NCBI GenBank assembly: GCA_030252795.1
Contig: CP127080.1
Span: 2,993,501 to 3,057,500 of the forward strand
Origin: Porticoccaceae bacterium LTM1
GTDB taxonomy: Bacteria; Pseudomonadota; Gammaproteobacteria; Pseudomonadales; Porticoccaceae
DNA length: 64,000 nucleotides
Direction of reading: 5' to 3'
Position numbers and translations under genes: made by a program. The notes under the pieces were generated by a model. The model saw only the letters and a program-made list of their open reading frames with translations, was not told where the DNA came from and did no database searches. Positions 1 through 64,000 of this stretch are shown one piece after another; within the stretch, counting starts at the first letter, position 1; every line of letters starts with the position of its first letter.

Positions 1-556
1 CGTATTCTGATCAGTGCCTGTTTCATGTATTTCTCTACTTGCTTGACCGACACACCCATATCATCAGCAATTTGCCGATAACTCTTATGTTTAAAGCGGT
101 TTTGGATAAAGGCCTGTCGCCACCGGGGGCGCAGCCCGAGAATCACATCCTTAACCCGCTCCAGCTCCTCCCGATTGAGGGCAAGCCTTTCGGGTGAAGC
201 ATGCTCTATGGCGGACTCTTCCGTTAACTGGTGCTGCTCTTTTTTCAAGAACCTTTGTCGAACCTGTTTATAACGCGCCAGGTCTACTACAAGGTTATTT
301 GCCATCGCAAACAGGTATGAGCACCACTTACCTCGATCTGTTGGCAATCGGGCTATAAGGTCGTCTTCTTTGGCTAATTTGGCGAAAATCTCTTGAATGA
401 TGTCGTCCAGTTCGTGACTGCTACCCATCACACTGGTCAAAAAAGCCCGCAATGAGGTGCCGTGCTCCCTGAACAATTGTTCGAGAAGCTGCTGTTTAGA
501 CACCGCTCGATGACTAACCAGATCAATCACATCGCTCTTCTTGCGCATCAGTCGCA
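1..556 (-). CDS. ECF sigma factor of cassette C (FecI-like), 3' end cut by window edge
   Basis: RNA polymerase sigma factor of the extracytoplasmic-function FecI type, reading off the left edge; 185 codons are visible. Region 2 shows the core-binding and -10 recognition segment (DDIIQEIFAKLAKEDDL, then YLFAMANNLVVDLARYKQ). Region 4 has the -35 helix-turn-helix (RWRQAFIQNRFKHKSYRQIADDMGVS). It aligns throughout with the two complete sigma genes of this window. The ATG at 556 is chosen because MRLMRKKSDVIDL matches the start MRAMSRKEDNVLDF of the paralogue ending at 14244; an ATG at 547 is the alternative. It lies 187 bp downstream of the TlpA-like gene of cassette B, on the same strand, so it should begin a third cassette whose FecR and receptor lie outside the window. 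It should direct polymerase to its own promoter and to a receptor gene. Confidence 0.9.
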
Positions 557-586
557 TAGCTATTGCCTGTACCTATCCAACTATAG

Positions 587-610
587 GACGGCCAGCTACC
601 CATCGCACCC
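587..610 (-). promoter_or_regulatory. Putative sigma-specific promoter of cassette C
   Basis: On the minus strand GGGTG (606-610) is followed after 15 nt by CGTC (587-590), about 30 nt upstream of the cassette C sigma gene. The spacing equals that of the cassette A promoters (GGGTG, 15 nt, CGTG). CGTC is a common ECF -10 core. With only one copy in the window this is weaker than the paired motifs of A and B. Confidence 0.4.
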
Positions 611-683
611 TACCTTTACTCAATAATTTTAAAGGCTTCTCTACAAGAACTACCTCGAAAGGCCATACGCGGTCGTTGTACAT

Positions 684-717
684 ACAAAAATGGCGCTTTC
701 AAATGAAAGCGCCATTT
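684..717 (-). terminator. Rho-independent terminator after cassette B
   Basis: Stem with 13-bp arms (688-700 and 705-717) and an AAAT loop, followed on the minus strand by TTTTTG. It lies 27 bp past the stop of the TlpA-like gene and should end the cassette B transcript before the cassette C sigma gene. Confidence 0.8.
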
Positions 718-743
718 CGGTTAATAGTTAGCAGGCTTGAAAA

Positions 744-1901
744 CTACTCCTGGAAGTATGACTCCAACTTCTCATCCAGTTTCCACTCTCGTAGCCCTAC
801 ACCCTGAATCACACCCTCCGAATCAATCAGGAAGTTCGCGGGGATTCCCTGAATAGCGTAGTCTTTGACATATTGATTAGCCCAGCCGTTATCAATTAGC
901 AGATTAAGCCATGGCACTTTCTCCTCTTCACTGGCAACCAGCCAGTCATCCCTGTCTTCATCCAGAGAAACTGCATAAATCTCAAAACCTTTATCTTTAT
1001 ATTTTTCGTAGGCCTTTTTTAAGTGAGGAAACTCACCACGGCAAGGGCCACACCAGGAAGCCCAGAAGTCAAGCAAAACCAGTTTATTTTTTTCAACCAC
1101 CTCTGACAACAAAACATCTTTCCCGTCAATATCATAGGCTGTAACGGGTTTATAGGTTTTTCCCTTCGAAACAGACTCTCTAGCTTTTTCTTCTTCAATC
1201 CACTTCTCAAGACTTTCTCTATATTCTATAGCAGATTGATTTCCGCCAAGATCTTTCTCAAGTTCAGACACCATCGAAATTCTTTGACGAACATCAAAGC
1301 GGTTCCAATCCTGGTTTTTCATTAAAGAAAGGAGTCTCACTAAGGGCGACTGATCTTCTCTGAACAATTTTTCTGTATGAGAATTAACAATATCACTAAC
1401 TTTTTTACTGGCCTCATTACTTTTACTTCGGGCACTTTTAACAGCCTCTTCATCCATCATATCCAGATCAGTGAATACTTCTTTATTCACTTTTTTGCTG
1501 TTTTTATAAGCTGAAATATATTCAGGGTTTTTCCGATAGCCATAAATCTTATTGTTAATATCTCCGCCATCAACAATTGGACCAATATCTGTCCAGACAA
1601 CCTGATACTTATCATTTTCCAGTATCATTTCTATATTAAACTGCGATATTGATATTGTTGCCTTTGCCGGCTGATCAATAGAGCCAGAACCCGTAAACTC
1701 TCCGTCTTCTATATCACTTTTCGCGATTAGTTTATTGCCATCATAAAAAATGGATACTGAATCAGCTTTAACCCCCTCAGCCAATGATCCATGAATCATA
1801 AATCCATCAGACTCTGAACAAGCTGACAATGAAATTAACACGGTTATTGCAAAAGCAATGAACTTGGCAAGATTAATCGCCACAAACTTCTTACTGCTCA
1901 T
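744..1901 (-). CDS. DUF4369-like/TlpA thioredoxin-family lipoprotein (cassette B)
   Basis: Predicted periplasmic membrane-anchored thiol-disulfide oxidoreductase of 385 residues. The N-terminus carries a signal peptide with a lipobox-like LSAC ending at Cys28. Residues about 33-120 form a beta-rich segment with the DUF4369 pattern (dG.F.gsG, ILEND). A helical charged middle follows. The C-terminal 130 residues are a TlpA/ResA thioredoxin domain with FWASWCGPCRGEF (Cys284, Cys287) and the cis-Pro loop GIPANF. The ATG at 1901 is preceded by GGGAG at 7 nt. DUF4369 plus thioredoxin is the layout typical of Bacteroidetes proteins and uncommon in Proteobacteria. The gene is 55 bp after the receptor gene with a terminator hairpin between, so it is probably co-transcribed by partial read-through. 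The substrate is unknown; reduction of an imported disulfide-containing ligand, or maturation of the receptor, are inferences. Confidence 0.85.
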   Translation of the reverse strand: MSSKKFVAINLAKFIAFAITVLISLSACSESDGFMIHGSLAEGVKADSVSIFYDGNKLIAKSDIEDGEFTGSGSIDQPAKATISISQFNIEMILENDKYQVVWTDIGPIVDGGDINNKIYGYRKNPEYISAYKNSKKVNKEVFTDLDMMDEEAVKSARSKSNEASKKVSDIVNSHTEKLFREDQSPLVRLLSLMKNQDWNRFDVRQRISMVSELEKDLGGNQSAIEYRESLEKWIEEEKARESVSKGKTYKPVTAYDIDGKDVLLSEVVEKNKLVLLDFWASWCGPCRGEFPHLKKAYEKYKDKGFEIYAVSLDEDRDDWLVASEEEKVPWLNLLIDNGWANQYVKDYAIQGIPANFLIDSEGVIQGVGLREWKLDEKLESYFQE

Positions 1902-1918
1902 TTATTTTCTCCCATCCT

Positions 1919-1945
1919 AAAAAATCCGCCCCCAATAGGGGGCGG
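1919..1945 (-). terminator. Intra-cassette terminator/attenuator between receptor and TlpA gene
   Basis: Perfect GC stem CCGCCCCC (1926-1933), loop AATA, GGGGGCGG (1938-1945), followed by six T on the minus strand. It sits 11 bp after the receptor stop and before the TlpA start, so it should lower expression of the lipoprotein relative to the receptor. Confidence 0.8.
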
Positions 1946-1956
1946 CTAAAGTAAGC

Positions 1957-4900
1957 TTAAAAATCAAATGACTTTGTAATATCAAAATAAACAACTCGCC
2001 CACGAGAGCTGACCCTATTGGCGATATAGCCTACGGAATTGTCAACAAACGGGAAATCAGGCTTAAACAGGTTCCTGGCTCCCAGTTGCATTTTGACACC
2101 ACTCATCAATCCAGATAATGCTGGTGACTGATAGCCAACCTGCAAATCAACTGTTGTATAAGACGGACTGGTTCGTCTTGGATTTGCATTTGGAATAAAG
2201 TCATTATAAATCGTAGCTCTGGCTGAAGCCGGATCTATCACTTTGTGACTTGAAGTGTGGTGTGCAATTGCAGTTACGGAATAATCCCCGTAAGCCCAGT
2301 TCAAGGACAAGTTTCCTGCCCAGCGGCTCACACCATACTCACTGTCAGCCAGTTCTATTTTTGGTGATTCATCAATAACCCGGTGACTCAACTCCAGATT
2401 TCGTACGGCATTAAATGCCAATTGCCACGCACCAAAGTCTGTGTCTAACTCATAGCTCGCACGAAAATCGATTGTTTCCGATTTGCGCCCTGAGAAGTTG
2501 ATTTGGCGGGTATCAAGTACCATCACGTCGCCAGAAACCCGAAATACATCGGGAAGACTATCAATGTGCTGCGACAGGAATCCGAAATCCGCACCAAAGC
2601 CGGGAGTACCGATATAGTTTTCAAACTCTGTGCGGCTGTAAGTCACACCCAGTTCCAGCTCCGGCAAAATAGAGGGTGTCCAGTCAAATCCGTAAGTTAA
2701 TGTCTCGGCATTTTGAGGTTCAAGATCGGGATTCGGCCCCATCAGCCTTACAATGCTGTTTACACCATCCGGCACAACACCACCTTGCAGCGCATAATAG
2801 AGCGCACCATCCATAGATCGTGATGTGCCAAACTGCTGTGATGGCTGAGGTGTAAGGAAGGACTCACCCCATGTGGCACGGAAACGCAAATCAGAAGTGG
2901 GCTTCCAGCTTAGTGTTACCTGCGGGTCAGTGCTACTGAATGAGCGCTTCAAGGTAGTTGCCGGCTGTGTAACATACTGTGCACCAACCGGTACGCCAAG
3001 CAGTTCCTCAAGATCAATACCAGGTGTTGCTATAGAAACGCCATTGTCATAGCGAGACTGGCCCTGCTGATCAATACTTTCATGACGTACTGCCAATGTC
3101 ATTACCAGCTCTTCTGCCCAAGCTTTATCAGTCAACAGGGGTACGCGCATTTCACCAAAAAATGCTTTAACATCCCGCTCGGTAGCCTGTGCCAACAACC
3201 CTTCAAACCCCGGAACATTTCCATGCTCTTCTTTACGTAGCTGCAAGCCAGCTACCACGGACACATCCCCTGCTGGCAGTGAGAATAAATCACCATTTAC
3301 TGTGGCTTCAAAACTGTGCACATCAGAATCAAAATCATTGATGAATTGTTCTACGAGACTACTAAGCAATTCAACGTTATGTGCAACAATTACCGGATCA
3401 GTTCCATCTCCAAATACATTCAACTGATTTAATACCGGGAATACTCGCAACTCTGCGGTATCATCACCAAAACCAAAGGTGCCTGTTAAATCACTCAGAT
3501 AAACTGACTGTCCTTTTTCCTTACTGTAGGCATAGTCAAGGTTAAAGGTCCAACCACTGGCAAAAGGCAAGTCACCTTGGAGACCCATGCTGGCTTGCAA
3601 ACTATCCTGCTCTTGTTTATTACTGAGCTCCATCTGGGAAAATTCATTTTTGAAGCTGTATCCAACCAAAACATCGCGATTGAAATTATTGTATGGGTTA
3701 CTTTCAGGAATGTAGGCAAGGCGCTCATAGGTCAAGAAGTTGAACGCAAACACATCTGGCTGCCAATTTTCAGCGTTTTCCTGTTTTGTCAGGCCAACAT
3801 CAAAAGAAAACACCATACCGTTGGTGAGATCCTGTTCCCCTGCCAATCGTATAGACTTGCTTTCGGCTTCAGGGCCAATATTAAAACGCTCGTATACAGA
3901 GCGATCACCACTCATGCCCGACAACAGGTCTGCTTCATCCAGAGCGGTGCCATCCTGCCCTTCAGGGATCAGTCCAACCTCATAAAATGCCGGCACAATA
4001 CTGGCGAGATAAGCTTCAAATGGGCTCGATGCATCAATGGTGAAAAGTGGTTCATACACAACACCGGGCTGGCCTATGCCCCTACGACGCGCATTAATAC
4101 CGCCGCGATCACTGAAATCACCCACCCCAGATGGCCCTACATGAATAAAGCTGTTGATATCAGCAGGCTTATTCTCGGCTACATCTGCACTGATAGTTGC
4201 AAAACCGCTATCCCAATGAAATGTGTAGGCGCCATTCAAACGACTTATATCACCACCAGAACTGGACTTCTCATGGCGCGCCTGCAAAACGGCGCCCTTA
4301 TAGTCTTTACGCAATATAATGTTGACTACACCGGCTACGGCATCAGCACCATAAATCGCTGAAGCACCATCTGTCAGGATTTCAACACGCTCAACCTGTG
4401 ACAATGGAATAGATGAAATATCGGTAAAACCACCTGACGATTGTGCTGATGTCGCTTTACGACGACCATTAATCAGCACTAAAGTAGCTCGGCTTCCCAA
4501 GCCCCTGAGGTTGATTGAGGATGCACCAACAGGCGATACAGGGCTTCCACCAAATGCGCCAAACTCCCCCTGACCCAGATCCACACTTTCAGAGGTAATA
4601 CTGGAGAGGTTTTGCGGCAACCGACGAAAAACATCTTCTAATGAAGAGTAACCGCCCTGCTCCAACTTTTGACGATCCAGTGTAATTACTGGCGAAGCAG
4701 GATTGTGACCTTTCAAGCGGGTACCTGTGACTATAACTTCTTCGACGAATTCTTCTTCATCTTTGATGCTGGTTTCTTCCAGCTTTTTGATGACAACGGA
4801 ATCTTCTGACAGAAACTCATACTTCAATCCTGAATCTGCAAGCAAAGCATTTAATGCAGACTCTAATGTATAGGATCCGGAAATTCCTTTAAGAACCTTA

Positions 4901-5112
4901 CCGGCAGATAGATTTGACGGTACAACTATCTGGACACCAGACATTTTTGACAACTTCAAAAGTGCCGAATCCGCGCTTTGTGAAGATATATCCAGATCCA
5001 GTGTTTTTCCATCAGTAGCAAAAACAGACCCACCAGAAATAGCAAGAGACAATGCTGCTGATATACTCAATACCAATGCTTTGTGCTTGAATATGGCTTT
5101 ACCTAAATTCAT
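1957..5112 (-). CDS. TonB-dependent receptor with STN signalling domain (cassette B)
   Basis: Outer-membrane active transporter of 1051 residues that also signals. Order: signal peptide (to about residue 32, SGGSVFA), STN domain (about 35-110, ending YEFLSEDSVVIKK), TonB-box-like stretch EEVIVTGTRL, plug domain (about 140-270, with INLRGLGSRATLVLINGRR and IYGADAVAGVVNIIL), then a 22-strand-type barrel ending in aromatic Phe (FDITKSFDF). The STN domain is known from FecA-type receptors to contact FecR and trigger the sigma factor on ligand binding. The upstream promoter motif matches that of the cassette B sigma gene. The STN is very similar to that of the cassette A receptor while the barrels differ, suggesting duplication and ligand divergence. 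The ligand cannot be told from sequence. Confidence 0.93.
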   Translation of the reverse strand: MNLGKAIFKHKALVLSISAALSLAISGGSVFATDGKTLDLDISSQSADSALLKLSKMSGVQIVVPSNLSAGKVLKGISGSYTLESALNALLADSGLKYEFLSEDSVVIKKLEETSIKDEEEFVEEVIVTGTRLKGHNPASPVITLDRQKLEQGGYSSLEDVFRRLPQNLSSITSESVDLGQGEFGAFGGSPVSPVGASSINLRGLGSRATLVLINGRRKATSAQSSGGFTDISSIPLSQVERVEILTDGASAIYGADAVAGVVNIILRKDYKGAVLQARHEKSSSGGDISRLNGAYTFHWDSGFATISADVAENKPADINSFIHVGPSGVGDFSDRGGINARRRGIGQPGVVYEPLFTIDASSPFEAYLASIVPAFYEVGLIPEGQDGTALDEADLLSGMSGDRSVYERFNIGPEAESKSIRLAGEQDLTNGMVFSFDVGLTKQENAENWQPDVFAFNFLTYERLAYIPESNPYNNFNRDVLVGYSFKNEFSQMELSNKQEQDSLQASMGLQGDLPFASGWTFNLDYAYSKEKGQSVYLSDLTGTFGFGDDTAELRVFPVLNQLNVFGDGTDPVIVAHNVELLSSLVEQFINDFDSDVHSFEATVNGDLFSLPAGDVSVVAGLQLRKEEHGNVPGFEGLLAQATERDVKAFFGEMRVPLLTDKAWAEELVMTLAVRHESIDQQGQSRYDNGVSIATPGIDLEELLGVPVGAQYVTQPATTLKRSFSSTDPQVTLSWKPTSDLRFRATWGESFLTPQPSQQFGTSRSMDGALYYALQGGVVPDGVNSIVRLMGPNPDLEPQNAETLTYGFDWTPSILPELELGVTYSRTEFENYIGTPGFGADFGFLSQHIDSLPDVFRVSGDVMVLDTRQINFSGRKSETIDFRASYELDTDFGAWQLAFNAVRNLELSHRVIDESPKIELADSEYGVSRWAGNLSLNWAYGDYSVTAIAHHTSSHKVIDPASARATIYNDFIPNANPRRTSPSYTTVDLQVGYQSPALSGLMSGVKMQLGARNLFKPDFPFVDNSVGYIANRVSSRGRVVYFDITKSFDF

Positions 5113-5171
5113 AACCCAACCCTTTGTTATAAAAAGTTATTGCTCTACCAAAAATTATCGAGCAATAACTA

Positions 5172-5197
5172 GACGCACAAAGAATTCAGATCCCACG
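5172..5197 (-). promoter_or_regulatory. Cassette B ECF promoter, receptor copy
   Basis: On the minus strand CGTGGGAT (5190-5197), 12 nt, then TGCGTC (5172-5177), about 60 nt upstream of the receptor ATG. The same two blocks with the same 12-nt spacing precede the cassette B sigma gene. This fits -35 and -10 elements recognised by that sigma factor. Confidence 0.75.
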
Positions 5198-5222
5198 CTT
5201 TTTCGCTGTTTAAAAATCAAAA

Positions 5223-6272
5223 TTAATTCTGTTTTGATTTATTTATAACTACCCGATCAAAGTAATGGGTTATTTTTATAGGCATTGAACCTTCCAAACC
5301 TTGAAGGGCACGATCAATTCTCTGAACATCAAATACAGCCGATACTTTCAAATCCACAATATCAGAATCTTCAATCAGTATTTTTTTTCCGCTGTAACGG
5401 TTTAACTCTGCCACAACCTGATAGAGTGGTTGACGGGTAAACTCAAGACTCCCACTCCGCCACATTGCGATGTTCCCAGCATCGTTAGTCACATATCCCT
5501 CAATTACTTGATGCACAGGGTCAACTTCGGCTGTCCAACCTGCGGCCACCCGTATCTGGCCAGATTTTTTGAGCCTGATAAATCCACCCTGATTCAGGTC
5601 GCCACTATCCAGTAAAGCTGCATTACTGGATGGCGCTTCTTCTGATGAATGGATAGCAACCATCCCCTCAGTGACTGAAATTTGAAAATTTTCTGGATAT
5701 TTACGTACGTTAAACTCTGTACCCAGAACAGTCACTGTGCGCATGCCCACATCCACACTGAATGGCTTCTCCTCATCACGAGCCACATCAAAGTAAGCCT
5801 CGCCTCGTGTCAATATGACTCTTCGGCTGTCTGCCGCCATAGTGACCAGCACCTCTGTACCGGTGTTAAGGCTCAATTGGGAGCCGTCGGACAACTCAAC
5901 CGTTTTCACTTCGCCTATACGTGTTGTATAGCGAGACATTTCGGCGCTATCTGTTAGCGGCTCCTTTTGCATCCAAAAAACAGTGGCCACCGCCAGCATT
6001 ACAGATGCAGATGCCAACATTCCTTTATAAGGCAAAGATTTTTTCCTGGCATGCTCGAAATCCACCAGCGATAACAGCTCTTCATCGTCAGATAGCGCTT
6101 CAATATCTGCCATCAGGTGGAAGCTTGTAACTAACTCTTCCCGGTAGTCACTATCCTCACTGTCCCAAGGGTTCAGCGCTTCGGCCTGATTCGCCGACAA
6201 TCGGCCCGACCAAAGCCTGGCCAAACCTCGCGAAGCCTTTACTCTTGCATGACTTTTCATCAGATGAATCAT
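5223..6272 (-). CDS. FecR-family anti-sigma regulator (cassette B)
   Basis: Inner-membrane regulator of 349 residues that relays the receptor signal to the sigma factor. Residues 1-80 are the cytoplasmic DUF4880-like domain (ASRGLARLWSGRLSANQAEALNPW). A single membrane segment lies near 85-100 (MLASASVMLAVATVFW). The periplasmic FecR domain follows (RYTTRIGEVKTVELSDGSQLSLNTGTEV, then VTVLGTEFNVR). The C-terminal 70 residues are an STN-like module (LYQVVAELNRYSGKKILIED). The ATG at 6272 has GGAG at 6 nt and overlaps the sigma stop as ATGA, indicating translational coupling. It may either inhibit or activate the sigma factor, as FecR relatives do both. Confidence 0.92.
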   Translation of the reverse strand: MIHLMKSHARVKASRGLARLWSGRLSANQAEALNPWDSEDSDYREELVTSFHLMADIEALSDDEELLSLVDFEHARKKSLPYKGMLASASVMLAVATVFWMQKEPLTDSAEMSRYTTRIGEVKTVELSDGSQLSLNTGTEVLVTMAADSRRVILTRGEAYFDVARDEEKPFSVDVGMRTVTVLGTEFNVRKYPENFQISVTEGMVAIHSSEEAPSSNAALLDSGDLNQGGFIRLKKSGQIRVAAGWTAEVDPVHQVIEGYVTNDAGNIAMWRSGSLEFTRQPLYQVVAELNRYSGKKILIEDSDIVDLKVSAVFDVQRIDRALQGLEGSMPIKITHYFDRVVINKSKQN

Positions 6273-6856
6273 CTTCTGCTCCCTCCCTGCTCCTGACCCT
6301 TGTTTACCGCCTCAAGCGTCTTTTTAAGTTTGGCAACAGCTCTGGCGACAAATGCTTCAACCTGCCTTTCCGTGACACTCATTACGACTGATATTTCTTT
6401 ATAATTCATGTGCTTAAAGCGACTTAAAATGAATGCCGTTCGCCAGGTGGGTTTTAAAGCTGTGATTGCTGCTTTCACTGTCGACAGTTGCTCTTGGGCC
6501 ACTACCTCTACTTCAGGAGACAACTCATAAACTGTGCCCGCCAAATCATTGCTCTTGGCAGCACAGTACTCCCTACGGATCGCCTTGCGACGCTCCATAT
6601 CAACGATCAGGTTATTCGCGGCAGTAAACAGATAGGCGCGATTTTGCCTTGAATCCACCTTTTGTCGCCCTTCAAGGTCTTCCTTACGGGCCAGTCGGGT
6701 AAAGACCTCTTGAACGATGTCATCTATATCTGTCTTACTGCGAACCCGCCCCAGCAAAAATGACCGAAGAGCGTCTCCGTGGTCACGATACAGTTGTTCC
6801 AGAAACTGCTTATCAGCCTCCGAACGACGCAAATTCAAATTAACCACCCTGCTCAT
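6269..6856 (-). CDS. ECF sigma factor (FecI-like) of cassette B
   Basis: Sigma factor of 195 residues with region 2 (DIDDIVQEVFTRLARKEDLEG, YLFTAANNLIVDMERRKA) and region 4 (TWRTAFILSRFKHMNYKEISVVMSVTERQVEAFV). The ATG at 6856 is preferred over longer TTG/GTG starts because the two paralogues begin at the equivalent place and AAGG lies 6 nt upstream. It should transcribe its own gene and the cassette B receptor from the shared motif and be held by the FecR protein encoded next to it with a 4-bp overlap. Confidence 0.92.
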   Translation of the reverse strand: MSRVVNLNLRRSEADKQFLEQLYRDHGDALRSFLLGRVRSKTDIDDIVQEVFTRLARKEDLEGRQKVDSRQNRAYLFTAANNLIVDMERRKAIRREYCAAKSNDLAGTVYELSPEVEVVAQEQLSTVKAAITALKPTWRTAFILSRFKHMNYKEISVVMSVTERQVEAFVARAVAKLKKTLEAVNKGQEQGGSRR

Positions 6857-6912
6857 TTTGGCCTTGTGTACCTTCACTATAGATGCTTCAGACAAGTCTT
6901 CTCACATTATTG

Positions 6913-6938
6913 GACGCACCAGGCATCAGAATCCCACG
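6913..6938 (-). promoter_or_regulatory. Cassette B ECF promoter, sigma-gene copy
   Basis: On the minus strand CGTGGGAT (6931-6938), 12 nt, TGCGTC (6913-6918), 57 nt upstream of the chosen sigma start. It is the partner of the motif at 5172-5197 and predicts autoregulation. Confidence 0.72.
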
Positions 6939-7162
6939 GTTTCTATGTGTAATAATTTACAAGCGTATCAACAGCTGGGTATTACTATAGATTCTACGAC
7001 CACACTTTCTACCAAAGCCCATAAAGCTTTAGCAGTGACTGATGAAGCTTTATAGATGAAGTGTTTATCAATGTGCACCCGAAACACTCAAGAATAGGCG
7101 TGGTTCAAAAGCCATGGCGGCGAAGAGGACAGCTTTAGAACTTATAACTTTATGTTAACTTT
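6939..7162. other. Intergenic stretch between cassette B promoter and the IS element
   Basis: No gene with recognisable similarity or a good ribosome binding site is seen. A 36-codon plus-strand frame (6945-7055) has no support. Together with 8367-8548 this is the original spacer between cassettes A and B, now split by the insertion. Confidence 0.5.
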
Positions 7163-7166
7163 CCAA
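7163..7166 (+). repeat. Target site duplication CCAA, left
   Basis: CCAA directly abuts the left inverted repeat and recurs at 8363-8366, the 4-bp duplication expected for IS407-group elements. Confidence 0.85.
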
Positions 7167-7237
7167 TGTAATCCCCCCGAAAAATAATCGCGCTTTTAAG
7201 TAGAGACTTTTATGATGTGAATCAGAAGGAGTTATCT

Positions 7238-7504
7238 ATGAAGAAGTCGAAGTTTTCGGATCACCAGATTCTGGCGATACTGAAGCAACATGAGGCTGGC
7301 GTTTCCGTTGCCGAATTAGCTCGTGAACACGGTGTCAGCACAGCCCTGATTTATCAATGGCGTTCAAAATATGGCGGTATGGACGCCGCCTTGATGAAGC
7401 GCCTCAAAGAGCTGGAAGCAGAGAATGCCCGCCTGAAGAAGATGTATGCCGAGGAGCGCATCAAAGCAGAGCTTCGCCAAGAGGCCCTCGAGGGAAAGCT
7501 GTAA
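7238..7504 (+). CDS. IS3-family transposase OrfA
   Basis: DNA-binding subunit of 88 residues: helix-turn-helix (SKFSDHQILAILKQHEAGVS, LAREHGVSTALIYQWRSKYGG) followed by a leucine-zipper-like coiled coil (LKELEAENARLKKMYAEE). The ATG at 7238 has AAGGAG at 6 nt, so an upstream in-frame GTG at 7217 is not used. The heptamer G GGA AAG (7492-7498) lies one codon (CTG) before the stop and would shift ribosomes -1 into OrfB to make the OrfAB transposase. Confidence 0.93.
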   Translation: MKKSKFSDHQILAILKQHEAGVSVAELAREHGVSTALIYQWRSKYGGMDAALMKRLKELEAENARLKKMYAEERIKAELRQEALEGKL

Positions 7505-8322
7505 GGCCATCCTGCCGCAAAGCAATGGCCCAAAAGGCTGTTCAGCGGGATGGCATCAGCATCCGTCTAGCCTGTGCGACCTTCGGCATTAGTGAGACTT
7601 GCTACCGCTATCAGGCAAAGCTCTCATGTGAGAACCAACAGATTGCAGGCTGGCTATTAAGTTTGACAGAGGCCCACAGACGCTGGGGGTTTGGCTTGTG
7701 TTTCCTTTACCTGCGGAATGTAAAAGGTTTTCCCTGGAATCATAAGCGGGTTTACCGTATTTATCGGGAGCTGGAGCTAAATTTACGAATAAAGCCCAAA
7801 CGACTTATCAAACGCGACCATCCTGGCGAACTTGATGTGCCCACAGCGCCTAATCAGGTCTGGTCGATGGACTTTATGAGCGATGGGCTAATTGATGGTC
7901 GCTCATTGCGTACGTTCAATGTACTGGACGACTACAATCGTGAGGGCTTAGGCATTGAGGTTGACCTCTCTTTGCCAAGCAGCAGAGTGATACGAAGCCT
8001 TGAGCAGATTATTGAATGGCGAGGGAAGCCAATGGCGATACGTTGTGATAACGGCCCGGAGTATATCTCTCAGAAGCTAATTGACTGGGCAACCGAGCAA
8101 CGTATTACTCTGCTATACATCCAACCTGGCAAGCCAACTCAGAATGCGTACATAGAGCGATTTAACCGAACCGTTCGGCATGAATGGTTGGATATGCACC
8201 AGTTCGAGAACGTTGCTCATGCCCAGCTATTGGCCACCCAATGGTTATGGCAATACAATAACGAAAGACCAAATACCGCCATTGGCGGTGTGCCGCCAAG
8301 GCAATTAATGTTGGCGGCTTAA
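7498..8322 (+). CDS. IS3-family transposase OrfB (DDE integrase domain), made by -1 frameshift
   Basis: Catalytic half of the transposase. The frame continues from the slippery site as AVRPSCRKAMAQKAVQ and holds an HTH_21-like segment and an rve integrase core. The DDE residues are visible in VWSMDFMSD, IRCDNGPEY and NAYIERFNRTVRHEW, and the C-terminus has the usual YNNERPNTAIGGVPPRQ. The open frame runs back to 7357 but the overlapping part is an OrfA shadow. No stop or frameshift inside. Confidence 0.92.
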   Translation, partial: AVRPSCRKAMAQKAVQRDGISIRLACATFGISETCYRYQAKLSCENQQIAGWLLSLTEAHRRWGFGLCFLYLRNVKGFPWNHKRVYRIYRELELNLRIKPKRLIKRDHPGELDVPTAPNQVWSMDFMSDGLIDGRSLRTFNVLDDYNREGLGIEVDLSLPSSRVIRSLEQIIEWRGKPMAIRCDNGPEYISQKLIDWATEQRITLLYIQPGKPTQNAYIERFNRTVRHEWLDMHQFENVAHAQLLATQWLWQYNNERPNTAIGGVPPRQLMLAA

Positions 8323-8362
8323 TCCTCTACTAAAAAGCTCGGTTATAAATGGGGGGATTACA

Positions 8363-8366
8363 CCAA
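8363..8366 (+). repeat. Target site duplication CCAA, right
   Basis: Second copy of CCAA directly next to the right inverted repeat of the IS3-family element. Confidence 0.85.
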
Positions 8367-8548
8367 CATCCATCTAGATCAGATCAAAAACAACCTGGCT
8401 GGTCGATTAAACTAATGGCACTTTATGGGGATGTAGAAGTTTATTAAATATTCCACAAACAACTGCATGGGTCACCCCAACTTCCACAAATAAATAAACC
8501 TTTGGATTCATTATTCGAATCACTATCTATCAGCAATATTAATAATCC

Positions 8549-9853
8549 TTATAATTTCTTGGAAAGACCATTTTCCTTAGTTTTTGTATCAAATATTTCT
8601 TTAATCTTTTTAATCAGCGCTTCACCACGTAGATTTCGATCGACAATAACTCCAGAATCCGCATCCACTAGATAATTAACTGGAATACTATGTATACCGT
8701 ATAGTTTTGCAACTGGACCATCAAATCCCTCTAAGTCGCTGGTATTGATCCAGAACAGCCCTTCCTCTTTTGATGCTTCGTGCCATTCATTTAGATCCTC
8801 ATCTAATGAAAACGAGAAAATATCAAATCCTTTTTTATGATATTTATTGTAAGCTTCTTTTAAGTACGGAATTTCTTCCCGACATGGACCACACCAGGAC
8901 GCCCAAAATTCTACGAGGACATATTTTTTCCCTGAAATATAGTCATTCAACCTAACTTCTTGACCTGATATCTGCTCTGCACTAAAGTTTTTAATAGGTA
9001 CACCAACAACCATCTCGAGGCTTCTCTGAACCTTCAATTTAGACGATTCTACTTCGGCAATAAATTGTTCAAGCGGCGGATAGTTAGGTAACTCAGCTGA
9101 CAATGCCTGTAAATCTCTAATCTTTTTTTCCAAAGACAACAGGTCTCTCCTCTCCACCAAGGTCCCTATTTTTAGCGCCAACATTCGTAGCAAAGGGTCT
9201 TTATTTGAAGAAATCGAATCCAGAAAATTTTGCTTATGTTGATTTTTTTGCAAAAATAAATCCTTGAGAATGGAATTCAGCTCTTCTTTACGCTCTTCGG
9301 AGACCTCTTCGGAATTATACTCTTCTTTGATCAGTTTAATTTTCTCTTCAACCGAACGACAAGCAGCACCCTGTTGCCAGTTATCATAAAAAAATTGGTT
9401 GTATTGGCCACCAGTTACCTCTCTCGAATTCAGATCTACTTCCACTAGACCTGGTTCCAATATAAGCTCAACCCCAGTTACATTTTTTTCTTGACCGTTC
9501 TGAGTAGAGATAACGTACAAAAAAGCTTTATCAACCATTCCTGCCGACACAAGAATCGACACCTTGCCATCAACAACCTCCGTTTCCGCAATCACGGTAA
9601 CACCGTCCTCACTTTTCTCATCCTGGTAGTTATAACGGATCAATCTTGCTATTAACTCCTCCTTATTGAAGCCTTTCTTGCTCATCTCACTGGTCATTTC
9701 AATGCTAGCCTTCAAGACCATAATGGCATCGCCCACTTCAACGTCAGCCATTTCATTGCTTACCTGCTGAACGTCCAAATTCTTCGAAACCACCCTCTGA
9801 TCGCAACCTGTAAGCACCAATATTAGAGCAATCATACTGATTATTATCTTCAT
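8549..9853 (-). CDS. DUF4369-like/TlpA thioredoxin-family lipoprotein (cassette A)
   Basis: Periplasmic lipid-anchored oxidoreductase of 434 residues. Signal peptide with lipobox LTGC (Cys17), a beta-rich N-terminal region with a DUF4369-like stretch (VELILEPGLVEVDLNSREVTGG), a charged helical middle (about 160-290), then a TlpA-type domain with FWASWCGPCREEI (Cys321, Cys324) and cis-Pro loop SIPVNY. The ATG at 9853 is chosen because GGGGAGG lies 5 nt upstream; the longer TTG frame would read through that site. It is the counterpart of the gene at 744-1901 with the same gene order. A 214-bp gap and a strong terminator separate it from the receptor, so it may have its own promoter. The reducing partner and substrate are unknown. 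Confidence 0.85.
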   Translation of the reverse strand: MKIIISMIALILVLTGCDQRVVSKNLDVQQVSNEMADVEVGDAIMVLKASIEMTSEMSKKGFNKEELIARLIRYNYQDEKSEDGVTVIAETEVVDGKVSILVSAGMVDKAFLYVISTQNGQEKNVTGVELILEPGLVEVDLNSREVTGGQYNQFFYDNWQQGAACRSVEEKIKLIKEEYNSEEVSEERKEELNSILKDLFLQKNQHKQNFLDSISSNKDPLLRMLALKIGTLVERRDLLSLEKKIRDLQALSAELPNYPPLEQFIAEVESSKLKVQRSLEMVVGVPIKNFSAEQISGQEVRLNDYISGKKYVLVEFWASWCGPCREEIPYLKEAYNKYHKKGFDIFSFSLDEDLNEWHEASKEEGLFWINTSDLEGFDGPVAKLYGIHSIPVNYLVDADSGVIVDRNLRGEALIKKIKEIFDTKTKENGLSKKL

Positions 9854-10013
9854 CACCGCCTCCCCAATCAATCAACACACGGATTTAGCACACCGCCATG
9901 GAAATAATGTCAAATTTGAACCCTGCTTCTGTTTTGCAGAAACATCTAGAGGTAAGGCATCTATAAGTGTTGGCTCTTTCGAGTTAAAAATATTTATGCC
10001 TTTAACCGAAACT

Positions 10014-10047
10014 TGCAAAAGAAAAAAGAGACCACTATTAAGTGGCC
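10014..10047 (-). terminator. Rho-independent terminator after cassette A receptor
   Basis: Hairpin 10030-10047 (GGCCACT / AGTGGTC arms on the minus strand, short AT loop) followed by CTCTTTTTTC. It lies 21 bp past the receptor stop and should separate receptor and lipoprotein transcripts. Confidence 0.8.
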
Positions 10048-10067
10048 TCATCTTTCAAGATGATGAC

Positions 10068-13067
10068 TTAGAAAGTAAACGCTTTCGTTACCTCCGCATA
10101 GATTGCCCGACCGCGCGGGTCAACCCGCGACGGATCCCAATCGGGCCCACCATAATTATTCAGGAACGGAAATCTATTATTAAGCAGGTTTCTCACACCG
10201 GCATTTACCTTCCAACCGGTATCTGCAAAACTATAGGTACCGTTAAGATCAAGGGTCCAATAGCTGCGGATCTTTTTGCCATCTTGCGGGGCAACTCTGC
10301 CAGAATAACTGCTGGAGTAGTTGTACTGCATGGTGGCAGACATATCACCATCACTCCAGTTGAGATAACTGCTCACTTTCAGTCGATCCGGGCCAAAGGT
10401 GGTGGCATCTATATATTGTGGTTCCCCAACTGCCGAGAACTTCTGCACGACTTCTGACGTATACGTACCGCCAGTACCCACTCTAAAAGCACCGAGATCC
10501 GTATCAAAGTCATAGATTACTGTGAAGTCCCACGCCTTGCTGCTGTGTTCAGCAATATTCACCGTGCCATAAACGTAAATGGTATTTAGCGAACCATCCG
10601 CATTAAATATCGCCGTACCCGGCACAGACAAGTATCCCAATGGATCCGTTTTCAAAGCGTTATCACCCGAGTCAAAGCGCCCATCGATATTAATATCACT
10701 GTAATTCACGCTGAGGCTAAGCCCTTCCATTGAACCGCTTGGAATCCAATCAAAACCAATAGAGATATTATCGGACAGTTCCGGCTCTATATTTGGGTTG
10801 TTCTTGAATATCCGAATATATGCATCAACATTATTGGTAAATGGATTCAATATCGTCGCTATATCCTCTGACTCGTCAAATGCCCGGAACATCCTTGACA
10901 GGGTAGGCACCTGGAACGACTCACCCCAGCTTGCACGGAACTTGAAGTCATCCGTCACATACCAGCTCAAGTCTACTTTGGGGGAAGTATTTGAAAAGCT
11001 ACGTGTCTCAGTTGGCCCGCCAATCTTAAAACGGCCAGTGAAATCATATCCGTCATAGCGCGCTGCCAGCTTCAAATCCAGGGAGCGCACCCAAGGCAAA
11101 CTATTACCCTCATTAATCAACGGGATACCCAACTCAACGTATGCGGATTCTACCTCTCGCGACAATTCTGATTGTCCATCCGAATCATTAGCCTCATCAA
11201 ACCATTCCCCAACATCCACTTCCTCATCACGCATTTCTATCCCTGTCGCCAGCGCCACATCGCCTCCTGGCAGAGAGAACAGGGTACCGTTTGCTGATAC
11301 GTCCCAAGATTCCGTTGTAAAGCTTACCCCACTCAAAGCCTCTTCCATCGTCGGAAACAGAGCATCAATCTCGGCAGGGTCATTGGCACTGCCATTACCA
11401 AACAGATTGATATCCCCTGAGAGAGCGGCATCAAATACTCTACTCATAACTGCAGACTGGCTAAAGTATGTGCTATCGGTTTTTGTATCCGTGTATGAAA
11501 TTTCAGCAGACCAACTATCCGTCAAGTCCACATTGAACCCTAATGTAGCCACCTCCATCTTCGACTCTGTCGTGACTGGAGGGCGTGAAGCACCCCCTTC
11601 CGTATATTCACTTACTGGCAAATAACCCAATAATAAAGACCTCTCAAAAATAGAGGCCGGCAAGAAACGACTCGCCAAATAGTCATACTGCTCCTGAAGG
11701 CTGTCTGGTAAATCCGTGTAATACGGACTTTGAGTAAAAAGAGAGCCCGTCACAAACAGAAGTGGAAAGCTCGCAGCAGACTGCGATTCTGTTCTGGTAA
11801 AGTTGGTTTCGGCAAAGACTTCCACTCTGTCGGTAAGTTCCTGACTGCCAGAGAATCGGTATGAGGTAATTTCTGTCTCTGTAGTACCCGATTTTGCGAG
11901 CTCAGCCTGCGTGTCAACCGGTATGATATTGTCTGGACTGAGTTCAGATAGGCCATTGGTGCCATCATCGTCTTGAGGCAACGCGCCAAACTTAACAAAG
12001 GCAGCACTTCCCGTAGTGAATAACCTCTTAATGTCTAAACCACTTATCACGCCCGGTTGCCCAAAAGCGCTAACGCGGTTATCGCTCCCGCCTCTTGGCC
12101 GGTGGTCATCGGTCACATAACCCGCTTTACGGGTATTCATACCATCGGTGTTTCTATGGTTGAGCGTCAGCATGGCATGACCGCTACCCCAGTTTGTGCC
12201 TATTAGCTGCTCTAACTGGTAGTTGTCGCCATCATGGGCACTGTTTTCATAACGGATCGAGGTTTCCGAACCAACGTAGTCCTTACTCAAAATAAAGTTA
12301 ACAACACCCGCTTGGGCATCCGCACCATAAATGGCCGAAGCACCATCCAGAACAATATCCACCCGCTCAATAGCCGCAAAAGGGATGCCATTCAGGTTGA
12401 CCGTACCATTTTGAAAAGTAGCTGATTGCGCATAGCGACGGCCATTAACGAGCACTAGTGTAGAGCCGCTGCCAAGACCACGCAGGTCAAACGCCGTCTC
12501 CCCCTGACTCAAGCGAGAAACACGGTCGGGATCAAGAGTGGTGGCAGAGTTGACGCTATTGTTGTTCTGCGGAATATAGCGCAACAAATCTTCAACAGAG
12601 CCTATACCCAGCCTTTTGATATCTGCCTTGGTAATACTCTGAGTGAATGAGCCAGTGCTTATATTCTTCAAGCGAGTACCAGTGACAACCACTTCCTCAA
12701 CTTCTTCTATCGCCTGATTCTGGGAATTTTCATCATCCTGCTCTTTAATTACTACCGAATCTTCTGACAGAAATTCATATACCAAGCCTGAGTTTCGCAG
12801 CATTGCACTTAAGGCTGACTCTAATGTGTACTCACCATTTACTTTAGCTGTTCGAAATTTTTTACCAATCTCCTGGCTGAAAATTATCTGTGCACCAGAC
12901 TTTTCTGCCAATTCGAGTAACGCTTTACCCGCTATAGATTCGCTGACATCAAGCTTAAAAATCTCAATTTCAGCAGCATTGATTACTTGTGAAGCAGAAA
13001 GCATTAATGCCGATGCAACACCAAGCACCAGTCGTTTAGTTTTGAATGTATTTGAACGGATGGCCAT
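10068..13067 (-). CDS. TonB-dependent receptor with STN signalling domain (cassette A)
   Basis: Outer-membrane transducer/transporter of 999 residues. Signal peptide (RLVLGVASALMLSASQVINAAE), STN domain with the segment YEFLSEDSVVIK also found in cassette B, TonB-box-like EEVVVTGTRL, plug (FDLRGLGSGSTLVLVNGRR, IYGADAQAGVVNFIL) and a long barrel ending VTKAFTF. The ATG at 13067 is chosen because AGGAGGT lies about 9 nt upstream and the signal peptide follows at once; a longer frame adds 19 residues. Its promoter motif (13129-13164) matches that of the cassette A sigma gene, so ligand binding should raise its own synthesis. Ligand unknown. Confidence 0.93.
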   Translation of the reverse strand: MAIRSNTFKTKRLVLGVASALMLSASQVINAAEIEIFKLDVSESIAGKALLELAEKSGAQIIFSQEIGKKFRTAKVNGEYTLESALSAMLRNSGLVYEFLSEDSVVIKEQDDENSQNQAIEEVEEVVVTGTRLKNISTGSFTQSITKADIKRLGIGSVEDLLRYIPQNNNSVNSATTLDPDRVSRLSQGETAFDLRGLGSGSTLVLVNGRRYAQSATFQNGTVNLNGIPFAAIERVDIVLDGASAIYGADAQAGVVNFILSKDYVGSETSIRYENSAHDGDNYQLEQLIGTNWGSGHAMLTLNHRNTDGMNTRKAGYVTDDHRPRGGSDNRVSAFGQPGVISGLDIKRLFTTGSAAFVKFGALPQDDDGTNGLSELSPDNIIPVDTQAELAKSGTTETEITSYRFSGSQELTDRVEVFAETNFTRTESQSAASFPLLFVTGSLFTQSPYYTDLPDSLQEQYDYLASRFLPASIFERSLLLGYLPVSEYTEGGASRPPVTTESKMEVATLGFNVDLTDSWSAEISYTDTKTDSTYFSQSAVMSRVFDAALSGDINLFGNGSANDPAEIDALFPTMEEALSGVSFTTESWDVSANGTLFSLPGGDVALATGIEMRDEEVDVGEWFDEANDSDGQSELSREVESAYVELGIPLINEGNSLPWVRSLDLKLAARYDGYDFTGRFKIGGPTETRSFSNTSPKVDLSWYVTDDFKFRASWGESFQVPTLSRMFRAFDESEDIATILNPFTNNVDAYIRIFKNNPNIEPELSDNISIGFDWIPSGSMEGLSLSVNYSDINIDGRFDSGDNALKTDPLGYLSVPGTAIFNADGSLNTIYVYGTVNIAEHSSKAWDFTVIYDFDTDLGAFRVGTGGTYTSEVVQKFSAVGEPQYIDATTFGPDRLKVSSYLNWSDGDMSATMQYNYSSSYSGRVAPQDGKKIRSYWTLDLNGTYSFADTGWKVNAGVRNLLNNRFPFLNNYGGPDWDPSRVDPRGRAIYAEVTKAFTF

Positions 13068-13128
13068 ATCGACCCTACCTCCTCTATGTGAGCTTTTTGG
13101 AGTTGCCTTTTTCGATTTTGGCAACTAC

Positions 13129-13164
13129 CTAACTACACGAACACTCACATCAAACACCCTGAGT
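13129..13164 (-). promoter_or_regulatory. Cassette A ECF promoter, receptor copy
   Basis: On the minus strand ACTCAGGGTG (13155-13164), 11 nt, then TGTTCGTGTAGTTAG (13129-13143). Both blocks and the spacing are identical to the motif upstream of the cassette A sigma gene (14928-14963). The motif begins 26 bp past the FecR stop and lies about 62 nt upstream of the receptor ATG. Confidence 0.82.
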
Positions 13165-13189
13165 CACTTTGCCAAATAACCAAACTCAA

Positions 13190-14251
13190 TCATCTATTAC
13201 TGTTATCCTTAACGCTCTTGCCAACCAAAATTGTTCGATCAAAATACTGAATCACTTTAATTGGCAATGTTTTTTCCAGACTGGCCAAAGCGAGATCAAT
13301 ACGATCAATTCGCACGGCAGCGTATATTTTCAGATCCATAATAGCTGCGTCTTCAATCAGGATTTTCTTACCGCTGTATCTATTGAGCTCCCTCACCACT
13401 ACCGATAGAGGCTCTTCATCAAACCGCAACTGCCCGGATCGCCACCCCTGATATTTATCAATATCATCAGAGGCATATCCCACTAGCGAATCATTTTCTA
13501 CATCTACTTCTGCCACCCAACCGGCGTTAATTCGAACCTGTTGGGGGGATTTAACTTTCGCCGCATTACCCGTAGCAACACTCAATGAAAGAGCAGTAGG
13601 CACTATGTCTGCACCATTTTTGTGTAGAGAAATTTCTCCATCGAGTACAGCTATGGTGAGTTTTTCTGGTGTTTTTCTTATATTGAACTCGGTTCCAAGG
13701 ACCGTGACTGAGCGCCCATCCAGATCAATGGTAAATGGACGTAAGGCATCTTTAGAGACTGCGAAATAAGCTTCCCCCCGCTTGAGGTGGAGTTGCCGTT
13801 TACTCTCACTCATCGTCACTTGCAGCTCCGTTCCGGTGTTGAGCGTCACCACACTGCCATCATCCAGCTCTACGGTTTTTTGCTCGCCGACTCGAGTGAC
13901 ATAACGAAGACCCGCTGACACTGCCACGTCAGTCGGCCACCACTGAACCCAGCTGAATATTCCGCTTATAACCAATACAAGTAATGCTGCAATGGCCCAA
14001 CCCTGCCCGAAGCGTTTCGACATACGTGAGTCCGCAAAAGCCGCTTCAGTAATTTCGACAATATCCGGATCATCTGCCAGCCTTTCCATATCCGCCAGTC
14101 CATGGGTAATATCCAGAAAATCTTGCTGATACTCTGCCTCGTCCTGTGTCCAGGCAGCAATTTTGACCGCCTCGTCCGACGTTAATTGCCCGGAATACAG
14201 CCGGGCAACCTGACGAGCGGCACGGTATTTTGAGGATAAGTTTTTAGCCAT
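13190..14251 (-). CDS. FecR-family anti-sigma regulator (cassette A)
   Basis: Single-pass inner-membrane regulator of 353 residues. Cytoplasmic DUF4880-like domain (YRAARQVARLYSGQLTSDEAVKIAAW), one membrane segment near 85-105 (WAIAALLVLVISGIFSWVQWW), periplasmic FecR domain (RYVTRVGEQKTVELDDGSVVTLNTGTEL, VTVLGTEFNIR) and a C-terminal STN-like module (VVVRELNRYSGKKILIEDAAI). The ATG at 14251 is preferred because AAGGA is 9 nt upstream; an ATG at 14260 touches that site directly. The start overlaps the sigma stop by 8 bp, so the two are translationally coupled. Confidence 0.92.
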   Translation of the reverse strand: MAKNLSSKYRAARQVARLYSGQLTSDEAVKIAAWTQDEAEYQQDFLDITHGLADMERLADDPDIVEITEAAFADSRMSKRFGQGWAIAALLVLVISGIFSWVQWWPTDVAVSAGLRYVTRVGEQKTVELDDGSVVTLNTGTELQVTMSESKRQLHLKRGEAYFAVSKDALRPFTIDLDGRSVTVLGTEFNIRKTPEKLTIAVLDGEISLHKNGADIVPTALSLSVATGNAAKVKSPQQVRINAGWVAEVDVENDSLVGYASDDIDKYQGWRSGQLRFDEEPLSVVVRELNRYSGKKILIEDAAIMDLKIYAAVRIDRIDLALASLEKTLPIKVIQYFDRTILVGKSVKDNSNR

Positions 14252-14843
14252 CGTTTTCATTCCTTGTTAAACCTCGCATGGCATGTTGGGCATCCCTGAC
14301 CCGAACCAGAGCCTGGGTCATATAATTTTCCACCTGCTTGACCGTTACACCCATATGTTTGGCAATCTGGGTATAGCTCATGAATTTGAAGCGATTCAAA
14401 ACAAATGCCTGACGCCAGGCTGGCTTCATCTCCTGAATAACCTGCTTGAGCATGGAAAGGTCCCGCTCGGCGGAAGCAGCGGCTTCCGGGGTAATTTCCT
14501 GCACTTGATCACAGTCTTCCAACTGGTTGGTGTAAGTGCGTTGCAGCGCCTTGCGTCGCTCTATATCCACAATCAGGTTATTAGCCATAGTGAAGATATA
14601 AGCGCGATTACGTGCATGGCTATCAGCCATTTTTGTTTGCAGCCCCTCCATTTTTACCAGCCGCAAGAATACTTCCTGCACAATATCGTCGGGATCATCT
14701 TCTGCTCCGGTGCGACCAAAGAGGAATGAACGCAAAGCATCACCGTGCGCTTTGAACAGTTGTTCAAGCACCTTCTCACGCGCTTTGTGATGACGGCCAT
14801 GAAAATCGAGCACGTTGTCTTCTTTACGGCTCATCGCTCTCAT
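14244..14843 (-). CDS. ECF sigma factor (FecI-like) of cassette A
   Basis: Sigma factor of 199 residues: region 2 (DDPDDIVQEVFLRLVKMEGLQ, YIFTMANNLIVDIERRKALQ) and region 4 (AWRQAFVLNRFKFMSYTQIAKHMGVTVKQVENYM). Start at 14843 follows the alignment with the cassette C sigma (MRLMRKKSDVIDL). An ATG at 14900 would add 19 residues and is possible, as a strong GAGGAGGT lies 17 nt before it. The preceding motif at 14928-14963 is shared only with the cassette A receptor, so the gene should be autoregulated. Confidence 0.9.
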   Translation of the reverse strand: MRAMSRKEDNVLDFHGRHHKAREKVLEQLFKAHGDALRSFLFGRTGAEDDPDDIVQEVFLRLVKMEGLQTKMADSHARNRAYIFTMANNLIVDIERRKALQRTYTNQLEDCDQVQEITPEAAASAERDLSMLKQVIQEMKPAWRQAFVLNRFKFMSYTQIAKHMGVTVKQVENYMTQALVRVRDAQHAMRGLTRNENDG

Positions 14844-14927
14844 TGAGTTTCTGCACCTGTGACTCTCTAAGATTAGCTTGCTTAGCCTCTCTTTTCGCAT
14901 CGGCGGCCCCGAATAGACCTCCTCTAG

Positions 14928-14963
14928 CTAACTACACGAACAGAACCGTCATTCACCCTGAGT
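14928..14963 (-). promoter_or_regulatory. Cassette A ECF promoter, sigma-gene copy
   Basis: On the minus strand ACTCAGGGTG (14954-14963), 11 nt, TGTTCGTGTAGTTAG (14928-14942). Twin of 13129-13164. Confidence 0.82.
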
Positions 14964-15040
14964 AGCACCCCTATTCCTGCCCATGCACCCAATGATTCTT
15001 TATAATCAACTGCTTATCTGCCTTAACGATTAGAACTACT

Positions 15041-15769
15041 ATGCGAATTAGCCGTATTTATCTTGACCAGCCATTGAGTATTGGCCTCGAATTTGCTCTC
15101 AGCCCTGAAGCTGCTCGTCATCTGGTAACCGTATTACGCGCTAAAGCTGGCACCGAGCTCATACTGTTCAACGGACAGGGGGGTGAATATCGGGCCATCC
15201 TGACAGAGGTTGCCAACAAAAAGGCCAATGTGCGTGTTGATTCGTTTGATGACACCGATCGCGCGTCCAACCTGAAGATCCACCTGGGTATTGGCATGTC
15301 AAAAGGTGATCGGTTTGATTTGGTGGTCCAGAAGGCCACCGAGCTGGGCGTATCTGAAATCACCCCTCTCTACACCGAGCGCACCGAGGTGAAATTAAAG
15401 GGCGATCGCGTTGATAAAAAACTGCGCCATCTTCAGCAGGTTGCTATCAGCGCCTGCGAGCAGTGCCAACTCAATCGCGTACCGGTTGTAAATCAGCCTG
15501 TTGCTCTCAAAGACTGGCTTGGGAATGTTGATGCGGAACAGAAATTCGTTCTTCACCACCGCAGTGACAAGGCATTAAAGGATTATGAGGAAGTGCCAGC
15601 ATCCGTTGCTTTGGCGATTGGACCAGAGGGGGGGTTGTCTGACGCCGAGATAGACGCCTGTCGGCAGAGTGGTTTTGAGCACCTGACCATGGGCCCAAGG
15701 GTGTTGCGAACAGAAACAGCACCGCTCACCGCTATCAGTCTGTTGCAGTATGTTTGGGGAGATTTTTAA
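15041..15769 (+). CDS. rsmE: 16S rRNA (uracil(1498)-N(3))-methyltransferase
   Basis: SPOUT-superfamily enzyme of 242 residues that methylates U1498 of 16S rRNA. N-terminal PUA-like domain (MRISRIYLDQPL, HLVTVLRAKAGTELILFNGQGGEY) and C-terminal knotted SPOUT domain with family motifs (KGDRFDLVVQKATELGVSEITPL, AIGPEGGLSDAEID, GPRVLRTETAPLTAI). Full length with no defect. It is divergent from the cassette A sigma gene and forms the boundary between the receptor array and ordinary chromosome. Confidence 0.97.
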   Translation: MRISRIYLDQPLSIGLEFALSPEAARHLVTVLRAKAGTELILFNGQGGEYRAILTEVANKKANVRVDSFDDTDRASNLKIHLGIGMSKGDRFDLVVQKATELGVSEITPLYTERTEVKLKGDRVDKKLRHLQQVAISACEQCQLNRVPVVNQPVALKDWLGNVDAEQKFVLHHRSDKALKDYEEVPASVALAIGPEGGLSDAEIDACRQSGFEHLTMGPRVLRTETAPLTAISLLQYVWGDF

Positions 15770-15804
15770 GAAGGTGTAACGGGGAAGGTTTACGGGATAA
15801 TGAC

Positions 15805-15841
15805 AAGTGGATTACCGACATAGCTAGTCGGCAATCCACTT
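15805..15841. terminator. Stem-loop between convergent genes
   Basis: 15-bp arms (15805-15819 and 15827-15841) with one mismatch and a 7-nt loop, between the ends of rsmE and the convergent thioredoxin-fold gene. T-runs are short, so bidirectional termination is likely but not certain. Confidence 0.55.
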
Positions 15842-15849
15842 TACCAGCA

Positions 15850-16284
15850 TTAGAACGCGGCTACTTTGTCGCCGGATGATAATGCTTTCTGACCAAACTC
15901 GATGAATTCTTCGAGGTCTTTTGTACCCTGGCTCTTGGATACAACATTGCCATTGCCATCCAAAATCAGGCAGGCCGGGTAGGCAGTTACACCTTGCTGC
16001 TCAGCCAACTTGGTCAACTCCTGGTTTTCACCGGCAGTTTGCTTCAGGCTTACAAAACGGTCGTTGTAGAGATCACCCACTTTGTGGACTGGGAACAACA
16101 TACCAGTCATAAACAGGCTTTCAACAGAACGTTTTGGGCTATCAAGGTAAACCAAAACCATTTTGTTCTCTTGCTTGGCCTTGACCATCGCTTTATCGAA
16201 CGAATCGTCCATAAATGCCAATCCGCCGGCAGATGCCTGGCTGGAAATCAGCAGCGCACACAGTGCTCCATATAACTTTTTCAC
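15850..16284 (-). CDS. Exported thioredoxin-fold protein lacking CXXC
   Basis: Secreted protein of 144 residues with a signal peptide (KKLYGALCALLISSQASA) and a thioredoxin-like fold. The active-site position reads YLDSPKRSVESL, with no cysteine pair, while the cis-Pro loop (VTAYPACLILDGNG) is kept. The GTG at 16284 is chosen for AGGAG at 7 nt; upstream ATG frames give no signal peptide. It resembles thioredoxin_7/DUF255-type proteins, which bind partners rather than catalyse thiol exchange, but no specific function can be assigned. It stands alone between rsmE and the prohibitin-like gene. Confidence 0.75.
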   Translation of the reverse strand: MKKLYGALCALLISSQASAGGLAFMDDSFDKAMVKAKQENKMVLVYLDSPKRSVESLFMTGMLFPVHKVGDLYNDRFVSLKQTAGENQELTKLAEQQGVTAYPACLILDGNGNVVSKSQGTKDLEEFIEFGQKALSSGDKVAAF

Positions 16285-16311
16285 AAAAACTCTCCTGCAA
16301 ATTGCAGACAA

Positions 16312-16651
16312 AATATAAAAAAAGCGGTTTATGGAAGGTTAATGTAGTGCCTTCAACATACCGCAACATTCAAATAGGTTTGGATGGTTAAGCGTCCAGT
16401 TTCATCATCACCGCTACGCTTGTACATATATAAACGTTTGAGAGGCCATATACCCGCACGGTAAATGGAAAAAAAGTCTTGTTTTTTGGTCACAACTTGA
16501 CCAAACACACAGTTTTGAGGGTGCTCATACTCCATTCGGGGTAAATGTCTGTGTGGAATGCGTAACCCAAGGCATGGTGGCAAGGATACTGCTCAGGGTG
16601 TCGAGCCACTATGTGGACCACCCCCTGAGCGTAATTTCTAATTGAAAACAG
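16312..16651. other. Intergenic stretch with a long stem-loop
   Basis: No convincing gene; a 76-codon minus-strand frame (16353-16583) shows no domain or ribosome binding site. GCTCAGGG (16591-16598) pairs with CCCTGAGC (16623-16630) around an inner CCAC/GTGG hairpin, just after the prohibitin-like gene and so perhaps its terminator, though no T-run follows. Confidence 0.4.
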
Positions 16652-17581
16652 CTACTTTTTGGTGGTGCGAAGGTCGATCATTGGGATGTTGTCGCCGCCC
16701 GTATAAACCGGTAGCACACCGTTCCACTGCTCAACCTTTTTCAACTCGATATAATTAGGTGATTTCGCCAACGTCTGGTTGATGACACTGATCTTATAGG
16801 CTTCAGCGTCTGCCAGCGCCTTAATCCGCTGCGCTTCCAACTTGGCAGCTCTCAGCTCTGACTCCGCCTGCTTGACCTTTTGATCCTGCTCGGTGGCAAA
16901 ACGCTCCAATTCGGCCTGCTGCTTAAGCACTTCCTGCTCACGTCGCTTGGTTTCGGTGATGGCAGTGCGAATGACAGCTGGCAGCTCCACATCACGAATC
17001 AGTACTGTTTCTACCTGTATACCTTTCGGTGCCAGGAACTCCGCCAGACCCAACTGCAAGGTTTCCTGCAACTGACGCTGGATTGACTCTTTAAAGAAGT
17101 CTTGTGACATGGCGACCCCTTTGCCCTGTTCCCTCAGTATGGAGCGCAGTTTGGGAATCATGTGCACCTGAATCAGTGCCTGGGTGGTACCCGTATTGCG
17201 TAGAATATCCGGGGCCATCTCTCCGACAGTACGGTACTGCACGGATACATCCATACGCGTAATCAGTTTGTCTTCCGCCGGGATGCCTGCTGTTTCTTTA
17301 TGGGTTTTCTGGCGCAGGTCGAAGGTGGTGAACTCCAGTAGTGGGTTCACGATGTGCAGACCTTCTTTATAAGTATCGTCCTGGACTTTACCGAACAGTG
17401 TCGCCACTTTGACGTGGCCAGCCGGAACGGTAATCACGATTGAGAAGAGCAACAGGAATATGCCCCCCAATACACACAAATAGCCAAACCATTTGATGGG
17501 CTTTTTCCGTTCTTCGCTATTGGCTTTTATCAGCCAGAAACCTACCAAAAAGAGGAAGGGCAACAGTAATAACTTGGTCAT
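16652..17581 (-). CDS. Prohibitin/SPFH-domain membrane protein
   Basis: Membrane scaffold protein of 309 residues. Two membrane segments at the N-terminus (LLLLPFLFLVGFWLI and WFGYLCVLGGIFLLLFSIVI), then an SPFH/Band 7 domain (VPAGHVKVATLFGKVQ, LITRMDVSVQYRT, VETVLIRDVELP) and a long coiled coil (about 215-265, rich in KQAEL/EAQRIKALADAEA). It resembles prohibitins and HflC more than stomatins. Such proteins organise membrane proteases and transporters; the partner here is unknown, as no ftsH or nfeD gene is adjacent. Confidence 0.85.
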   Translation of the reverse strand: MTKLLLLPFLFLVGFWLIKANSEERKKPIKWFGYLCVLGGIFLLLFSIVITVPAGHVKVATLFGKVQDDTYKEGLHIVNPLLEFTTFDLRQKTHKETAGIPAEDKLITRMDVSVQYRTVGEMAPDILRNTGTTQALIQVHMIPKLRSILREQGKGVAMSQDFFKESIQRQLQETLQLGLAEFLAPKGIQVETVLIRDVELPAVIRTAITETKRREQEVLKQQAELERFATEQDQKVKQAESELRAAKLEAQRIKALADAEAYKISVINQTLAKSPNYIELKKVEQWNGVLPVYTGGDNIPMIDLRTTKK

Positions 17582-17732
17582 TGTTTTTCCTTTTTTTCAA
17601 ACCAAAGAATGCCCAGTTATATCACACTTCTTGCAGCAATAACGTTATAGGGGATATTGAGACTCTTGTTTATCTTCTTGAAACTGGAATTTAGGGTTAC
17701 TTACCGCTCATACAGCTGCAATGGCGATATCA

Positions 17733-18926
17733 TCAAAAATGATACAACACTGACAACTGAATATAGTCATCACGCTCCAGAAACCAGGAAGGCTCTCCAA
17801 CTTCAGACCCAGTTAGAAAGCGCGCTCGCAATTCAGCCGTTATATGATCATCAATTCGACGCTCTGCTTCAATATTGTAAAACTGTTCTCCAGTAATTCG
17901 ATCTACAGATACTCCTGCAAGTATCGCTGTATCGCTGATATCGTTTAATGACCAGCGTAAACCGACAAACAGGTCATTATCAGCCAATGTATCGGGGGCA
18001 TTGCTGTCACGTCCATCGTACTGGTACTCGACAAGTAGGCCCAAGTCGCTATCAGACTCCATTATTTGATAAAAGGTATATTCCAAACCCGCTACTGAAG
18101 CAAAAAATGTTTTCCCTTGTCCCTTACGGGAAATAGCTTCCAGCTTCCACAACCAGGCCTCATTGGTGTACTGCAAGTCTATCCCGACCTGACTGATTAC
18201 ATCGTAAAGTGACACCAGTTTGTGCTCGTTATCATCTACGATAAACCTTGGCTCACGGCTGGTTCCATAAAAATAGTATCCGCCAATATCCCAATCACCC
18301 AGGTAGTGCGAATAACGAACAGCGAAGTCCTGGTGCCACTGTTCGGCACCTGACTCATATTCAGCCCTGCGGCTATTTACTGGTAGCTGGGTTCGAAACC
18401 TGCCATCTTCTCCAGGAAAAGTTCGCTCTCGAAAATAGGGCAGCCAATATAGACTTAAAGCTCCCCATTCTTTCTGGGTAGTGGCCGCCATCATAGGCTG
18501 ACCCAGCTTGTCCTCTTGATCAGGATCTTCCACCGCATCTGTCTGGTTGATGACATCTACCAAGTGACGGGATTCGGCCACTCCCCAAAATACTTTGTCG
18601 ACACCAACGGTAACCTCCCACTCATCCCCGATTTGACGCCAATACGCCTCACGCAAGTCAAAGTGAGTACGCTCTCTGTCTTCTGCGTCGTATCGGAAAA
18701 AAGGCACAAACCCCAACTGAGTTTTTCGATCGGATGCTTGATAACGAAATTCCGGCTGCATCATAATCGACACACCGAGGTTTTTTTGCTGCTCAATCTG
18801 CCTTGGTTTCTGGGGAAAAAACCGGCCCTCCACTCCAGATTCGCCTGAAAACTTCCAATCTTGGGCCTGGACAGTAAAAGCGGATAAAACCAAAGCAGCG
18901 AACAACGTTTTGTCTAACAAATTCAT
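17733..18926 (-). CDS. Outer-membrane beta-barrel protein of the TetR/RND operon
   Basis: Exported protein of 397 residues with a signal peptide (LLDKTLFAALVLSAFTVQAQ) and alternating strand pattern throughout, ending in aromatic LSVLYHF as outer-membrane barrels do. It repeatedly shows WRQIGDEWEVTVGVDKVFWGVAES-type strands. Start at ATG 18926 (AGGTAG 6 nt upstream); an in-frame GTG lies one codon before. It is the last gene of the run RND exporter, LolA-like protein, barrel. This order is common in proteobacterial hydrophobe-exporter operons, so it is probably the outer-membrane partner or a porin for the exported molecule. The family name is not certain. Confidence 0.75.
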   Translation of the reverse strand: MNLLDKTLFAALVLSAFTVQAQDWKFSGESGVEGRFFPQKPRQIEQQKNLGVSIMMQPEFRYQASDRKTQLGFVPFFRYDAEDRERTHFDLREAYWRQIGDEWEVTVGVDKVFWGVAESRHLVDVINQTDAVEDPDQEDKLGQPMMAATTQKEWGALSLYWLPYFRERTFPGEDGRFRTQLPVNSRRAEYESGAEQWHQDFAVRYSHYLGDWDIGGYYFYGTSREPRFIVDDNEHKLVSLYDVISQVGIDLQYTNEAWLWKLEAISRKGQGKTFFASVAGLEYTFYQIMESDSDLGLLVEYQYDGRDSNAPDTLADNDLFVGLRWSLNDISDTAILAGVSVDRITGEQFYNIEAERRIDDHITAELRARFLTGSEVGEPSWFLERDDYIQLSVLYHF

Positions 18927-18983
18927 CACAAACTACCTGTGGGGTTTAAGACCTTGGATTCATATGCCCTCGCCACAAATCGA

Positions 18984-19787
18984 CTATCGCAAGCGCTTGA
19001 GAACACCCTTTGAGAAATCCTTCTCTGTTAGACCCGCCTTGAAAACATACTCAGAGAAAACCAAATCAGTGCTTTTCCCTGTTTTATGGTTGGCCATACT
19101 CAACAAATGGGCACGCCACACACCATCCTCATATTTTTTGTATTCGTTAAATCTCAAGGTTTTAAGCAAATCACCACGGCGATCAAAGAACTCTAACTTG
19201 CGGACTTGAAAATCCTGCTGATCAATCCATGATACCTGTTTGCTGTAACCGGATTTCTGATAAGTTGGATAACGTTCCACCACATCACACATCAACTCAG
19301 GTAGATCAGGGCACGATTCTACGCGTAAGAATTTGTAGGTAAATTTATTCAGCTCCTGGGCCGTAAAATCTTCAAATGCAAATTCACTGCCGACAAAGGG
19401 ACCAGATTTATTGGCCGACGAAATTCGCTTTACTCGCTTCAGGGCTGGCAAGTAAAGCCACTGGTCATCGGGATCCAGAATCTTAGCGTGGGAAAGAAGA
19501 GCTGTACCCTCAACATCGGCAGGCGTATAAAAATAGATCAGGCTTTCATCGCCCAGGCTTTCATCCGCCACCTCTAATGTTTTAGTCTGCAGTGTTCTGG
19601 ATGTTTCACCACCAGCAGCATTGCGGAGAACCATTTTCATCTCGACCTGACTATCACCAAAACCCCGATCCGACCGGTCGGATCGAGCGGCTATTTCAAA
19701 TCCTTTTTCTTCCGGAGTTTGCGCCTGTGCTGAAATAAAAATAGATGACGCCAGAAGGCCAACTGTAATCAAATTAAATATTTTCAT
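18984..19787 (-). CDS. Outer-membrane lipoprotein-sorting (LolA-like) periplasmic protein
   Basis: Periplasmic protein of 267 residues with a cleavable signal peptide (FNLITVGLLASSIFISAQAQ) and the fold family of LolA-like outer-membrane lipoprotein-sorting proteins (PF17131). Visible marks are EMKMVLRNAAGGETSRTL, IYFYTPADVEGTALLSH, DDQWLYLPALKRVKRIS and SFVGSEFAFEDFT-like GPFVGSEFAFEDFT. It lies between the RND exporter and the barrel gene, all minus strand. Likely a hydrophobic-substrate carrier between the inner-membrane pump and the outer membrane. Confidence 0.85.
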   Translation of the reverse strand: MKIFNLITVGLLASSIFISAQAQTPEEKGFEIAARSDRSDRGFGDSQVEMKMVLRNAAGGETSRTLQTKTLEVADESLGDESLIYFYTPADVEGTALLSHAKILDPDDQWLYLPALKRVKRISSANKSGPFVGSEFAFEDFTAQELNKFTYKFLRVESCPDLPELMCDVVERYPTYQKSGYSKQVSWIDQQDFQVRKLEFFDRRGDLLKTLRFNEYKKYEDGVWRAHLLSMANHKTGKSTDLVFSEYVFKAGLTEKDFSKGVLKRLR

Positions 19788-19851
19788 GGTAAACCTCGGT
19801 GTTTAACATTGTTCATGAGCACCACCTGCTCGTTCCTTTGGCTGGTATTTT

Positions 19852-22206
19852 TTACCCAGCCACGTCTATCAATTGGCTTTTATCACTGACTTTCGCTTCT
19901 TTTTTATGCGCCAGCATTAAAATCGCTGGCAACATCAAGAAGTCAAAAATCAATGCCACCAGGATTGCCATACCGGTCAACAGGCCCATCTGAAAATTGA
20001 TCATGAATGTTGAGAATGTCAGCACCCCAAATCCAATTACCAGAATGATTGTTGTTGCCAGAATTGCTACGCCTACGGTATGAAATGCGTAACGAATGGC
20101 GTCAGGTATATCCAAGCCTTTTTCGCGACGGGCACGCAGATATTTCGACAGAAAATGCACGGTGTCATCAACTACAATACCCAGCGAAGTGGCAGTAATT
20201 GTTGCTGCAGCCATCCCTACTTTGCCCACTAATAGAGCCCAGATTCCAAAAGTGATAAGAATTGGCACTGTATTGGGGATCATGCTTAATGCACCCAACC
20301 TGAAACTGCGCAGTGCCAGCATCAATATCAATGCGATGGCCAGAATTGCCCATATATTCCCTTCAAACATACTTTCGATGTTGCGCTGTGATATATAGGA
20401 AAACATCACCGTAGCGCTTGTAGGTGTTGCCCGCATTTGCTCAGGCAAATTGGTGGAAATCCAGTTGCGAGCTCGATCCAGAAAATTCCGAACCTCAATC
20501 GTAGATAAATTTTTCAGTGAGGCAGTTACCCGTGTGGCAGATTTATCTACATTAATTCGGTCGTTAAGGTCCAGGCCGTATGGCAAAGATAATTCATACA
20601 GCAGCAGATATTGCGCTGCCATTTCACGGTTGTCTGGAATCTTATGCCAGGCAGGATCATCGCTGTGCAGGTTTTTGTTTAGTCGCTTGATGATGTCTGT
20701 GTAGCTATAGACATGATTGACCTCTTTCTGCTGGTCCAGCCAATTGGTGAATTCCTCCAACTCAGCCAAATATTCCGGCTTGCTGATACCGCCCTCTTCA
20801 CCGGCTTCAACAGAAAACTCTACAACGTAAGGGCCGTTTAGATGGTCATTGGCAAAATCTGCATCGTTACGAAATTCCACGCGCTCATCGAAATATTTCA
20901 CAAATTCATCATTGAGCTGAATAGTTGGAATCATCGCTATCAGTGCCAGCGAGATAGCCCCGGAAATTACCAGAATAGGTTTGTATTTCAGCGTCACCCA
21001 ATCGGCCAGACGATCTATTGCCGCCTCCAGTTTGGAACCTCGGGCCTCCACCACTTTCGCTTTGATCGGCAACAGGCTGACAACAGCCGGCAGCAGAGTT
21101 AATGACAGAAGCCAGGCTGCCGCAATACCCATCGCGGTAATATTCCCAAGGTGCCAGAACGGTGGTGAGTCAGAGAAATTCAGCGACAGAAAACCAACGA
21201 TAGTGGTAAGGCTTGTTATGGTTACCGGCATCAGGTTAATTCGCATGCTTTCTTTCAGCGCACTGAATTTATCGCGCCCTTCACGCATACCATCAAACAT
21301 ACTCACCAGAATATGAATGCTGTCTGCAATTGCAAGGGTAAGAATAATGGTTGGTGCCGTTACTGAAATTGGTGTCAGTTTTATTCCGAAAAAACCGGCT
21401 AGCCCCATCGCCATGATGGTTGAAAAAAGTATTACTACCAGGGTCGCAAACATAGCGCTGAAAGAACGCAACACTATCACCATGGTAATCAGCAAAATCA
21501 GATACATAAGGGGAGTCAAGGTACTGGCGTCTTGCTGCCCGGCTTCCCCAAAGGCATTGTTGAGCATTGATACCCCTGACAGGGCAATTTTCAGATCGGG
21601 AAACTCGGTTCGAAACTGATTGGCAATTGCTCGTGCTGCATTGGCTGACTCTGGAACTTCTGTAATGCTGTTTCCCGGAAACTGCAAAGTGACATTAATT
21701 CCTGTGGTAGCAGCATCTTCAGATACCAGATTTCTGCGCAGTAGAGGTTCATCGAGAGCGATCTGTTTTTTCTTAACCAATTCGGGCGCACTCAGGTTCA
21801 GACCATCGCTGATGAGATCTTCAACAATCAGGTCATCCTGCTCTGCCCATGAGTATTGGAAGTTGCTAATGGAATCGACCCTTAGAACATAGGGTATTTG
21901 CCAGGCCTGCTCGGTAATGCGCTCGACTGCATGTGCTATTTCCGGTGTAAACACATCGCCGTTTGCCGGTTTTATCACAAAGGCAATGTTGTCATTTTTT
22001 GTATAGGTATCCTGAAAGGTTTCAAAAGCGACCAATTCCGGATTTTCATCGCTGAAAAATACTCTGTAATCGGTAGAGAAGCCCAACTTCCCCATTCCAC
22101 TGCCCAGTGCAATTACAAGTCCAAGTGCAGCGAAGATTACCAGCCAACGAAAACGTATCATTTGGCTAGCCAATATTTCGGCAAATCGATCAATGTACTT
22201 TCCCAT
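19852..22206 (-). CDS. RND-superfamily (MMPL/HAE3-type) exporter
   Basis: Inner-membrane proton-driven exporter of 784 residues made of two repeated halves. Each half has one N-terminal helix, a periplasmic domain and a five-helix membrane bundle (first bundle about 250-400, second about 640-780, with SLGIVVDDTVHFLSKYLRARR). This is the single-chain hydrophobe/amphiphile exporter-3 layout known for lipids and hopanoids; the substrate here is not known. Start at 22206 (GGAGC 7 nt upstream) trims 10 residues from the longest frame. Two TetR-type palindromes lie between it and tetR, so it should be induced when the regulator binds its ligand. Confidence 0.9.
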   Translation of the reverse strand: MGKYIDRFAEILASQMIRFRWLVIFAALGLVIALGSGMGKLGFSTDYRVFFSDENPELVAFETFQDTYTKNDNIAFVIKPANGDVFTPEIAHAVERITEQAWQIPYVLRVDSISNFQYSWAEQDDLIVEDLISDGLNLSAPELVKKKQIALDEPLLRRNLVSEDAATTGINVTLQFPGNSITEVPESANAARAIANQFRTEFPDLKIALSGVSMLNNAFGEAGQQDASTLTPLMYLILLITMVIVLRSFSAMFATLVVILFSTIMAMGLAGFFGIKLTPISVTAPTIILTLAIADSIHILVSMFDGMREGRDKFSALKESMRINLMPVTITSLTTIVGFLSLNFSDSPPFWHLGNITAMGIAAAWLLSLTLLPAVVSLLPIKAKVVEARGSKLEAAIDRLADWVTLKYKPILVISGAISLALIAMIPTIQLNDEFVKYFDERVEFRNDADFANDHLNGPYVVEFSVEAGEEGGISKPEYLAELEEFTNWLDQQKEVNHVYSYTDIIKRLNKNLHSDDPAWHKIPDNREMAAQYLLLYELSLPYGLDLNDRINVDKSATRVTASLKNLSTIEVRNFLDRARNWISTNLPEQMRATPTSATVMFSYISQRNIESMFEGNIWAILAIALILMLALRSFRLGALSMIPNTVPILITFGIWALLVGKVGMAAATITATSLGIVVDDTVHFLSKYLRARREKGLDIPDAIRYAFHTVGVAILATTIILVIGFGVLTFSTFMINFQMGLLTGMAILVALIFDFLMLPAILMLAHKKEAKVSDKSQLIDVAG

Positions 22207-22236
22207 GATTCCAGCTCCGTTATGCGTTAACACCAA

Positions 22237-22256
22237 ATCAGAATGAGCATTCTGAT
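22237..22256. promoter_or_regulatory. TetR operator, exporter-proximal copy
   Basis: ATCAGAATGAGCATTCTGAT, perfect 9-bp arms around two bases, 31 bp upstream of the exporter start. The 16-bp core CAGAATGAGCATTCTG recurs at 22314. Confidence 0.85.
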
Positions 22257-22313
22257 TTATATAAATTTTTTAGCTGCTTCCATGCCGTGTTTCAGCTTGA
22301 GGTGGCCTCTTTG

Positions 22314-22329
22314 CAGAATGAGCATTCTG
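22314..22329. promoter_or_regulatory. TetR operator, second copy
   Basis: CAGAATGAGCATTCTG, the same 16 bp as the core at 22239-22254, centred 75 bp away (about seven helical turns). Confidence 0.82.
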
Positions 22330-22377
22330 ATAATGGCGATAAAAAAGCGCTTCCGAGCGCCATAGTTTCACCATCAA

Positions 22378-22959
22378 TTAGTTGATCGCCTGCAAGGCTA
22401 CATCAAAGTATTGCTTCATCCTTTGCTCGGGAATTCCCGAGCGCGCCACCATGGCCATACCCAACTGGATACCCAACAGATAACTGGCGTACTCATCCAG
22501 ATCCATTTGAGAGTCGATATCCCCCTCTCTTTGGGCATTCTTTAGCGCACGAAGAAAGACTTGGCGTAACTTCTCAAACAACTCCCGGATTCGTTGACCA
22601 ATCTCTTCGTCGACATTGGATAGCTCCACTGCGGTATTGCACATAAAGCAACCCATTTGTGACTCCGGTGTCTTGCCATGTTCCTGCAACCTCTGGAAAT
22701 AGGCACGCAGCTCAACAACTCCTGCATCCGGGTGCGACAAATCCTGAATCAATTCCCTGGTAAACTTCTCTTGAAAGTGTTCCAACGCAGCAAGGAACAA
22801 CTCTCGTTTGTTACCAAATTCACCGTAGATACCATACCGGCTGACCCCGGTGCACTTTACCAGGTCATCCATAGACGTATCGGTGTAGCCCTTCTCCCAA
22901 AACAGGTAGACAGCTTTCTCGATAACTTCCTTAGGATTAAATTCACGTGTTCTAGCCAT
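22378..22959 (-). CDS. TetR/AcrR-family transcriptional repressor
   Basis: Regulator of 193 residues. The N-terminal helix-turn-helix is clear (PKEVIEKAVYLFWEKGYTDTSMDDLVKCTGVSRYGIYGEFGNKRELF). The C-terminal ligand domain resembles TetR_C family members with a conserved Cys pair (MGCFMCNTAVEL). The ATG at 22959 (MARTREFNPKEV) is chosen because the 54-residue extension has no similarity and would cover the operator at 22975. It should repress itself and the exporter operon directly downstream. Confidence 0.93.
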   Translation of the reverse strand: MARTREFNPKEVIEKAVYLFWEKGYTDTSMDDLVKCTGVSRYGIYGEFGNKRELFLAALEHFQEKFTRELIQDLSHPDAGVVELRAYFQRLQEHGKTPESQMGCFMCNTAVELSNVDEEIGQRIRELFEKLRQVFLRALKNAQREGDIDSQMDLDEYASYLLGIQLGMAMVARSGIPEQRMKQYFDVALQAIN

Positions 22960-22974
22960 AGCGGGGCACCTTAA

Positions 22975-22990
22975 CAGAATGACCGTTCTG
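22975..22990. promoter_or_regulatory. TetR operator upstream of tetR
   Basis: CAGAATGACCGTTCTG, a variant of the two exporter operators with one arm mismatch, 15 bp upstream of the tetR start, implying autorepression. Confidence 0.8.
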
Positions 22991-23185
22991 AAATCAAGCG
23001 GTATCTGATTTTTGCCGGACTCGAAATGCCTGATATGGTCACGCGAGGAAATCTGAATATAAAAAAAGGCACAGCTTGTTGTGGCGATTTTACGTGCCAC
23101 AACAAGCTGTGCCCTGTTCATATCTATTCCACACCAGCCGGCAGCTTCAACCTGTTCACTGCCAACTCATACTGAATAGCAATGG

Positions 23186-25306
23186 TTACTTCACACCCAT
23201 CTCTTTCAACAGGTTAATGGCACCGTCTATTTTCTCCATCACCCAGAACATGTAGCGGTTGTCGACGTGAATGGAGCGGGTGGTGGTCTCATCGAAATAC
23301 CAGTCTGAGTTTACCGACTCAAACGTACCGTCAAAGATCAAGCCAACCAGCTCACCACGGCTGTTCAGGGTTGCTGAGCCGGAGTTTCCTCCAGTGGTGT
23401 CCAGTGTGGTCAGGTAGTTAACCGGTACACTGTCGATGGACTTTTCGTAGTAGTCGCCATAATCCGCCGCCTCGATGGTCTTCAGCAGCTTTTGCGGAGA
23501 GTTGAATGGCCACTCGCCGGTCTCTTTCTGCTGCAGGCCTCGCAGGCTAGTAAACGGGGTGTAGGCCAGGCCGTCTTTTACTTCTGCTCCAGTCACCTTG
23601 CCGTAGGTTACACGCAGGGTCGAGTTGGCATCCGGGTAAACTACCGAGCCTTCCGACTCCGCTTTGGCAATCAATGCCGCCATGTAAGCTGCGCGCAGTG
23701 GCTGTAGCTCACCGGATTGGGTTTTAGCCTCTTTTTCGAGCTGCATATCGTAGTCGTACAGTGCCACTGCCAGCTTGATAAATGGATCGCTGCTCGCTTC
23801 AAAGTCAGCCGGTGTTTTGCCAATCCACGCCATGCGAGTATCGCTGTCGGTCAGCTTGGTGTTGGTGTACAGGCTGTCGATATCGTCGATGATCGCATCC
23901 AGAGCCGGGGCGTGTTGTTCAACCGGTAGTTGGCTGTAATAGCCGAGCCAGTATTTCCACAGTGCCTTGTCGACTTCAGCATCAAAGCGACGATCCAGCT
24001 GGGCGATACCACCCTTGAAGCCACCCATGTCGCGCTTCTGGTAACCGCTTTCACGCTCGGCATCCGGCTTTTCATTCTCTTTGGCCAGACGGTACAGCTT
24101 GCTTGCAGCCGACAACAGTGCACTTTTGCCACGACCGTAATACAGGTCGCGAGCAGCAGTGGCATTTTCTTCTTTCAACAATTGATCCAGTTGCCCAATG
24201 GCCGCCGCGTATTTGGCCGTGCGATCGCTGTCCGCAGCAATCCACTGGTTCAACTCGGCTTCCGATTGTTTGCGAAGTTCAACCAGGCCAACTTTTTCTG
24301 CCCCTTCCATCTGGCCGAGATAGTTTTTCACCCGGTTATTGGTGCTGGCCACGGTGCTGGCATATTTGATCGCCGCATCCGGATTCTCTTTGGTAACGCT
24401 GGCAATGATATCCAGCACATCCGAGTAGTGCTTGTGCATGGTCGGGTAGCTCCAGCCAAAGCTGTGCTCAACTTCAACCAGGCGACGGTAGCGATTGGTA
24501 CGGCCCGGGTATCCAGCCACCATGACATAGTCTTCTGCTTGCAGCGGTTTGCTCGCTGTCTTCAGGTAAGATTTTGGTTGGTAGGGAACATTCTTTTTCG
24601 AAAAATCTGCTGGCTTGCCATCCTTGCCAACATAGGCACGCAGGTACGAGTAATCGCCGGTGTGACGTGGCCACATCCAGTTATCGATATCACCGCCGTA
24701 TTTACCAACAGTATCGGATGGCGCATGTACCAGACGAATATCACGAATTTCCAGGGTCTTGATCAGCAGGTATTCTGCACCGCCGAAGAAGGAGTTCACT
24801 GTGCAGCGATAGCCTTCGGTTTCACACTCGGCAATCAGGGCTTTTTCACGATTTTTCAACGCTTCGTAGCGCTCAAGTCCACTGACCTGCTCGAGACCAC
24901 CCACCATTGCCTGGGTAACATCGTCAATCTGCTCGGTTACGAAGATGCTGGTGCCGGGAGGCATTGGCAATTCCTGCTTCAGGCGCTTGGCAAGGAAGCC
25001 GGTCGAGATCAGGTTGTTCTTTTCATTTGAGTTGTATTGGATACCACCATAGGCACAGTGATGGTTGGTAACCAGCAAACCTTTAGGAGAGACAAAGGAT
25101 GCAGTGCAGTAGCGACCCAATTGCACAACGGCATTCAAGGGATACTCGGTCAGGCTGGCCAGGCTCTCGGCTTGAATTTCCAAACCTTCGGTTTTCAGCA
25201 ACTCGGATATTTTTGGCAGCTGACCCGGGCGCCACATGCCTTCGGCGGCAAAGGCCGGGCTCGCCACAGCGGCACTGAGTGCCAGTGCGGTAATCAGTTT
25301 TTTCAT
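23186..25306 (-). CDS. S46-family serine peptidase (dipeptidyl-peptidase 7/11 type)
   Basis: Exported exo-peptidase of 706 residues that removes N-terminal dipeptides. Signal peptide KKLITALALSAAVASPAFA, then the mature start GMWRPGQLPKI. The chymotrypsin-like halves keep the catalytic His (LLVTNHHCAYGGIQYNS), probable Asp (GDIDNWMWPRHTGDYSYLRAY) and Ser (DTTGGNSGSATLNSRGELVGLIFDG), separated by the large helical insert usual for S46. Full length. It is single, with a REP-like hairpin between its start and speB. In the periplasm it would feed on extracellular peptides, which fits the receptor-rich genome. DPP7 versus DPP11 specificity cannot be decided by eye. Confidence 0.93.
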   Translation of the reverse strand: MKKLITALALSAAVASPAFAAEGMWRPGQLPKISELLKTEGLEIQAESLASLTEYPLNAVVQLGRYCTASFVSPKGLLVTNHHCAYGGIQYNSNEKNNLISTGFLAKRLKQELPMPPGTSIFVTEQIDDVTQAMVGGLEQVSGLERYEALKNREKALIAECETEGYRCTVNSFFGGAEYLLIKTLEIRDIRLVHAPSDTVGKYGGDIDNWMWPRHTGDYSYLRAYVGKDGKPADFSKKNVPYQPKSYLKTASKPLQAEDYVMVAGYPGRTNRYRRLVEVEHSFGWSYPTMHKHYSDVLDIIASVTKENPDAAIKYASTVASTNNRVKNYLGQMEGAEKVGLVELRKQSEAELNQWIAADSDRTAKYAAAIGQLDQLLKEENATAARDLYYGRGKSALLSAASKLYRLAKENEKPDAERESGYQKRDMGGFKGGIAQLDRRFDAEVDKALWKYWLGYYSQLPVEQHAPALDAIIDDIDSLYTNTKLTDSDTRMAWIGKTPADFEASSDPFIKLAVALYDYDMQLEKEAKTQSGELQPLRAAYMAALIAKAESEGSVVYPDANSTLRVTYGKVTGAEVKDGLAYTPFTSLRGLQQKETGEWPFNSPQKLLKTIEAADYGDYYEKSIDSVPVNYLTTLDTTGGNSGSATLNSRGELVGLIFDGTFESVNSDWYFDETTTRSIHVDNRYMFWVMEKIDGAINLLKEMGVK

Positions 25307-25341
25307 GGTTTCCCCTCCAGGTTGGTTGTAATCATTAGTGC

Positions 25342-25368
25342 GTCATCCTGAGCTGTGCTCAGGATGAC
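25342..25368. repeat. REP-like hairpin GTCATCCTGAGC
   Basis: GTCATCCTGAGC (25342-25353), loop TGT, GCTCAGGATGAC (25357-25368). Same terminal sequence as the larger inverted repeat at 29164-29238. No T-run, so not a classical terminator. Confidence 0.8.
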
Positions 25369-25377
25369 ATTTGCAGA

Positions 25378-26256
25378 TTATTTTTGCGTGCGTTGCACAA
25401 TGCCCATCAGCTTGTAGGTCAGCAGCGATGCAGCAAAGTCATAAGCGTGGAAGCCCTCGATCGGGGCAAATTCCATCACGTCAAAGCCGACGATCTTGCG
25501 TTGTTTGGCCACCGACTCAAACAGTTTCAGAGTCTGGTACCAGCTCAGTCCACCCGGTACCGGAGTACCGGTAGACGGAAATACAGACGGGTCGATGCCA
25601 TCGACATCAACGGTGAAAAATACGTGCTCGGGAAAATCGTCCGGCAGGGTAATTTCACAGATATTGTCCGGCACCAGATCCTCGCCATCGAGATGGTGGA
25701 CGCCATACTCCTTGCGCGCTTCCATTTCTTCTTCGCAGTAGGCGCGAATGCCAAGCTGGAACAACGGCACACCAAGATTGACCACACGTCTCATCACTGA
25801 CGCGTGAGAGTACGGATCGCCTTCGTAGGCATCGCGAAGGTCGGCGTGAGCATCGATCTGGACTACGCCGATATCTGTGATACCCGCTTCGATCAAGCCC
25901 TTGATATGGCCAAAAGTAATCGTGTGCTCACCACCCAGGCCCACCGGCATTTTGCCGAGCTTGACCACTTCTTGAGTTGCCTCGGAGATACGCTCCACAA
26001 CAGTGTCCGGATCAGCGGAACAATCCACCGGCTCACGAGTGTAGATACCCTCTTCGCAGGGGTTGCTCTTGCCGTCCCACTTCTCCAACTGCCAGCTGGC
26101 CTTGAGAATGGATGACGGCCCCAGTCGAGTGCCACCACCGTAAGAGACAGTGCGTTCAAACGGCACCGGAATAATGTGGAAACGAGCCTCTTCCGGTTTC
26201 GGCTGCTCAATTTCAGAGCCCAGGAAGATCGGGTAATCAGTATCAAATTCGTCCAT
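25378..26256 (-). CDS. speB: Agmatinase
   Basis: Ureohydrolase of 292 residues converting agmatine to putrescine and urea with two Mn ions. Metal ligands are visible in GLGGEHTITFG, QIDAHADLRDAYEG and FFTVDVDGIDPSVFPSTGTPVPGG; the C-terminal GFDVMEFAP completes the fold. The ATG at 26256 (MDEFDTDYPIFLG) is chosen; the longer frame would be translated from a repeat sequence. It follows nspC on the same strand and completes the SpeA to SpeB route to putrescine. Confidence 0.94.
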   Translation of the reverse strand: MDEFDTDYPIFLGSEIEQPKPEEARFHIIPVPFERTVSYGGGTRLGPSSILKASWQLEKWDGKSNPCEEGIYTREPVDCSADPDTVVERISEATQEVVKLGKMPVGLGGEHTITFGHIKGLIEAGITDIGVVQIDAHADLRDAYEGDPYSHASVMRRVVNLGVPLFQLGIRAYCEEEMEARKEYGVHHLDGEDLVPDNICEITLPDDFPEHVFFTVDVDGIDPSVFPSTGTPVPGGLSWYQTLKLFESVAKQRKIVGFDVMEFAPIEGFHAYDFAASLLTYKLMGIVQRTQK

Positions 26257-26314
26257 TCGATTTTCTCTATCGTTTGTATCTGGTTGTTTCAGCTTTTTGG
26301 GAGATGAGAGAAGA

Positions 26315-26361
26315 GAGATGGGAGACGAAACTACAGATCCAGCTTCGCCGTCTCCCATCTC
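26315..26361. repeat. Inverted repeat between nspC and speB
   Basis: GAGATGGGAGACG (26315-26327) pairs with CGTCTCCCATCTC (26349-26361), perfect 13-bp arms and a 21-nt loop. The right arm and the following CACAATCAG are nearly repeated at 29295-29315, in both cases just after a stop codon of a minus-strand polyamine gene. Confidence 0.75.
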
Positions 26362-26372
26362 ACAATCAGGCT

Positions 26373-27527
26373 CTACGAAAGCCGGGTCTTAAAATCCTCG
26401 TACCCAAACTCTCTTACCACCTCCAACGAATCATCCCGCGAATCCCAGATCGCAATGGCGGGCAGGCGAATACCGTTAAAAGTAGTGGTTTTGACCATGG
26501 TGTAGTACGCCATATCCTCAAAAACCAGTCGGTCGCCCACTTTTAGAGGCTCAGCAAAGCTGTAGTCGGCAATCACATCGCCGGCTAAACAGGTCATACC
26601 GCCGAGGCGATAGTTATGCTCATACTCATCGGGCATACCTGAGCCAGTAATCACCGGACGGTAGGGCATTTCGATCACGTCCGGCATATGGCAGGTCGCG
26701 GAGGTGTCGAGGATCGCCAGGTTCATGCCGTTCCAGGTCAGGTCCAGCACCTCGGCCACCATCACTCCTGCCTGATAAGCAGTGGCTTCACCGGGCTCCA
26801 GATACACCTGCACATCGTACTTGGCAGCAAAGGCCTTGATGCGGGCGATCAGGTCATCCACTTGATAACCGGGGCGGGTGATGTGGTGACCACCGCCAAA
26901 GTTGACCCACTTCATGCGGTGCAGCAGGTGACCCCACTTCTCTTCCACCACATCAAGAGTGCGCTGAAGCGGCGGGAAATCCTGCTCACAGAGAGTGTGG
27001 AAGTGAATGCCGCTGATACCGTCGAGCTGGGTTTCGTCAAACTGAGACTGTGGAATACCCAGTCGCGAAAACTTGGCGCAGGGGTCGTAAATTTCGGTAG
27101 CCCCCTCGGAGTGCTCGGGGTTGACCCGCATACCAAACTCCATGTGCGGACGCTCGGTCTTGGCGGCCTGAATCAGCGGTTGAAAACGTTGCCATTGGCT
27201 AAACGAGTTAAACACCACGTGATCGGAAATCTGCAGAATCTCTTTCAGGTCGTCTTCTTTGTAAGCCGCCGAGAAAGTGTGTACTTCCTTACCGTACTCC
27301 TCTCGTCCGAGGCGCGCTTCGATAATGCCACTGGCACAGGTGCCGTGCAGGTACTTGGTCACCAGCGGCGCCAAACTCCACATGGAGAACGCCTTCAGTG
27401 CCAACAGGATTTTCGCACCGCTCTCTTTCTGAACGCGATCGAGAATTTGCAGATTGGCTTCGATAGCGGCCTTATCGACAACGAAGCAGGGAGAGGGGAC
27501 GCGGGTGGGGTCGAATTCGTGGCTCAT
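26373..27527 (-). CDS. nspC: Carboxynorspermidine decarboxylase
   Basis: PLP enzyme of the alanine-racemase-fold decarboxylases, 384 residues, converting carboxy(nor)spermidine to (nor)spermidine. The PLP lysine lies in KILLALKAFSMWSLAP. Other landmarks are GIHFHTLCEQDF, WVNFGGGHHITRPGY, VYLEPGEATAYQAG and the active-site LAILDTSATCHMPDVIEMPYRP, all typical of NspC rather than LysA. Codons 5-31 are duplicated exactly at 29058-29139. The start MSHEFDPTR has a weak ribosome site. It acts after the dehydrogenase encoded at 29317-30537, from which it is separated by an inserted block. Confidence 0.93.
   Translation of the reverse strand: MSHEFDPTRVPSPCFVVDKAAIEANLQILDRVQKESGAKILLALKAFSMWSLAPLVTKYLHGTCASGIIEARLGREEYGKEVHTFSAAYKEDDLKEILQISDHVVFNSFSQWQRFQPLIQAAKTERPHMEFGMRVNPEHSEGATEIYDPCAKFSRLGIPQSQFDETQLDGISGIHFHTLCEQDFPPLQRTLDVVEEKWGHLLHRMKWVNFGGGHHITRPGYQVDDLIARIKAFAAKYDVQVYLEPGEATAYQAGVMVAEVLDLTWNGMNLAILDTSATCHMPDVIEMPYRPVITGSGMPDEYEHNYRLGGMTCLAGDVIADYSFAEPLKVGDRLVFEDMAYYTMVKTTTFNGIRLPAIAIWDSRDDSLEVVREFGYEDFKTRLS
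27434..27515 (-). repeat. 82-bp direct repeat, copy within nspC
   Basis: Identical base for base to 29058-29139 and in the same orientation. The two copies flank the plus-strand lipoprotein gene pair. Confidence 0.95.
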
Positions 27528-27781
27528 CCAATTTCAACTCGATAAATTAAAATGAAACTCTATTCTGTAAACAAAGCAGTTATATGACCTCTACCTATTT
27601 GAGCAAACACCTTTGAGCAAAAGAGTTTCTCGCGACAGAAAGCTTGGGCATTCTACCAGCAGATTATCCGTCAAGTACCTGTTTTTGCAGCCAAGCCGGT
27701 AATTTCACGGCAACCACAAACGATACTCTATTTCTATACTAGTTCTCAGGGCTGACGATATGACTATTCAAGGAACACATC

Positions 27782-28144
27782 ATGCCACTCACCAAGAAGC
27801 AGCTTAATATCCTGTGTGCTTATCTGTTAACCAGTACGGTGCTGTTGAGCTGCTCAAGTGTTAACCCCTCTGAGGACTACGATTCAATCACAGCATCGCT
27901 GTCATTTCTCGCTGTCGGGGAAACCACCAAAGTTCACTTGCTGCAACGACTGGGCCAGCCAAGCTCCACTTATGAAAACGACGAAGTCTGGATATATCGA
28001 ATTCAATACGACCAAACAACCGACAAAATCAAACCAGCTTATGGTCAATTCCCCATTTGGAACAGCTATCAATTAGTACTGCTATTTGATCCATCGGGGT
28101 TTTTGAGTGAATACAACCTGATCGGCGCTGGGGATGACCCATGA
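27782..28144 (+). CDS. Small lipoprotein with BamE/SmpA-like repeat pattern
   Basis: Lipoprotein of 120 residues with signal peptide and lipobox LLSC (about Cys24). The rest contains AVGETTKVHLLQRLGQPSSTYENDEVWIYRI, the arrangement of SmpA/BamE-like small outer-membrane lipoproteins, and ends with a beta strand pair (LVLLFDPSGFLSEYNLI). AAGGA lies 7 nt before the ATG. It overlaps the next gene by 4 bp (ATGA). Not true BamE judging by length and context; function unknown. It is inserted between two polyamine genes on the opposite strand. Confidence 0.75.
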   Translation: MPLTKKQLNILCAYLLTSTVLLSCSSVNPSEDYDSITASLSFLAVGETTKVHLLQRLGQPSSTYENDEVWIYRIQYDQTTDKIKPAYGQFPIWNSYQLVLLFDPSGFLSEYNLIGAGDDP

Positions 28145-29028
28145 CACTTCGAATTCTGGTCTATATAGCGAGCCTGGTTTTAAGCGGTTGTATTTATATT
28201 CCTATTCCCGGGACAGATCCACTGAAGGACGAGGAGAGCTGGCTGAGTGATACCCCGGAGGTCAGTCGACGTAAGGTGTTACTGCAACTGGGAGAGCCTA
28301 TAGCAACTCGGTTGGATGAAAAAATACTGATCTATCATGATGTGCGTCTGGATAGTTTCTGGATAGTAGGCGCAGGGTATTCCGGGGCAGCAGGTGCTGG
28401 ATATGACGCCTCTGCGCTGGTAGTGATTTTTGACGATCAGGGCCAAAAACAACAACACATATTGTTAAACCCAGCATCACTTTTACAAAGCCAATTGCCG
28501 ATGGCATCCGGATATACGGTTCTGAGTGACTACTCAGCCGAATCCTTTGCCGGAAGTAAAGAGGAGGCGGCTAATCTCCGCCCCAAGTTAGGAGAAATTA
28601 TTGTTGCAGAGCAAGAGCTACTGCAGCAGGCCCCATCAACAGTCAGCTGCCAGCTAAATATTTTTGGAGGTTATGCCGATGTCGACCTGAACTCCAGATT
28701 GGTCGGCACCATTGACCCGAGAACCTATCTCTCACTCTCTCTTGCCGTGGGAGAACACCATTTGAATGTCTTGCCACTCCACCCCACTGCCCCCAACCGG
28801 TTACCACAATTTCAACCGTCAGCATCATTGCGAATTAACTGTGAAGCAGAACAAGTGATTTACGTTCAAATAGAGGCCGAAACGACTTTCTGGAGCATAA
28901 CACCTGGGTATTTTCTGTCATTGTTGCCAACAATTGAGGGGATTAAAGCGATTGATAAACGACGTCCTGTGCTGGCAGTTACCGGCCAAGGTTCAATGAT
29001 AGAAAGCAAAGGGCCATGGCAGGACTAA
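28141..29028 (+). CDS. Lipoprotein of unknown function, coupled to the preceding gene
   Basis: Lipoprotein of 295 residues; signal peptide with lipobox VLSGC (about Cys17). It begins with a BamE-like segment (EVSRRKVLLQLGEPIATRLDEKILIYHDVRLDSFW) parallel to that in the upstream protein. A glycine-rich stretch (GAGYSGAAGAGYDAS) and a beta-rich C-terminal half follow, which may be a carboxypeptidase-regulatory or PEGA-like domain (LNIFGGYADVDLNSRLVGTI). No specific family recognised. Start codon overlaps the upstream stop, so both are made together. Confidence 0.72.
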   Translation: MTLRILVYIASLVLSGCIYIPIPGTDPLKDEESWLSDTPEVSRRKVLLQLGEPIATRLDEKILIYHDVRLDSFWIVGAGYSGAAGAGYDASALVVIFDDQGQKQQHILLNPASLLQSQLPMASGYTVLSDYSAESFAGSKEEAANLRPKLGEIIVAEQELLQQAPSTVSCQLNIFGGYADVDLNSRLVGTIDPRTYLSLSLAVGEHHLNVLPLHPTAPNRLPQFQPSASLRINCEAEQVIYVQIEAETTFWSITPGYFLSLLPTIEGIKAIDKRRPVLAVTGQGSMIESKGPWQD

Positions 29029-29052
29029 ACCTGTCATATTTGTTTCTCACTT

Positions 29053-29148
29053 CTAAGCGCGATCGAGAATTTGCAGATTGGCTTCGATAGCGGCCTTATC
29101 GACAACGAAGCAGGGAGAGGGGACGCGGGTGGGGTCGAAATTAATCAT
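29053..29148 (-). pseudogene. Truncated 5' end of nspC
   Basis: A 31-codon remnant beginning MINFDPTRVPSPCF and ending in a stop after LDRA. From the fourth codon it is identical to intact nspC (82 bp at DNA level) but it has a different first three codons and upstream region. It lies directly downstream of the carboxynorspermidine dehydrogenase gene, where nspC normally sits, so it may be the ancestral 5' end left behind when the lipoprotein block arrived. Confidence 0.85.
29058..29139 (-). repeat. 82-bp direct repeat, truncated nspC copy
   Basis: Exact copy of 27434-27515. The spacing between copies is 1,542 bp and contains just the lipoprotein pair and its promoter region. Confidence 0.95.
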
Positions 29149-29163
29149 ACTCTATCCATTCCA

Positions 29164-29238
29164 TGTCATCCTGAGCGCAGCGAAGGATCTCTGTTTCTAA
29201 ATCAACTTATGAGATCCTTCGCTGCGCTCAGGATGACA
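29164..29238. repeat. Large REP-like perfect inverted repeat
   Basis: 28-bp perfect arms (29164-29191 and 29211-29238) with a 19-nt AT-rich loop. The arm starts TGTCATCCTGAGCGCAGCGA, a sequence of the kind scattered in intergenic spaces of many bacterial genomes, and shares its outer 12 bp with the hairpin at 25342. Confidence 0.88.
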
Positions 29239-29294
29239 GATACGAAGTGAGCAGAGACGCCGAAGAGAGATCGCTGTTTCCATCTCCCATCTCT

Positions 29295-29316
29295 CGTCTC
29301 ACATCTCTCAATCAGA
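29295..29316. repeat. Repeat shared with the nspC-speB gap
   Basis: CGTCTCACATCTCTCAATCA differs at two positions from 26349-26368. Both copies abut the stop codon of a polyamine gene. The preceding CCATCTCCCATCTCTC is a degenerate further unit. Confidence 0.6.
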
Positions 29317-30537
29317 TCACGCGTCCAGCGCTTTCGCCTGCTCCAGATCGTACTCAACCACAGTCCATGGCAGGCCGTACTTGTTGAGATCTTCCATAAA
29401 CGGATCCGGATCCATCTGTTCCATGTTCCAGACGCCGGCGCCGGACCACTTGCCTTCCAGCATCATTTTGGCACCGATCATGGCTGGAACACCGGTGGTG
29501 TAGGACACCGCCTGGGAGTTCACTTCGGCGAAGCACTGCTCGTGGTCGCAGATGTTGTAGATGTAGTAGCACTTCTCCACACCATCCTTGATACCGCGTG
29601 CAATCACACCAATGCAGGTGCGGCCTTTGGTGCGCGGACCAAGACTGGCCGGGTCCGGCAGCAGCGCTTTCAGGAACTGTACCGGCACAATCTGTTGACC
29701 GTTGTAGTCCATCGGCTCAATGCTGGTGAGACCGATATTCTGGAACACTTCGAGGTGTTTCAGGTAGTTATCGGAAAAGCTCATCCAGAACTGGGCTTTC
29801 TTGATGGTCGGGATGTGTTTGACCAGCGACTCCATCTCCTCGTGGTAGAGGCGGTAGATGTTGTAGGTGCCAACACCCTCCGGACAGCTGAAGCTGCGCT
29901 TCTGGCTCATCGCGTTGGTTTCAACAAACTCGCCGCCTTCCCAGTGACGACATGCCGCGGTGATCTCGCGAATGTTCAGCTCCGGGTTGAAGTTGGTGGC
30001 GAACTTGTAGCCGTGGTCGCCACCGTTGACGTCAACGATGTCGATCTGGTGAATTTCGTCAAAGTAGTGCTTGGCCAGGTAAGCGGTAAACACGTTGGTG
30101 ACGCCGGGGTCAAAACCGGAACCCAGCAACGCGGTGATACCGGCTGCAACAAAGCGCTCCTGGTAAGCCCACTGCCACTTGTACTCGAACTTGGCCACTT
30201 CTGGCGGCTCGTAGTTGGCAGTATCCAGGTAGTGAACGCCAGTTTCGAGGCAGGCGTCCATAATGGTGAGATCCTGATAGGGAAGGGCAACGTTGATCAA
30301 CAACTGCGGCTCAACTTCGCGAATCAGCGATACCAGTTCGGGTACGTTATCAGCATCAACAGAAGCCGTCTCGATTTGACGACCGGTCTTTTCAGCGACC
30401 TGCTGGGCGATGACCTTGCACTTCGCTTCGTTGCGGCTGGCCAGCACGATGCGAGTGAAAGTGTCAGAAAGTTGTGCGCATTTGTGGGTTACAACACCAC
30501 CGACGCCGCCGGCGCCGACAATGAGGACTGTTGCCAT
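29317..30537 (-). CDS. Carboxynorspermidine dehydrogenase (saccharopine dehydrogenase family)
   Basis: NAD(P)H-dependent enzyme of 406 residues that reduces the Schiff base of aspartate semialdehyde with a diamine to carboxy(nor)spermidine. N-terminal Rossmann fold (MATVLIVGAGGVGGVVTHKC), saccharopine dehydrogenase core (DTANYEPPEVAKFEYKWQW, LLGSGFDPGVTNVFTAYLAKH) and family-typical C-terminus. Assignment to the carboxynorspermidine rather than lysine pathway rests on the neighbours speA and nspC. 104 bp after speA; probably one transcript. Confidence 0.93.
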   Translation of the reverse strand: MATVLIVGAGGVGGVVTHKCAQLSDTFTRIVLASRNEAKCKVIAQQVAEKTGRQIETASVDADNVPELVSLIREVEPQLLINVALPYQDLTIMDACLETGVHYLDTANYEPPEVAKFEYKWQWAYQERFVAAGITALLGSGFDPGVTNVFTAYLAKHYFDEIHQIDIVDVNGGDHGYKFATNFNPELNIREITAACRHWEGGEFVETNAMSQKRSFSCPEGVGTYNIYRLYHEEMESLVKHIPTIKKAQFWMSFSDNYLKHLEVFQNIGLTSIEPMDYNGQQIVPVQFLKALLPDPASLGPRTKGRTCIGVIARGIKDGVEKCYYIYNICDHEQCFAEVNSQAVSYTTGVPAMIGAKMMLEGKWSGAGVWNMEQMDPDPFMEDLNKYGLPWTVVEYDLEQAKALDA

Positions 30538-30641
30538 CGTCTGTTTTCTCTCCAGGATGGGGCGGTAAGAAAACAGATTGGACTGCTCATACTCACTGGA
30601 TATTGTAGCTATCCAATGAAAATGAACAGTCCCTGCAAGCT

Positions 30642-32573
30642 CTACCGCTCAAAGTAAGTATTACCGCTCAGGCACCTTGAGTAGTCTGCAAGTATCTGGC
30701 GGCGGTCTGCGGGCGCGATTCTACCATCTTGCACCGCTTTTTCAGCCCTATTTCTAAAACTGTTGAATAAATATAGTGACTCATACTCCACAGTGCGCAA
30801 TACCTCATCGGCATCGTCCGCCTCAATCTCGTGAGCAAGGTCAAAGCTGCCATCGGCATTAATGCGAACGCTGATTGCGTGATTGTCACCAAACAGGTTG
30901 TGTAGCGAACCAAGCGTTTCCTGATATGCCCCCACCAGGAATACACCAATGCAATAGTCGTCACCGTGATTAAACTCGTGCAGAGGCAGGGTTTTGCTTG
31001 GCCCACCATCCCTGCCGATAAAGCGATCCATTTTGCCATCACAGTCACAAGTAATATCGGCAATCACCGCTTCGCGATTGGGCTTTTCATCCAGCCGACT
31101 CAACGGCATAACCGGGAACAGTTGTTGCAGTGCCCAGTTGTCTGGCAGTGACTGGAACAGGCTGAAGTTGCCGTAATAGATGTCGGCGCGGGCCTGGCGG
31201 AGATTGGCAAGATGTTCACTGATCTCTTTACCATCAGCCTCAAGGCCTTCTGCCATCGCGGCAATGCGCTGCATCAGGCCGTAATAGATATTTTCTGCCA
31301 TAGCCAATTCCGCCAAACGAATATCACCTGTGGCAAACAGATCACGTACACGCTGACGCAGCTCTATGGCGCTGCTGTAGCTTTGCTCGATATTCTCTTC
31401 TGAGAGACGCTCGGCACAGACAAACAGGGCCGCGACTTGCGAATGCACATCATCCGGTAAAGACGCTGGCAGTGCCATTGGATCAAAATGACTGACATCA
31501 AGAATGTTAAACAGCAGGATTGAGCTGTAAGCCACTGTGGCGCGACCCGATTCGGTCACCAGCATCGGATGGGCAATACCCTCTGGATCGAGCATTTCGC
31601 GAGTGGTGCGAACAATACTCTGACAGTATTCATCAACACTGTAGTTTTTACTGTAACCACCGGTGCTGTTGGATCCGTCATAATCCACTGCCAGGCCGCC
31701 ACCCATATCCATCCAGCCCATTGGCGCACCTTCGCCAACCAGATCGGTGTAGTAACGGCAGGCTTCGCGAACGCCTTCGCAGATATTGTCGATATCCGGT
31801 AATTGCGAACCCAGATGGCAGTGCAGCATCTTCAGGCAATGCAGCATGTTCTCACGCTTCAGCAGTTTCACCCCTTCCATTACCTGAATAATACTGAGGC
31901 CAAAAATACTGCGCTCACCGGAGTCTGCCTCCCAGTGGCCTTTCACTTTGGTAGAAAGTTTGATGCGAAAGCCGATATTTGGCTCGACACCCAGCTTGCG
32001 ACTGCGCTCAATAATCAGTGCAATTTCATCCAGGGTCTCGGCCACAAAAAAGCAGCGCACACCTAACTGGTTGGCGCGCAAACCAAGATCAATAAAATCG
32101 CGATCCTTATAGCCATTACAGACAATAATGCTGTCGGTTCCACGCGTCTCTGCAAGGGCAATCATCAATTCCGGCTTACTGCCAGCTTCAAGGCCATGGT
32201 GATAGCGCTCACCGACACGAGCAATCTGCTCAATCACATAAGCCTGCTGATTGACCTTGATAGGAAATACACCACGGTACTGGGCGTTGTAGCCGTTATC
32301 AGCTATCGCTCGGGCGAACGATTCATTCAGCTGGGTGATGCGATCCTCAAGGAGGTTTTCAATGCGCAACTGTACTGGCGTGTCGTAACCACGCTCGCGA
32401 ATACCACGAATAATATCGTTCAGCTTGACCGTTGCCCGCTGGTCTCCACATGGGGCGGATATGGTGACTTCACCCTCACTGGACAGATCAAAATAACCCG
32501 CACCCCAGTCACGAATTCGGTACAGTTCTGCGGATTGCTCCGCATTCCAGTCAGTTGAGCGGTTGTTGGTCAA
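30642..32573 (-). CDS. speA: Biosynthetic arginine decarboxylase
   Basis: PLP enzyme of 643 residues (usual SpeA length about 630-660) making agmatine from arginine. PLP lysine in YRGVFPIKVNQQAYVIEQI; other blocks are GLEAGSKPELMIAL, MLHCHLGSQLPDI, WMDMGGGLAVDYDGS and the C-terminal GVFLVGAYQETLGSLHNLFGD. First gene of the polyamine run speA, carboxynorspermidine dehydrogenase, (insert), nspC, speB. With agmatinase it gives putrescine, the amine acceptor for spermidine through the carboxy route; no speE or speD is seen here. Confidence 0.95.
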   Translation of the reverse strand: MTNNRSTDWNAEQSAELYRIRDWGAGYFDLSSEGEVTISAPCGDQRATVKLNDIIRGIRERGYDTPVQLRIENLLEDRITQLNESFARAIADNGYNAQYRGVFPIKVNQQAYVIEQIARVGERYHHGLEAGSKPELMIALAETRGTDSIIVCNGYKDRDFIDLGLRANQLGVRCFFVAETLDEIALIIERSRKLGVEPNIGFRIKLSTKVKGHWEADSGERSIFGLSIIQVMEGVKLLKRENMLHCLKMLHCHLGSQLPDIDNICEGVREACRYYTDLVGEGAPMGWMDMGGGLAVDYDGSNSTGGYSKNYSVDEYCQSIVRTTREMLDPEGIAHPMLVTESGRATVAYSSILLFNILDVSHFDPMALPASLPDDVHSQVAALFVCAERLSEENIEQSYSSAIELRQRVRDLFATGDIRLAELAMAENIYYGLMQRIAAMAEGLEADGKEISEHLANLRQARADIYYGNFSLFQSLPDNWALQQLFPVMPLSRLDEKPNREAVIADITCDCDGKMDRFIGRDGGPSKTLPLHEFNHGDDYCIGVFLVGAYQETLGSLHNLFGDNHAISVRINADGSFDLAHEIEADDADEVLRTVEYESLYLFNSFRNRAEKAVQDGRIAPADRRQILADYSRCLSGNTYFER

Positions 32574-32879
32574 CTCTACAATCTCCAGTCAGGCAAAAAC
32601 TCGCGGCTTTATATAGCTCAAAGCCCATAGATTCAAGGATTTTCACGGCTTTTTCATACCATAGTGCCGTGTGAGGACGTCAAACTACTGTTCAACCCGG
32701 ATGAAAGCAACCTCTCTATCCCTAACGGTATAGTGAGCTAAAGATGAGCCTCACTACCTATGGGGCAGTGAGGCTGGGTTGATAAGGATTTCAAACTTAA
32801 TCGAAAGACGAGATTGTCGCCTTCGGCGCCCAATGCGTTATGAACTTTTGCTTCGCTGCACCCAGGGCGACAGCGGTAC
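32574..32879. other. Intergenic stretch between speA and fabY
   Basis: No gene. AGCCTCACT (32748-32756) pairs with AGTGAGGCT (about 32768-32776), a hairpin downstream of fabY on the minus strand that could end its transcript, with only a weak T-rich tail. The part next to speA must hold the speA promoter but no clear elements are seen. Confidence 0.4.
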
Positions 32880-34778
32880 TTAAACCATATCTGCGAATGG
32901 ATTGCCCAATGTGAGTTCCACAGGCTGGGCAAAGCCCGGCACTACCACTGACTGGCTGGTGACTTTGATGTCAGCCTCATTAATCATTCCTTCGCCAAAG
33001 CGATAGATCGGTGCCAGCTCGCAGTGATCTGCCTGCTGCTCATAGCGCGCGGCAGCGGCTCGAGTTTCCTCGCGGCGATGACAGTAATCGGCGTACTGGT
33101 TCGGGTAACGCTTGGCCAGCATTTTCTCGGTCACTTGCGGCGACATAACCACGCCAGTGGCGTTATTGCCACCAAAACCTTTGGCATTAATAAACGCCAC
33201 ATCCAGCTCACCCGCACCTACATTGATGTCGGTGTTGGAAATTTTCAGATGATCCGCATAGACATCATCAGCCACCTTATCGATGGTTTTAATGCCCGGT
33301 ACCAGACCGTATTTAAAGATCCCCAGGGAGTTGAGCATCTGGTCGCCACTGGCCGGAGCCATGGAGTGACCCACATAGGCTTTTACTGCCACCACTGGCC
33401 ACTCTTTGATATCAAATGCTGCGGCCACCTGGTCAAAAATATGGGATTCGGTAACCCGGTTCTGAGGCGTACTGGAGCCGTGAGCCTGGATAAAGCTGCG
33501 CTTTTGTACCGCCTCGTCACCGAGAATAGCGCGGGCGGCAGCTACTGCCTTGGCGACCGAGACATAGTTGCCGGCACCGGGGCTGGAGATGGACTTCTTC
33601 ACTCCGTCAGCATTAACAAACACATCCGGAACACAACCGTGGACATCGGCGCCCAGTTCAATGGCCAGAGCGTCATCCATCAGAATGATGTACTGGGCAG
33701 ACTCGCCTGCGGTAAATCCGCAGTTCTCGCCAAATGGACGGCTGGTGCGTCGCGGATCGGGATTTTCAACACCGTCGATTTTCGCCAGACCTTCTTCGGT
33801 CGCCAGTGCACCCATGGTGGTAAACCCTTCCAGTACTTCCGGGTTCATCGGTGATTCGGCGTTGCCAACCACCGCCACTCGACGACGCCCATGACGAATG
33901 TCATCTACGGCTGCACGCAGGTTGTAGAGGAAGCTGGCACAGGCACCGGCCACCGATTCGGTATGACCGACACTGCCCAGCACGTAGGCGTTTAAAAAAT
34001 CCGCCGGCATGCTGTTGAGAGCCATAGGAATCTGTTTGGAGCTTGGACGCCCACCCTTGAAGCGGTTGGAAATCACACCGCCCCAACCTTCTTCATGCAA
34101 CTGGCCTAATGCACTGCTGGCGTATACGCCTATCTCATCCGGGTGTACGGAGTCAGTGATTTTCTGCCAATCAATCCCGATAGAGCGTACCGCGTCGGAG
34201 GCACCATAAATTGCCATCTGCAAACCACGGGGCTGGAAGCGGGAATTATAGAGTTCTGCCGGCTCAAATCCGGTGGGCAGAATACCGGCCGATTTCACCG
34301 GAATGCTGCGAAAATTGGGTACCAGGCCTTCGGCACTGCCCTGAATTTCAACTCGCACCTTGCCTTCTTCCAGCTCAGTCACCACCCAGTCAGACGGCAA
34401 GGTTGGCGGCAAGCTGCGACGACGGGTAATAAACTTCAGCGCTTCCCCGGTGGCTTCCAGTTTCAGCAAACTGTTACAGGGAACATTATCCGGGTCAAAA
34501 TGATTGGCTTCGATGCGACGAATCAGGGTGCCATCCAGCACCTGCTGGCGATAACGGGCCGCAATCTGTTCTTCATTGACTGCATTGCCCTCAGAATCTT
34601 CATAGTGATCGTCAACCCAGCGAACCAGCTTCATCAAACAGGCCAATCCCACCAGAGTTTTGGTTTGCTCCTGTTCGGGGAGAGACTCCAGAACCATGCG
34701 ACGATAGGCTTGGTGAAATGATCCCCTGCCCGCAGAGTTAATGCCGCCGAAGCCGACGATTACTGGTAACGCTGTCAT
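32880..34778 (-). CDS. fabY: Beta-ketoacyl synthase of the FabY type
   Basis: Ketosynthase of 632 residues, much longer than FabB/FabF, matching the Pseudomonas FabY class that starts fatty acid synthesis by condensing acetyl-CoA with malonyl-ACP. The start MTALPVIVGFGGINSAGRGSFH is typical of that class; the longer frame has an unrelated 124-residue extension. The nucleophile Cys lies in SVAGACASFLYNLRAAVDDI, with catalytic His in FIQAHGSSTPQNRVTE and VKAYVGHSMAPASGDQ. Single gene, divergent from the GlxA-type regulator. Assignment by recalled similarity; the presence of fabH elsewhere cannot be seen. Confidence 0.88.
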   Translation of the reverse strand: MTALPVIVGFGGINSAGRGSFHQAYRRMVLESLPEQEQTKTLVGLACLMKLVRWVDDHYEDSEGNAVNEEQIAARYRQQVLDGTLIRRIEANHFDPDNVPCNSLLKLEATGEALKFITRRRSLPPTLPSDWVVTELEEGKVRVEIQGSAEGLVPNFRSIPVKSAGILPTGFEPAELYNSRFQPRGLQMAIYGASDAVRSIGIDWQKITDSVHPDEIGVYASSALGQLHEEGWGGVISNRFKGGRPSSKQIPMALNSMPADFLNAYVLGSVGHTESVAGACASFLYNLRAAVDDIRHGRRRVAVVGNAESPMNPEVLEGFTTMGALATEEGLAKIDGVENPDPRRTSRPFGENCGFTAGESAQYIILMDDALAIELGADVHGCVPDVFVNADGVKKSISSPGAGNYVSVAKAVAAARAILGDEAVQKRSFIQAHGSSTPQNRVTESHIFDQVAAAFDIKEWPVVAVKAYVGHSMAPASGDQMLNSLGIFKYGLVPGIKTIDKVADDVYADHLKISNTDINVGAGELDVAFINAKGFGGNNATGVVMSPQVTEKMLAKRYPNQYADYCHRREETRAAAARYEQQADHCELAPIYRFGEGMINEADIKVTSQSVVVPGFAQPVELTLGNPFADMV

Positions 34779-34895
34779 GTTGTACCTCACTATTATCACT
34801 GCCTGCGATTGTAGGCACCGCGACCGGTTGATTAAAGGCCATTTTGGACATACAGTGCGGCATATCAGCCACCAAATTGACCAGAAGCTTTCTCT

Positions 34896-35909
34896 ATGAC
34901 CTCTACCACCCCATTCAAAGTCGCCATTCTGCTGTGCGACAAGTTGCTCTCCACCAGTGCCACTATGCCGATTGAGATGTTGCGAACTGCAGAGGCTGCA
35001 GCAAGGGGAGAGGACCGTACAGCACGGCGTATCCAGATTGTGACCCTGAGTGTCGACGGCGCGCCGGTCAGGAGTTCTGCCAATATCGAAATCAAGGCAG
35101 ACAGAGCACTGAATGATGAGGCATATGATTTGGTACATATACCCGGCCAATGGCGCAACCCTCGACCTGCTCTGCGCAAATATCGTGAGTATTTACCCTG
35201 GCTGAGACGCCAGGCTGAACAGGGTGCGCTAATCTCTTCTGTGGGCACCGGCTGCTGCTTTCTGGCCGAAGCAGGCCTGCTGAATGATCAGCCCGCGACC
35301 ACTCATTGGCATTACTTCGACCAGTTCCAACATGACTATCCGCAAGTGCAGCTCAAACGCCAGTATTTTCTGACCCGTGCCGGCAACCTGTACTGTGCGG
35401 CCAGCATCAATGCCCTGGGGGAGTTGATGGTTCACCTGATTCACCGCCTCTATGGCAGCGTGATTGCCACCCATGTTTCGCGCAACTTCTTCCACGAAAT
35501 TCGCAACCTCAATGAACCTGTAGGCTACTTTGCCGATCAGGTGCAATACCACCCCGACGAACAGGTGGCCCAAGCGCAGATCTGGCTGCAAGACAATTTT
35601 GGCAAGCCGGTACGGATGAGTGATCTCGCCGCCCAGTTGGGAATGAGTATGCGCACCTTTAACCGACGCTTCAAAGCGGCATTGGGAAAGACTCCGCTAA
35701 GCTACCTGCAGGAAATCAGGCTGGAAAATGCCCGCGAACTGCTCCAAAAAGCCAATCTCTCGGTATCCGAAGTAGCCGGACGGGTTGGCTATCAGGATAC
35801 CGGGGCATTCAGCAAGGTGTTTTCCGCCCACTACCACACTTCACCGACTCGCTATCGTGAAACCGTGCGGGCGAAATTATTCAAACCAGAGAAAACACTG
35901 AAGTATTAG
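34896..35909 (+). CDS. GlxA-type AraC-family transcriptional regulator
   Basis: Regulator of 337 residues: N-terminal DJ-1/PfpI-like amidotransferase fold (KVAILLCDKLLSTSATMPIEML, HIPGQWRNPRP, VGTGCCFLAEAGLLNDQPATTHW), then an AraC DNA-binding domain with two helix-turn-helices (VRMSDLAAQLGMSMRTFNRRFKAALGKTPLSYLQEIRLENAREL, SVSEVAGRVGYQDTGAFSKVFSAHYHTSPTRYR). Divergent from fabY with 117 bp between starts, so it may control fabY, itself or both; the ligand is unknown. Confidence 0.9.
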   Translation: MTSTTPFKVAILLCDKLLSTSATMPIEMLRTAEAAARGEDRTARRIQIVTLSVDGAPVRSSANIEIKADRALNDEAYDLVHIPGQWRNPRPALRKYREYLPWLRRQAEQGALISSVGTGCCFLAEAGLLNDQPATTHWHYFDQFQHDYPQVQLKRQYFLTRAGNLYCAASINALGELMVHLIHRLYGSVIATHVSRNFFHEIRNLNEPVGYFADQVQYHPDEQVAQAQIWLQDNFGKPVRMSDLAAQLGMSMRTFNRRFKAALGKTPLSYLQEIRLENARELLQKANLSVSEVAGRVGYQDTGAFSKVFSAHYHTSPTRYRETVRAKLFKPEKTLKY

Positions 35910-35913
35910 GTAG

Positions 35914-36549
35914 CTAGGGTGCCAGCCTTTCGATCTGCCACTCGCCGTCCTGTAACAGGTACTGGAAGCGGTCGTGAAGGCGATGCTCACCGCCTTGCCA
36001 AAACTCAAATTCATTGGGAATCACTCGAAAGCCTCCCCAAAAATCGGGCACCGGAATCTCGCCTTTTGAAAACTTGGCTTTTATACGCCCGTACTCGGCT
36101 TCCAGAACCTGTCGCGAGCTGATGCGACTGCTTTGCTGGGAAGCCCAGGCACCCAGCTGGCTTTCCCGAGGGCGCTTGAGAAAATATTTCAACACCTGAG
36201 CCTTGCTCAGTTTCTCCGCTTTACCCGAAACAATCACCTGACGATCCAGAGCCAACCAGGGGAAATGCAGGCTTACATTGGGGTTGTTGGCTATATCCCG
36301 TGCTTTGCGGCTTCCCAGGTTGGTGTAAAACACAAATCCCTGCTCATCAAACCCCTTCAGCAACACCATACGCTGCCATAGTCGGCCGTCGGCACCAGCT
36401 GTGGCGACACACATAGCTGTAGGATCGGTAATTTCGGCTTCAATTGCCTGCTTCATCCAATGATCAAACTGCGCATATGGACTATCCGCCAAACTCTCCC
36501 TAGTGAGTTTGCCGTAGGCGTATTCCCTGCGTTGATGCTCCAGGCTCAT
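35914..36549 (-). CDS. pdxH: Pyridoxamine 5'-phosphate oxidase
   Basis: FMN enzyme of 211 residues making pyridoxal 5'-phosphate. Family blocks are [76 protein letters not shown] and the C-terminal [29 protein letters not shown] with RLAP. The ATG at 36549 (GAGGAG upstream) trims 20 residues. Convergent with the GlxA-type gene, 4 bp apart. Confidence 0.96.
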
Positions 36550-36726
36550 GAATTTCTCCTCAATGGTACCGATCACAACTGTAGCCACTATTCTACGGTG
36601 AGTTGCCACGGCGCAATAGTATTTATGGTTTAGACAGTTGTCCTCTACAATTCAATGAGGGTCAGTCAACAGGACCGATAAAGCAGTGCAATTAAAAATA
36701 ACCGGGAAACTCGGGAGTGAACTGTT

Positions 36727-38799
36727 ATGAGCCAATGCAACCTCCTTGTAGCGGCTATACGTTGTAGCATCGCAACTACTGCAGGTCTCATCTGCTCCCT
36801 GGCGTGTGCCACTGACGATTATCTTACTGAACAAGACATAGTTTCCGAGCTGCCAACGGTGATGGGGGCAGCCCGAATGTCCCAATCGCTTGCCGCCACT
36901 CCCGCGGCGGTAACCATTATTGATCGGGCGCTTATTAATGCTTCCGGCGCCAAAGACTGGATTGACCTGTTCCGTCTGGTTCCCGGCTTTCAGAGTTACT
37001 CGGTCAACGGAAACCGTTATGGAATTGCCTACCACGGCATTGGCCGGGAATTTCCGAACCATCTGGAAGTGATGGTAAATGGCAGGTCGGTTTACCAGCC
37101 ATTGTTCTCCAGTGTGGACTGGAGCACTGGTTTGGGAATCGCACTCTCCGACGTAGATCATATCGAAATTATTCGGGGCACCAATGCGCCAAGCTTTGGT
37201 TCCAACGCATTTTTAGGGGCGATCAACATAATTACACGAAATCCAATTCAGGATCAGGGCATGGCCGTTGAGAGTTGGTATGGCTCTAAGGATACCCGCA
37301 ATCTCAATACCCGGATTAATGGCAAGCTTGCTGACATGGATTACCGGCTCTCGATCGGCTATCAACACAATAGCGGGTTTCCGGCAGTTCCTGATGGTTC
37401 AATGGATGACGGTCTGGAACTGTTCCAATCCAGCTTTCGAGGCAGCTACACCCCCAATGTACAAGACAGTTTTGATATTGAACTGGGCTTTACCCGCAAC
37501 CGCTTTGGCTTTGGCGACCCGGATCACCCGGATGAATACAGCCCGGCACGCTTTGACAGCTTTTTCCAGTCAGTGAAATGGCAACGCACTCTCAATAGTG
37601 GCAACGAACTGCAACTGCACCTCTATCACAACGGCTTTGAGGGTGAAAATACGGTACCTCTTGGCGATTTATCAGAGCTGCTGGCTGCAGAGGTTGGAAT
37701 AGATATTTCTACGGCAAAGGCAATTCTGTCCGCAATGGGCATTTCGGATGGTCCTTTTGAGATGGGTTTTCGCGATATCAGTTCGCAGCGTATTGATGCC
37801 GAGCTCCAGCACAATTGGCAGATTTCCGATAGTGTACGCACCAGTTGGGGAACAGGCATTAGAAGTGAATCAATTTCGGCAGAAGCACTTCTGGAACCTG
37901 AATCGTCGGTGGATATGACCAGTTACCGCCTGTTTGCAAACACCGAATGGCAGCCTCATGCGCAGTGGATTATTCACGGTGGTGCCATGTTTGAGCACAA
38001 CCCCATCGTTGAGAGCATTTTTTCTCCCCGGTTGGCGGTAAATTACCTGCTTACCCCTAATCACAGTCTGCGTGTAGGGGTAGCTCGCGGTAATCGCTCC
38101 CCCTCCTTGCTGGAAGCTAATGAAAACAATGTTGATGTTCGGGATGGCGTTTTGCTGAATGCCGTGCGTCGCGCGGACAGTTCTCTGGACGCTGAGAAGC
38201 TGGCAAGCTTTGAATTGGGCTGGTTTGGCAACTTTCCTCGAAGGGGCCTGACCGTAGATCTCAGGGTCTATAAGGAGAAAATTCGCGATGGCCTTGAGCA
38301 GTATCAGCAGTCAATTGTCTCAGCCTTTAACGACGATCGTATTGCCATCACAGACAACCTGTTTCGCTCCACCACTAAAGGGGTTGAGTTGCAGGTTCGC
38401 TATCAGCCAAGTGACAAAACCCTCGTTGCGGCCCAATATGCTTACAGCAGTCTCACAGGTTCTTTCCCCGGCTCCTTTGATCCGGCCATTACTGTTACTC
38501 TGGACAGGTACACGCCCGCCAACACCGCCAGCCTCCTGCTCAGTCATGATTTCGAATACGGCATAAGTGCCAGCACCACTTTCCACTACCGTGATTCAGT
38601 GATTTGGAAATCCAGTGGTGATGTCATTGACTCAGACTACAGGGTTGATGCGCAATTGAGCTATCAACTCCCCTTTGGCAGCCCCGGCAACCGGCTATCC
38701 CTCGTCGCCCAAAATATCGGAAGCACCAGCGCTGATTTTCACCAAAACAATCGATATGAAACCGGCTACTACCTGAAACTTGAACTGGAGATACCCTGA
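36727..38799 (+). CDS. TonB-dependent receptor of the sensor kinase unit
   Basis: Outer-membrane receptor of 690 residues without an STN domain. Signal peptide to about residue 28, then a plug (about 45-165: ARMSQSLAATPAAVTIIDR, IAYHGIGREFPNHLEVMVNGRSVYQ, HIEIIRGTNAPSFGSNAFLGAINIIT) and a barrel ending in YYLKLELEIP. It resembles BtuB/colicin-receptor types more than siderophore receptors, but the ligand is unknown. 71 bp separates its stop from the next long frame, and the following two genes lie on the same strand with overlap, so the three probably form one operon. Confidence 0.92.
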   Translation: MSQCNLLVAAIRCSIATTAGLICSLACATDDYLTEQDIVSELPTVMGAARMSQSLAATPAAVTIIDRALINASGAKDWIDLFRLVPGFQSYSVNGNRYGIAYHGIGREFPNHLEVMVNGRSVYQPLFSSVDWSTGLGIALSDVDHIEIIRGTNAPSFGSNAFLGAINIITRNPIQDQGMAVESWYGSKDTRNLNTRINGKLADMDYRLSIGYQHNSGFPAVPDGSMDDGLELFQSSFRGSYTPNVQDSFDIELGFTRNRFGFGDPDHPDEYSPARFDSFFQSVKWQRTLNSGNELQLHLYHNGFEGENTVPLGDLSELLAAEVGIDISTAKAILSAMGISDGPFEMGFRDISSQRIDAELQHNWQISDSVRTSWGTGIRSESISAEALLEPESSVDMTSYRLFANTEWQPHAQWIIHGGAMFEHNPIVESIFSPRLAVNYLLTPNHSLRVGVARGNRSPSLLEANENNVDVRDGVLLNAVRRADSSLDAEKLASFELGWFGNFPRRGLTVDLRVYKEKIRDGLEQYQQSIVSAFNDDRIAITDNLFRSTTKGVELQVRYQPSDKTLVAAQYAYSSLTGSFPGSFDPAITVTLDRYTPANTASLLLSHDFEYGISASTTFHYRDSVIWKSSGDVIDSDYRVDAQLSYQLPFGSPGNRLSLVAQNIGSTSADFHQNNRYETGYYLKLELEIP

Positions 38800-38906
38800 T
38801 GAGGCTAATATCAATCCTCCCTCAATGGTTTATATAAGCCTTTCACTTTATACTTATGCCCTAAAATAAAATGGTTCCCACCACGGACGGATTGAACAGG
38901 AAGTTA

Positions 38907-39875
38907 ATGCTCACAAAGCCCAAAAATCACAGGCGTCTTGCTGCGCTTATATTGTTTGTGATGTTCTGGATATCTGCACCTGTGCGTGCTGATATACCGG
39001 AGGTGGAAGTGATCCTGTCATCCGATGCCAGCCATTACGAGGGTGTTTACCAGGCATTTACAAACTATCTGGACAAGCTTCCTGCCAATGTCCGGATTAT
39101 CAAACAGGTTCTGGGCGACGATGATAAGCCAGTTGCAATCAATTCACGCACGAACCTGGTGGTTGCCGTTGGTGTAAACGCGTGCCAGAAAGCTATTTCT
39201 CAAACCGGCTCATCACCATTACTTTGTACATTTCTACCTCGCAGCGCATACATTTCCCTCATTGAACAATATCCAACGCGCCAAAACGACGGCACGGTAA
39301 GCGCCATCTTTCTGGACCAGCCTGTCAGCCGCTACATGGTTATGATTCGTCAACTTGTTCCCACCGCCCGCGAGTTGGGAACGGTGGTAGGGCCAGTTTC
39401 CGAACAGCTGCTTCCGGAAATCAATGCGCTTGGCAAGCAACACCAGTTAACGGTCAATGTTGCAAACATTGATGAGGAAAGTAATCCGGTCAAAGTATTA
39501 TCACCAATGGTGGAAAACAGCGATGTGATTTTGGTGACACCAGACCGCGCCAAGCTGAACAAAGTAACCGCGAAATGGTTACTCCACCTGAGCATTCGCC
39601 AGCGCATTCCGGTCATCGCTTTTTCAAGAGCCTATGTCAATGCCGGGGCTTTGGCCTCAATCTATTCAACACCAGATGATATCGGCAAGGATAGCGGCCA
39701 ATTTGTTGAGCTCTGGCTGAACAATACCCAGGCTCCTTTGGGCAAACCAAGATACCCCAAGTTGTATTCATTGAGCACCAACCAAAATGTTGCAAGGGCT
39801 TTGAGAATTTCGCTGGAAAGTGACTCGGAGTTAAAAGCTGCCATAGACAGGGCTGAATCCGGGGCAGAGCAATGA
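38907..39875 (+). CDS. Periplasmic substrate-binding protein (ABC_sub_bind/TrpX-like)
   Basis: Exported protein of 322 residues with a signal peptide (AALILFVMFWISAPVRA) and the two-lobed fold of the ABC_sub_bind family (EVEVILSSDASHYEGVYQAF, TNLVVAVGVNACQKAI, TVSAIFLDQPVSRYMVMIRQLVPTAREL, VILVTPDRAKLNK, IPVIAFSRAYVNAGALASIYS). The ATG at 38907 has AGGA 5 nt upstream; the longer frame from 38871 has none. No ABC permease or ATPase is adjacent. Its stop overlaps the kinase start by 4 bp, so it probably delivers a bound ligand to the kinase sensor domain rather than to a transporter. Confidence 0.85.
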   Translation: MLTKPKNHRRLAALILFVMFWISAPVRADIPEVEVILSSDASHYEGVYQAFTNYLDKLPANVRIIKQVLGDDDKPVAINSRTNLVVAVGVNACQKAISQTGSSPLLCTFLPRSAYISLIEQYPTRQNDGTVSAIFLDQPVSRYMVMIRQLVPTARELGTVVGPVSEQLLPEINALGKQHQLTVNVANIDEESNPVKVLSPMVENSDVILVTPDRAKLNKVTAKWLLHLSIRQRIPVIAFSRAYVNAGALASIYSTPDDIGKDSGQFVELWLNNTQAPLGKPRYPKLYSLSTNQNVARALRISLESDSELKAAIDRAESGAEQ

Positions 39876-42538
39876 GAGCCAACCGCTTCCGGAATTTCTT
39901 TCGACTGTTCCGAAAAATTCGTTGGCAATTTGTCATAGCAACGGTTATCCCGCTCACACTCATTACCCTAATACTGACCGCCTACCTTGTGTCTGCTCGG
40001 CAGCAGGATTTACGTGAGCAGTTTGTCCGATCGAGCACAATCAGCACTGATTACCTCGGGGATAAAGCAGTTGTTGAACTCTATGGTGGCGACACACAGC
40101 GGCTGCAGGATATGGCCAATAATATCGCCAAGTTCCCCGATTTAATGGGTGTTGGCTATTTCAATATCGATCTCGAATTAGTGGCAGCCTCGGCCAAGTT
40201 CAATATTCCCGGTAATGTGATAGCCACCCTTCAGGGAGGCTCCTTCCTGGAATCCGATCGCTTCCTGCACTTGCTGCGACCTGTTTATCTGCAAGAGATT
40301 GTAGTGGATGACTACGACAGCCAGAGCTCATCGGAACAGCTATTAGTAGGTTGGGTAGCGGCTACTTTTGATGCCCAGGCGAATCAACGTCAACAAAGTA
40401 CCATTTTCCTCGCCGGCGTCAGTATTGCCTTGTTGGGTCTGGGGATGGCCATTGCACTTTCAATCTATCTGGGTCGCAGTATCGTACAGCCGGTACAATC
40501 TCTGACCAGTACGGTACAAAAGCTCAAGGATGGTCACCTGGCCGTGCGCGCACAGCCTTCAACTACCGAAGAGCTGTCATCTCTGGCTACAGGCATCAAC
40601 CAGATGGCCGAGTCCGTAGCTGAAGGTCGTCGCAACCTTGAACAGAAAGTACGCGACGCCACCAGTCAGCTTGAAGAAACGCTGGAAGACTTAAGAGACA
40701 AAAACCGCCAGTTGGAACTGGCACGGGAGGCCGCAGAGATCGCCAACCGGGAAAAGAGCGACTTTCTTGCTCGAATGAGCCATGAATTACGCACCCCCAT
40801 TACCGCCATTCAGGGGTTTACCCGATTGCTGCAGGATACTGAACTTGGCGTTGCTGAGCGCAGTTACACCTCCATCATCAATCACTCATCCTCGCAGCTG
40901 CTCAACCTGATTGACGATATTCTCGCTATCAGCCGCTTGCAGTCCAATGCCATTGAGATTGACTCCTTTCCTTTCAACCTGATCGAAGTACTGGAACAGT
41001 CTGTAGCCCAAATGGCTTTGCCGGCACGGGAAAAAGGCCTTGAGCTGATCCTCAACATTGCTCCCGAAGTGCCGATCAATGTTGTAGGAGACAGCTTTCG
41101 AATGTCCCAAATACTGATCAACCTGGTATCCAATGCGGTCAAATTTACCGAAAAGGGCTATGTTCGGGTTGCTGTCAGTGCCACTAACAAAGATGAACAT
41201 TACAGCTTGATCCAGATTCGGGTCAGCGACACCGGTCTTGGCATACCGAGCGAGAAACAAAAAAACCTTTTCCAGGCGTTTACCCAGGCAGATACCTCTA
41301 TCACTCGAAAATTTGGCGGCACCGGACTGGGCCTTGCAATCGTCAAAAGCCTTCTGGATTTAATGGATGGAACAATCTCACTTGAAAGCCAGCAAGGGGT
41401 TGGTACCACATTCCTTCTCAATATCCCGCTGCCAGTAACTGCTGTAGAGAAAGGCCCATCATTAATAGACGCCAGGGTAGCTCTTCTTGATCTACACCCA
41501 CTCAGCCGGCAAGCAATGAGCGACTCCCTGTGCCGCTATGTTAGCGAGCTGGAAGTAGTACAAAGCATTGATGAACTCAGTAACCGGCAACCCGATGCAC
41601 TGGTACTCGGCCTGCCCAGTAATGAATCCACCCAGGCTAACTGCCAGTACCTGGAATCGATTTTGGATCGCTGCGATGCGCCTATTCTGGTTTTAAGCCC
41701 GAGTCCGGAGTTAAGTGCCTGGATAGAAACATTTATCGGTTCGACAAATATTCGGGTTCTGGAAAAGCCCGCATCTCAGGAAGTTATGCACCAAAGCTTG
41801 CAGCAGCTTATCTGTAAAGAAGGTGACACTCCCAAACCTCAGGGAGACGACCAGCGACTGCTCAGCGGAATTCAGGTATTGATTGCCGAAGACAACCCGT
41901 TTACCCGGGAGTTCCTCAAAACACTATTGAGCAGGGAAGGCGCTTATTGCAGCCTGGTTTCAAACGGCAGTGAAGCCGTCGCAGCCTGTAATCTACAGAC
42001 TTTTGATATTCTGTTAATCGACATCCACATGCCGGAAAAAAGTGGTATTGAAACGGTTCGGGAAATTCGCCAACAGAGTGGCCTGAATAACAATACCCCA
42101 ATCATTACTATCACTGCGGACGTGCTCCAGCAGGAGCGACTGGCGTTGGATGATGCCGGCATCACCGATCTGCTCTTTAAACCCGTCGATGAGCAATTGT
42201 TACTTGAGCGGATTCTGCAGCACTGCCGCCCCGGTTCCAGCGTGCCCGAGTTAAAAGAGAAACTGGGGGACGAGATTCCCGTTGATGCGTTCTTCAACGA
42301 AGTTAACCGCCTTCTGAAATTAATCAGGGACGCCTGTGAAATAGAGGACCTTGAAGCGGCTAGAGACCCGGTACATCAGCTTCTCGGTATTGCTGGCGTA
42401 TTCAAATTGCCCGAGCTTGAGGTGAAAGTAACCAGCCTGCACAGATCTGTGAAAAACCATCGCCAGTCACAAGCCGTCATGGCTTTAGAGGAACTGGAGC
42501 TCGAATGCCAGCTGATGGCGACCGCCAATAATAAATAA
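39872..42538 (+). CDS. Hybrid sensor histidine kinase (GacS/BarA-like layout)
   Basis: Inner-membrane phosphorelay kinase of 888 residues. Order: TM1 (about 18-40), periplasmic sensor (about 41-170), TM2 (about 172-196), HAMP (about 197-248), coiled coil, HisKA with His304 in MSHELRTPITAIQG, ATPase domain with the G box GGTGLGLAIVKSLL (about 480-492), a degenerate receiver-like segment (about 530-645), a true receiver with Asp717 in LLIDIHMPEKSG, and a C-terminal Hpt domain with His835 (PVHQLLGIAG). No response regulator is adjacent, so the signal must go to a regulator elsewhere. Its ATGA overlap with the binding protein gene strongly suggests joint function. Confidence 0.93.
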   Translation: MRANRFRNFFRLFRKIRWQFVIATVIPLTLITLILTAYLVSARQQDLREQFVRSSTISTDYLGDKAVVELYGGDTQRLQDMANNIAKFPDLMGVGYFNIDLELVAASAKFNIPGNVIATLQGGSFLESDRFLHLLRPVYLQEIVVDDYDSQSSSEQLLVGWVAATFDAQANQRQQSTIFLAGVSIALLGLGMAIALSIYLGRSIVQPVQSLTSTVQKLKDGHLAVRAQPSTTEELSSLATGINQMAESVAEGRRNLEQKVRDATSQLEETLEDLRDKNRQLELAREAAEIANREKSDFLARMSHELRTPITAIQGFTRLLQDTELGVAERSYTSIINHSSSQLLNLIDDILAISRLQSNAIEIDSFPFNLIEVLEQSVAQMALPAREKGLELILNIAPEVPINVVGDSFRMSQILINLVSNAVKFTEKGYVRVAVSATNKDEHYSLIQIRVSDTGLGIPSEKQKNLFQAFTQADTSITRKFGGTGLGLAIVKSLLDLMDGTISLESQQGVGTTFLLNIPLPVTAVEKGPSLIDARVALLDLHPLSRQAMSDSLCRYVSELEVVQSIDELSNRQPDALVLGLPSNESTQANCQYLESILDRCDAPILVLSPSPELSAWIETFIGSTNIRVLEKPASQEVMHQSLQQLICKEGDTPKPQGDDQRLLSGIQVLIAEDNPFTREFLKTLLSREGAYCSLVSNGSEAVAACNLQTFDILLIDIHMPEKSGIETVREIRQQSGLNNNTPIITITADVLQQERLALDDAGITDLLFKPVDEQLLLERILQHCRPGSSVPELKEKLGDEIPVDAFFNEVNRLLKLIRDACEIEDLEAARDPVHQLLGIAGVFKLPELEVKVTSLHRSVKNHRQSQAVMALEELELECQLMATANNK

Positions 42539-42569
42539 GCCCGACGCCATGCCGGCTATCGGGCTTATT
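42534..42569. terminator. Bidirectional terminator between kinase and serA
   Basis: Arms AATAAGCCCGA (42534-42544) and TCGGGCTTATT (42559-42569), overlapping the kinase stop codon, between convergent genes. Confidence 0.75.
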
Positions 42570-42598
42570 ACACAAACGATCCTTTAGGGTAACAGGCT

Positions 42599-43768
42599 CT
42601 AGAGCAAGCGAACCCTTACCACGCCATCTACAGATTCAATTGCCTTCAATAAATCACTGTCCGGCTGCTGCTCAACATCGATGATGTTATAAGCCAAAGT
42701 CTCACGGCTTTTATTGACCATATCAATCACATTGATTTTGGCATCAGCGAGCAGAGACAGGACGTGCCCCAACACCCCAGAGAAGTTCTCATTACATATA
42801 GTAATTCGATAACCGCCCATTCGATCCATGCGGGTTTTTGGGAAATTGACGGAATTGCGAATGTTGCCGTTCTCGAGAAAGTCGATCAGCTGGTTCGCGG
42901 CCATCACCGCACAGTTCTCCTCTGCCTCGCTGGTACTGGCACCCAAGTGCGGCATCAACAGGATATTTTCATTACCGAGCAACTCCGGCGAGGGGAAATC
43001 CGCAACGTATTTACTCAACTGCCCTGCTTTCAACCCTGCAAGCAGCCCATCCAGATCGACAATAGACTCACGGGCAAAATTGAGAAGAACAGCACCCGGT
43101 TTACAGAACGCCAGTGTCTCGGCATTCAGTAAATGACGTGTGGCATCGATGGCGGGCACATGGACAGTAATAAAGTCCGCGCGAGACAACAGGGTTTGCA
43201 GATTTTCCATTCTCTCAACACGGCTGGACAGGCTCCAGGCCGCCTCAACGGAAAGTGCCGGGTCAAATCCAACCACATCCATACCCAACTCAATAGCCAT
43301 ATTGGCAACCATGGAACCAATGGCACCCAGGCCTATTACCCCAAGGGTTTTACCGGCAATCTCTCCACCGGCAAAGTTTTTCTTGGCGGCCTCTACCTGG
43401 CGAGACATCTCCTTGTGGTCGTCAATATGTTTCAGGGATTGTGAGTAGTTCATGCCCCCGACAATATCTCGTGACGCCAGCAGCATTCCGGCCAGTACCA
43501 ATTCTTTCACCGCATTGGCATTTGCACCGGGTGTATTGAAGACCACCACACCTTTTTGACTGTAATCAGCCACCGGGATGTTATTTACTCCGGCGCCACA
43601 GCGGGCAACGGCGCAGACACTTTCAGGTAATTCAATTTCGTGCAGCGATTGACTGCGCAGCATAATGGCGTCAGGGCTAATGAACTCGCTGGCGATTTCA
43701 TATTTTCCACGCGGGAAAACATCCAAACCTTTAGCGGCAATCTGGTTGTAAGTGCGAATCTTGTACAT
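42599..43768 (-). CDS. serA: D-3-phosphoglycerate dehydrogenase
   Basis: NAD-dependent enzyme of 389 residues for the first step of serine synthesis. Substrate-binding N-terminus (CGAGVNNIPVADYSQKGVVVFNTPGANANAV), Rossmann part (TLGVIGLGAIGSMVANMA), catalytic His in ILLMPHLGASTSEAEENCA, and a C-terminal ACT domain (GGYRITICNENFSGVLGHVLSLLADAKINV) for serine feedback. Shorter than the long-type SerA. 24 bp downstream of serC, same strand, so one operon. Confidence 0.93.
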   Translation of the reverse strand: MYKIRTYNQIAAKGLDVFPRGKYEIASEFISPDAIMLRSQSLHEIELPESVCAVARCGAGVNNIPVADYSQKGVVVFNTPGANANAVKELVLAGMLLASRDIVGGMNYSQSLKHIDDHKEMSRQVEAAKKNFAGGEIAGKTLGVIGLGAIGSMVANMAIELGMDVVGFDPALSVEAAWSLSSRVERMENLQTLLSRADFITVHVPAIDATRHLLNAETLAFCKPGAVLLNFARESIVDLDGLLAGLKAGQLSKYVADFPSPELLGNENILLMPHLGASTSEAEENCAVMAANQLIDFLENGNIRNSVNFPKTRMDRMGGYRITICNENFSGVLGHVLSLLADAKINVIDMVNKSRETLAYNIIDVEQQPDSDLLKAIESVDGVVRVRLL

Positions 43769-43792
43769 GATTATCCTCTGTGGATTGGGTGT

Positions 43793-44911
43793 TTATTCAA
43801 TAATCTGTTGTTGATATGCCCATTCAATCCAGGGCATCAACGCTTCCAGGTCAGCGGCTTCAACGGTCGCACCACACCACAGGCGCAGACCGGAAGGAGC
43901 ATCGCGGTAGGACCCGATGTCGAAAGCGACACCTTCTGCCGCTAACAATTTCACCATCGCCTTCACGCGGCCTTCATCCAGATTAACCTTCAAACAAACA
44001 CTGGTATTCGAGCGAGTCGTCTCCTCAACAGCGAGAAATTCGATCCATTCCTTGCTGGCAACAAACTGCTCCACCACGGCAAGGTTGGCTTGGGAGCGGG
44101 AAATGGTTGCGGAAACTCCACCCAGTTCGCGAACCCAATCCAGTGCATCCAGATAGTCGGCTACACAGAGCATAGACGGGGTATTGATGGTCTCGCCGCG
44201 GAATATACCTTCATTAAGGCTACCGCCCTTTGTCAGTCGAAACAGTTTTGGCATCGGCCAAGGGGGAGTGTAGCTCTCCAATCGCGCCACAGCCCTGGGG
44301 CTGAGAATCAGCATGCCGTGAGCCCCTTCCCCGCCCAGCACTTTTTGCCAGCTGTAGGTCACCACATCCAGTTTGTGCCATGGCATTTCCTGGGCAAAGA
44401 CGGCGGAGGTTGCATCACAAATAGTCAGGCCACCACGGTTATCCGGGATCCACTCATCGTTCGGGACCTTTACCCCGGAAGTTGTTCCATTCCAGGTAAA
44501 TACCACATCGTGATCAGGATTAACCTCTGACAAGTCAGGCAGATAACCGTAATCGGCAGTGATAGCGCGAACATTGTCCAATTTGAGTTGGTTACGTATA
44601 TCGTTCAACCAGCCAAGTCCAAATGATTCCCATGCCACCACATCAACCGGGCGAGGCCCCAACAGCGACCACATGGCCAACTCCATAGCGCCAGTATCCG
44701 ATGCGGGCACAATACCCACCCGGTATCCATCAGGTAACCCGAGCAACTCGGCGGTATCTGTACAGGCTCGCAGCAGAATCTCTTTGCCAAGTGCCGAGCG
44801 ATGGGATCGCCCCAGACACCTTTGATCAAGGTTCGAGAGCTGGTAACCAGGGCGCTTGCTACAGGGGCCAGACGAAAAATTGGGATTAGCCGGTTTCAGG
44901 GTCGGTCTCAT
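43793..44911 (-). CDS. serC: Phosphoserine transaminase (Methanosarcina/alphaproteobacterial type)
   Basis: PLP aminotransferase of 372 residues, second step of serine synthesis. N-terminal [20 protein letters not shown] and [19 protein letters not shown] are typical of the type-2 SerC (TIGR01365-like) rather than the E. coli form; the PLP lysine is in [18 protein letters not shown]. Start at ATG 44911 (GAGAG upstream); one GTG codon precedes it in frame. Together with serA it makes phosphoserine. Confidence 0.93.
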
Positions 44912-45130
44912 CACGGTCTCTCAGTTGGAATGATTGGTGCCAATGCACCGGACAGCGGATAAAAAGATTGTAAGAGAACGACTTTGTGATGTCAGTGGGT
45001 GGCATTAAGTGAGAAGCCAACCACCTTCAAATAGATAATAGCTTTCACAAATAAGCGAATTTCGGCAACAGGGTTGCTTGATGAAAGCGTGCCATTTAGG
45101 GTTGGTTAGCCACTTTCAGGAGAGAAGATA

Positions 45131-45159
45131 TGCTGGCTCACATGACTTGTGAACCAGCA
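45131..45159 (-). terminator. Stem-loop after dsbA
   Basis: TGCTGG / CCAGCA outer arms with inner TCACA / TGTGA pairing, 9 bp past the dsbA stop; short T-rich tail on the minus strand. Likely terminator. Confidence 0.45.
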
Positions 45160-45167
45160 CTTGAGTA

Positions 45168-45806
45168 TTACTTCTTGGCTTTACGCTCTTTTTCGATCAG
45201 GAAGTCAGCCACTTCCAGCATTGCATCTGTGCTTCCGGCAGACTCAACACCAATACGGTATTTGCCGTTAACAATAATGCTCGGGGTACCGGTAATACGA
45301 TAAGCACGGTTACGGGATTGTGCCTGCATGGACTGGCTTATCACACCGAATGAGTTAAACACGCTGCGGAACTGCTCGCGATCAACACCAGCCTCTGCAA
45401 AGACCTCACCGATTTCCCGCTCAGTAGTCATACGCTTGTGATCTTTGTGATAGGCATCAAACAGTTTTGCATGCATCACATCAAGGTTATTCAGGGACTT
45501 GGCGGTGTAATAAGCACGGGTGTGTACTTCAAATTGCTTGCGACCCAATGTGCTCGGGTTACGCACGAAAGTGACATCTTCCGGCAGCTTTTCTGACCAC
45601 TCTTTTACACTTGGGCTGTAGTGATAGCAGTGAACACAGCCGTACCAGAACACTTCTGTCACTTCGATCTTGTTCGGATCACTGGTAGGAACCGGCTGAG
45701 GCAGCACAAAGTAGTGTTTTTCTGCCTGGTATTTTTCTTCGGCCTGGCAGCCGACCGTCAGAACAGCACTGGCAACAAACAACAGCGCAGTAAGCAAAGC
45801 TCGCAT
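45168..45806 (-). CDS. dsbA: Thiol:disulfide interchange protein DsbA, paralogue 1
   Basis: Periplasmic oxidase of 212 residues that forms disulfides in exported proteins. Signal peptide (ALLTALLFVASAVLTVGCQA), thioredoxin fold with a helical insert, active site FWYGCVHCYHYSP (Cys57, Cys60), cis-Pro loop ITGTPSIIVNG. The VGC at the signal end resembles a lipobox but with Thr at -3, so lipidation is uncertain. 117 bp downstream of a second DsbA gene on the same strand. Confidence 0.93.
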   Translation of the reverse strand: MRALLTALLFVASAVLTVGCQAEEKYQAEKHYFVLPQPVPTSDPNKIEVTEVFWYGCVHCYHYSPSVKEWSEKLPEDVTFVRNPSTLGRKQFEVHTRAYYTAKSLNNLDVMHAKLFDAYHKDHKRMTTEREIGEVFAEAGVDREQFRSVFNSFGVISQSMQAQSRNRAYRITGTPSIIVNGKYRIGVESAGSTDAMLEVADFLIEKERKAKK

Positions 45807-45923
45807 GTATGTCCTCCAAGAAAGAACGTCTAAATTGTATTGTTAATATCAGCCTGAATGTTAACGCTAAATCATCAGACTGCCAAAGTCTTCAAAAGTG
45901 CTTGTAAAGCTAGGTAAAATTAC

Positions 45924-46610
45924 TCAACTTCCCTTAGGGGCGGTTGACTCTAATACGTCTTTTTCCATATCGCTGCTGGCTTGTTCTCGCTCCTTCTCAA
46001 TCAGGAACTCTGCCACTTCCATCATTTTATCGTTACCACCAAGAGCCCTTCCGCTAATCAGGTATTTTCCCTGAACCACCAGCCGTGGTGTACCGGTAAT
46101 CAGGCATTGCCTGGTTAACTGTTCGGCTTTAAGAGCCTTGCCCTTGATCTCCAGAGAGTTAAACACCTCACTGAAGGTAGCTCGTTCGACTCCGATTTTT
46201 TCAAACAGATCTGCAATCTCACGCTCGGTCTTGAACGGTCGGCGCCGCACATTCATCTCGTCGTACATTTTAGGGTGAAACTTATCCATCACTCCCAGCT
46301 GTTCAGCAGTATAGAACGCCTGGGCGTGGAGTTTCATTCTTGGATGCCACACTGCTGGCAATCGATGATAGTTAACGTCTTTACCCAGGCCTTCCTGCCA
46401 GGTATTAAATTTGGGCGACAGGTTGTAGCAGTGACGACAACCGTACCAGAAGACCTCCATAACCTCGATGTTGTTCACTTCTGCCAACTCAACCGGCTTG
46501 GGTAACTTCAGGTAGTGAACCCCTTCTTTAAAGGTTTCCTCCGCCCTTACCAGGGAGCTACTCAGCAACAGGCAAGCGGCCATAGCCATCATGCGAAACG
46601 TAAATTGCAT
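45924..46610 (-). CDS. DsbA-family thiol:disulfide interchange protein, paralogue 2
   Basis: Periplasmic protein of 228 residues with a signal peptide (MMAMAACLLLSSSLVRAEE), active site FWYGCRHCYNLSP (Cys58, Cys61) and cis-Pro loop ITGTPRLVVQG. It is collinear with the adjacent DsbA over the whole length (VMEVFWYGC, KLHAQAFYTAEQLG, EIADLFEKIGV, MEVAEFLIEKERE), so the pair is a tandem duplication. Different CXXC middle residues (RH versus VH) suggest different redox potential. It ends in a charged tail absent from paralogue 1. Confidence 0.9.
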   Translation of the reverse strand: MQFTFRMMAMAACLLLSSSLVRAEETFKEGVHYLKLPKPVELAEVNNIEVMEVFWYGCRHCYNLSPKFNTWQEGLGKDVNYHRLPAVWHPRMKLHAQAFYTAEQLGVMDKFHPKMYDEMNVRRRPFKTEREIADLFEKIGVERATFSEVFNSLEIKGKALKAEQLTRQCLITGTPRLVVQGKYLISGRALGGNDKMMEVAEFLIEKEREQASSDMEKDVLESTAPKGS

Positions 46611-46641
46611 CTCTTTCCCTATTTTTATAAAAATCAGACAC

Positions 46642-46911
46642 TAGGGCCTGTCGACACTAATTGATTACTTGCTGTTGTGTCTAAAAAAGCGCCAATCAAG
46701 GCATGAGGAGAGCAGTTTGGTCATTCCAAATAAACGACGAATAACGCTGAGTGGCGCTTTTTTAGACACAACCCGTAGGGCTGCGGCCATTTTCCCGCCC
46801 AGCTACGTTATCAGTCGCTTATGTAGAGTAACTACACTGCACTCCTTCTGCCTTGCTGGCCAAAAAAATGGCCTTCAGCAGCAAACAATCAATTAGTGTC
46901 GACAGGCCCTA
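46642..46911. mobile_element. MITE-like element, 270 bp, with ACAC duplication
   Basis: Terminal inverted repeats of about 33 bp with two mismatches, starting TAGGGCCTGTCGACACTAAT at 46642 and at the complement of 46911. An inner inverted pair TTGTGTCTAAAAAAGCGCC (46674-46692 region) matches 46753-46771. The element is bounded by ACAC at 46638-46641 and 46912-46915. No transposase frame inside, so it is non-autonomous. It lies upstream of the dsbA pair and downstream of cytochrome c4. Confidence 0.82.
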
Positions 46912-46956
46912 ACACAGCAATCAGACAAATTACTGGGACGCCAGTTCACTGGCAAC

Positions 46957-46984
46957 AAAAAAGGTGGCCTGAGCCACCTTTTTG
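46957..46984. terminator. Bidirectional terminator after cytochrome c4
   Basis: AAGGTGGC, loop CTGA, GCCACCTT (46961-46980) flanked by A-run and T-run, 23 bp past the cytochrome c4 stop on the minus strand. Confidence 0.88.
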
Positions 46985-47006
46985 TTAATCGCGTCAAAGT
47001 GACGAG

Positions 47007-47678
47007 TTATTCCTCGTCCTTTACGCCCGCATGCAAACCGGAGAGGTAGTTGGCTACCGCTTCGATTTCCTTGTCACTCAGGTTGGCGGCTACTCCGCGC
47101 ATGATTCGGGTATCACCGTCATTGGTGCGGGCATTACTGCGGAATGCCTTCAGCTGTTTAACGATGTAATCGGCATATTGACCACCCAGACGCGGATAAC
47201 CTGCTGGCGCATTACCCATACCAGTTGGCGAATGGCAGCCGGAGCAGGCCGGAACATTGGTCTCGTGGTTGCCAGCGCGGAAAATTTTCTCACCCACCGC
47301 CATCAACTCAGTAGCATTCAGGCCTTCCAGTGGCCAGTCTTTCTCTTTTTTGGCGCCTGAAATCTGCATCGGGTTGGACGAGAAGTACGCAGCCAGATCG
47401 GCCAGGTCCTGCTCACTCATATTATCCAGCTGACCAATCATCTCGGGAACCTGGCGCTCACCGGATTTGATATCGTTCAGCTGCTTGAGCAGGTACTTTT
47501 CGCCCTGCCCGGCCAATTTGGGGTAAAGGGCAACCGGGCTGTTTCCTGTCTCACCGTGACACGCTGCACACGTAGCCGCTTTTGTCTTACCTGCCTGGGC
47601 ATCGCCACCAGCTACCGCCAGAGGAGCGGCCATCATCAAGCCAACAGCAACAATAAAACCTTTCGAAACCTGCTTCAT
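47007..47678 (-). CDS. Di-heme cytochrome c4
   Basis: Periplasmic electron carrier of 223 residues with two class I cytochrome c domains, each with a heme site: CAACHGE (first) and CSGCHSP (second), and distal Met candidates in each half. Signal peptide GFIVAVGLMMAAPLAVAGG. The ATG at 47678 (MKQVSKGF) is used; a 30-residue extension would precede the signal peptide. Divergent from engB, as in Pseudomonas relatives. It probably donates electrons to the aa3 oxidase encoded at the right end. Confidence 0.95.
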   Translation of the reverse strand: MKQVSKGFIVAVGLMMAAPLAVAGGDAQAGKTKAATCAACHGETGNSPVALYPKLAGQGEKYLLKQLNDIKSGERQVPEMIGQLDNMSEQDLADLAAYFSSNPMQISGAKKEKDWPLEGLNATELMAVGEKIFRAGNHETNVPACSGCHSPTGMGNAPAGYPRLGGQYADYIVKQLKAFRSNARTNDGDTRIMRGVAANLSDKEIEAVANYLSGLHAGVKDEE

Positions 47679-47830
47679 CGGGTATTCCGCTTTCTTTGTT
47701 TGGATACACATTGTTTTGTTTGGGTACAATAGCGCAGCGAGCGAACGCAACGCCAGTTTGACCGGCATGGCGGCGCATTATAGCCCAAACCCTTACAGTT
47801 CGTAACACTACTGAGTTGATAGCCGTCAAT

Positions 47831-48466
47831 ATGAGTGAAATTTTGCAGTTTCAAACCGCTTTTTTTACCCAGAGCAGCCCAACACTGGCCCAGTGCCCCC
47901 CCGACAACGGCGCTGAAGTCGCCTTTGCCGGACGCTCTAATGCCGGGAAGTCCAGCGCCCTGAATACCCTGACCGACAACCACAAACTGGCCAGAACCAG
48001 TAAAACCCCGGGTCGCACCCAGTTGATCAACTTCTTTCAGCTTACGGAAGAGCATCGTCTGGTAGACCTGCCCGGCTACGGTTTTGCCAAGGTTCCCAAG
48101 GCCATGAAGGAGAAGTGGGATCGCAATCTGGCTCAATACCTTCAAGAGCGTCAGTCGCTCAAAGGCCTGATTCTGTTGATGGATATTCGCCATCCACTGC
48201 AACCCTACGACCTGCAGATGCTGCAGTGGGCCAATGACGCAAAGATGCCGGTCCACATCCTGTTGACCAAGGCAGATAAACTGAAGCGTGGCCCAGCGCA
48301 GAGCACACTGTTAAAAGTGAAGAAAACGCTCAAGGAGATGGGATTATCAGATCGCCTTACTGCCCAGACCTTTTCGGCCCCAAAGAAGGACGGCGTGAAA
48401 ATTCTTGAAAACCGTCTGCGTGAATGGCTTAGCCCCCAACCGCAGCTCGCCCCCGAAGCCGACTGA
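47831..48466 (+). CDS. engB: Ribosome biogenesis GTPase EngB/YihA
   Basis: Essential GTPase of 211 residues for 50S assembly. G1 [10 protein letters not shown]2 [15 protein letters not shown]3 [11 protein letters not shown]4 LTKADKL. The ATG at 47831 is used; a TTG five codons upstream is the alternative. Convergent with polA with a long spacer that in gammaproteobacteria carries a small RNA. Confidence 0.95.
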
Positions 48467-48487
48467 TTCTTCCCCGTAAACCCGGAC

Positions 48488-48519
48488 AAAAAAAAGCGGC
48501 GCTGTATCAACAGCGCCGC
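48488..48519 (-). terminator. Strong minus-strand terminator in the engB-polA gap
   Basis: GCGGCGCTG / CAGCGCCGC arms (48496-48504, 48511-48519), 6-nt loop, followed by eight T on the minus strand. It is 168 bp downstream of another minus-strand terminator, so it ends either read-through or a separate transcript. Confidence 0.88.
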
Positions 48520-48680
48520 AATAATTCGATCGGGTAATCCAAGTGAGGGGGAGGAATACTTCAGCCCGATCTTTCACTCACAACCAAGAGGTGGGTTGTA
48601 CTGAAAGCTTAGAACAAGCTGATTGGGGTAAGTTCCGGATCCGTTGAAAAAATTGTGCCCAATTTCACATGTCAGGAAAA
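48520..48680 (-). ncRNA. Possible second small RNA ending at 48488
   Basis: Non-coding minus-strand stretch between two consecutive minus-strand terminators, with a stem (CAACCCACCTC / GAGGTGGGTTG-like CAACCaagAGGTGGGTTG, about 48581-48600) and a C-rich CCTCCCCCTCAC segment. No convincing promoter was found. Low confidence. Confidence 0.3.
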
Positions 48681-48686
48681 AAGGTT

Positions 48687-48799
48687 AAAAAAAAGCCCTA
48701 ACCAAGAAGGAGGCGGTTAGGGCTTGCTTTGCTGTTGCTTGGGGGAAAACAAGTTTGGGGGATAGAGTAAGACACCTCGGGCGTCACACCCCATCCGTT
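48687..48799 (-). ncRNA. Candidate small RNA downstream of polA (Spot 42/ErsA position)
   Basis: About 113 nt on the minus strand. A possible promoter is TTGAGC (48831-48836), 19-nt spacer, TATAGT (48806-48811). It ends at a terminator with AGCCCTAACC / GGTTAGGGCT arms and eight T (48687-48694). The body carries two C-rich unpaired stretches (CCCCCAA, twice) and CCTCCTTC in the terminator loop, which can pair with Shine-Dalgarno sequences. The polA-engB gap holds spf in enterics and vibrios and ersA in Pseudomonas. Sequence similarity to either is not evident by eye. Confidence 0.55.
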
Positions 48800-48897
48800 A
48801 TTCAAACTATAGACGATAAAAATACAGGCTGCTCAAAACTTGCTCAAATATTTTTCAAGTTACTGATTTTGAACAAATATATTTTTTGACCAACTGG

Positions 48898-51624
48898 TCA
48901 ATGAGCTTCATCCCAGTTATCCCCAACTCCGACATCCACTACCAGAGGTACTGACAACTCGGCCGCCTTTGACATGTATTCCGGTAGTCCGGCAGTCACC
49001 GTTTCCAGCTCCGCCTCCGGCACTTCCAGCACCAGTTCATCGTGCACCTGCATAATGACACGGCTCTTCAAACCTTCCGTTTGCAGCCACTGATCCACGG
49101 CAATCATTGCTCGCTTGATAATATCTGCCGCCGTGCCCTGCATCGGCGCGTTAATGGCGGTACGCTCAGCAGCCTGACGATGAGCGCCATTGCGGGCGTT
49201 GATCATCGGAACATACAGGCGTCGGCCAAACAGGGTCTCCACATAGCCCTTCTCTTTTGCCCCTTCCCTGGTCTTCTCCATATATCGTTGAACACCCGGG
49301 TATCGTTCAAAATAGAGGTCGATGTACTGCTGTGCCTGGTTGCGACCGATATTCAGTTGACGCCCCAAACCAAAGGCTGACATTCCGTAGATCAACCCGA
49401 AATTAATCGCCTTGGCACTGCGTCGCTGCTCCGGAGTAACTTGATCCAAAGCAGTATCAAACACTTCGGCAGCGGTAGCCCTGTGGACGTCGAGCCCTTC
49501 GGCAAAGGCCGTTAACAGGCCTTTATCCCCGGAGAGGTGAGCCATAATTCGAAGTTCAATCTGCGAGTAGTCCGCCGCCACCAATTTGCAGCCTTTGGGC
49601 GCGACAAAGGCGTGGCGAATACGCCTACCCTCTTCGGTGCGCACCGGAATATTCTGCAAGTTAGGGTCCGAAGAAGACAGTCTCCCGGTCGCTGTAACCG
49701 CCTGATGATATGAGGTGTGGACACGACCGGTGGCTGGATTGACCATCTCCGGCAGCTTGTCGGTATAGGTGGACTTCAGTTTGCTGAGACTGCGGTGTTC
49801 CATCAGCAACTTCGGCAGCGGGTAATCCAGCGCCAACTCCTGCAGCACCTCTTCCTTGGTGGACGGCGCACCTTTGGCGGTTTTTTTCAGTACCGGCAGT
49901 TGCAGCTTGTCGAACAGAATAGCGCCCAATTGTTTGGGTGAGGAAAGATTGAACTCCTCTCCTGCCAACTCAAACGCTTCCTGCTGGATTTCCGCAATGC
50001 GCTGACCGAGTTGTTGGCTCTGCTGACGAAGTAATGAGCCATCTATCAGTGCGCCGGTGCGCTCGATGCGCGACAATACCGACAGCAATGGCATTTCGAT
50101 TTCGGTAAATACCGATTGCAGTCCGGGCTGACTTTCCAACTCCGGCATCAGGGCCTGATGCAACCGCAAGGTTATATCGGCGTCTTCCGCCGCATATGGC
50201 CCGGCCGTTTCAATATCAATCTGGTTGAAAGTAAGCTGCCCGGCCCCTTTGCCAGCGATCTCTTCAAAACTGATGCAGCGATGGCTCAATAGTCGCTCGG
50301 CGAGGCTGTCCATATCGTGGCGTCCGGCGGTGGAGTTCACTACATAAGATTCCAGCATGGTGTCATAAGCCACCCCCCGCAGATCGACGCCCTGTCGAGC
50401 CAGCACGCTCATATCGTATTTGAGGTTCTGGCCTATTTTTTTCAGCTCCGGGTCTTCCAGTAGTGGCTTTAACTTGTCCAGCACCTGTTGACGCGACAGT
50501 TGTGACGGCGCGCCGAGGTAGTCGTGACCAAAGGGTACGTAGGCAGCACTACCAGCCTCCACCGCAAAGGACACCCCAACCAGTTCAGCCTGCATGTAAT
50601 CAAGGCTGGTGGTTTCGGTATCAAAGGCAAACAGCTTGGCGGTCTTCAGTTTGTCGATCCAGACATCCAGTTGTTCTTCGTTGAACAGAATTTCATAGTG
50701 GGCTTCTATTGCCTCCACTGCCTGTTCAGGAGCCTCGTCACCGCCCTGCTCTACTTCCTCCAGCCATGTTTTGAATTCCATCTCCCTGAACAAGGCCAGC
50801 AATGCATCGGAATCCTGTGGCTGGTGGCTGAGCTCATCATGACTTAACGGCAGCTCAATATTGGTGCGAATGGTTGCCAGATCGTGGGACAATTCCGCCT
50901 GCTCGCGAAATTCAGCCAGTTTTTCCGGCATCTTCTTCGCGCCGCGAAAGCCCAATTCACGAATCGGTTCCAGATCTTCATAGATCTTTTCCAGGCTACC
51001 GATACCCTGAAGCAAGGCTACGGCGGTTTTTTCGCCCACGCCAGGCACACCGGGAATGTTGTCGGACTTGTCGCCCAACAGGGCCAGGTAATCAATGATC
51101 AGTGTGGGCGGCACACCAAATTTGTCGGCTACGCCATCCACGTCCAGACAGGTTTCGGTCATGGTATTTACCAGTGTCACCTTGTCGGTGACAAGTTGAG
51201 CCATGTCCTTATCGCCGGTTGAAATTACCACTGCCCTGCCCGCTTTTTCCGCCTGTTTGGCGAGAGTTCCAATTACATCGTCCGCTTCGACTCCTTCCAC
51301 CACCAGGATAGGCAAGCCCATGGCGCGAATGATGTTGTGGATCGGCTCAATCTGGCTTCGCAGTTCATCTGGCATCGGGGGGCGATGAGATTTGTACTCA
51401 GCATAAAGTTCATCGCGAAAGGTCTTGCCCTTGGCATCAAACACCACTGCAATTTCACTGCCCGGATAGTCCTTGAGCAGGCGACGAATCATTGAGATAA
51501 CTCCGCGCACCGCACCCGTAGGCTGACCAGCAGAGTTTATAAGCGCCTGCAGCGCAGGAACGTGAAAGGCACGATATAAATAGGAAGAACCATCGACCAA
51601 TACGAGCGGGGTTGATTCAGCCAT
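48898..51624 (-). CDS. polA: DNA polymerase I
   Basis: Full-length enzyme of 908 residues for Okazaki fragment processing and repair. 5' nuclease domain ([48 protein letters not shown]), 3'-5' exonuclease with its acidic residues kept ([19 protein letters not shown]), and polymerase domain ([50 protein letters not shown]). No defects. Followed by the candidate small RNA region. Confidence 0.98.
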
Positions 51625-51733
51625 GAGCTGGTATGTCCTTGCGGTGAATATTATTAGTGAGCGGAGTGCCAGAATACAGGCACTCCAAAAAAGACAAGCT
51701 TAACGGAAATGGCAAAACGGGTTAATGCCCCGT

Positions 51734-52681
51734 TTACTTACGATTGAGACAGCGCTCAAAGGCGTCGGCCACATTTTCGAGAAATCGCAGGTATCCATTT
51801 TCTCCGGGAGCAATCTCACTACCCAACGGATCAAGCATTACTGTGGCAACACCAGTCCGCTGGGCAAATGCTTCAGCCGGCTTGGAGTTGAATTGTGGAT
51901 CCACGAGGATACAAGCCAACTTACCTTTCTCATGAGCCAGTAACTCTGCCAAAGATTTCGCACCAACCTGGGCACCAGACAGATTTCTCAGGGATCCCAG
52001 CTGCTTAAGCCCAAAGTGCTCTACAAAATGACCATAAGCATCATGCTGAACGACAAACTGATCCATGGGGAGTTTTGCAAAACGCGCGCGTGTGCGTTGT
52101 TCATAATCCTGCATCTGCCCTGAAAAGCTATTTGCTCTCTGTAGATACTGTTCCGCATGCTCCGGGTCTAGTTCGCTCAACCTTGCAGCAAGTGCAGTAA
52201 CCAGCACATTTATATTCTCCGGGTTAAGCCAGAGATGAAGATCCTTTCCATGATCGTGGTGGTGATGATGGTGATGACCTTCAGAGTCGTGTTCATCATC
52301 ATGGTGATGGGATGGATCGTCACAACCTTCACCTTCGGGCCAAATCAGGCCATCAAGCCCAGCAGTAACCAGCTGGCGATCATCGGGCACCATCTTTTCG
52401 ATAAAGCCGTCGAAACCCTCACCGATATGTACAACCAGGTCAGCATCATCCAGTTTCACCCGGTCTGAAACACGCATGGCAAAGTCATGAGGTGAAGAGC
52501 GATCGGGAATAAGCTGATGCACCTCAATGCGATCAGCACCTATGTCTTTTATGACTAGAGCCAAGGGTTTGATAGTTGTTACTATTTTAATCGGCTGGTT
52601 AGCTGATTCCGCAAAAACGGTCGCTGAGAATCCCAAACCCAACACAATTAGTGTCAAACTGCGGAAAATTTGCCAAATCAC
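51734..52681 (-). CDS. znuA: Zinc ABC transporter, periplasmic binding protein
   Basis: Zn-binding protein of 315 residues. Signal peptide (LTLIVLGLGFSATVFAES), cluster A-I fold with ligands in DRSSPHDFAMRVSD, a histidine-rich loop (about 123-146, seven consecutive His) and VQHDAYGHFVEHFGL. The start is GTG at 52681. Divergent from zur-znuC-znuB across a 110-bp gap with a Zur box. It delivers zinc to ZnuB/ZnuC under zinc starvation. Confidence 0.96.
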   Translation of the reverse strand: MIWQIFRSLTLIVLGLGFSATVFAESANQPIKIVTTIKPLALVIKDIGADRIEVHQLIPDRSSPHDFAMRVSDRVKLDDADLVVHIGEGFDGFIEKMVPDDRQLVTAGLDGLIWPEGEGCDDPSHHHDDEHDSEGHHHHHHHDHGKDLHLWLNPENINVLVTALAARLSELDPEHAEQYLQRANSFSGQMQDYEQRTRARFAKLPMDQFVVQHDAYGHFVEHFGLKQLGSLRNLSGAQVGAKSLAELLAHEKGKLACILVDPQFNSKPAEAFAQRTGVATVMLDPLGSEIAPGENGYLRFLENVADAFERCLNRK

Positions 52682-52711
52682 GTTAAATCTCTTCTTTACA
52701 CTAATAAATAA

Positions 52712-52726
52712 TGTTACATAATAACA
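52712..52726. promoter_or_regulatory. Zur box
   Basis: TGTTACATAATAACA, palindrome with TGTTA/TAACA arms, in the divergent znuA/zur gap. It resembles the gammaproteobacterial Zur consensus (TGTTATANTATAACA) and should control both directions. Confidence 0.85.
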
Positions 52727-52791
52727 CTTAGCTAAATAGCAGAGCGACTAGTTTTGCACTCCTTTACCTTATCGGCTGCTGGTGATGTTAT

Positions 52792-53271
52792 ATGATTACT
52801 AATTCAAAACTCGCCTATCACGAACACGACCATCAACGCTGTATTGATGCTGCATTGGCGCGTGCCGCTGAAGTGTGTGATTCCCGTAAAGCACGGCTCA
52901 CATCAGCTCGGCAAGAAGTACTCAAACTGATCTGGCAAAGTCACCAGCCTCTTGGGGCATACCGAATTCTGGAAATGATGACCGAGAAAAGTGGCAAGCG
53001 AGTCATGCCACCGACGGTCTACAGGGCTCTGGATTTTCTCCTTGAGGTAGGCCTTATTCACCGCATCGCTTCACTGAATGCCTACATTGGCTGCCCATTT
53101 CCCAACAGCCATCACAGTGAGCTGTTCCTGATCTGTCGCAATTGTGGTGCCGCCGCAGAGTGCAGTGCTGACACCGTAAACAGTGCAGTCGCTTCTGCCG
53201 CACAGCGCGCAGGCTTTCAACTGGAGTCGCAATCAGTGGAACTGGTAGGACTTTGCCCACAATGTCAGTAG
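52792..53271 (+). CDS. zur: Zinc uptake regulator Zur (Fur family)
   Basis: Zn-dependent repressor of 159 residues. Winged helix ([52 protein letters not shown]), metal sites in [15 protein letters not shown] and C-terminal LCPQCQ. First gene of zur-znuC-znuB and autoregulated if the adjacent box is used. Confidence 0.95.
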
Positions 53272-54026
53272 AGCTGCCTCAACTTGTTTCTCTTCAGAAT
53301 GTGGGCGTTCGATATGGCGAACAGTCCGTTCTGGAGCAGATCAACTTTGACCTCAGGCAAGGCCAGATCGTCACCCTGATAGGGCCTAACGGTGCGGGTA
53401 AAACCACACTGGTCAAGGTAGTGCTTGGGCTCACGAATCCTTCAACTGGCAAGGTGAAGCGATCCGGGGGGCTACGTATCGGTTATATGCCACAACGTCT
53501 GCACATAGATCCGACATTTCCCCTGACCCTTTTCCGATTTTTGCGTTTGACCGGAGCCACTAACGACCAGTGTAAGCAAGCACTCACTACTGTTGGGATT
53601 GAGCGTCTGCAAAACAGCCCCTTGCAAGGACTCTCAGGCGGAGAGCTGCAACGCGCGCTTCTGGCACGAGCATTGTTACGCCGCCCCAACCTGCTTGTAC
53701 TTGATGAGCCGGTTCAAGGGGTGGATGTGATGGGTCAGGAGCAGCTCTACAAGCTCATTGACCGCATTCGCAAGGAACTTAATTGTGGGGTGTTAATGGT
53801 TTCCCACGACTTACACCTGGTAATGTCTTCTACCGATGAGGTGATTTGCCTGAATCGCCATATATGCTGCCACGGCAGTCCACAACAGGTCAGCAGTAGT
53901 CCGGCATTTACTGAACTTTTCGGGACTAAAACAGCATTTTATACCCACGATCACGACCACAAACACAACTTACACGGTGATGTGGTATGCGATCACAGAC
54001 ACTCGGGAGAGCAGGGCAATGCCTGA
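53262..54026 (+). CDS. znuC: Zinc ABC transporter, ATPase
   Basis: ATPase of 254 residues: Walker [10 protein letters not shown], signature [15 protein letters not shown], Walker [14 protein letters not shown]-loop MVSHDLHLV. The C-terminus is histidine-rich ([20 protein letters not shown]), probably a metal-sensing or buffering tail. The ATG at 53262 overlaps the zur stop by 10 bp; a TTG three codons upstream is less likely. Overlaps znuB by 8 bp. Confidence 0.96.
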
Positions 54027-54813
54027 GTTTCTTTGGCTGGCGATCGCCGCTGGAATTGGTGTGGCAATCACTACCGGACCTTTGGGGTCATTTATTGTGT
54101 GGCGAAGAATGGCCTATTTTGGCGACACACTTGCCCATTCTGCCTTACTGGGTACGGCACTTGGCCTGGTACTGCATGTCGCCCCCACTATCTCGGTAAT
54201 CGCCTCCTGCATATTGTTGGCGCTGATCCTGACAGTGCTGCAGCGCCAGCGACAACTGGCCGTAGACACTTTGCTGGGGATTATGGCGCACAGCTCTCTC
54301 GCCCTGGGTCTCGTGGTAATCGCCCTGTTACCGAATATTCGCATCGACCTGATGGCTCTGCTGTTTGGCGACCTGCTATCCGTCACTCCCGAAGACATAA
54401 TCATGATCTTCGCAACTGCCGCAGTCGTGTTGGGAGTTTTATTGTGGTTGTGGCGCCCCTTGTTGGCGATCACCGTGCATGAAGACCTGGCCAAAGTGGA
54501 AGGTGTTCCGGTAACTTTCGTTCGGACCGCTTTGATGACACTGATTGCACTGGCAATTGCTATCGCCATGAAGGCGGTGGGCGTACTTCTGATTACAGCG
54601 CTGATGGTAATACCTGCAGCCACTGCCCGGCGTTTTGCCAACTCTCCAGAGCAGATGGCTATTCTTGCTGCCGTCATTGGAAGTATTGCTGTGCTGGCTG
54701 GACTGTTGATGTCCTGGTATGCCGACACCCCGGCAGGCCCATCAGTGGTGCTTAGTGCGACCTCTTTGTTCCTGTTGAGCCTTACCAAACCCGGCTTACA
54801 CACTAACCGCTAA
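54019..54813 (+). CDS. znuB: Zinc ABC transporter, permease
   Basis: Inner-membrane permease of 264 residues, seven to eight helices, ABC-3 family ([50 protein letters not shown]). The ATG at 54019 inside the end of znuC is used; a longer frame runs into the ZnuC tail. Last gene of the zinc operon. Confidence 0.95.
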
Positions 54814-54994
54814 GTTAAGCACTAAGTATGATTACAAAACTCCAGTAGCCGTCATAAACTGAAAATCCACTCGTGAAGCCCATTCTAATAAGAAACAGGG
54901 CGATTGCTTCACATTGGCTTTACGTTTTATGCTGGGGGTACTCGCTCTTAAACCCACGGAGCCTGGTAGTCTCTGATTGCCTCGAAGTGCAACA

Positions 54995-55657
54995 ATGAAT
55001 AACTCAATAACAAAACAAGCAAGGATGGATATGGCCAAGACTGATAACAGACTTGGTGTCGGAATGATTTCGGATCGCTCATGCGTTCAGAATGCCTACC
55101 TGATTGAACAGATTCAGAAGGAATTACCTTATTCCTGTGAGCTGACATCAATCGACAAGGCTGATAGCTTTCATTGTCTGTTAATGGACTGCCAATATTA
55201 CAGCCCTGAAGACATGACAAACCTGCTACATCAGATCAATGAGTACAACCAACCTCCGATTCTCGCACTGATTAATGCAACTCATTACGGACCTTATGAA
55301 TCCCTGATTAATTGGCCGGGTGTAAATGGCATTTTCTACAGCAATACGCCACATCAGCAGTTAGTGAACGGCTTAAAAGCAATAATGGAAGGGGAGTTGT
55401 GGCTGCCTCGTAGATTGATTGGCAAGTTTTTGGAGCGCAACCGGCGATTACCCAAAACCGGCCTGAATGATGCTCAACTGACTCGCAGAGAGACCCAGAT
55501 CTTACAGTGTGTACTTCAGGGTGCGACCAACGCAGACATATCTCAACAGCTGTTTGTCAGCGAACACACCGTGAAAAGCCACCTATACAATATCTACAAA
55601 AAAATCGGTGTTAAAAACCGGCTTGAGGCAAGTAACTGGGCTCGAAGTCACCTCTAA
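54995..55657 (+). CDS. CsgD-like LuxR-family regulator
   Basis: Regulator of 220 residues resembling CsgD along its length. The N-terminal receiver-like domain contains LLMDCQYYSPEDMTNLL and INWPGVNGIFYSNTPHQQLVNGLKAIMEGELWLPRRLIGKFL, matching the CsgD pattern NWP..NG.FY....VNGL...GE. The C-terminal LuxR helix-turn-helix is LTRRETQILQCVLQGATNADISQQLFVSEHTVKSHLYNIYKKIGVKNRLEASNWA. The receiver acidic pocket is incomplete, so phosphorylation is doubtful. Starts at 54995 or 55031 are possible (AGGA before the latter). No curli or exopolysaccharide gene is nearby; targets are unknown. Confidence 0.85.
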   Translation: MNNSITKQARMDMAKTDNRLGVGMISDRSCVQNAYLIEQIQKELPYSCELTSIDKADSFHCLLMDCQYYSPEDMTNLLHQINEYNQPPILALINATHYGPYESLINWPGVNGIFYSNTPHQQLVNGLKAIMEGELWLPRRLIGKFLERNRRLPKTGLNDAQLTRRETQILQCVLQGATNADISQQLFVSEHTVKSHLYNIYKKIGVKNRLEASNWARSHL

Positions 55658-56190
55658 TCAGCACTCCCTTTCCGCCGATAAGTGCCGTCGAATAAGACCT
55701 GCCAGGTCTTGCCTTTATTCGACGACGCTTCCCACAGCTGGCGAACGGTATCTCCCTGCGGGGTCCAACGGATTCGGCTGAGAAATGCATTGCCACGAGG
55801 GTCAAAACCGCTGCCCTCCATTACCATGGTTCCGTCATCATCCAGGCCACCATTGATCCGTAACAGCAACCCGCCATTATCCACCCAAGTCTGGTGCCAA
55901 CGTTTGTTGCCCTGGTCATAGGTGTTCAAACTGCGCCCACGACTCTGCTTTACACTGCGCCAGTTTTCCTGAATTCCACAGCCCGCAAGGATTTTTTCAA
56001 TCGTGTTTTCACCAACTTTCTCGCCAGTTTTGGTATCAAAGACTTCCCAGTCTCCCAACCAAAAATCGAACTGGCGATACTCTTCACCCTTACAGGCTCC
56101 CTGATCAGGATCATCGTCAGCAAACGCTGACTGCCAGCCCATCATGCACAACAATAAAGAGAAATAAACACCAGCTGTCTTGAATTTCAT
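55654..56190 (-). CDS. Secreted DUF1579-like protein
   Basis: Exported protein of 178 residues; signal peptide GVYFSLLLCMMGWQSAFA. The mature part has QFDFWLGDWEVFDTKTGEKVGENTIEKILAGCGIQENW, the pattern of DUF1579-like proteins, and a beta-rich rest. Two Cys (in QGACKGEE and AGCGIQE) may form a disulfide. Function unknown. Ends 4 bp inside the convergent CsgD-like gene. Confidence 0.8.
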   Translation of the reverse strand: MKFKTAGVYFSLLLCMMGWQSAFADDDPDQGACKGEEYRQFDFWLGDWEVFDTKTGEKVGENTIEKILAGCGIQENWRSVKQSRGRSLNTYDQGNKRWHQTWVDNGGLLLRINGGLDDDGTMVMEGSGFDPRGNAFLSRIRWTPQGDTVRQLWEASSNKGKTWQVLFDGTYRRKGSAD

Positions 56191-56217
56191 TTTTACTCTC
56201 CGTTGTAATTCTTGGTG

Positions 56218-56898
56218 CTACCCCTTGAAAGAAGCCCGCATAGACCGCCAGGTGTAGCGCATTTGCATTGGGTCCTGTGGATGGCGGAAAAAACCGTGAT
56301 AGTGGCCGCGGGGATTAATAATTACCAGATTACCACTGTGATCGACGGTGTATTCACCTTCGCCCTCCATAGGCACCTTGTTGTAGGCGATATTTAATTC
56401 CGCAGCGAGTTTACGAATAAAATGGGGATTGCCGGTTACGCCGACAAAGTCTTTATTGAAGAATTTGACGTAGTTGTTGAGCACTTCCGGGGTGTCTCGC
56501 TCCGGGTCAACACTGACCATTACGATCTGCAAATTGGCCAGTTCCTCTTCACTAAGCGGGTTTTCGCCACTGCTGGATACCATACGATTAAGATCGGCCA
56601 GAGCAGTTGGGCAGATATCCGGGCAAAAGGTAAACCCAAACAGCATGATCGTCCACTTGCCCTCCAGGCGGGCGCTGTCAAACGGATTGCCATCCTGGTC
56701 AATCAGGTCGACTTTGCCGAATATACGAGGCTTTTCAAACACAATCGCGCCATTTTCGCGTAGCTCATTAAAGCTCAACACTCTTGGCTGGGTCACCTTG
56801 TGAACAAAGCCGGCAACCCCTGCCGCCGCCATCAGCAGTACTCCAATTACTGTCAGGCGAATGTTATCGCGGCGTTTTTTGGCTACATCTTCGGTCAT
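56218..56898 (-). CDS. SCO1/SenC copper chaperone for cytochrome oxidase
   Basis: Membrane-anchored thioredoxin-like protein of 226 residues that supplies Cu to the CuA site of subunit II. N-terminal helix (IRLTVIGVLLMAAAGVAGF), copper motif FGFTFCPDICPTALADL (CXXXC) and the distal His in VDHSGNLVIINPRGHY. Last gene of the oxidase cluster, 51 bp after ctaB. Confidence 0.93.
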   Translation of the reverse strand: MTEDVAKKRRDNIRLTVIGVLLMAAAGVAGFVHKVTQPRVLSFNELRENGAIVFEKPRIFGKVDLIDQDGNPFDSARLEGKWTIMLFGFTFCPDICPTALADLNRMVSSSGENPLSEEELANLQIVMVSVDPERDTPEVLNNYVKFFNKDFVGVTGNPHFIRKLAAELNIAYNKVPMEGEGEYTVDHSGNLVIINPRGHYHGFFRHPQDPMQMRYTWRSMRASFKG

Positions 56899-56949
56899 TT
56901 AATAAATACTCAGTTATCCCTTTTCGTGCTGTTTTAATGCAGGGGCAAA

Positions 56950-57861
56950 TTAAAATAGGGTAATTGGTGCTGTCACCAGATAGTGGTCCAGAAGCATCAC
57001 CACAAACAGCACCATCAGATAGACAATGGAATACTTGAAGGTTTCCATTCCGGCATCTGCTCGACTGCCACGAAGCAGCACCACCGACCAGTACAGGAAC
57101 CCACCGTTTAGCAGCATCGCACCCGCCAGGTATAACCAGCCAAACATGCCGGTAATATAAGGCAGCACTGTAACTGCCACCAGAATCAGGGTGTAGAGCA
57201 AAATATGCAACTTGGTGTAGGCCTCACCATGAGTCACTGGCAGCATCGGAATGCCAGCCTTGGCGTAATCGGCTTTGCGGTGCACTGCCAGCGCCCAGAA
57301 GTGGGGAGGTGTCCAGGCAAAGATTATCAGCACCAGCAGCAGTCCATGACCACTTACTTCCCCGGTGACTGCCGTCCAGCCAAGCAGTGGCGGGGCGGCG
57401 CCAGCCAATCCACCAATCACGATATTCTGCGGAGTCGCCCGTTTCAGGAACATGGTGTAGACAAAGGCATACCCCACCAGGGAAGCGAAGGTAAGCCAGG
57501 CGGTCAGGTGATTGATAAACAGCATCAATATGGCCATCCCCAGCGCCGCTGTCACAATCGCAAACAGTATCGCTTGTGTCGGTGCCACTCGACCCTTCGC
57601 CACCGGTCGGTTAAAGGTACGTATCATTTTGGTATCCACGTGGCGATCCACCACATGGTTGATCGCGGCGGCGGCACCGGCGCACAGGGCTATCCCCAGG
57701 TTGCCTAAAATAAGGGTGGTCAGATCCGGTATCCCGCTGGGCACTGCCAGCAACATACCAATCACCGAGGTGAGTATCATCAGTGCCACTACCCGTGGCT
57801 TGGTCAACTCCAGATAGTCGCGCCAACCAACCCGATTTAATCCAATTGATACCCCACTCAT
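56950..57861 (-). CDS. ctaB: Protoheme IX farnesyltransferase (heme O synthase)
   Basis: UbiA-family membrane enzyme of 303 residues with about nine helices and the two Asp-rich motifs (NHVVDRHVDTKMIRTFNRPVAKGR; DYAKAGIPMLPVTHG region). Converts heme B to heme O for the oxidase. Overlaps ctaA by 4 bp. Confidence 0.95.
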   Translation of the reverse strand: MSGVSIGLNRVGWRDYLELTKPRVVALMILTSVIGMLLAVPSGIPDLTTLILGNLGIALCAGAAAAINHVVDRHVDTKMIRTFNRPVAKGRVAPTQAILFAIVTAALGMAILMLFINHLTAWLTFASLVGYAFVYTMFLKRATPQNIVIGGLAGAAPPLLGWTAVTGEVSGHGLLLVLIIFAWTPPHFWALAVHRKADYAKAGIPMLPVTHGEAYTKLHILLYTLILVAVTVLPYITGMFGWLYLAGAMLLNGGFLYWSVVLLRGSRADAGMETFKYSIVYLMVLFVVMLLDHYLVTAPITLF

Positions 57862-58940
57862 AAAGCCCCCTTGGCAGACAGTTGTTGCCCTGCAAAATTG
57901 TTATTTGTTTCCCTAGCAGCATAGTAAAGACGGGTTGCCACTGTCACCAGCGTAAGCAGTAATATTGCTCCACCGGCATTGTGAGCCACTGCCACCGGCA
58001 GTGGCAGGCTAAATATGATATTACTTATACCGAGACTCACCTGCAGTGCCAAAATCACCCACAGGACTAAAGCCAGTCTCCGCACAGCGGCAATACCAGA
58101 GCGCCACAGTGCCAGGCCCAGCAAAACCACATACACGGATACCACAATGGCACCGATTCGATGACTTAGGTGAATCGCCACACGAGCATCGTTATCCAGT
58201 TGTCCACCCAGATAGTTGGGGCCGATGTGTTGCAGAAAATTAAAACCCTCACTGAAGTCTGTTGGCGGCAACCACTGCCCCTGACAGGTCGGGAAATCGG
58301 GGCAGGCGAGGGCGGCGTAGTTGGAGCTGGTCCAGCCACCCAAAACTATCTGCACAATAACCACTGCCAGTGCACCCCACACCCAAGGCTTGAGGCGTTG
58401 AGCCGTACTTACCTGCATGGAGTTAAGCCGCATTGGCTGCATTGCCAGGCGCAACCGCAACAGCCAGAGCAATGTCAGCAACGAAAAGCCGCCTAGCAGG
58501 TGAGCGGTCACCACTTGAGGCCAGAGTTTCAGTGTCACGGTCCAGGCTCCAAACGCTCCCTGGCAGATGACCAACAACAACAATCCAACACAAAGCCCAA
58601 AGGGATATTCGCCATCAGTTTTGCGGGCTCGCCAGCCGATGATGTTCAAGCCAATAATTACCAGCCCCAATAAGCTGGCGCAGTAGCGATGCACCATTTC
58701 CGGCCAGGTCTTGTCAGTATCCACCGGCGAATCGGGAAACGCCGCTTCCGCTTTGGCAATTTCGTGATGTTCATCCGGCCAGGTCAGGTGGCCGTAACAA
58801 CCGGGCCAGTCCGGACAACCCAGTCCCGCATCCACCAGGCGGGTGAAGGCTCCGAGCACGACAACGACCAGCGCCAGAAGAATGGCAGCGGTGGCGAGGT
58901 AATAACCGGGTCTAACCATTCTGATAGCGTTTGGCATCAC
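57858..58940 (-). CDS. ctaA: Heme A synthase (CtaA/COX15)
   Basis: Membrane enzyme of 360 residues, eight helices in two four-helix halves. Heme-ligand histidines in TWPEMVHRYCASLLGL, VTAHLLGGFSLL, AIHLSHRIGAIVV and AVAHNAGGAILL. Converts heme O to heme A. Overlaps both neighbours by 4 bp, showing tight coupling. Confidence 0.95.
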   Translation of the reverse strand: MMPNAIRMVRPGYYLATAAILLALVVVVLGAFTRLVDAGLGCPDWPGCYGHLTWPDEHHEIAKAEAAFPDSPVDTDKTWPEMVHRYCASLLGLVIIGLNIIGWRARKTDGEYPFGLCVGLLLLVICQGAFGAWTVTLKLWPQVVTAHLLGGFSLLTLLWLLRLRLAMQPMRLNSMQVSTAQRLKPWVWGALAVVIVQIVLGGWTSSNYAALACPDFPTCQGQWLPPTDFSEGFNFLQHIGPNYLGGQLDNDARVAIHLSHRIGAIVVSVYVVLLGLALWRSGIAAVRRLALVLWVILALQVSLGISNIIFSLPLPVAVAHNAGGAILLLTLVTVATRLYYAARETNNNFAGQQLSAKGAL

Positions 58941-59512
58941 AGCAACACCTTCAAGTCTTTGATGATCTCTTTGTAATTTTGTCCTGCGGGGTAGTAGAGC
59001 ACCAACTTGCCCTTGGAGTCGGCCAGATAGATAAATCCATCTCGCTGGTCAGGAATATTGCTGTTATTGAGCAGCTCACTGAATGACCCGCCATCATGCA
59101 CCGTCAATACCGAAGGATACTGCTCTTTCAGGCGTTGCTGTTGTTCAGCAATGGGCTGATCAGGGCTTAGATACAGTCTTTCTATGCGATCGGCACGCTT
59201 GGCCAGCAGGGTGTGTAATTGACGGGTAATAAACAACGCCTGCTGGCAGGGTTCCCCACAATCGCCGTTGTCAGCAATGACCAACTTCCACTTACCGTTA
59301 TCCTGCCAGGGTCCAGCGGACAAACCGGCCAGAGGCAAATCCGCCAGGCCCTGTTCTGCTTGTATCCAGGTGCCGAAGTTGGTGGTTCCCATGTCGGCGA
59401 TAAGCTGGTCCCGTTGATCATCGCTGCGTGGCAACAGCCAGTAACTGGCCGCCACTGCCGCTACCGGTATCAGTAACACCAACCACATCTGCCACTTTTG
59501 ATTACTGCTCAT
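58937..59512 (-). CDS. Sco-like oxidase assembly protein of unknown function
   Basis: Membrane-anchored protein of 191 residues: one N-terminal helix (MWLVLLIPVAAVAASYWLL) and a periplasmic thioredoxin-like domain with CXXXC (DNGDCGEPCQQALF) and the end-strand GKLVLYYPAGQNYKEIIKDLKVLL. The distal His of true Sco is not evident. Lies between SURF1 and ctaA in the operon, as in Pseudomonas. Copper or thiol handling is inferred from CXXXC and context. Confidence 0.82.
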   Translation of the reverse strand: MSSNQKWQMWLVLLIPVAAVAASYWLLPRSDDQRDQLIADMGTTNFGTWIQAEQGLADLPLAGLSAGPWQDNGKWKLVIADNGDCGEPCQQALFITRQLHTLLAKRADRIERLYLSPDQPIAEQQQRLKEQYPSVLTVHDGGSFSELLNNSNIPDQRDGFIYLADSKGKLVLYYPAGQNYKEIIKDLKVLL

Positions 59513-60281
59513 TCACACTCCCCGCATGATTTTCTGTCTTGTTATTCTTTGTGCTACGCCGAATTTGGCTCAGGAACGTCAACACCAGCAAGGCCAGTGC
59601 CATGGCAAACCACTGCACGGCATAAGCGGTGTGTTTTTCCGGCTGTACATTAACCGCCGGCCAATCGATCACCAGGCTACCCGGCTGATACTCAGCAAGC
59701 CTGACGGTGTAACTCTCCAAAGGTTTTCCCAACTGCTGAGCCAATTGATCCATTTCAACGGTCTGGATCACCTTTGGCCAGCCAGCAGCGCTGACAGGAA
59801 AAGTCTTCGGCTGCTCTAATGGCGAGTAAATCGTGCCATTCATTGTTAGCCGTACATCAATGGCTTCGACCGCTGGCAACTGATCGCGATACAAAGGCGC
59901 TTCCACCCAACCACGATTGACCAGTACGGTGGCACCGCTCTGATCCCGAAAGGGCACCAGTACCTCGTAACCTGGACGTCCCTTATGAACGCGATTGTCC
60001 AAAAGAAAATAGTGGTTATTGTCAAAGTGGCCCTGAAGGGTAACCGGGTGGTAGCGGGATGGGGTGTTCAGGTCGGCCAGTAATACGGGAGGTTGTGATT
60101 GCTGCTGTTCAAGTTTCGAGAGAATCTCGCGCTTCTGATCTGCACGTTCCAGCTGCCAAAATCCCAGCGACACCAATACTGGCAACAGCACTGCAGCGAG
60201 TCCGATCAATTTCCAGTTTAGCTGGGTTACTACCTGAACCAACGACTTCCTACCTCGATAAAAACATGCGACCATCAACAT
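59502..60281 (-). CDS. SURF1-family oxidase assembly protein
   Basis: Membrane protein of 259 residues with one helix at each end (WKLIGLAAVLLPVLVSLGFWQL; MALALLVLTFLSQIRR) and a periplasmic domain (TLQGHFDNNHYFLLDNRVHKGRPGYEVLVPFRD, VLVNRGWVEAPLYRD). Needed for heme A insertion into subunit I. The exact start is uncertain: ATG 60281, ATG 60275 or a TTG near 60242. Overlaps the next gene by 11 bp. Confidence 0.93.
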   Translation of the reverse strand: MLMVACFYRGRKSLVQVVTQLNWKLIGLAAVLLPVLVSLGFWQLERADQKREILSKLEQQQSQPPVLLADLNTPSRYHPVTLQGHFDNNHYFLLDNRVHKGRPGYEVLVPFRDQSGATVLVNRGWVEAPLYRDQLPAVEAIDVRLTMNGTIYSPLEQPKTFPVSAAGWPKVIQTVEMDQLAQQLGKPLESYTVRLAEYQPGSLVIDWPAVNVQPEKHTAYAVQWFAMALALLVLTFLSQIRRSTKNNKTENHAGSVNEQ

Positions 60282-60318
60282 TCAATTTTTTGAATCACCA
60301 TAACTTCAGAGCACAGCC

Positions 60319-60537
60319 ATGCTGCTTAAAGTCATTATTGTTGTACTGCTGATCGCGGTTATTGCCAGTCTTACCAGCGGCCTCTATTTTTTATTTGCCG
60401 ATCTGGGCGGACGCAAACGAACACTCTATGCACTGGGTATTCGTATCACACTTGCTGCCTTGTTACTGATCGCCATTGCCTATGGGTTTTACTCCGGCCA
60501 GCTCAGCGTTCAGGCGCCCTGGTACGGACGCTATTAA
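60319..60537 (+). CDS. DUF2909 twin-transmembrane protein
   Basis: Small membrane protein of 72 residues with two helices (LKVIIVVLLIAVIASLTSGLYFLF; LGIRITLAALLLIAIAYGFYSGQL) joined by a short charged loop (ADLGGRKR). Family DUF2909, found next to coxC and surf1 in many gammaproteobacteria and here too on the opposite strand. Function unknown; a role in oxidase assembly is suggested only by context. Confidence 0.9.
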   Translation: MLLKVIIVVLLIAVIASLTSGLYFLFADLGGRKRTLYALGIRITLAALLLIAIAYGFYSGQLSVQAPWYGRY

Positions 60538-60547
60538 ACCTTTCCCA

Positions 60548-60585
60548 ATAAAACCGGAGCGCGATAATCACGCTCCGGGTTTTTC
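60548..60585. terminator. Bidirectional terminator between DUF2909 gene and coxC
   Basis: CCGGAGCG / CGCTCCGG arms (60554-60561, 60571-60578) with A-run before and T-run after, between convergent genes. Confidence 0.88.
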
Positions 60586-60587
60586 AT

Positions 60588-61475
60588 TTAAAGTACGTAG
60601 ACAAAGATAAACAGACACACCCACACCACATCCACAAAGTGCCAGTACCAGGACGAGGCTTCAAAGCCAAAGTGATCGTCCTTCTTAAAGTGGCCACCAA
60701 ACACCGACCGACATAGTTGAATCAGCAGCATAATGGTGCCCATGGTGACGTGGGCACCGTGGAAGCCGGTCAACATAAAGAAGGTGGTGCCGTAAATACC
60801 AGACTGCAAAGTCAGACCGAGATCGGTATAGGCTTCGTGGTATTCAACCACTTGGAAATAGAGGAATGTGGCACCCAACGCGATGGTTATACCTAACCAC
60901 AGATTAAACGCTCCGCGCTTGCCCGCCTTAATGGCATTGTGGGCAATATGCACAGTAAAGCTCGAAGCCAGCAGAATAATGGTGTTGTAGAGCGGCAAGT
61001 GCCAGGGGTCGATAATGGCGTTGGGACCAATAAATTCGGTGGCTCCTTCACCATTAAGCGCCTGATCTGGCGTGGTCATCAGCGGCCAATCTGCCGTGAA
61101 TTCACCCCATTGACTCAGCGTATCCGCCTCAAGCCAGTCCAGTCCGTAAATCCGTACATAGGCCAGGGCAAAGAAGAATATAAAGAAGAACATCACCTCG
61201 GAGAAAATAAACCAGCCCATCCCCCAAACGTAGGAACGCTTTAGCTGGGCATTGGGCAGACCCGCCATATTCTCCTTAATGACGGTGTTCCACCAACTTG
61301 CCAATACTCCGGCAAAAATAAGCGCACCGACCATAAAGATTTCAAAACCGCCGATACCCAACACACTGGAATCATTCAGCCAGTGCGACGCGCCAAATAC
61401 GGTAGTAATCAACCCGATGGTCGCCAGCAGCGGTAGCTTGCTGGATTCGGGAACGTAGTAGGTTTCACTAGACAT
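60588..61475 (-). CDS. coxC: Cytochrome c oxidase subunit III
   Basis: Membrane subunit of 295 residues with seven helices (FIFSEVMFFFIFFFALAYVRIY, HNAIKAGKRGAFNLWLGITIALGATFLYFQVVEYHEAY, MLTGFHGAHVTMGTIMLLIQL, SSWYWHFVDVVWVCLFIFVYVL). The ATG at 61475 has TAGGAG 7 nt upstream; the 24-residue longer frame overlaps ctaG. Follows ctaG in the operon. Confidence 0.96.
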   Translation of the reverse strand: MSSETYYVPESSKLPLLATIGLITTVFGASHWLNDSSVLGIGGFEIFMVGALIFAGVLASWWNTVIKENMAGLPNAQLKRSYVWGMGWFIFSEVMFFFIFFFALAYVRIYGLDWLEADTLSQWGEFTADWPLMTTPDQALNGEGATEFIGPNAIIDPWHLPLYNTIILLASSFTVHIAHNAIKAGKRGAFNLWLGITIALGATFLYFQVVEYHEAYTDLGLTLQSGIYGTTFFMLTGFHGAHVTMGTIMLLIQLCRSVFGGHFKKDDHFGFEASSWYWHFVDVVWVCLFIFVYVL

Positions 61476-61485
61476 TATTTTTCTC

Positions 61486-62067
61486 CTACCCCTTTCCCCA
61501 CTGGAAATCACCTTTGGGGGTGAAATGCCCCATCTCGGTGATATCAAACAGTGTGTAAGAGAGGGTGATGGTATGAACCTGTTTTGGAATGTCCTGGTCG
61601 ATGGTGAATATCATCGGCAACTTGGCCGACTGGCCGGCTTTCAGCGGCTGCTGGTTAAAGCAGAAGCATTCCATTTTATGGAAGTACTCCGCCGCCTTGA
61701 ACGGCACCAGACTGGGCACCGCCTGCGCCACCATATCGCGATCGGTGGCATTGCGGGCATAGAACTCAATCTGGGTCTGTTCGCCGGGGTGCACCCGTAC
61801 CACTTCCTGTACCGGCGCAAACTCCCAGGGCATGTTTTCATTGTTGGTGGCAATAAACTGAACCTTGATGGTGCGGCTGGTATCCACCGCCACCGGCACT
61901 GCTTCATACGGGCCGGTGATTTTCCCGTTTAACCCGGTGATCTCACAGAACACGTCATAAAGTGGCACCAGTGCGAAGCCAAAGCCAAACATCACCAGCG
62001 CCAACAGCATCGCCAGTTTGGCGGTGCGGCTGTTGTTGCTGGCATTTATCCGGTTCTGCTCTGTCAC
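61486..62067 (-). CDS. ctaG: Cytochrome c oxidase assembly protein CtaG/COX11
   Basis: Single-helix periplasmic Cu chaperone of 193 residues for the CuB site. Helix LAMLLALVMFGFGFALVPLYDVFCEITGLNGK, and the copper motif HKMECFCFNQQPLKAGQ. Lies between ctaD and coxC, the usual place. Confidence 0.96.
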   Translation of the reverse strand: MTEQNRINASNNSRTAKLAMLLALVMFGFGFALVPLYDVFCEITGLNGKITGPYEAVPVAVDTSRTIKVQFIATNNENMPWEFAPVQEVVRVHPGEQTQIEFYARNATDRDMVAQAVPSLVPFKAAEYFHKMECFCFNQQPLKAGQSAKLPMIFTIDQDIPKQVHTITLSYTLFDITEMGHFTPKGDFQWGKG

Positions 62068-62095
62068 AATTCAGTCTCTCATCAAGACCGGCGGA

Positions 62096-63652
62096 TTATT
62101 TCACCGCCGGCGGGGTAGAGAAGGTGTGATAGGGCGCCGGGGTGGGTACTGTCCACTCAAGACCTTCCGCGCCTTCCCAGACTTTCTCGTCGGATACTTT
62201 CTTGCCGCCCTTGATGGTGAGAATAATGATCACCAGGAACAGCAATTGCGATGTTCCGTAGAGGAACGCACCACAGCTCGACATCATGTTGAAGTCAGCA
62301 AACTGCAGGGCGTAGTCCGCATAGCGGCGGGGCATACCGGCCAATCCGACAAAGTGCTGTGGGAAGAAGGTGAGGTTAAAGCCGATAAAGGAGGTCCAGA
62401 AGTGCACCTGGGCCAATTTCTCGTTGTACATGCGACCGGTCCACTTCGGCAGCCAGTAGTACACCGCCGCAGACATACTGAAGATTGCCCCCGCCACCAT
62501 CACGTAGTGGAAGTGAGCCACCACAAAGTAGCTGTCGTGGTACTGGAAGTCCGCCGGTGCAATGGACAACATCACTCCGGTAAAACCACCAATGGTGAAC
62601 AACACCAGAAACGCGATAGAGAACAGCATTGGCGTTTCAAAACTGATCGACCCCTTGAACATAGTGGCGATCCAGTTAAATACCTTCACACCCGTCGGTA
62701 CCGCGATCAACATGGTGGCGTACATAAAGAACAGCTCACCAGCCAGAGGCATCCCTACAGTAAACATGTGGTGCGCCCAGACGATAAACGACAGGAACGC
62801 AATCGACGCCGTGGCGTATACCATCGACGAGTAACCAAACAGAGGCTTGCGTGAGAAGGTGGGAATAATCTGCGATATCACCCCAAACGCCGGCAGAATG
62901 ATGATGTACACCTCGGGGTGTCCAAAGAACCAGAACACATGCTGGAACAGCACCGGATCTCCACCCCCAGCAGCGTTAAAGAAACTGGTACCGGCATGAA
63001 TATCCATCAACATCATGGTTACTGCACCCGCCAGCACCGGCATCACTGCCACCAACAGGAAGGCGGTAATCAGCCAGGTCCACACAAACAGCGGCATCTT
63101 CATGTAAGTCATGCCCGGTGCGCGCATATTGAGTACGGTGGCGATGATATTGATGGAGCCCATAATGGACGAAGCACCCATTACGTGCACCGAGAAGATA
63201 AATATCGTCGCAGTCAGCGGATTAGCATATGTAGTTGATAACGGAGCGTAAAAAGTCCAGCCCGCCTGCGGCGCACCACCCTCGGTAAACAGGGTGCACG
63301 CCAACATGGTAAAGGCGAACGGCAGGAGCCAGAACGACCAGTTGTTCATCCGTGGCAGCGCCATATCCGGCGCGCCAATCATCATGGGAATCATCCAGTT
63401 GGCCAGCCCCACAAAGGCCGGCATGATGGCGCCAAACACCATCACCAGCCCGTGCATCGTGGTCATCTGGTTAAAAAACTCCGGCTCCACCAGTTGCAGT
63501 CCCGGCTGGAACAATTCGGCGCGAATCACCATCGCGAATGCGCCGCCCAACAGGAACATGGCAAAGCTGAACCAGAGGTAGAGTGAACCAATATCTTTAT
63601 GGTTAGTGGTATACAGCCAGCGGCGAATACCTTTTGCAGGACCGTGTGCCAT
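62096..63652 (-). CDS. ctaD: Cytochrome c oxidase subunit I (aa3 type)
   Basis: Catalytic subunit of 518 residues with twelve helices. Heme and copper ligands visible: MTTMHGLVMVFG (heme a), WFFGHPEVYIIILPAFGVIS (CuB His and cross-linked Tyr), VWAHHMFTVGM (CuB pair) and VVAHFHYVMVAGAIF (heme a3/a). K-channel and D-channel residues are kept. TAGGAG precedes the ATG. It defines the cluster as an aa3-type cytochrome c oxidase. Confidence 0.98.
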   Translation of the reverse strand: MAHGPAKGIRRWLYTTNHKDIGSLYLWFSFAMFLLGGAFAMVIRAELFQPGLQLVEPEFFNQMTTMHGLVMVFGAIMPAFVGLANWMIPMMIGAPDMALPRMNNWSFWLLPFAFTMLACTLFTEGGAPQAGWTFYAPLSTTYANPLTATIFIFSVHVMGASSIMGSINIIATVLNMRAPGMTYMKMPLFVWTWLITAFLLVAVMPVLAGAVTMMLMDIHAGTSFFNAAGGGDPVLFQHVFWFFGHPEVYIIILPAFGVISQIIPTFSRKPLFGYSSMVYATASIAFLSFIVWAHHMFTVGMPLAGELFFMYATMLIAVPTGVKVFNWIATMFKGSISFETPMLFSIAFLVLFTIGGFTGVMLSIAPADFQYHDSYFVVAHFHYVMVAGAIFSMSAAVYYWLPKWTGRMYNEKLAQVHFWTSFIGFNLTFFPQHFVGLAGMPRRYADYALQFADFNMMSSCGAFLYGTSQLLFLVIIILTIKGGKKVSDEKVWEGAEGLEWTVPTPAPYHTFSTPPAVK

Positions 63653-63663
63653 AGCCGCTTCTC

Positions 63664-64000
63664 CTATTCGCCTTTCTTGAAGTTATAAACATCGATGGGC
63701 TGAACCGCATCGCCGGTGTCATTGCCCCAGGCATTGCGCTCGTAGGTGATGACAGCGGCCATATCGACATCGGCTATGTTGGTACCAAAGGCCTGCATCG
63801 CCGTACCGGTTTTGCCGTGCACCACAATATTGATGTGGTCACGTACCGGACCCAGTGCGATCGCGCTGCCTTTCAGCGCCGGGAATGCCCCCTGAACCCC
63901 TTCACCATTTTCCATATGACAGGATGCGCAGTTGGTGCTGTAAACCTGCTTGCCGCGCTCCATCAGCTCTTCGAGGGTAAAGGTTTTACTGGTCAATTCG
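63664..64000 (-). CDS. coxB: Cytochrome c oxidase subunit II, C-terminal cytochrome c domain (5' end outside window)
   Basis: The frame stays open to the right edge. The visible 112 codons are a class I cytochrome c domain with heme site YSTNCASCHMENGEGVQGAFPAL and distal Met in GKTGTAMQAFGTNIADVDM. Since it lies 11 bp before ctaD, it is best read as the heme-carrying C-terminus of a caa3-like subunit II whose CuA part is outside. A separate small cytochrome is the alternative. Confidence 0.85.
   Translation of the reverse strand, partial: ELTSKTFTLEELMERGKQVYSTNCASCHMENGEGVQGAFPALKGSAIALGPVRDHINIVVHGKTGTAMQAFGTNIADVDMAAVITYERNAWGNDTGDAVQPIDVYNFKKGE

Follow-up and report, generated by a model that had tools for sequence, protein, structure and literature searches.

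The window (the whole 64,000-nt stretch of DNA that was analysed) holds two cassettes, A and B, and a third (locus L055) that straddles its left edge, with its receptor box lying beyond the window. Cassette A runs in the order sigma, FecR, TonB receptor, thioredoxin-like protein (Table 1). The sigma protein matches Pfam regions 2 and 4_2 only, with a region 4.2 recognition helix at approximately residues 184-198 (GVTVKQVENYMTQAL), and its best NCBIfam models are those for FecI (PRK09651/NF041727), under the curated cut-off; its FecR partner matches the NCBIfam FecR model, also under cut-off, and a hydrophobic segment past residue 80 can be seen in the sequence. Between cassettes A and B is an ORF which by appearance resembles an insertion-sequence transposase of the integrase type.

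Table 1. Features of cassettes A and B, the third cassette, and neighbouring genes (positions in the window).
Feature	Coordinates	Strand	Parts	Evidence or comment
Cassette A, ECF sigma factor, FecI-like, 218 aa	14244..14900	(-)		Pfam Sigma70_r2 + r4_2
Cassette A, FecR-like transmembrane sigma regulator	13190..14260	(-)		Pfam FecR (PF04773) + FecR_C (PF16344)
Cassette A, TonB-dependent receptor, N-terminal STN signalling domain	10068..13067	(-)		Pfam STN, Plug, barrel (PF07660, PF07715, PF00593)
Thiol-disulfide (TlpA/ResA-like) protein behind receptor A	8549..9871	(-)		Pfam AhpC-TSA/Redoxin; NCBIfam ResA-like
Cassette A, box before sigma gene	14928..14963	(-)	-35 block ACTCAGGGTG 14954-14963; spacer 14943-14953; -10 block TGTTCGTGTAGTTAG 14928-14942	Exact two-block match, unique in genome, same-cassette test
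Cassette A, box before TonB receptor gene	13129..13164	(-)	-35 block 13155-13164; spacer 13144-13154; -10 block 13129-13143	Exact two-block match, unique in genome, same-cassette test
Hairpin in presumed receptor mRNA leader	13099..13129		AGUUGCC-N12-GGCAACU	Folds better than shuffles (z -2.5)
Divergent RNA methyltransferase gene	15041..15769
Cassette B, ECF sigma factor	6269..6895	(-)		Start codon uncertain
Cassette B, FecR-like regulator	5223..6272	(-)
Cassette B, TonB-dependent receptor with STN domain	1957..5112	(-)		Pfam
Cassette B, box before sigma gene	6910..6939	(-)	CCGTGGGAT-N12-TGCGTCCAA
Cassette B, box before receptor gene	5169..5198	(-)	GCGTGGGAT-N12-TGCGTCTAG
Third cassette (L055), box before sigma gene	584..614	(-)	GGTAGGGTG-N13-GCCGTCCTA
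Thioredoxin-fold gene behind a receptor	744..1901
ORF between cassettes A and B	7357..8322			Transposase-like by appearance

The initial annotation described two blocks, identical in sequence and in their 11-nt spacing, upstream of both the sigma gene and the receptor gene of cassette A, and this is confirmed: both sites are 36-mers of the form ACTCAGGGTG-N11-TGTTCGTGTAGTTAG, and the 11 spacer bases are unlike between them. The two-block word is expected 0 times in shuffled windows, and a search of the 3,132,333-base genome, the check that had been proposed for the pair, found just these two sites rather than many unrelated ones (22 specified bases, ≤3 mismatches; 0 control matches). The sigma-side box lies within a 140-base gap between the sigma ORF and a divergent RNA methyltransferase gene, with the sigma ATG (14900) 38 bases after the CGT, and the receptor-side box is flanked by the FecR stop and the receptor ATG at 13067. 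We note a hairpin directly behind the receptor-side -10 block, in the presumed leader of the receptor mRNA (Table 1).

The pair had been thought absent from cassette B, which is correct for the words of cassette A; however, cassette B owns a pair (CCGTGGGAT...TGCGTC in short form), and it is therefore not without the feature. A cassette A box and its nearest foreign box are equal at 12 of 14 core positions, and for cassette B the figure is just 9 of 14.

Such pairs are not special to cassette A. The 3.13-Mb genome of this marine bacterium has 43 FecR genes (loci L048-L090), and 42 of these loci are sigma-FecR cassettes, in which a TonB receptor is almost always present; the exceptions among the 43 are L051, in which no sigma was recognised, and L069, in which there is no receptor. 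FecR genes number 20 and 6 in the sister genomes and 0-11 in other family members, so that the count of 43 represents a strong lineage-specific expansion. A putative two-block promoter common to the sigma and receptor genes is present in at least 32 cassettes, most with their own variant, and the two-block model gives a consensus over cassettes of approximately kTAGGGTg, N14-15, CGTnTA; a clear pair was not found in 10 of the 42 cassettes. In many cassettes (among loci L048-L089) the receptor gene is directly followed by a thioredoxin-fold gene, coding for a TlpA/ResA-like protein or a long-tailed thioredoxin, and two of these lie within the window (Table 1).

We compared the upstream DNA of each sigma gene with that of the receptor gene in every cassette, using one fixed two-block score and, whether the partner was own or foreign, an equal search space. 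Own pairs score a mean of 16.4 of 19, as against 14.5 (sd 0.73) for foreign pairs, and none of 10,000 partner permutations reached the observed own-pair mean; scores of ≥16 are seen for 32 of the 42 own pairs and for ~7% of off-diagonal comparisons. In this 42 x 42 comparison, the cassette A pair scores 19/19 for the blocks and 29/36 ungapped, with its own-pair score exceeding every foreign-cassette comparison in its row, and the ungapped 36-mer comparison agrees with the two-block test overall. The conservation profile of 32 curated pairs has exactly two blocks, with spacer and flanks near background (spacer identity is 0.34 for own pairs and 0.27 for others); its per-position values are inflated because the curated sites were chosen partly by within-pair identity, a bias that is absent from the two-block pairing and ungapped 36-mer tests. 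The base following CGT varies among cassettes (G in 11, T in 11, C in 6, and A in 4), yet is the same in both boxes of 30 of the 32 pairs (94%), compared with an expected match of 29% across cassettes. In 23 of the 32 sigma genes the CGT is followed at 32-49 nt by an in-frame ATG, a placing that fits a promoter.

The exact word TAGGGT-N13-17-CGTNTA alone is not enriched genome-wide (11 matches, compared with 9 for reversed controls), and 8 of the 11 matches fall within cassette boxes; the signal is thus the pairing, and not one strict consensus. Six of the 32 sigma-side boxes are matched equally well by another cassette's receptor box, and on sequence the insulation is therefore incomplete. 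As judged from the boxes, the description "private" is secure for those like the boxes of cassettes A and B, and not for all.

The relationship between the boxes and the sigma proteins provides an independent test, because the proteins played no part in the choice of sites. Across the 32 cassettes, similarity of the -35 block follows similarity of sigma region 4.2 (r=0.58), and the partial correlation with the rest of the protein removed is 0.52 (p<0.0005, with 0 of 2,000 permutations as high); relatedness among the paralogues is handled by this partial correlation only. No comparable correlation with the -35 block was found for region 2, the linker, or region 4.1, and the N-terminal extension has a weak, unexplained partial correlation (r=0.23, p=0.02). 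Ranked by mutual information with single -35 positions, the top residues include N192, V187, K188, V190, and M194 of the recognition helix, and AGGG is present in both boxes for 18 of the 23 sigmas with Lys188 versus none of the nine without it (Fisher p=7e-5, uncorrected for descent). The -10 block shows no significant correlation with region 2.3-2.4 after correction (partial r=0.14, p=0.13), and T104, N108, and A100 of that region rank near the top for the -10 block.

The pairing is repeated in two sister genomes, where 17 cassettes have own and foreign scores of 15.6 and 14.2, respectively, with none of 10,000 permutations reaching the observed value. Orthologous cassettes in the sister species mostly have the same variant: for reciprocal-best sigma orthologues, the box of the own orthologue ranks first of 32 in 6 of 8 sigma-side comparisons and 6 of 7 receptor-side comparisons, where first rank requires that no other box of the present genome (G000) fits better than that of the orthologue, and such retention is not seen among non-orthologues. 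In L074 and L092, which are orthologues in two species, the sigma-side box is CGAGTGTAG and the receptor-side box is CACGTGTAG, and the difference is kept in both; we speculate that it perhaps tunes the strength of feedback against receptor output. A single-protein scan of the named genomes found no relative, and an alignment scan gave mostly distant sigmas without a complete cassette, together with seven cassettes. One of two cassettes at a locus in a Woeseiaceae MAG (L112) has its own pair, TTGGGGTAT...CGTTnTACCC; this is the second cassette of the locus, and no pair was found in the first.

The boxes are promoter-like in that their two conserved blocks are parted by a spacer with almost no conservation, the -10 core is CGT, and in 23 of the 32 cassettes an in-frame ATG follows 32-49 nt downstream, and we consider it very probable that they are the -35 and -10 elements of each cassette's own FecI-type ECF sigma, autoregulated, in a set of some 42 paralogous circuits. 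The original proposal for cassette A, of an autoregulated ECF sigma with one linked target, thus gains support from the way in which the -35 block varies along with the recognition helix and from retention of the boxes by orthologues, although it stays a prediction from sequence. In the circuit that we envisage, a ligand would bind the TonB receptor, the STN domain would signal to FecR, and FecR would then free or activate the sigma. The sigma would direct RNA polymerase to the box before the receptor gene, inducing uptake and the thioredoxin-like gene behind the receptor, and to the box before its own gene, giving positive feedback. The same circuit would operate in some 42 paralogous cassettes that have in common a core of approximately TAGGGT-N14-15-CGTnTA, and because the specificity letters follow the recognition helix, the circuits are predicted to be at least partly insulated. 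Binding by the sigma, positive autoregulation, the signal pathway, and insulation are all inferred here, and we put at even chances the fuller proposition that at least 30 pairs of FecI-type sigma and promoter in this genome are insulated from one another and under positive autoregulation, each with its own outer-membrane receptor, in a code that is readable through the covariation of -35 and helix.

The degree of insulation is where another reading comes closest. The AGGGT...CGT core is present in most cassettes, so cross-talk between some of them is possible, and all could have one ECF promoter type that is read by many sigmas in a cross-talking network where the private differences are minor. 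The six sigma-side boxes that fit foreign receptor boxes equally well and the near neighbour of the cassette A box are consistent with this, but own matches exceed foreign matches, the -35 variants track the sigma helix, orthologues retain their variants, and the cassette B box is far from any foreign one; we regard such a network as possible, with the balance clearly against it. It is somewhat less probable still that only the receptor-side box is a sigma promoter of consequence, with the sigma-side box adding minor feedback to a gene that is mainly under housekeeping or iron-regulated control, as for fec in E. coli. There must be some basal transcription of the sigma, and in E. coli the transcription of fecIR depends on sigma-70 under Fur control, with no autoregulation (PMC9249621); the sigma-side box nonetheless equals the receptor-side box in quality. 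Scans for consensus sequences, which are weak evidence, found no sigma-70-like site on the coding strand between 13040 and 15060 and no Fur-like box in the window at ≤3 mismatches.

Two conserved blocks at fixed spacing could also be half-sites for a separate DNA-binding regulator, making the boxes operators and not promoters of the cassette sigma. We find this very unlikely, as the blocks are neither repeats of one another nor a dyad, the -10 block has an ECF-type CGT core, variation in the -35 block follows the recognition helix of the adjacent sigma, and the whole window lacks the Fur-like box sought above. The cassettes are paralogues and the two words of cassette A are identical, as would be expected if one upstream region had recently been duplicated locally to leave a functionless relic, but spacer and flanks are near background while the blocks are identical, and the same pattern recurs in 32 cassettes and in sister species; we rejected this explanation on the spacer test and give it almost no credence. 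The preferred reading remains that of promoters recognised by the cognate sigmas.

Among known systems, FecI-FecR-FecA signalling (ECF05-10; ECF05-09 is now ECF243) likewise has a sigma, a FecR_C-bearing FecR, and an STN receptor in the same order, and also a separate promoter for the receptor. The evidence from sequence (pairing, covariation, and orthologues) that the receptor gene here would be transcribed by its cognate sigma is strong. In the E. coli model the sigma operon is under sigma-70 and Fur, whereas here a sigma-type box stands before the sigma gene instead. Control of fecIR by sigma-70 and Fur is a trait of the E. coli model and not of every family member. The present system differs further in the number of its paralogous cassettes (~42 in 3.1 Mb), in the thioredoxin-fold genes that follow many receptors, and in a ligand that is not evidently iron. 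The sigma gene here has the receptor's promoter, implying autoregulation, unlike fecIR, which is not autoregulated in E. coli (PMC9249621). FecI-like ECFs are named exceptions to positive autoregulation (PMC8103513), promoter mining across ECFs set FecI-like groups aside because of their lack of autoregulation (PMC3817407), and autoregulation is also absent in HemI, a recently studied case (PMC12772443). An autoregulated FecI-like sigma, as predicted here, departs from the literature examined; such a system may be described elsewhere, as most subscription journals lie outside our literature search.

Autoregulated ECFs, such as E. coli RpoE and those in the mining by Rhodius et al. 2013, have the same promoter before the sigma operon and the target, as is found here, with a -35 read by region 4 and a CGT-type -10. 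They differ in having other anti-sigma classes and typically an AAC-containing -35 (PMC8103513), as compared with the GGG-type -35 and the dozens of paralogues in one genome seen here. The SigI-RsgI systems of cellulolytic clostridia are similar in that one genome holds many sigma/anti-sigma paralogues, whose promoter specificities are distinct and are determined at the -35 (PMC10575876), but SigI belongs to another sigma class, has a C-terminal domain of its own, and occurs in Gram-positive hosts and without TonB receptors, and its promoters have A-tract and CGWA elements unlike those here. A SigI architecture was rejected for the cassette A sigma, which matches ECF Sigma70_r2/r4_2.

FecI-like sigmas are among the largest ECF groups, and the duplicated boxes annotate the promoter of each sigma, so that at least 32 predicted sigma/promoter pairs are available from one cell. 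Two questions are thereby open to direct testing: by what means so many paralogous sigmas (dozens) escape cross-talk, and which -35 letters are chosen by which region 4.2 residues. It also predicts the receptor controlled by each sigma, so that the wiring of each switch would be predictable from sequence, and provides a ready-made set of candidate orthogonal promoters.

Other cassette neighbourhoods, with functions read by eye, include a katG-like gene (L070) and a MoxR-type ATPase (L052 and L062). Locus L111 (G000:C1:2983153-2985047) has two exact TAGGGT-N-CGTGTA sites, 1.87 kb apart, before thioredoxin-like ORFs, both belonging to the 11 genome-wide matches of the exact word; we rejected it as a further cassette as no sigma, FecR, or receptor is present, and its sites are possibly extra target promoters outside a cassette.
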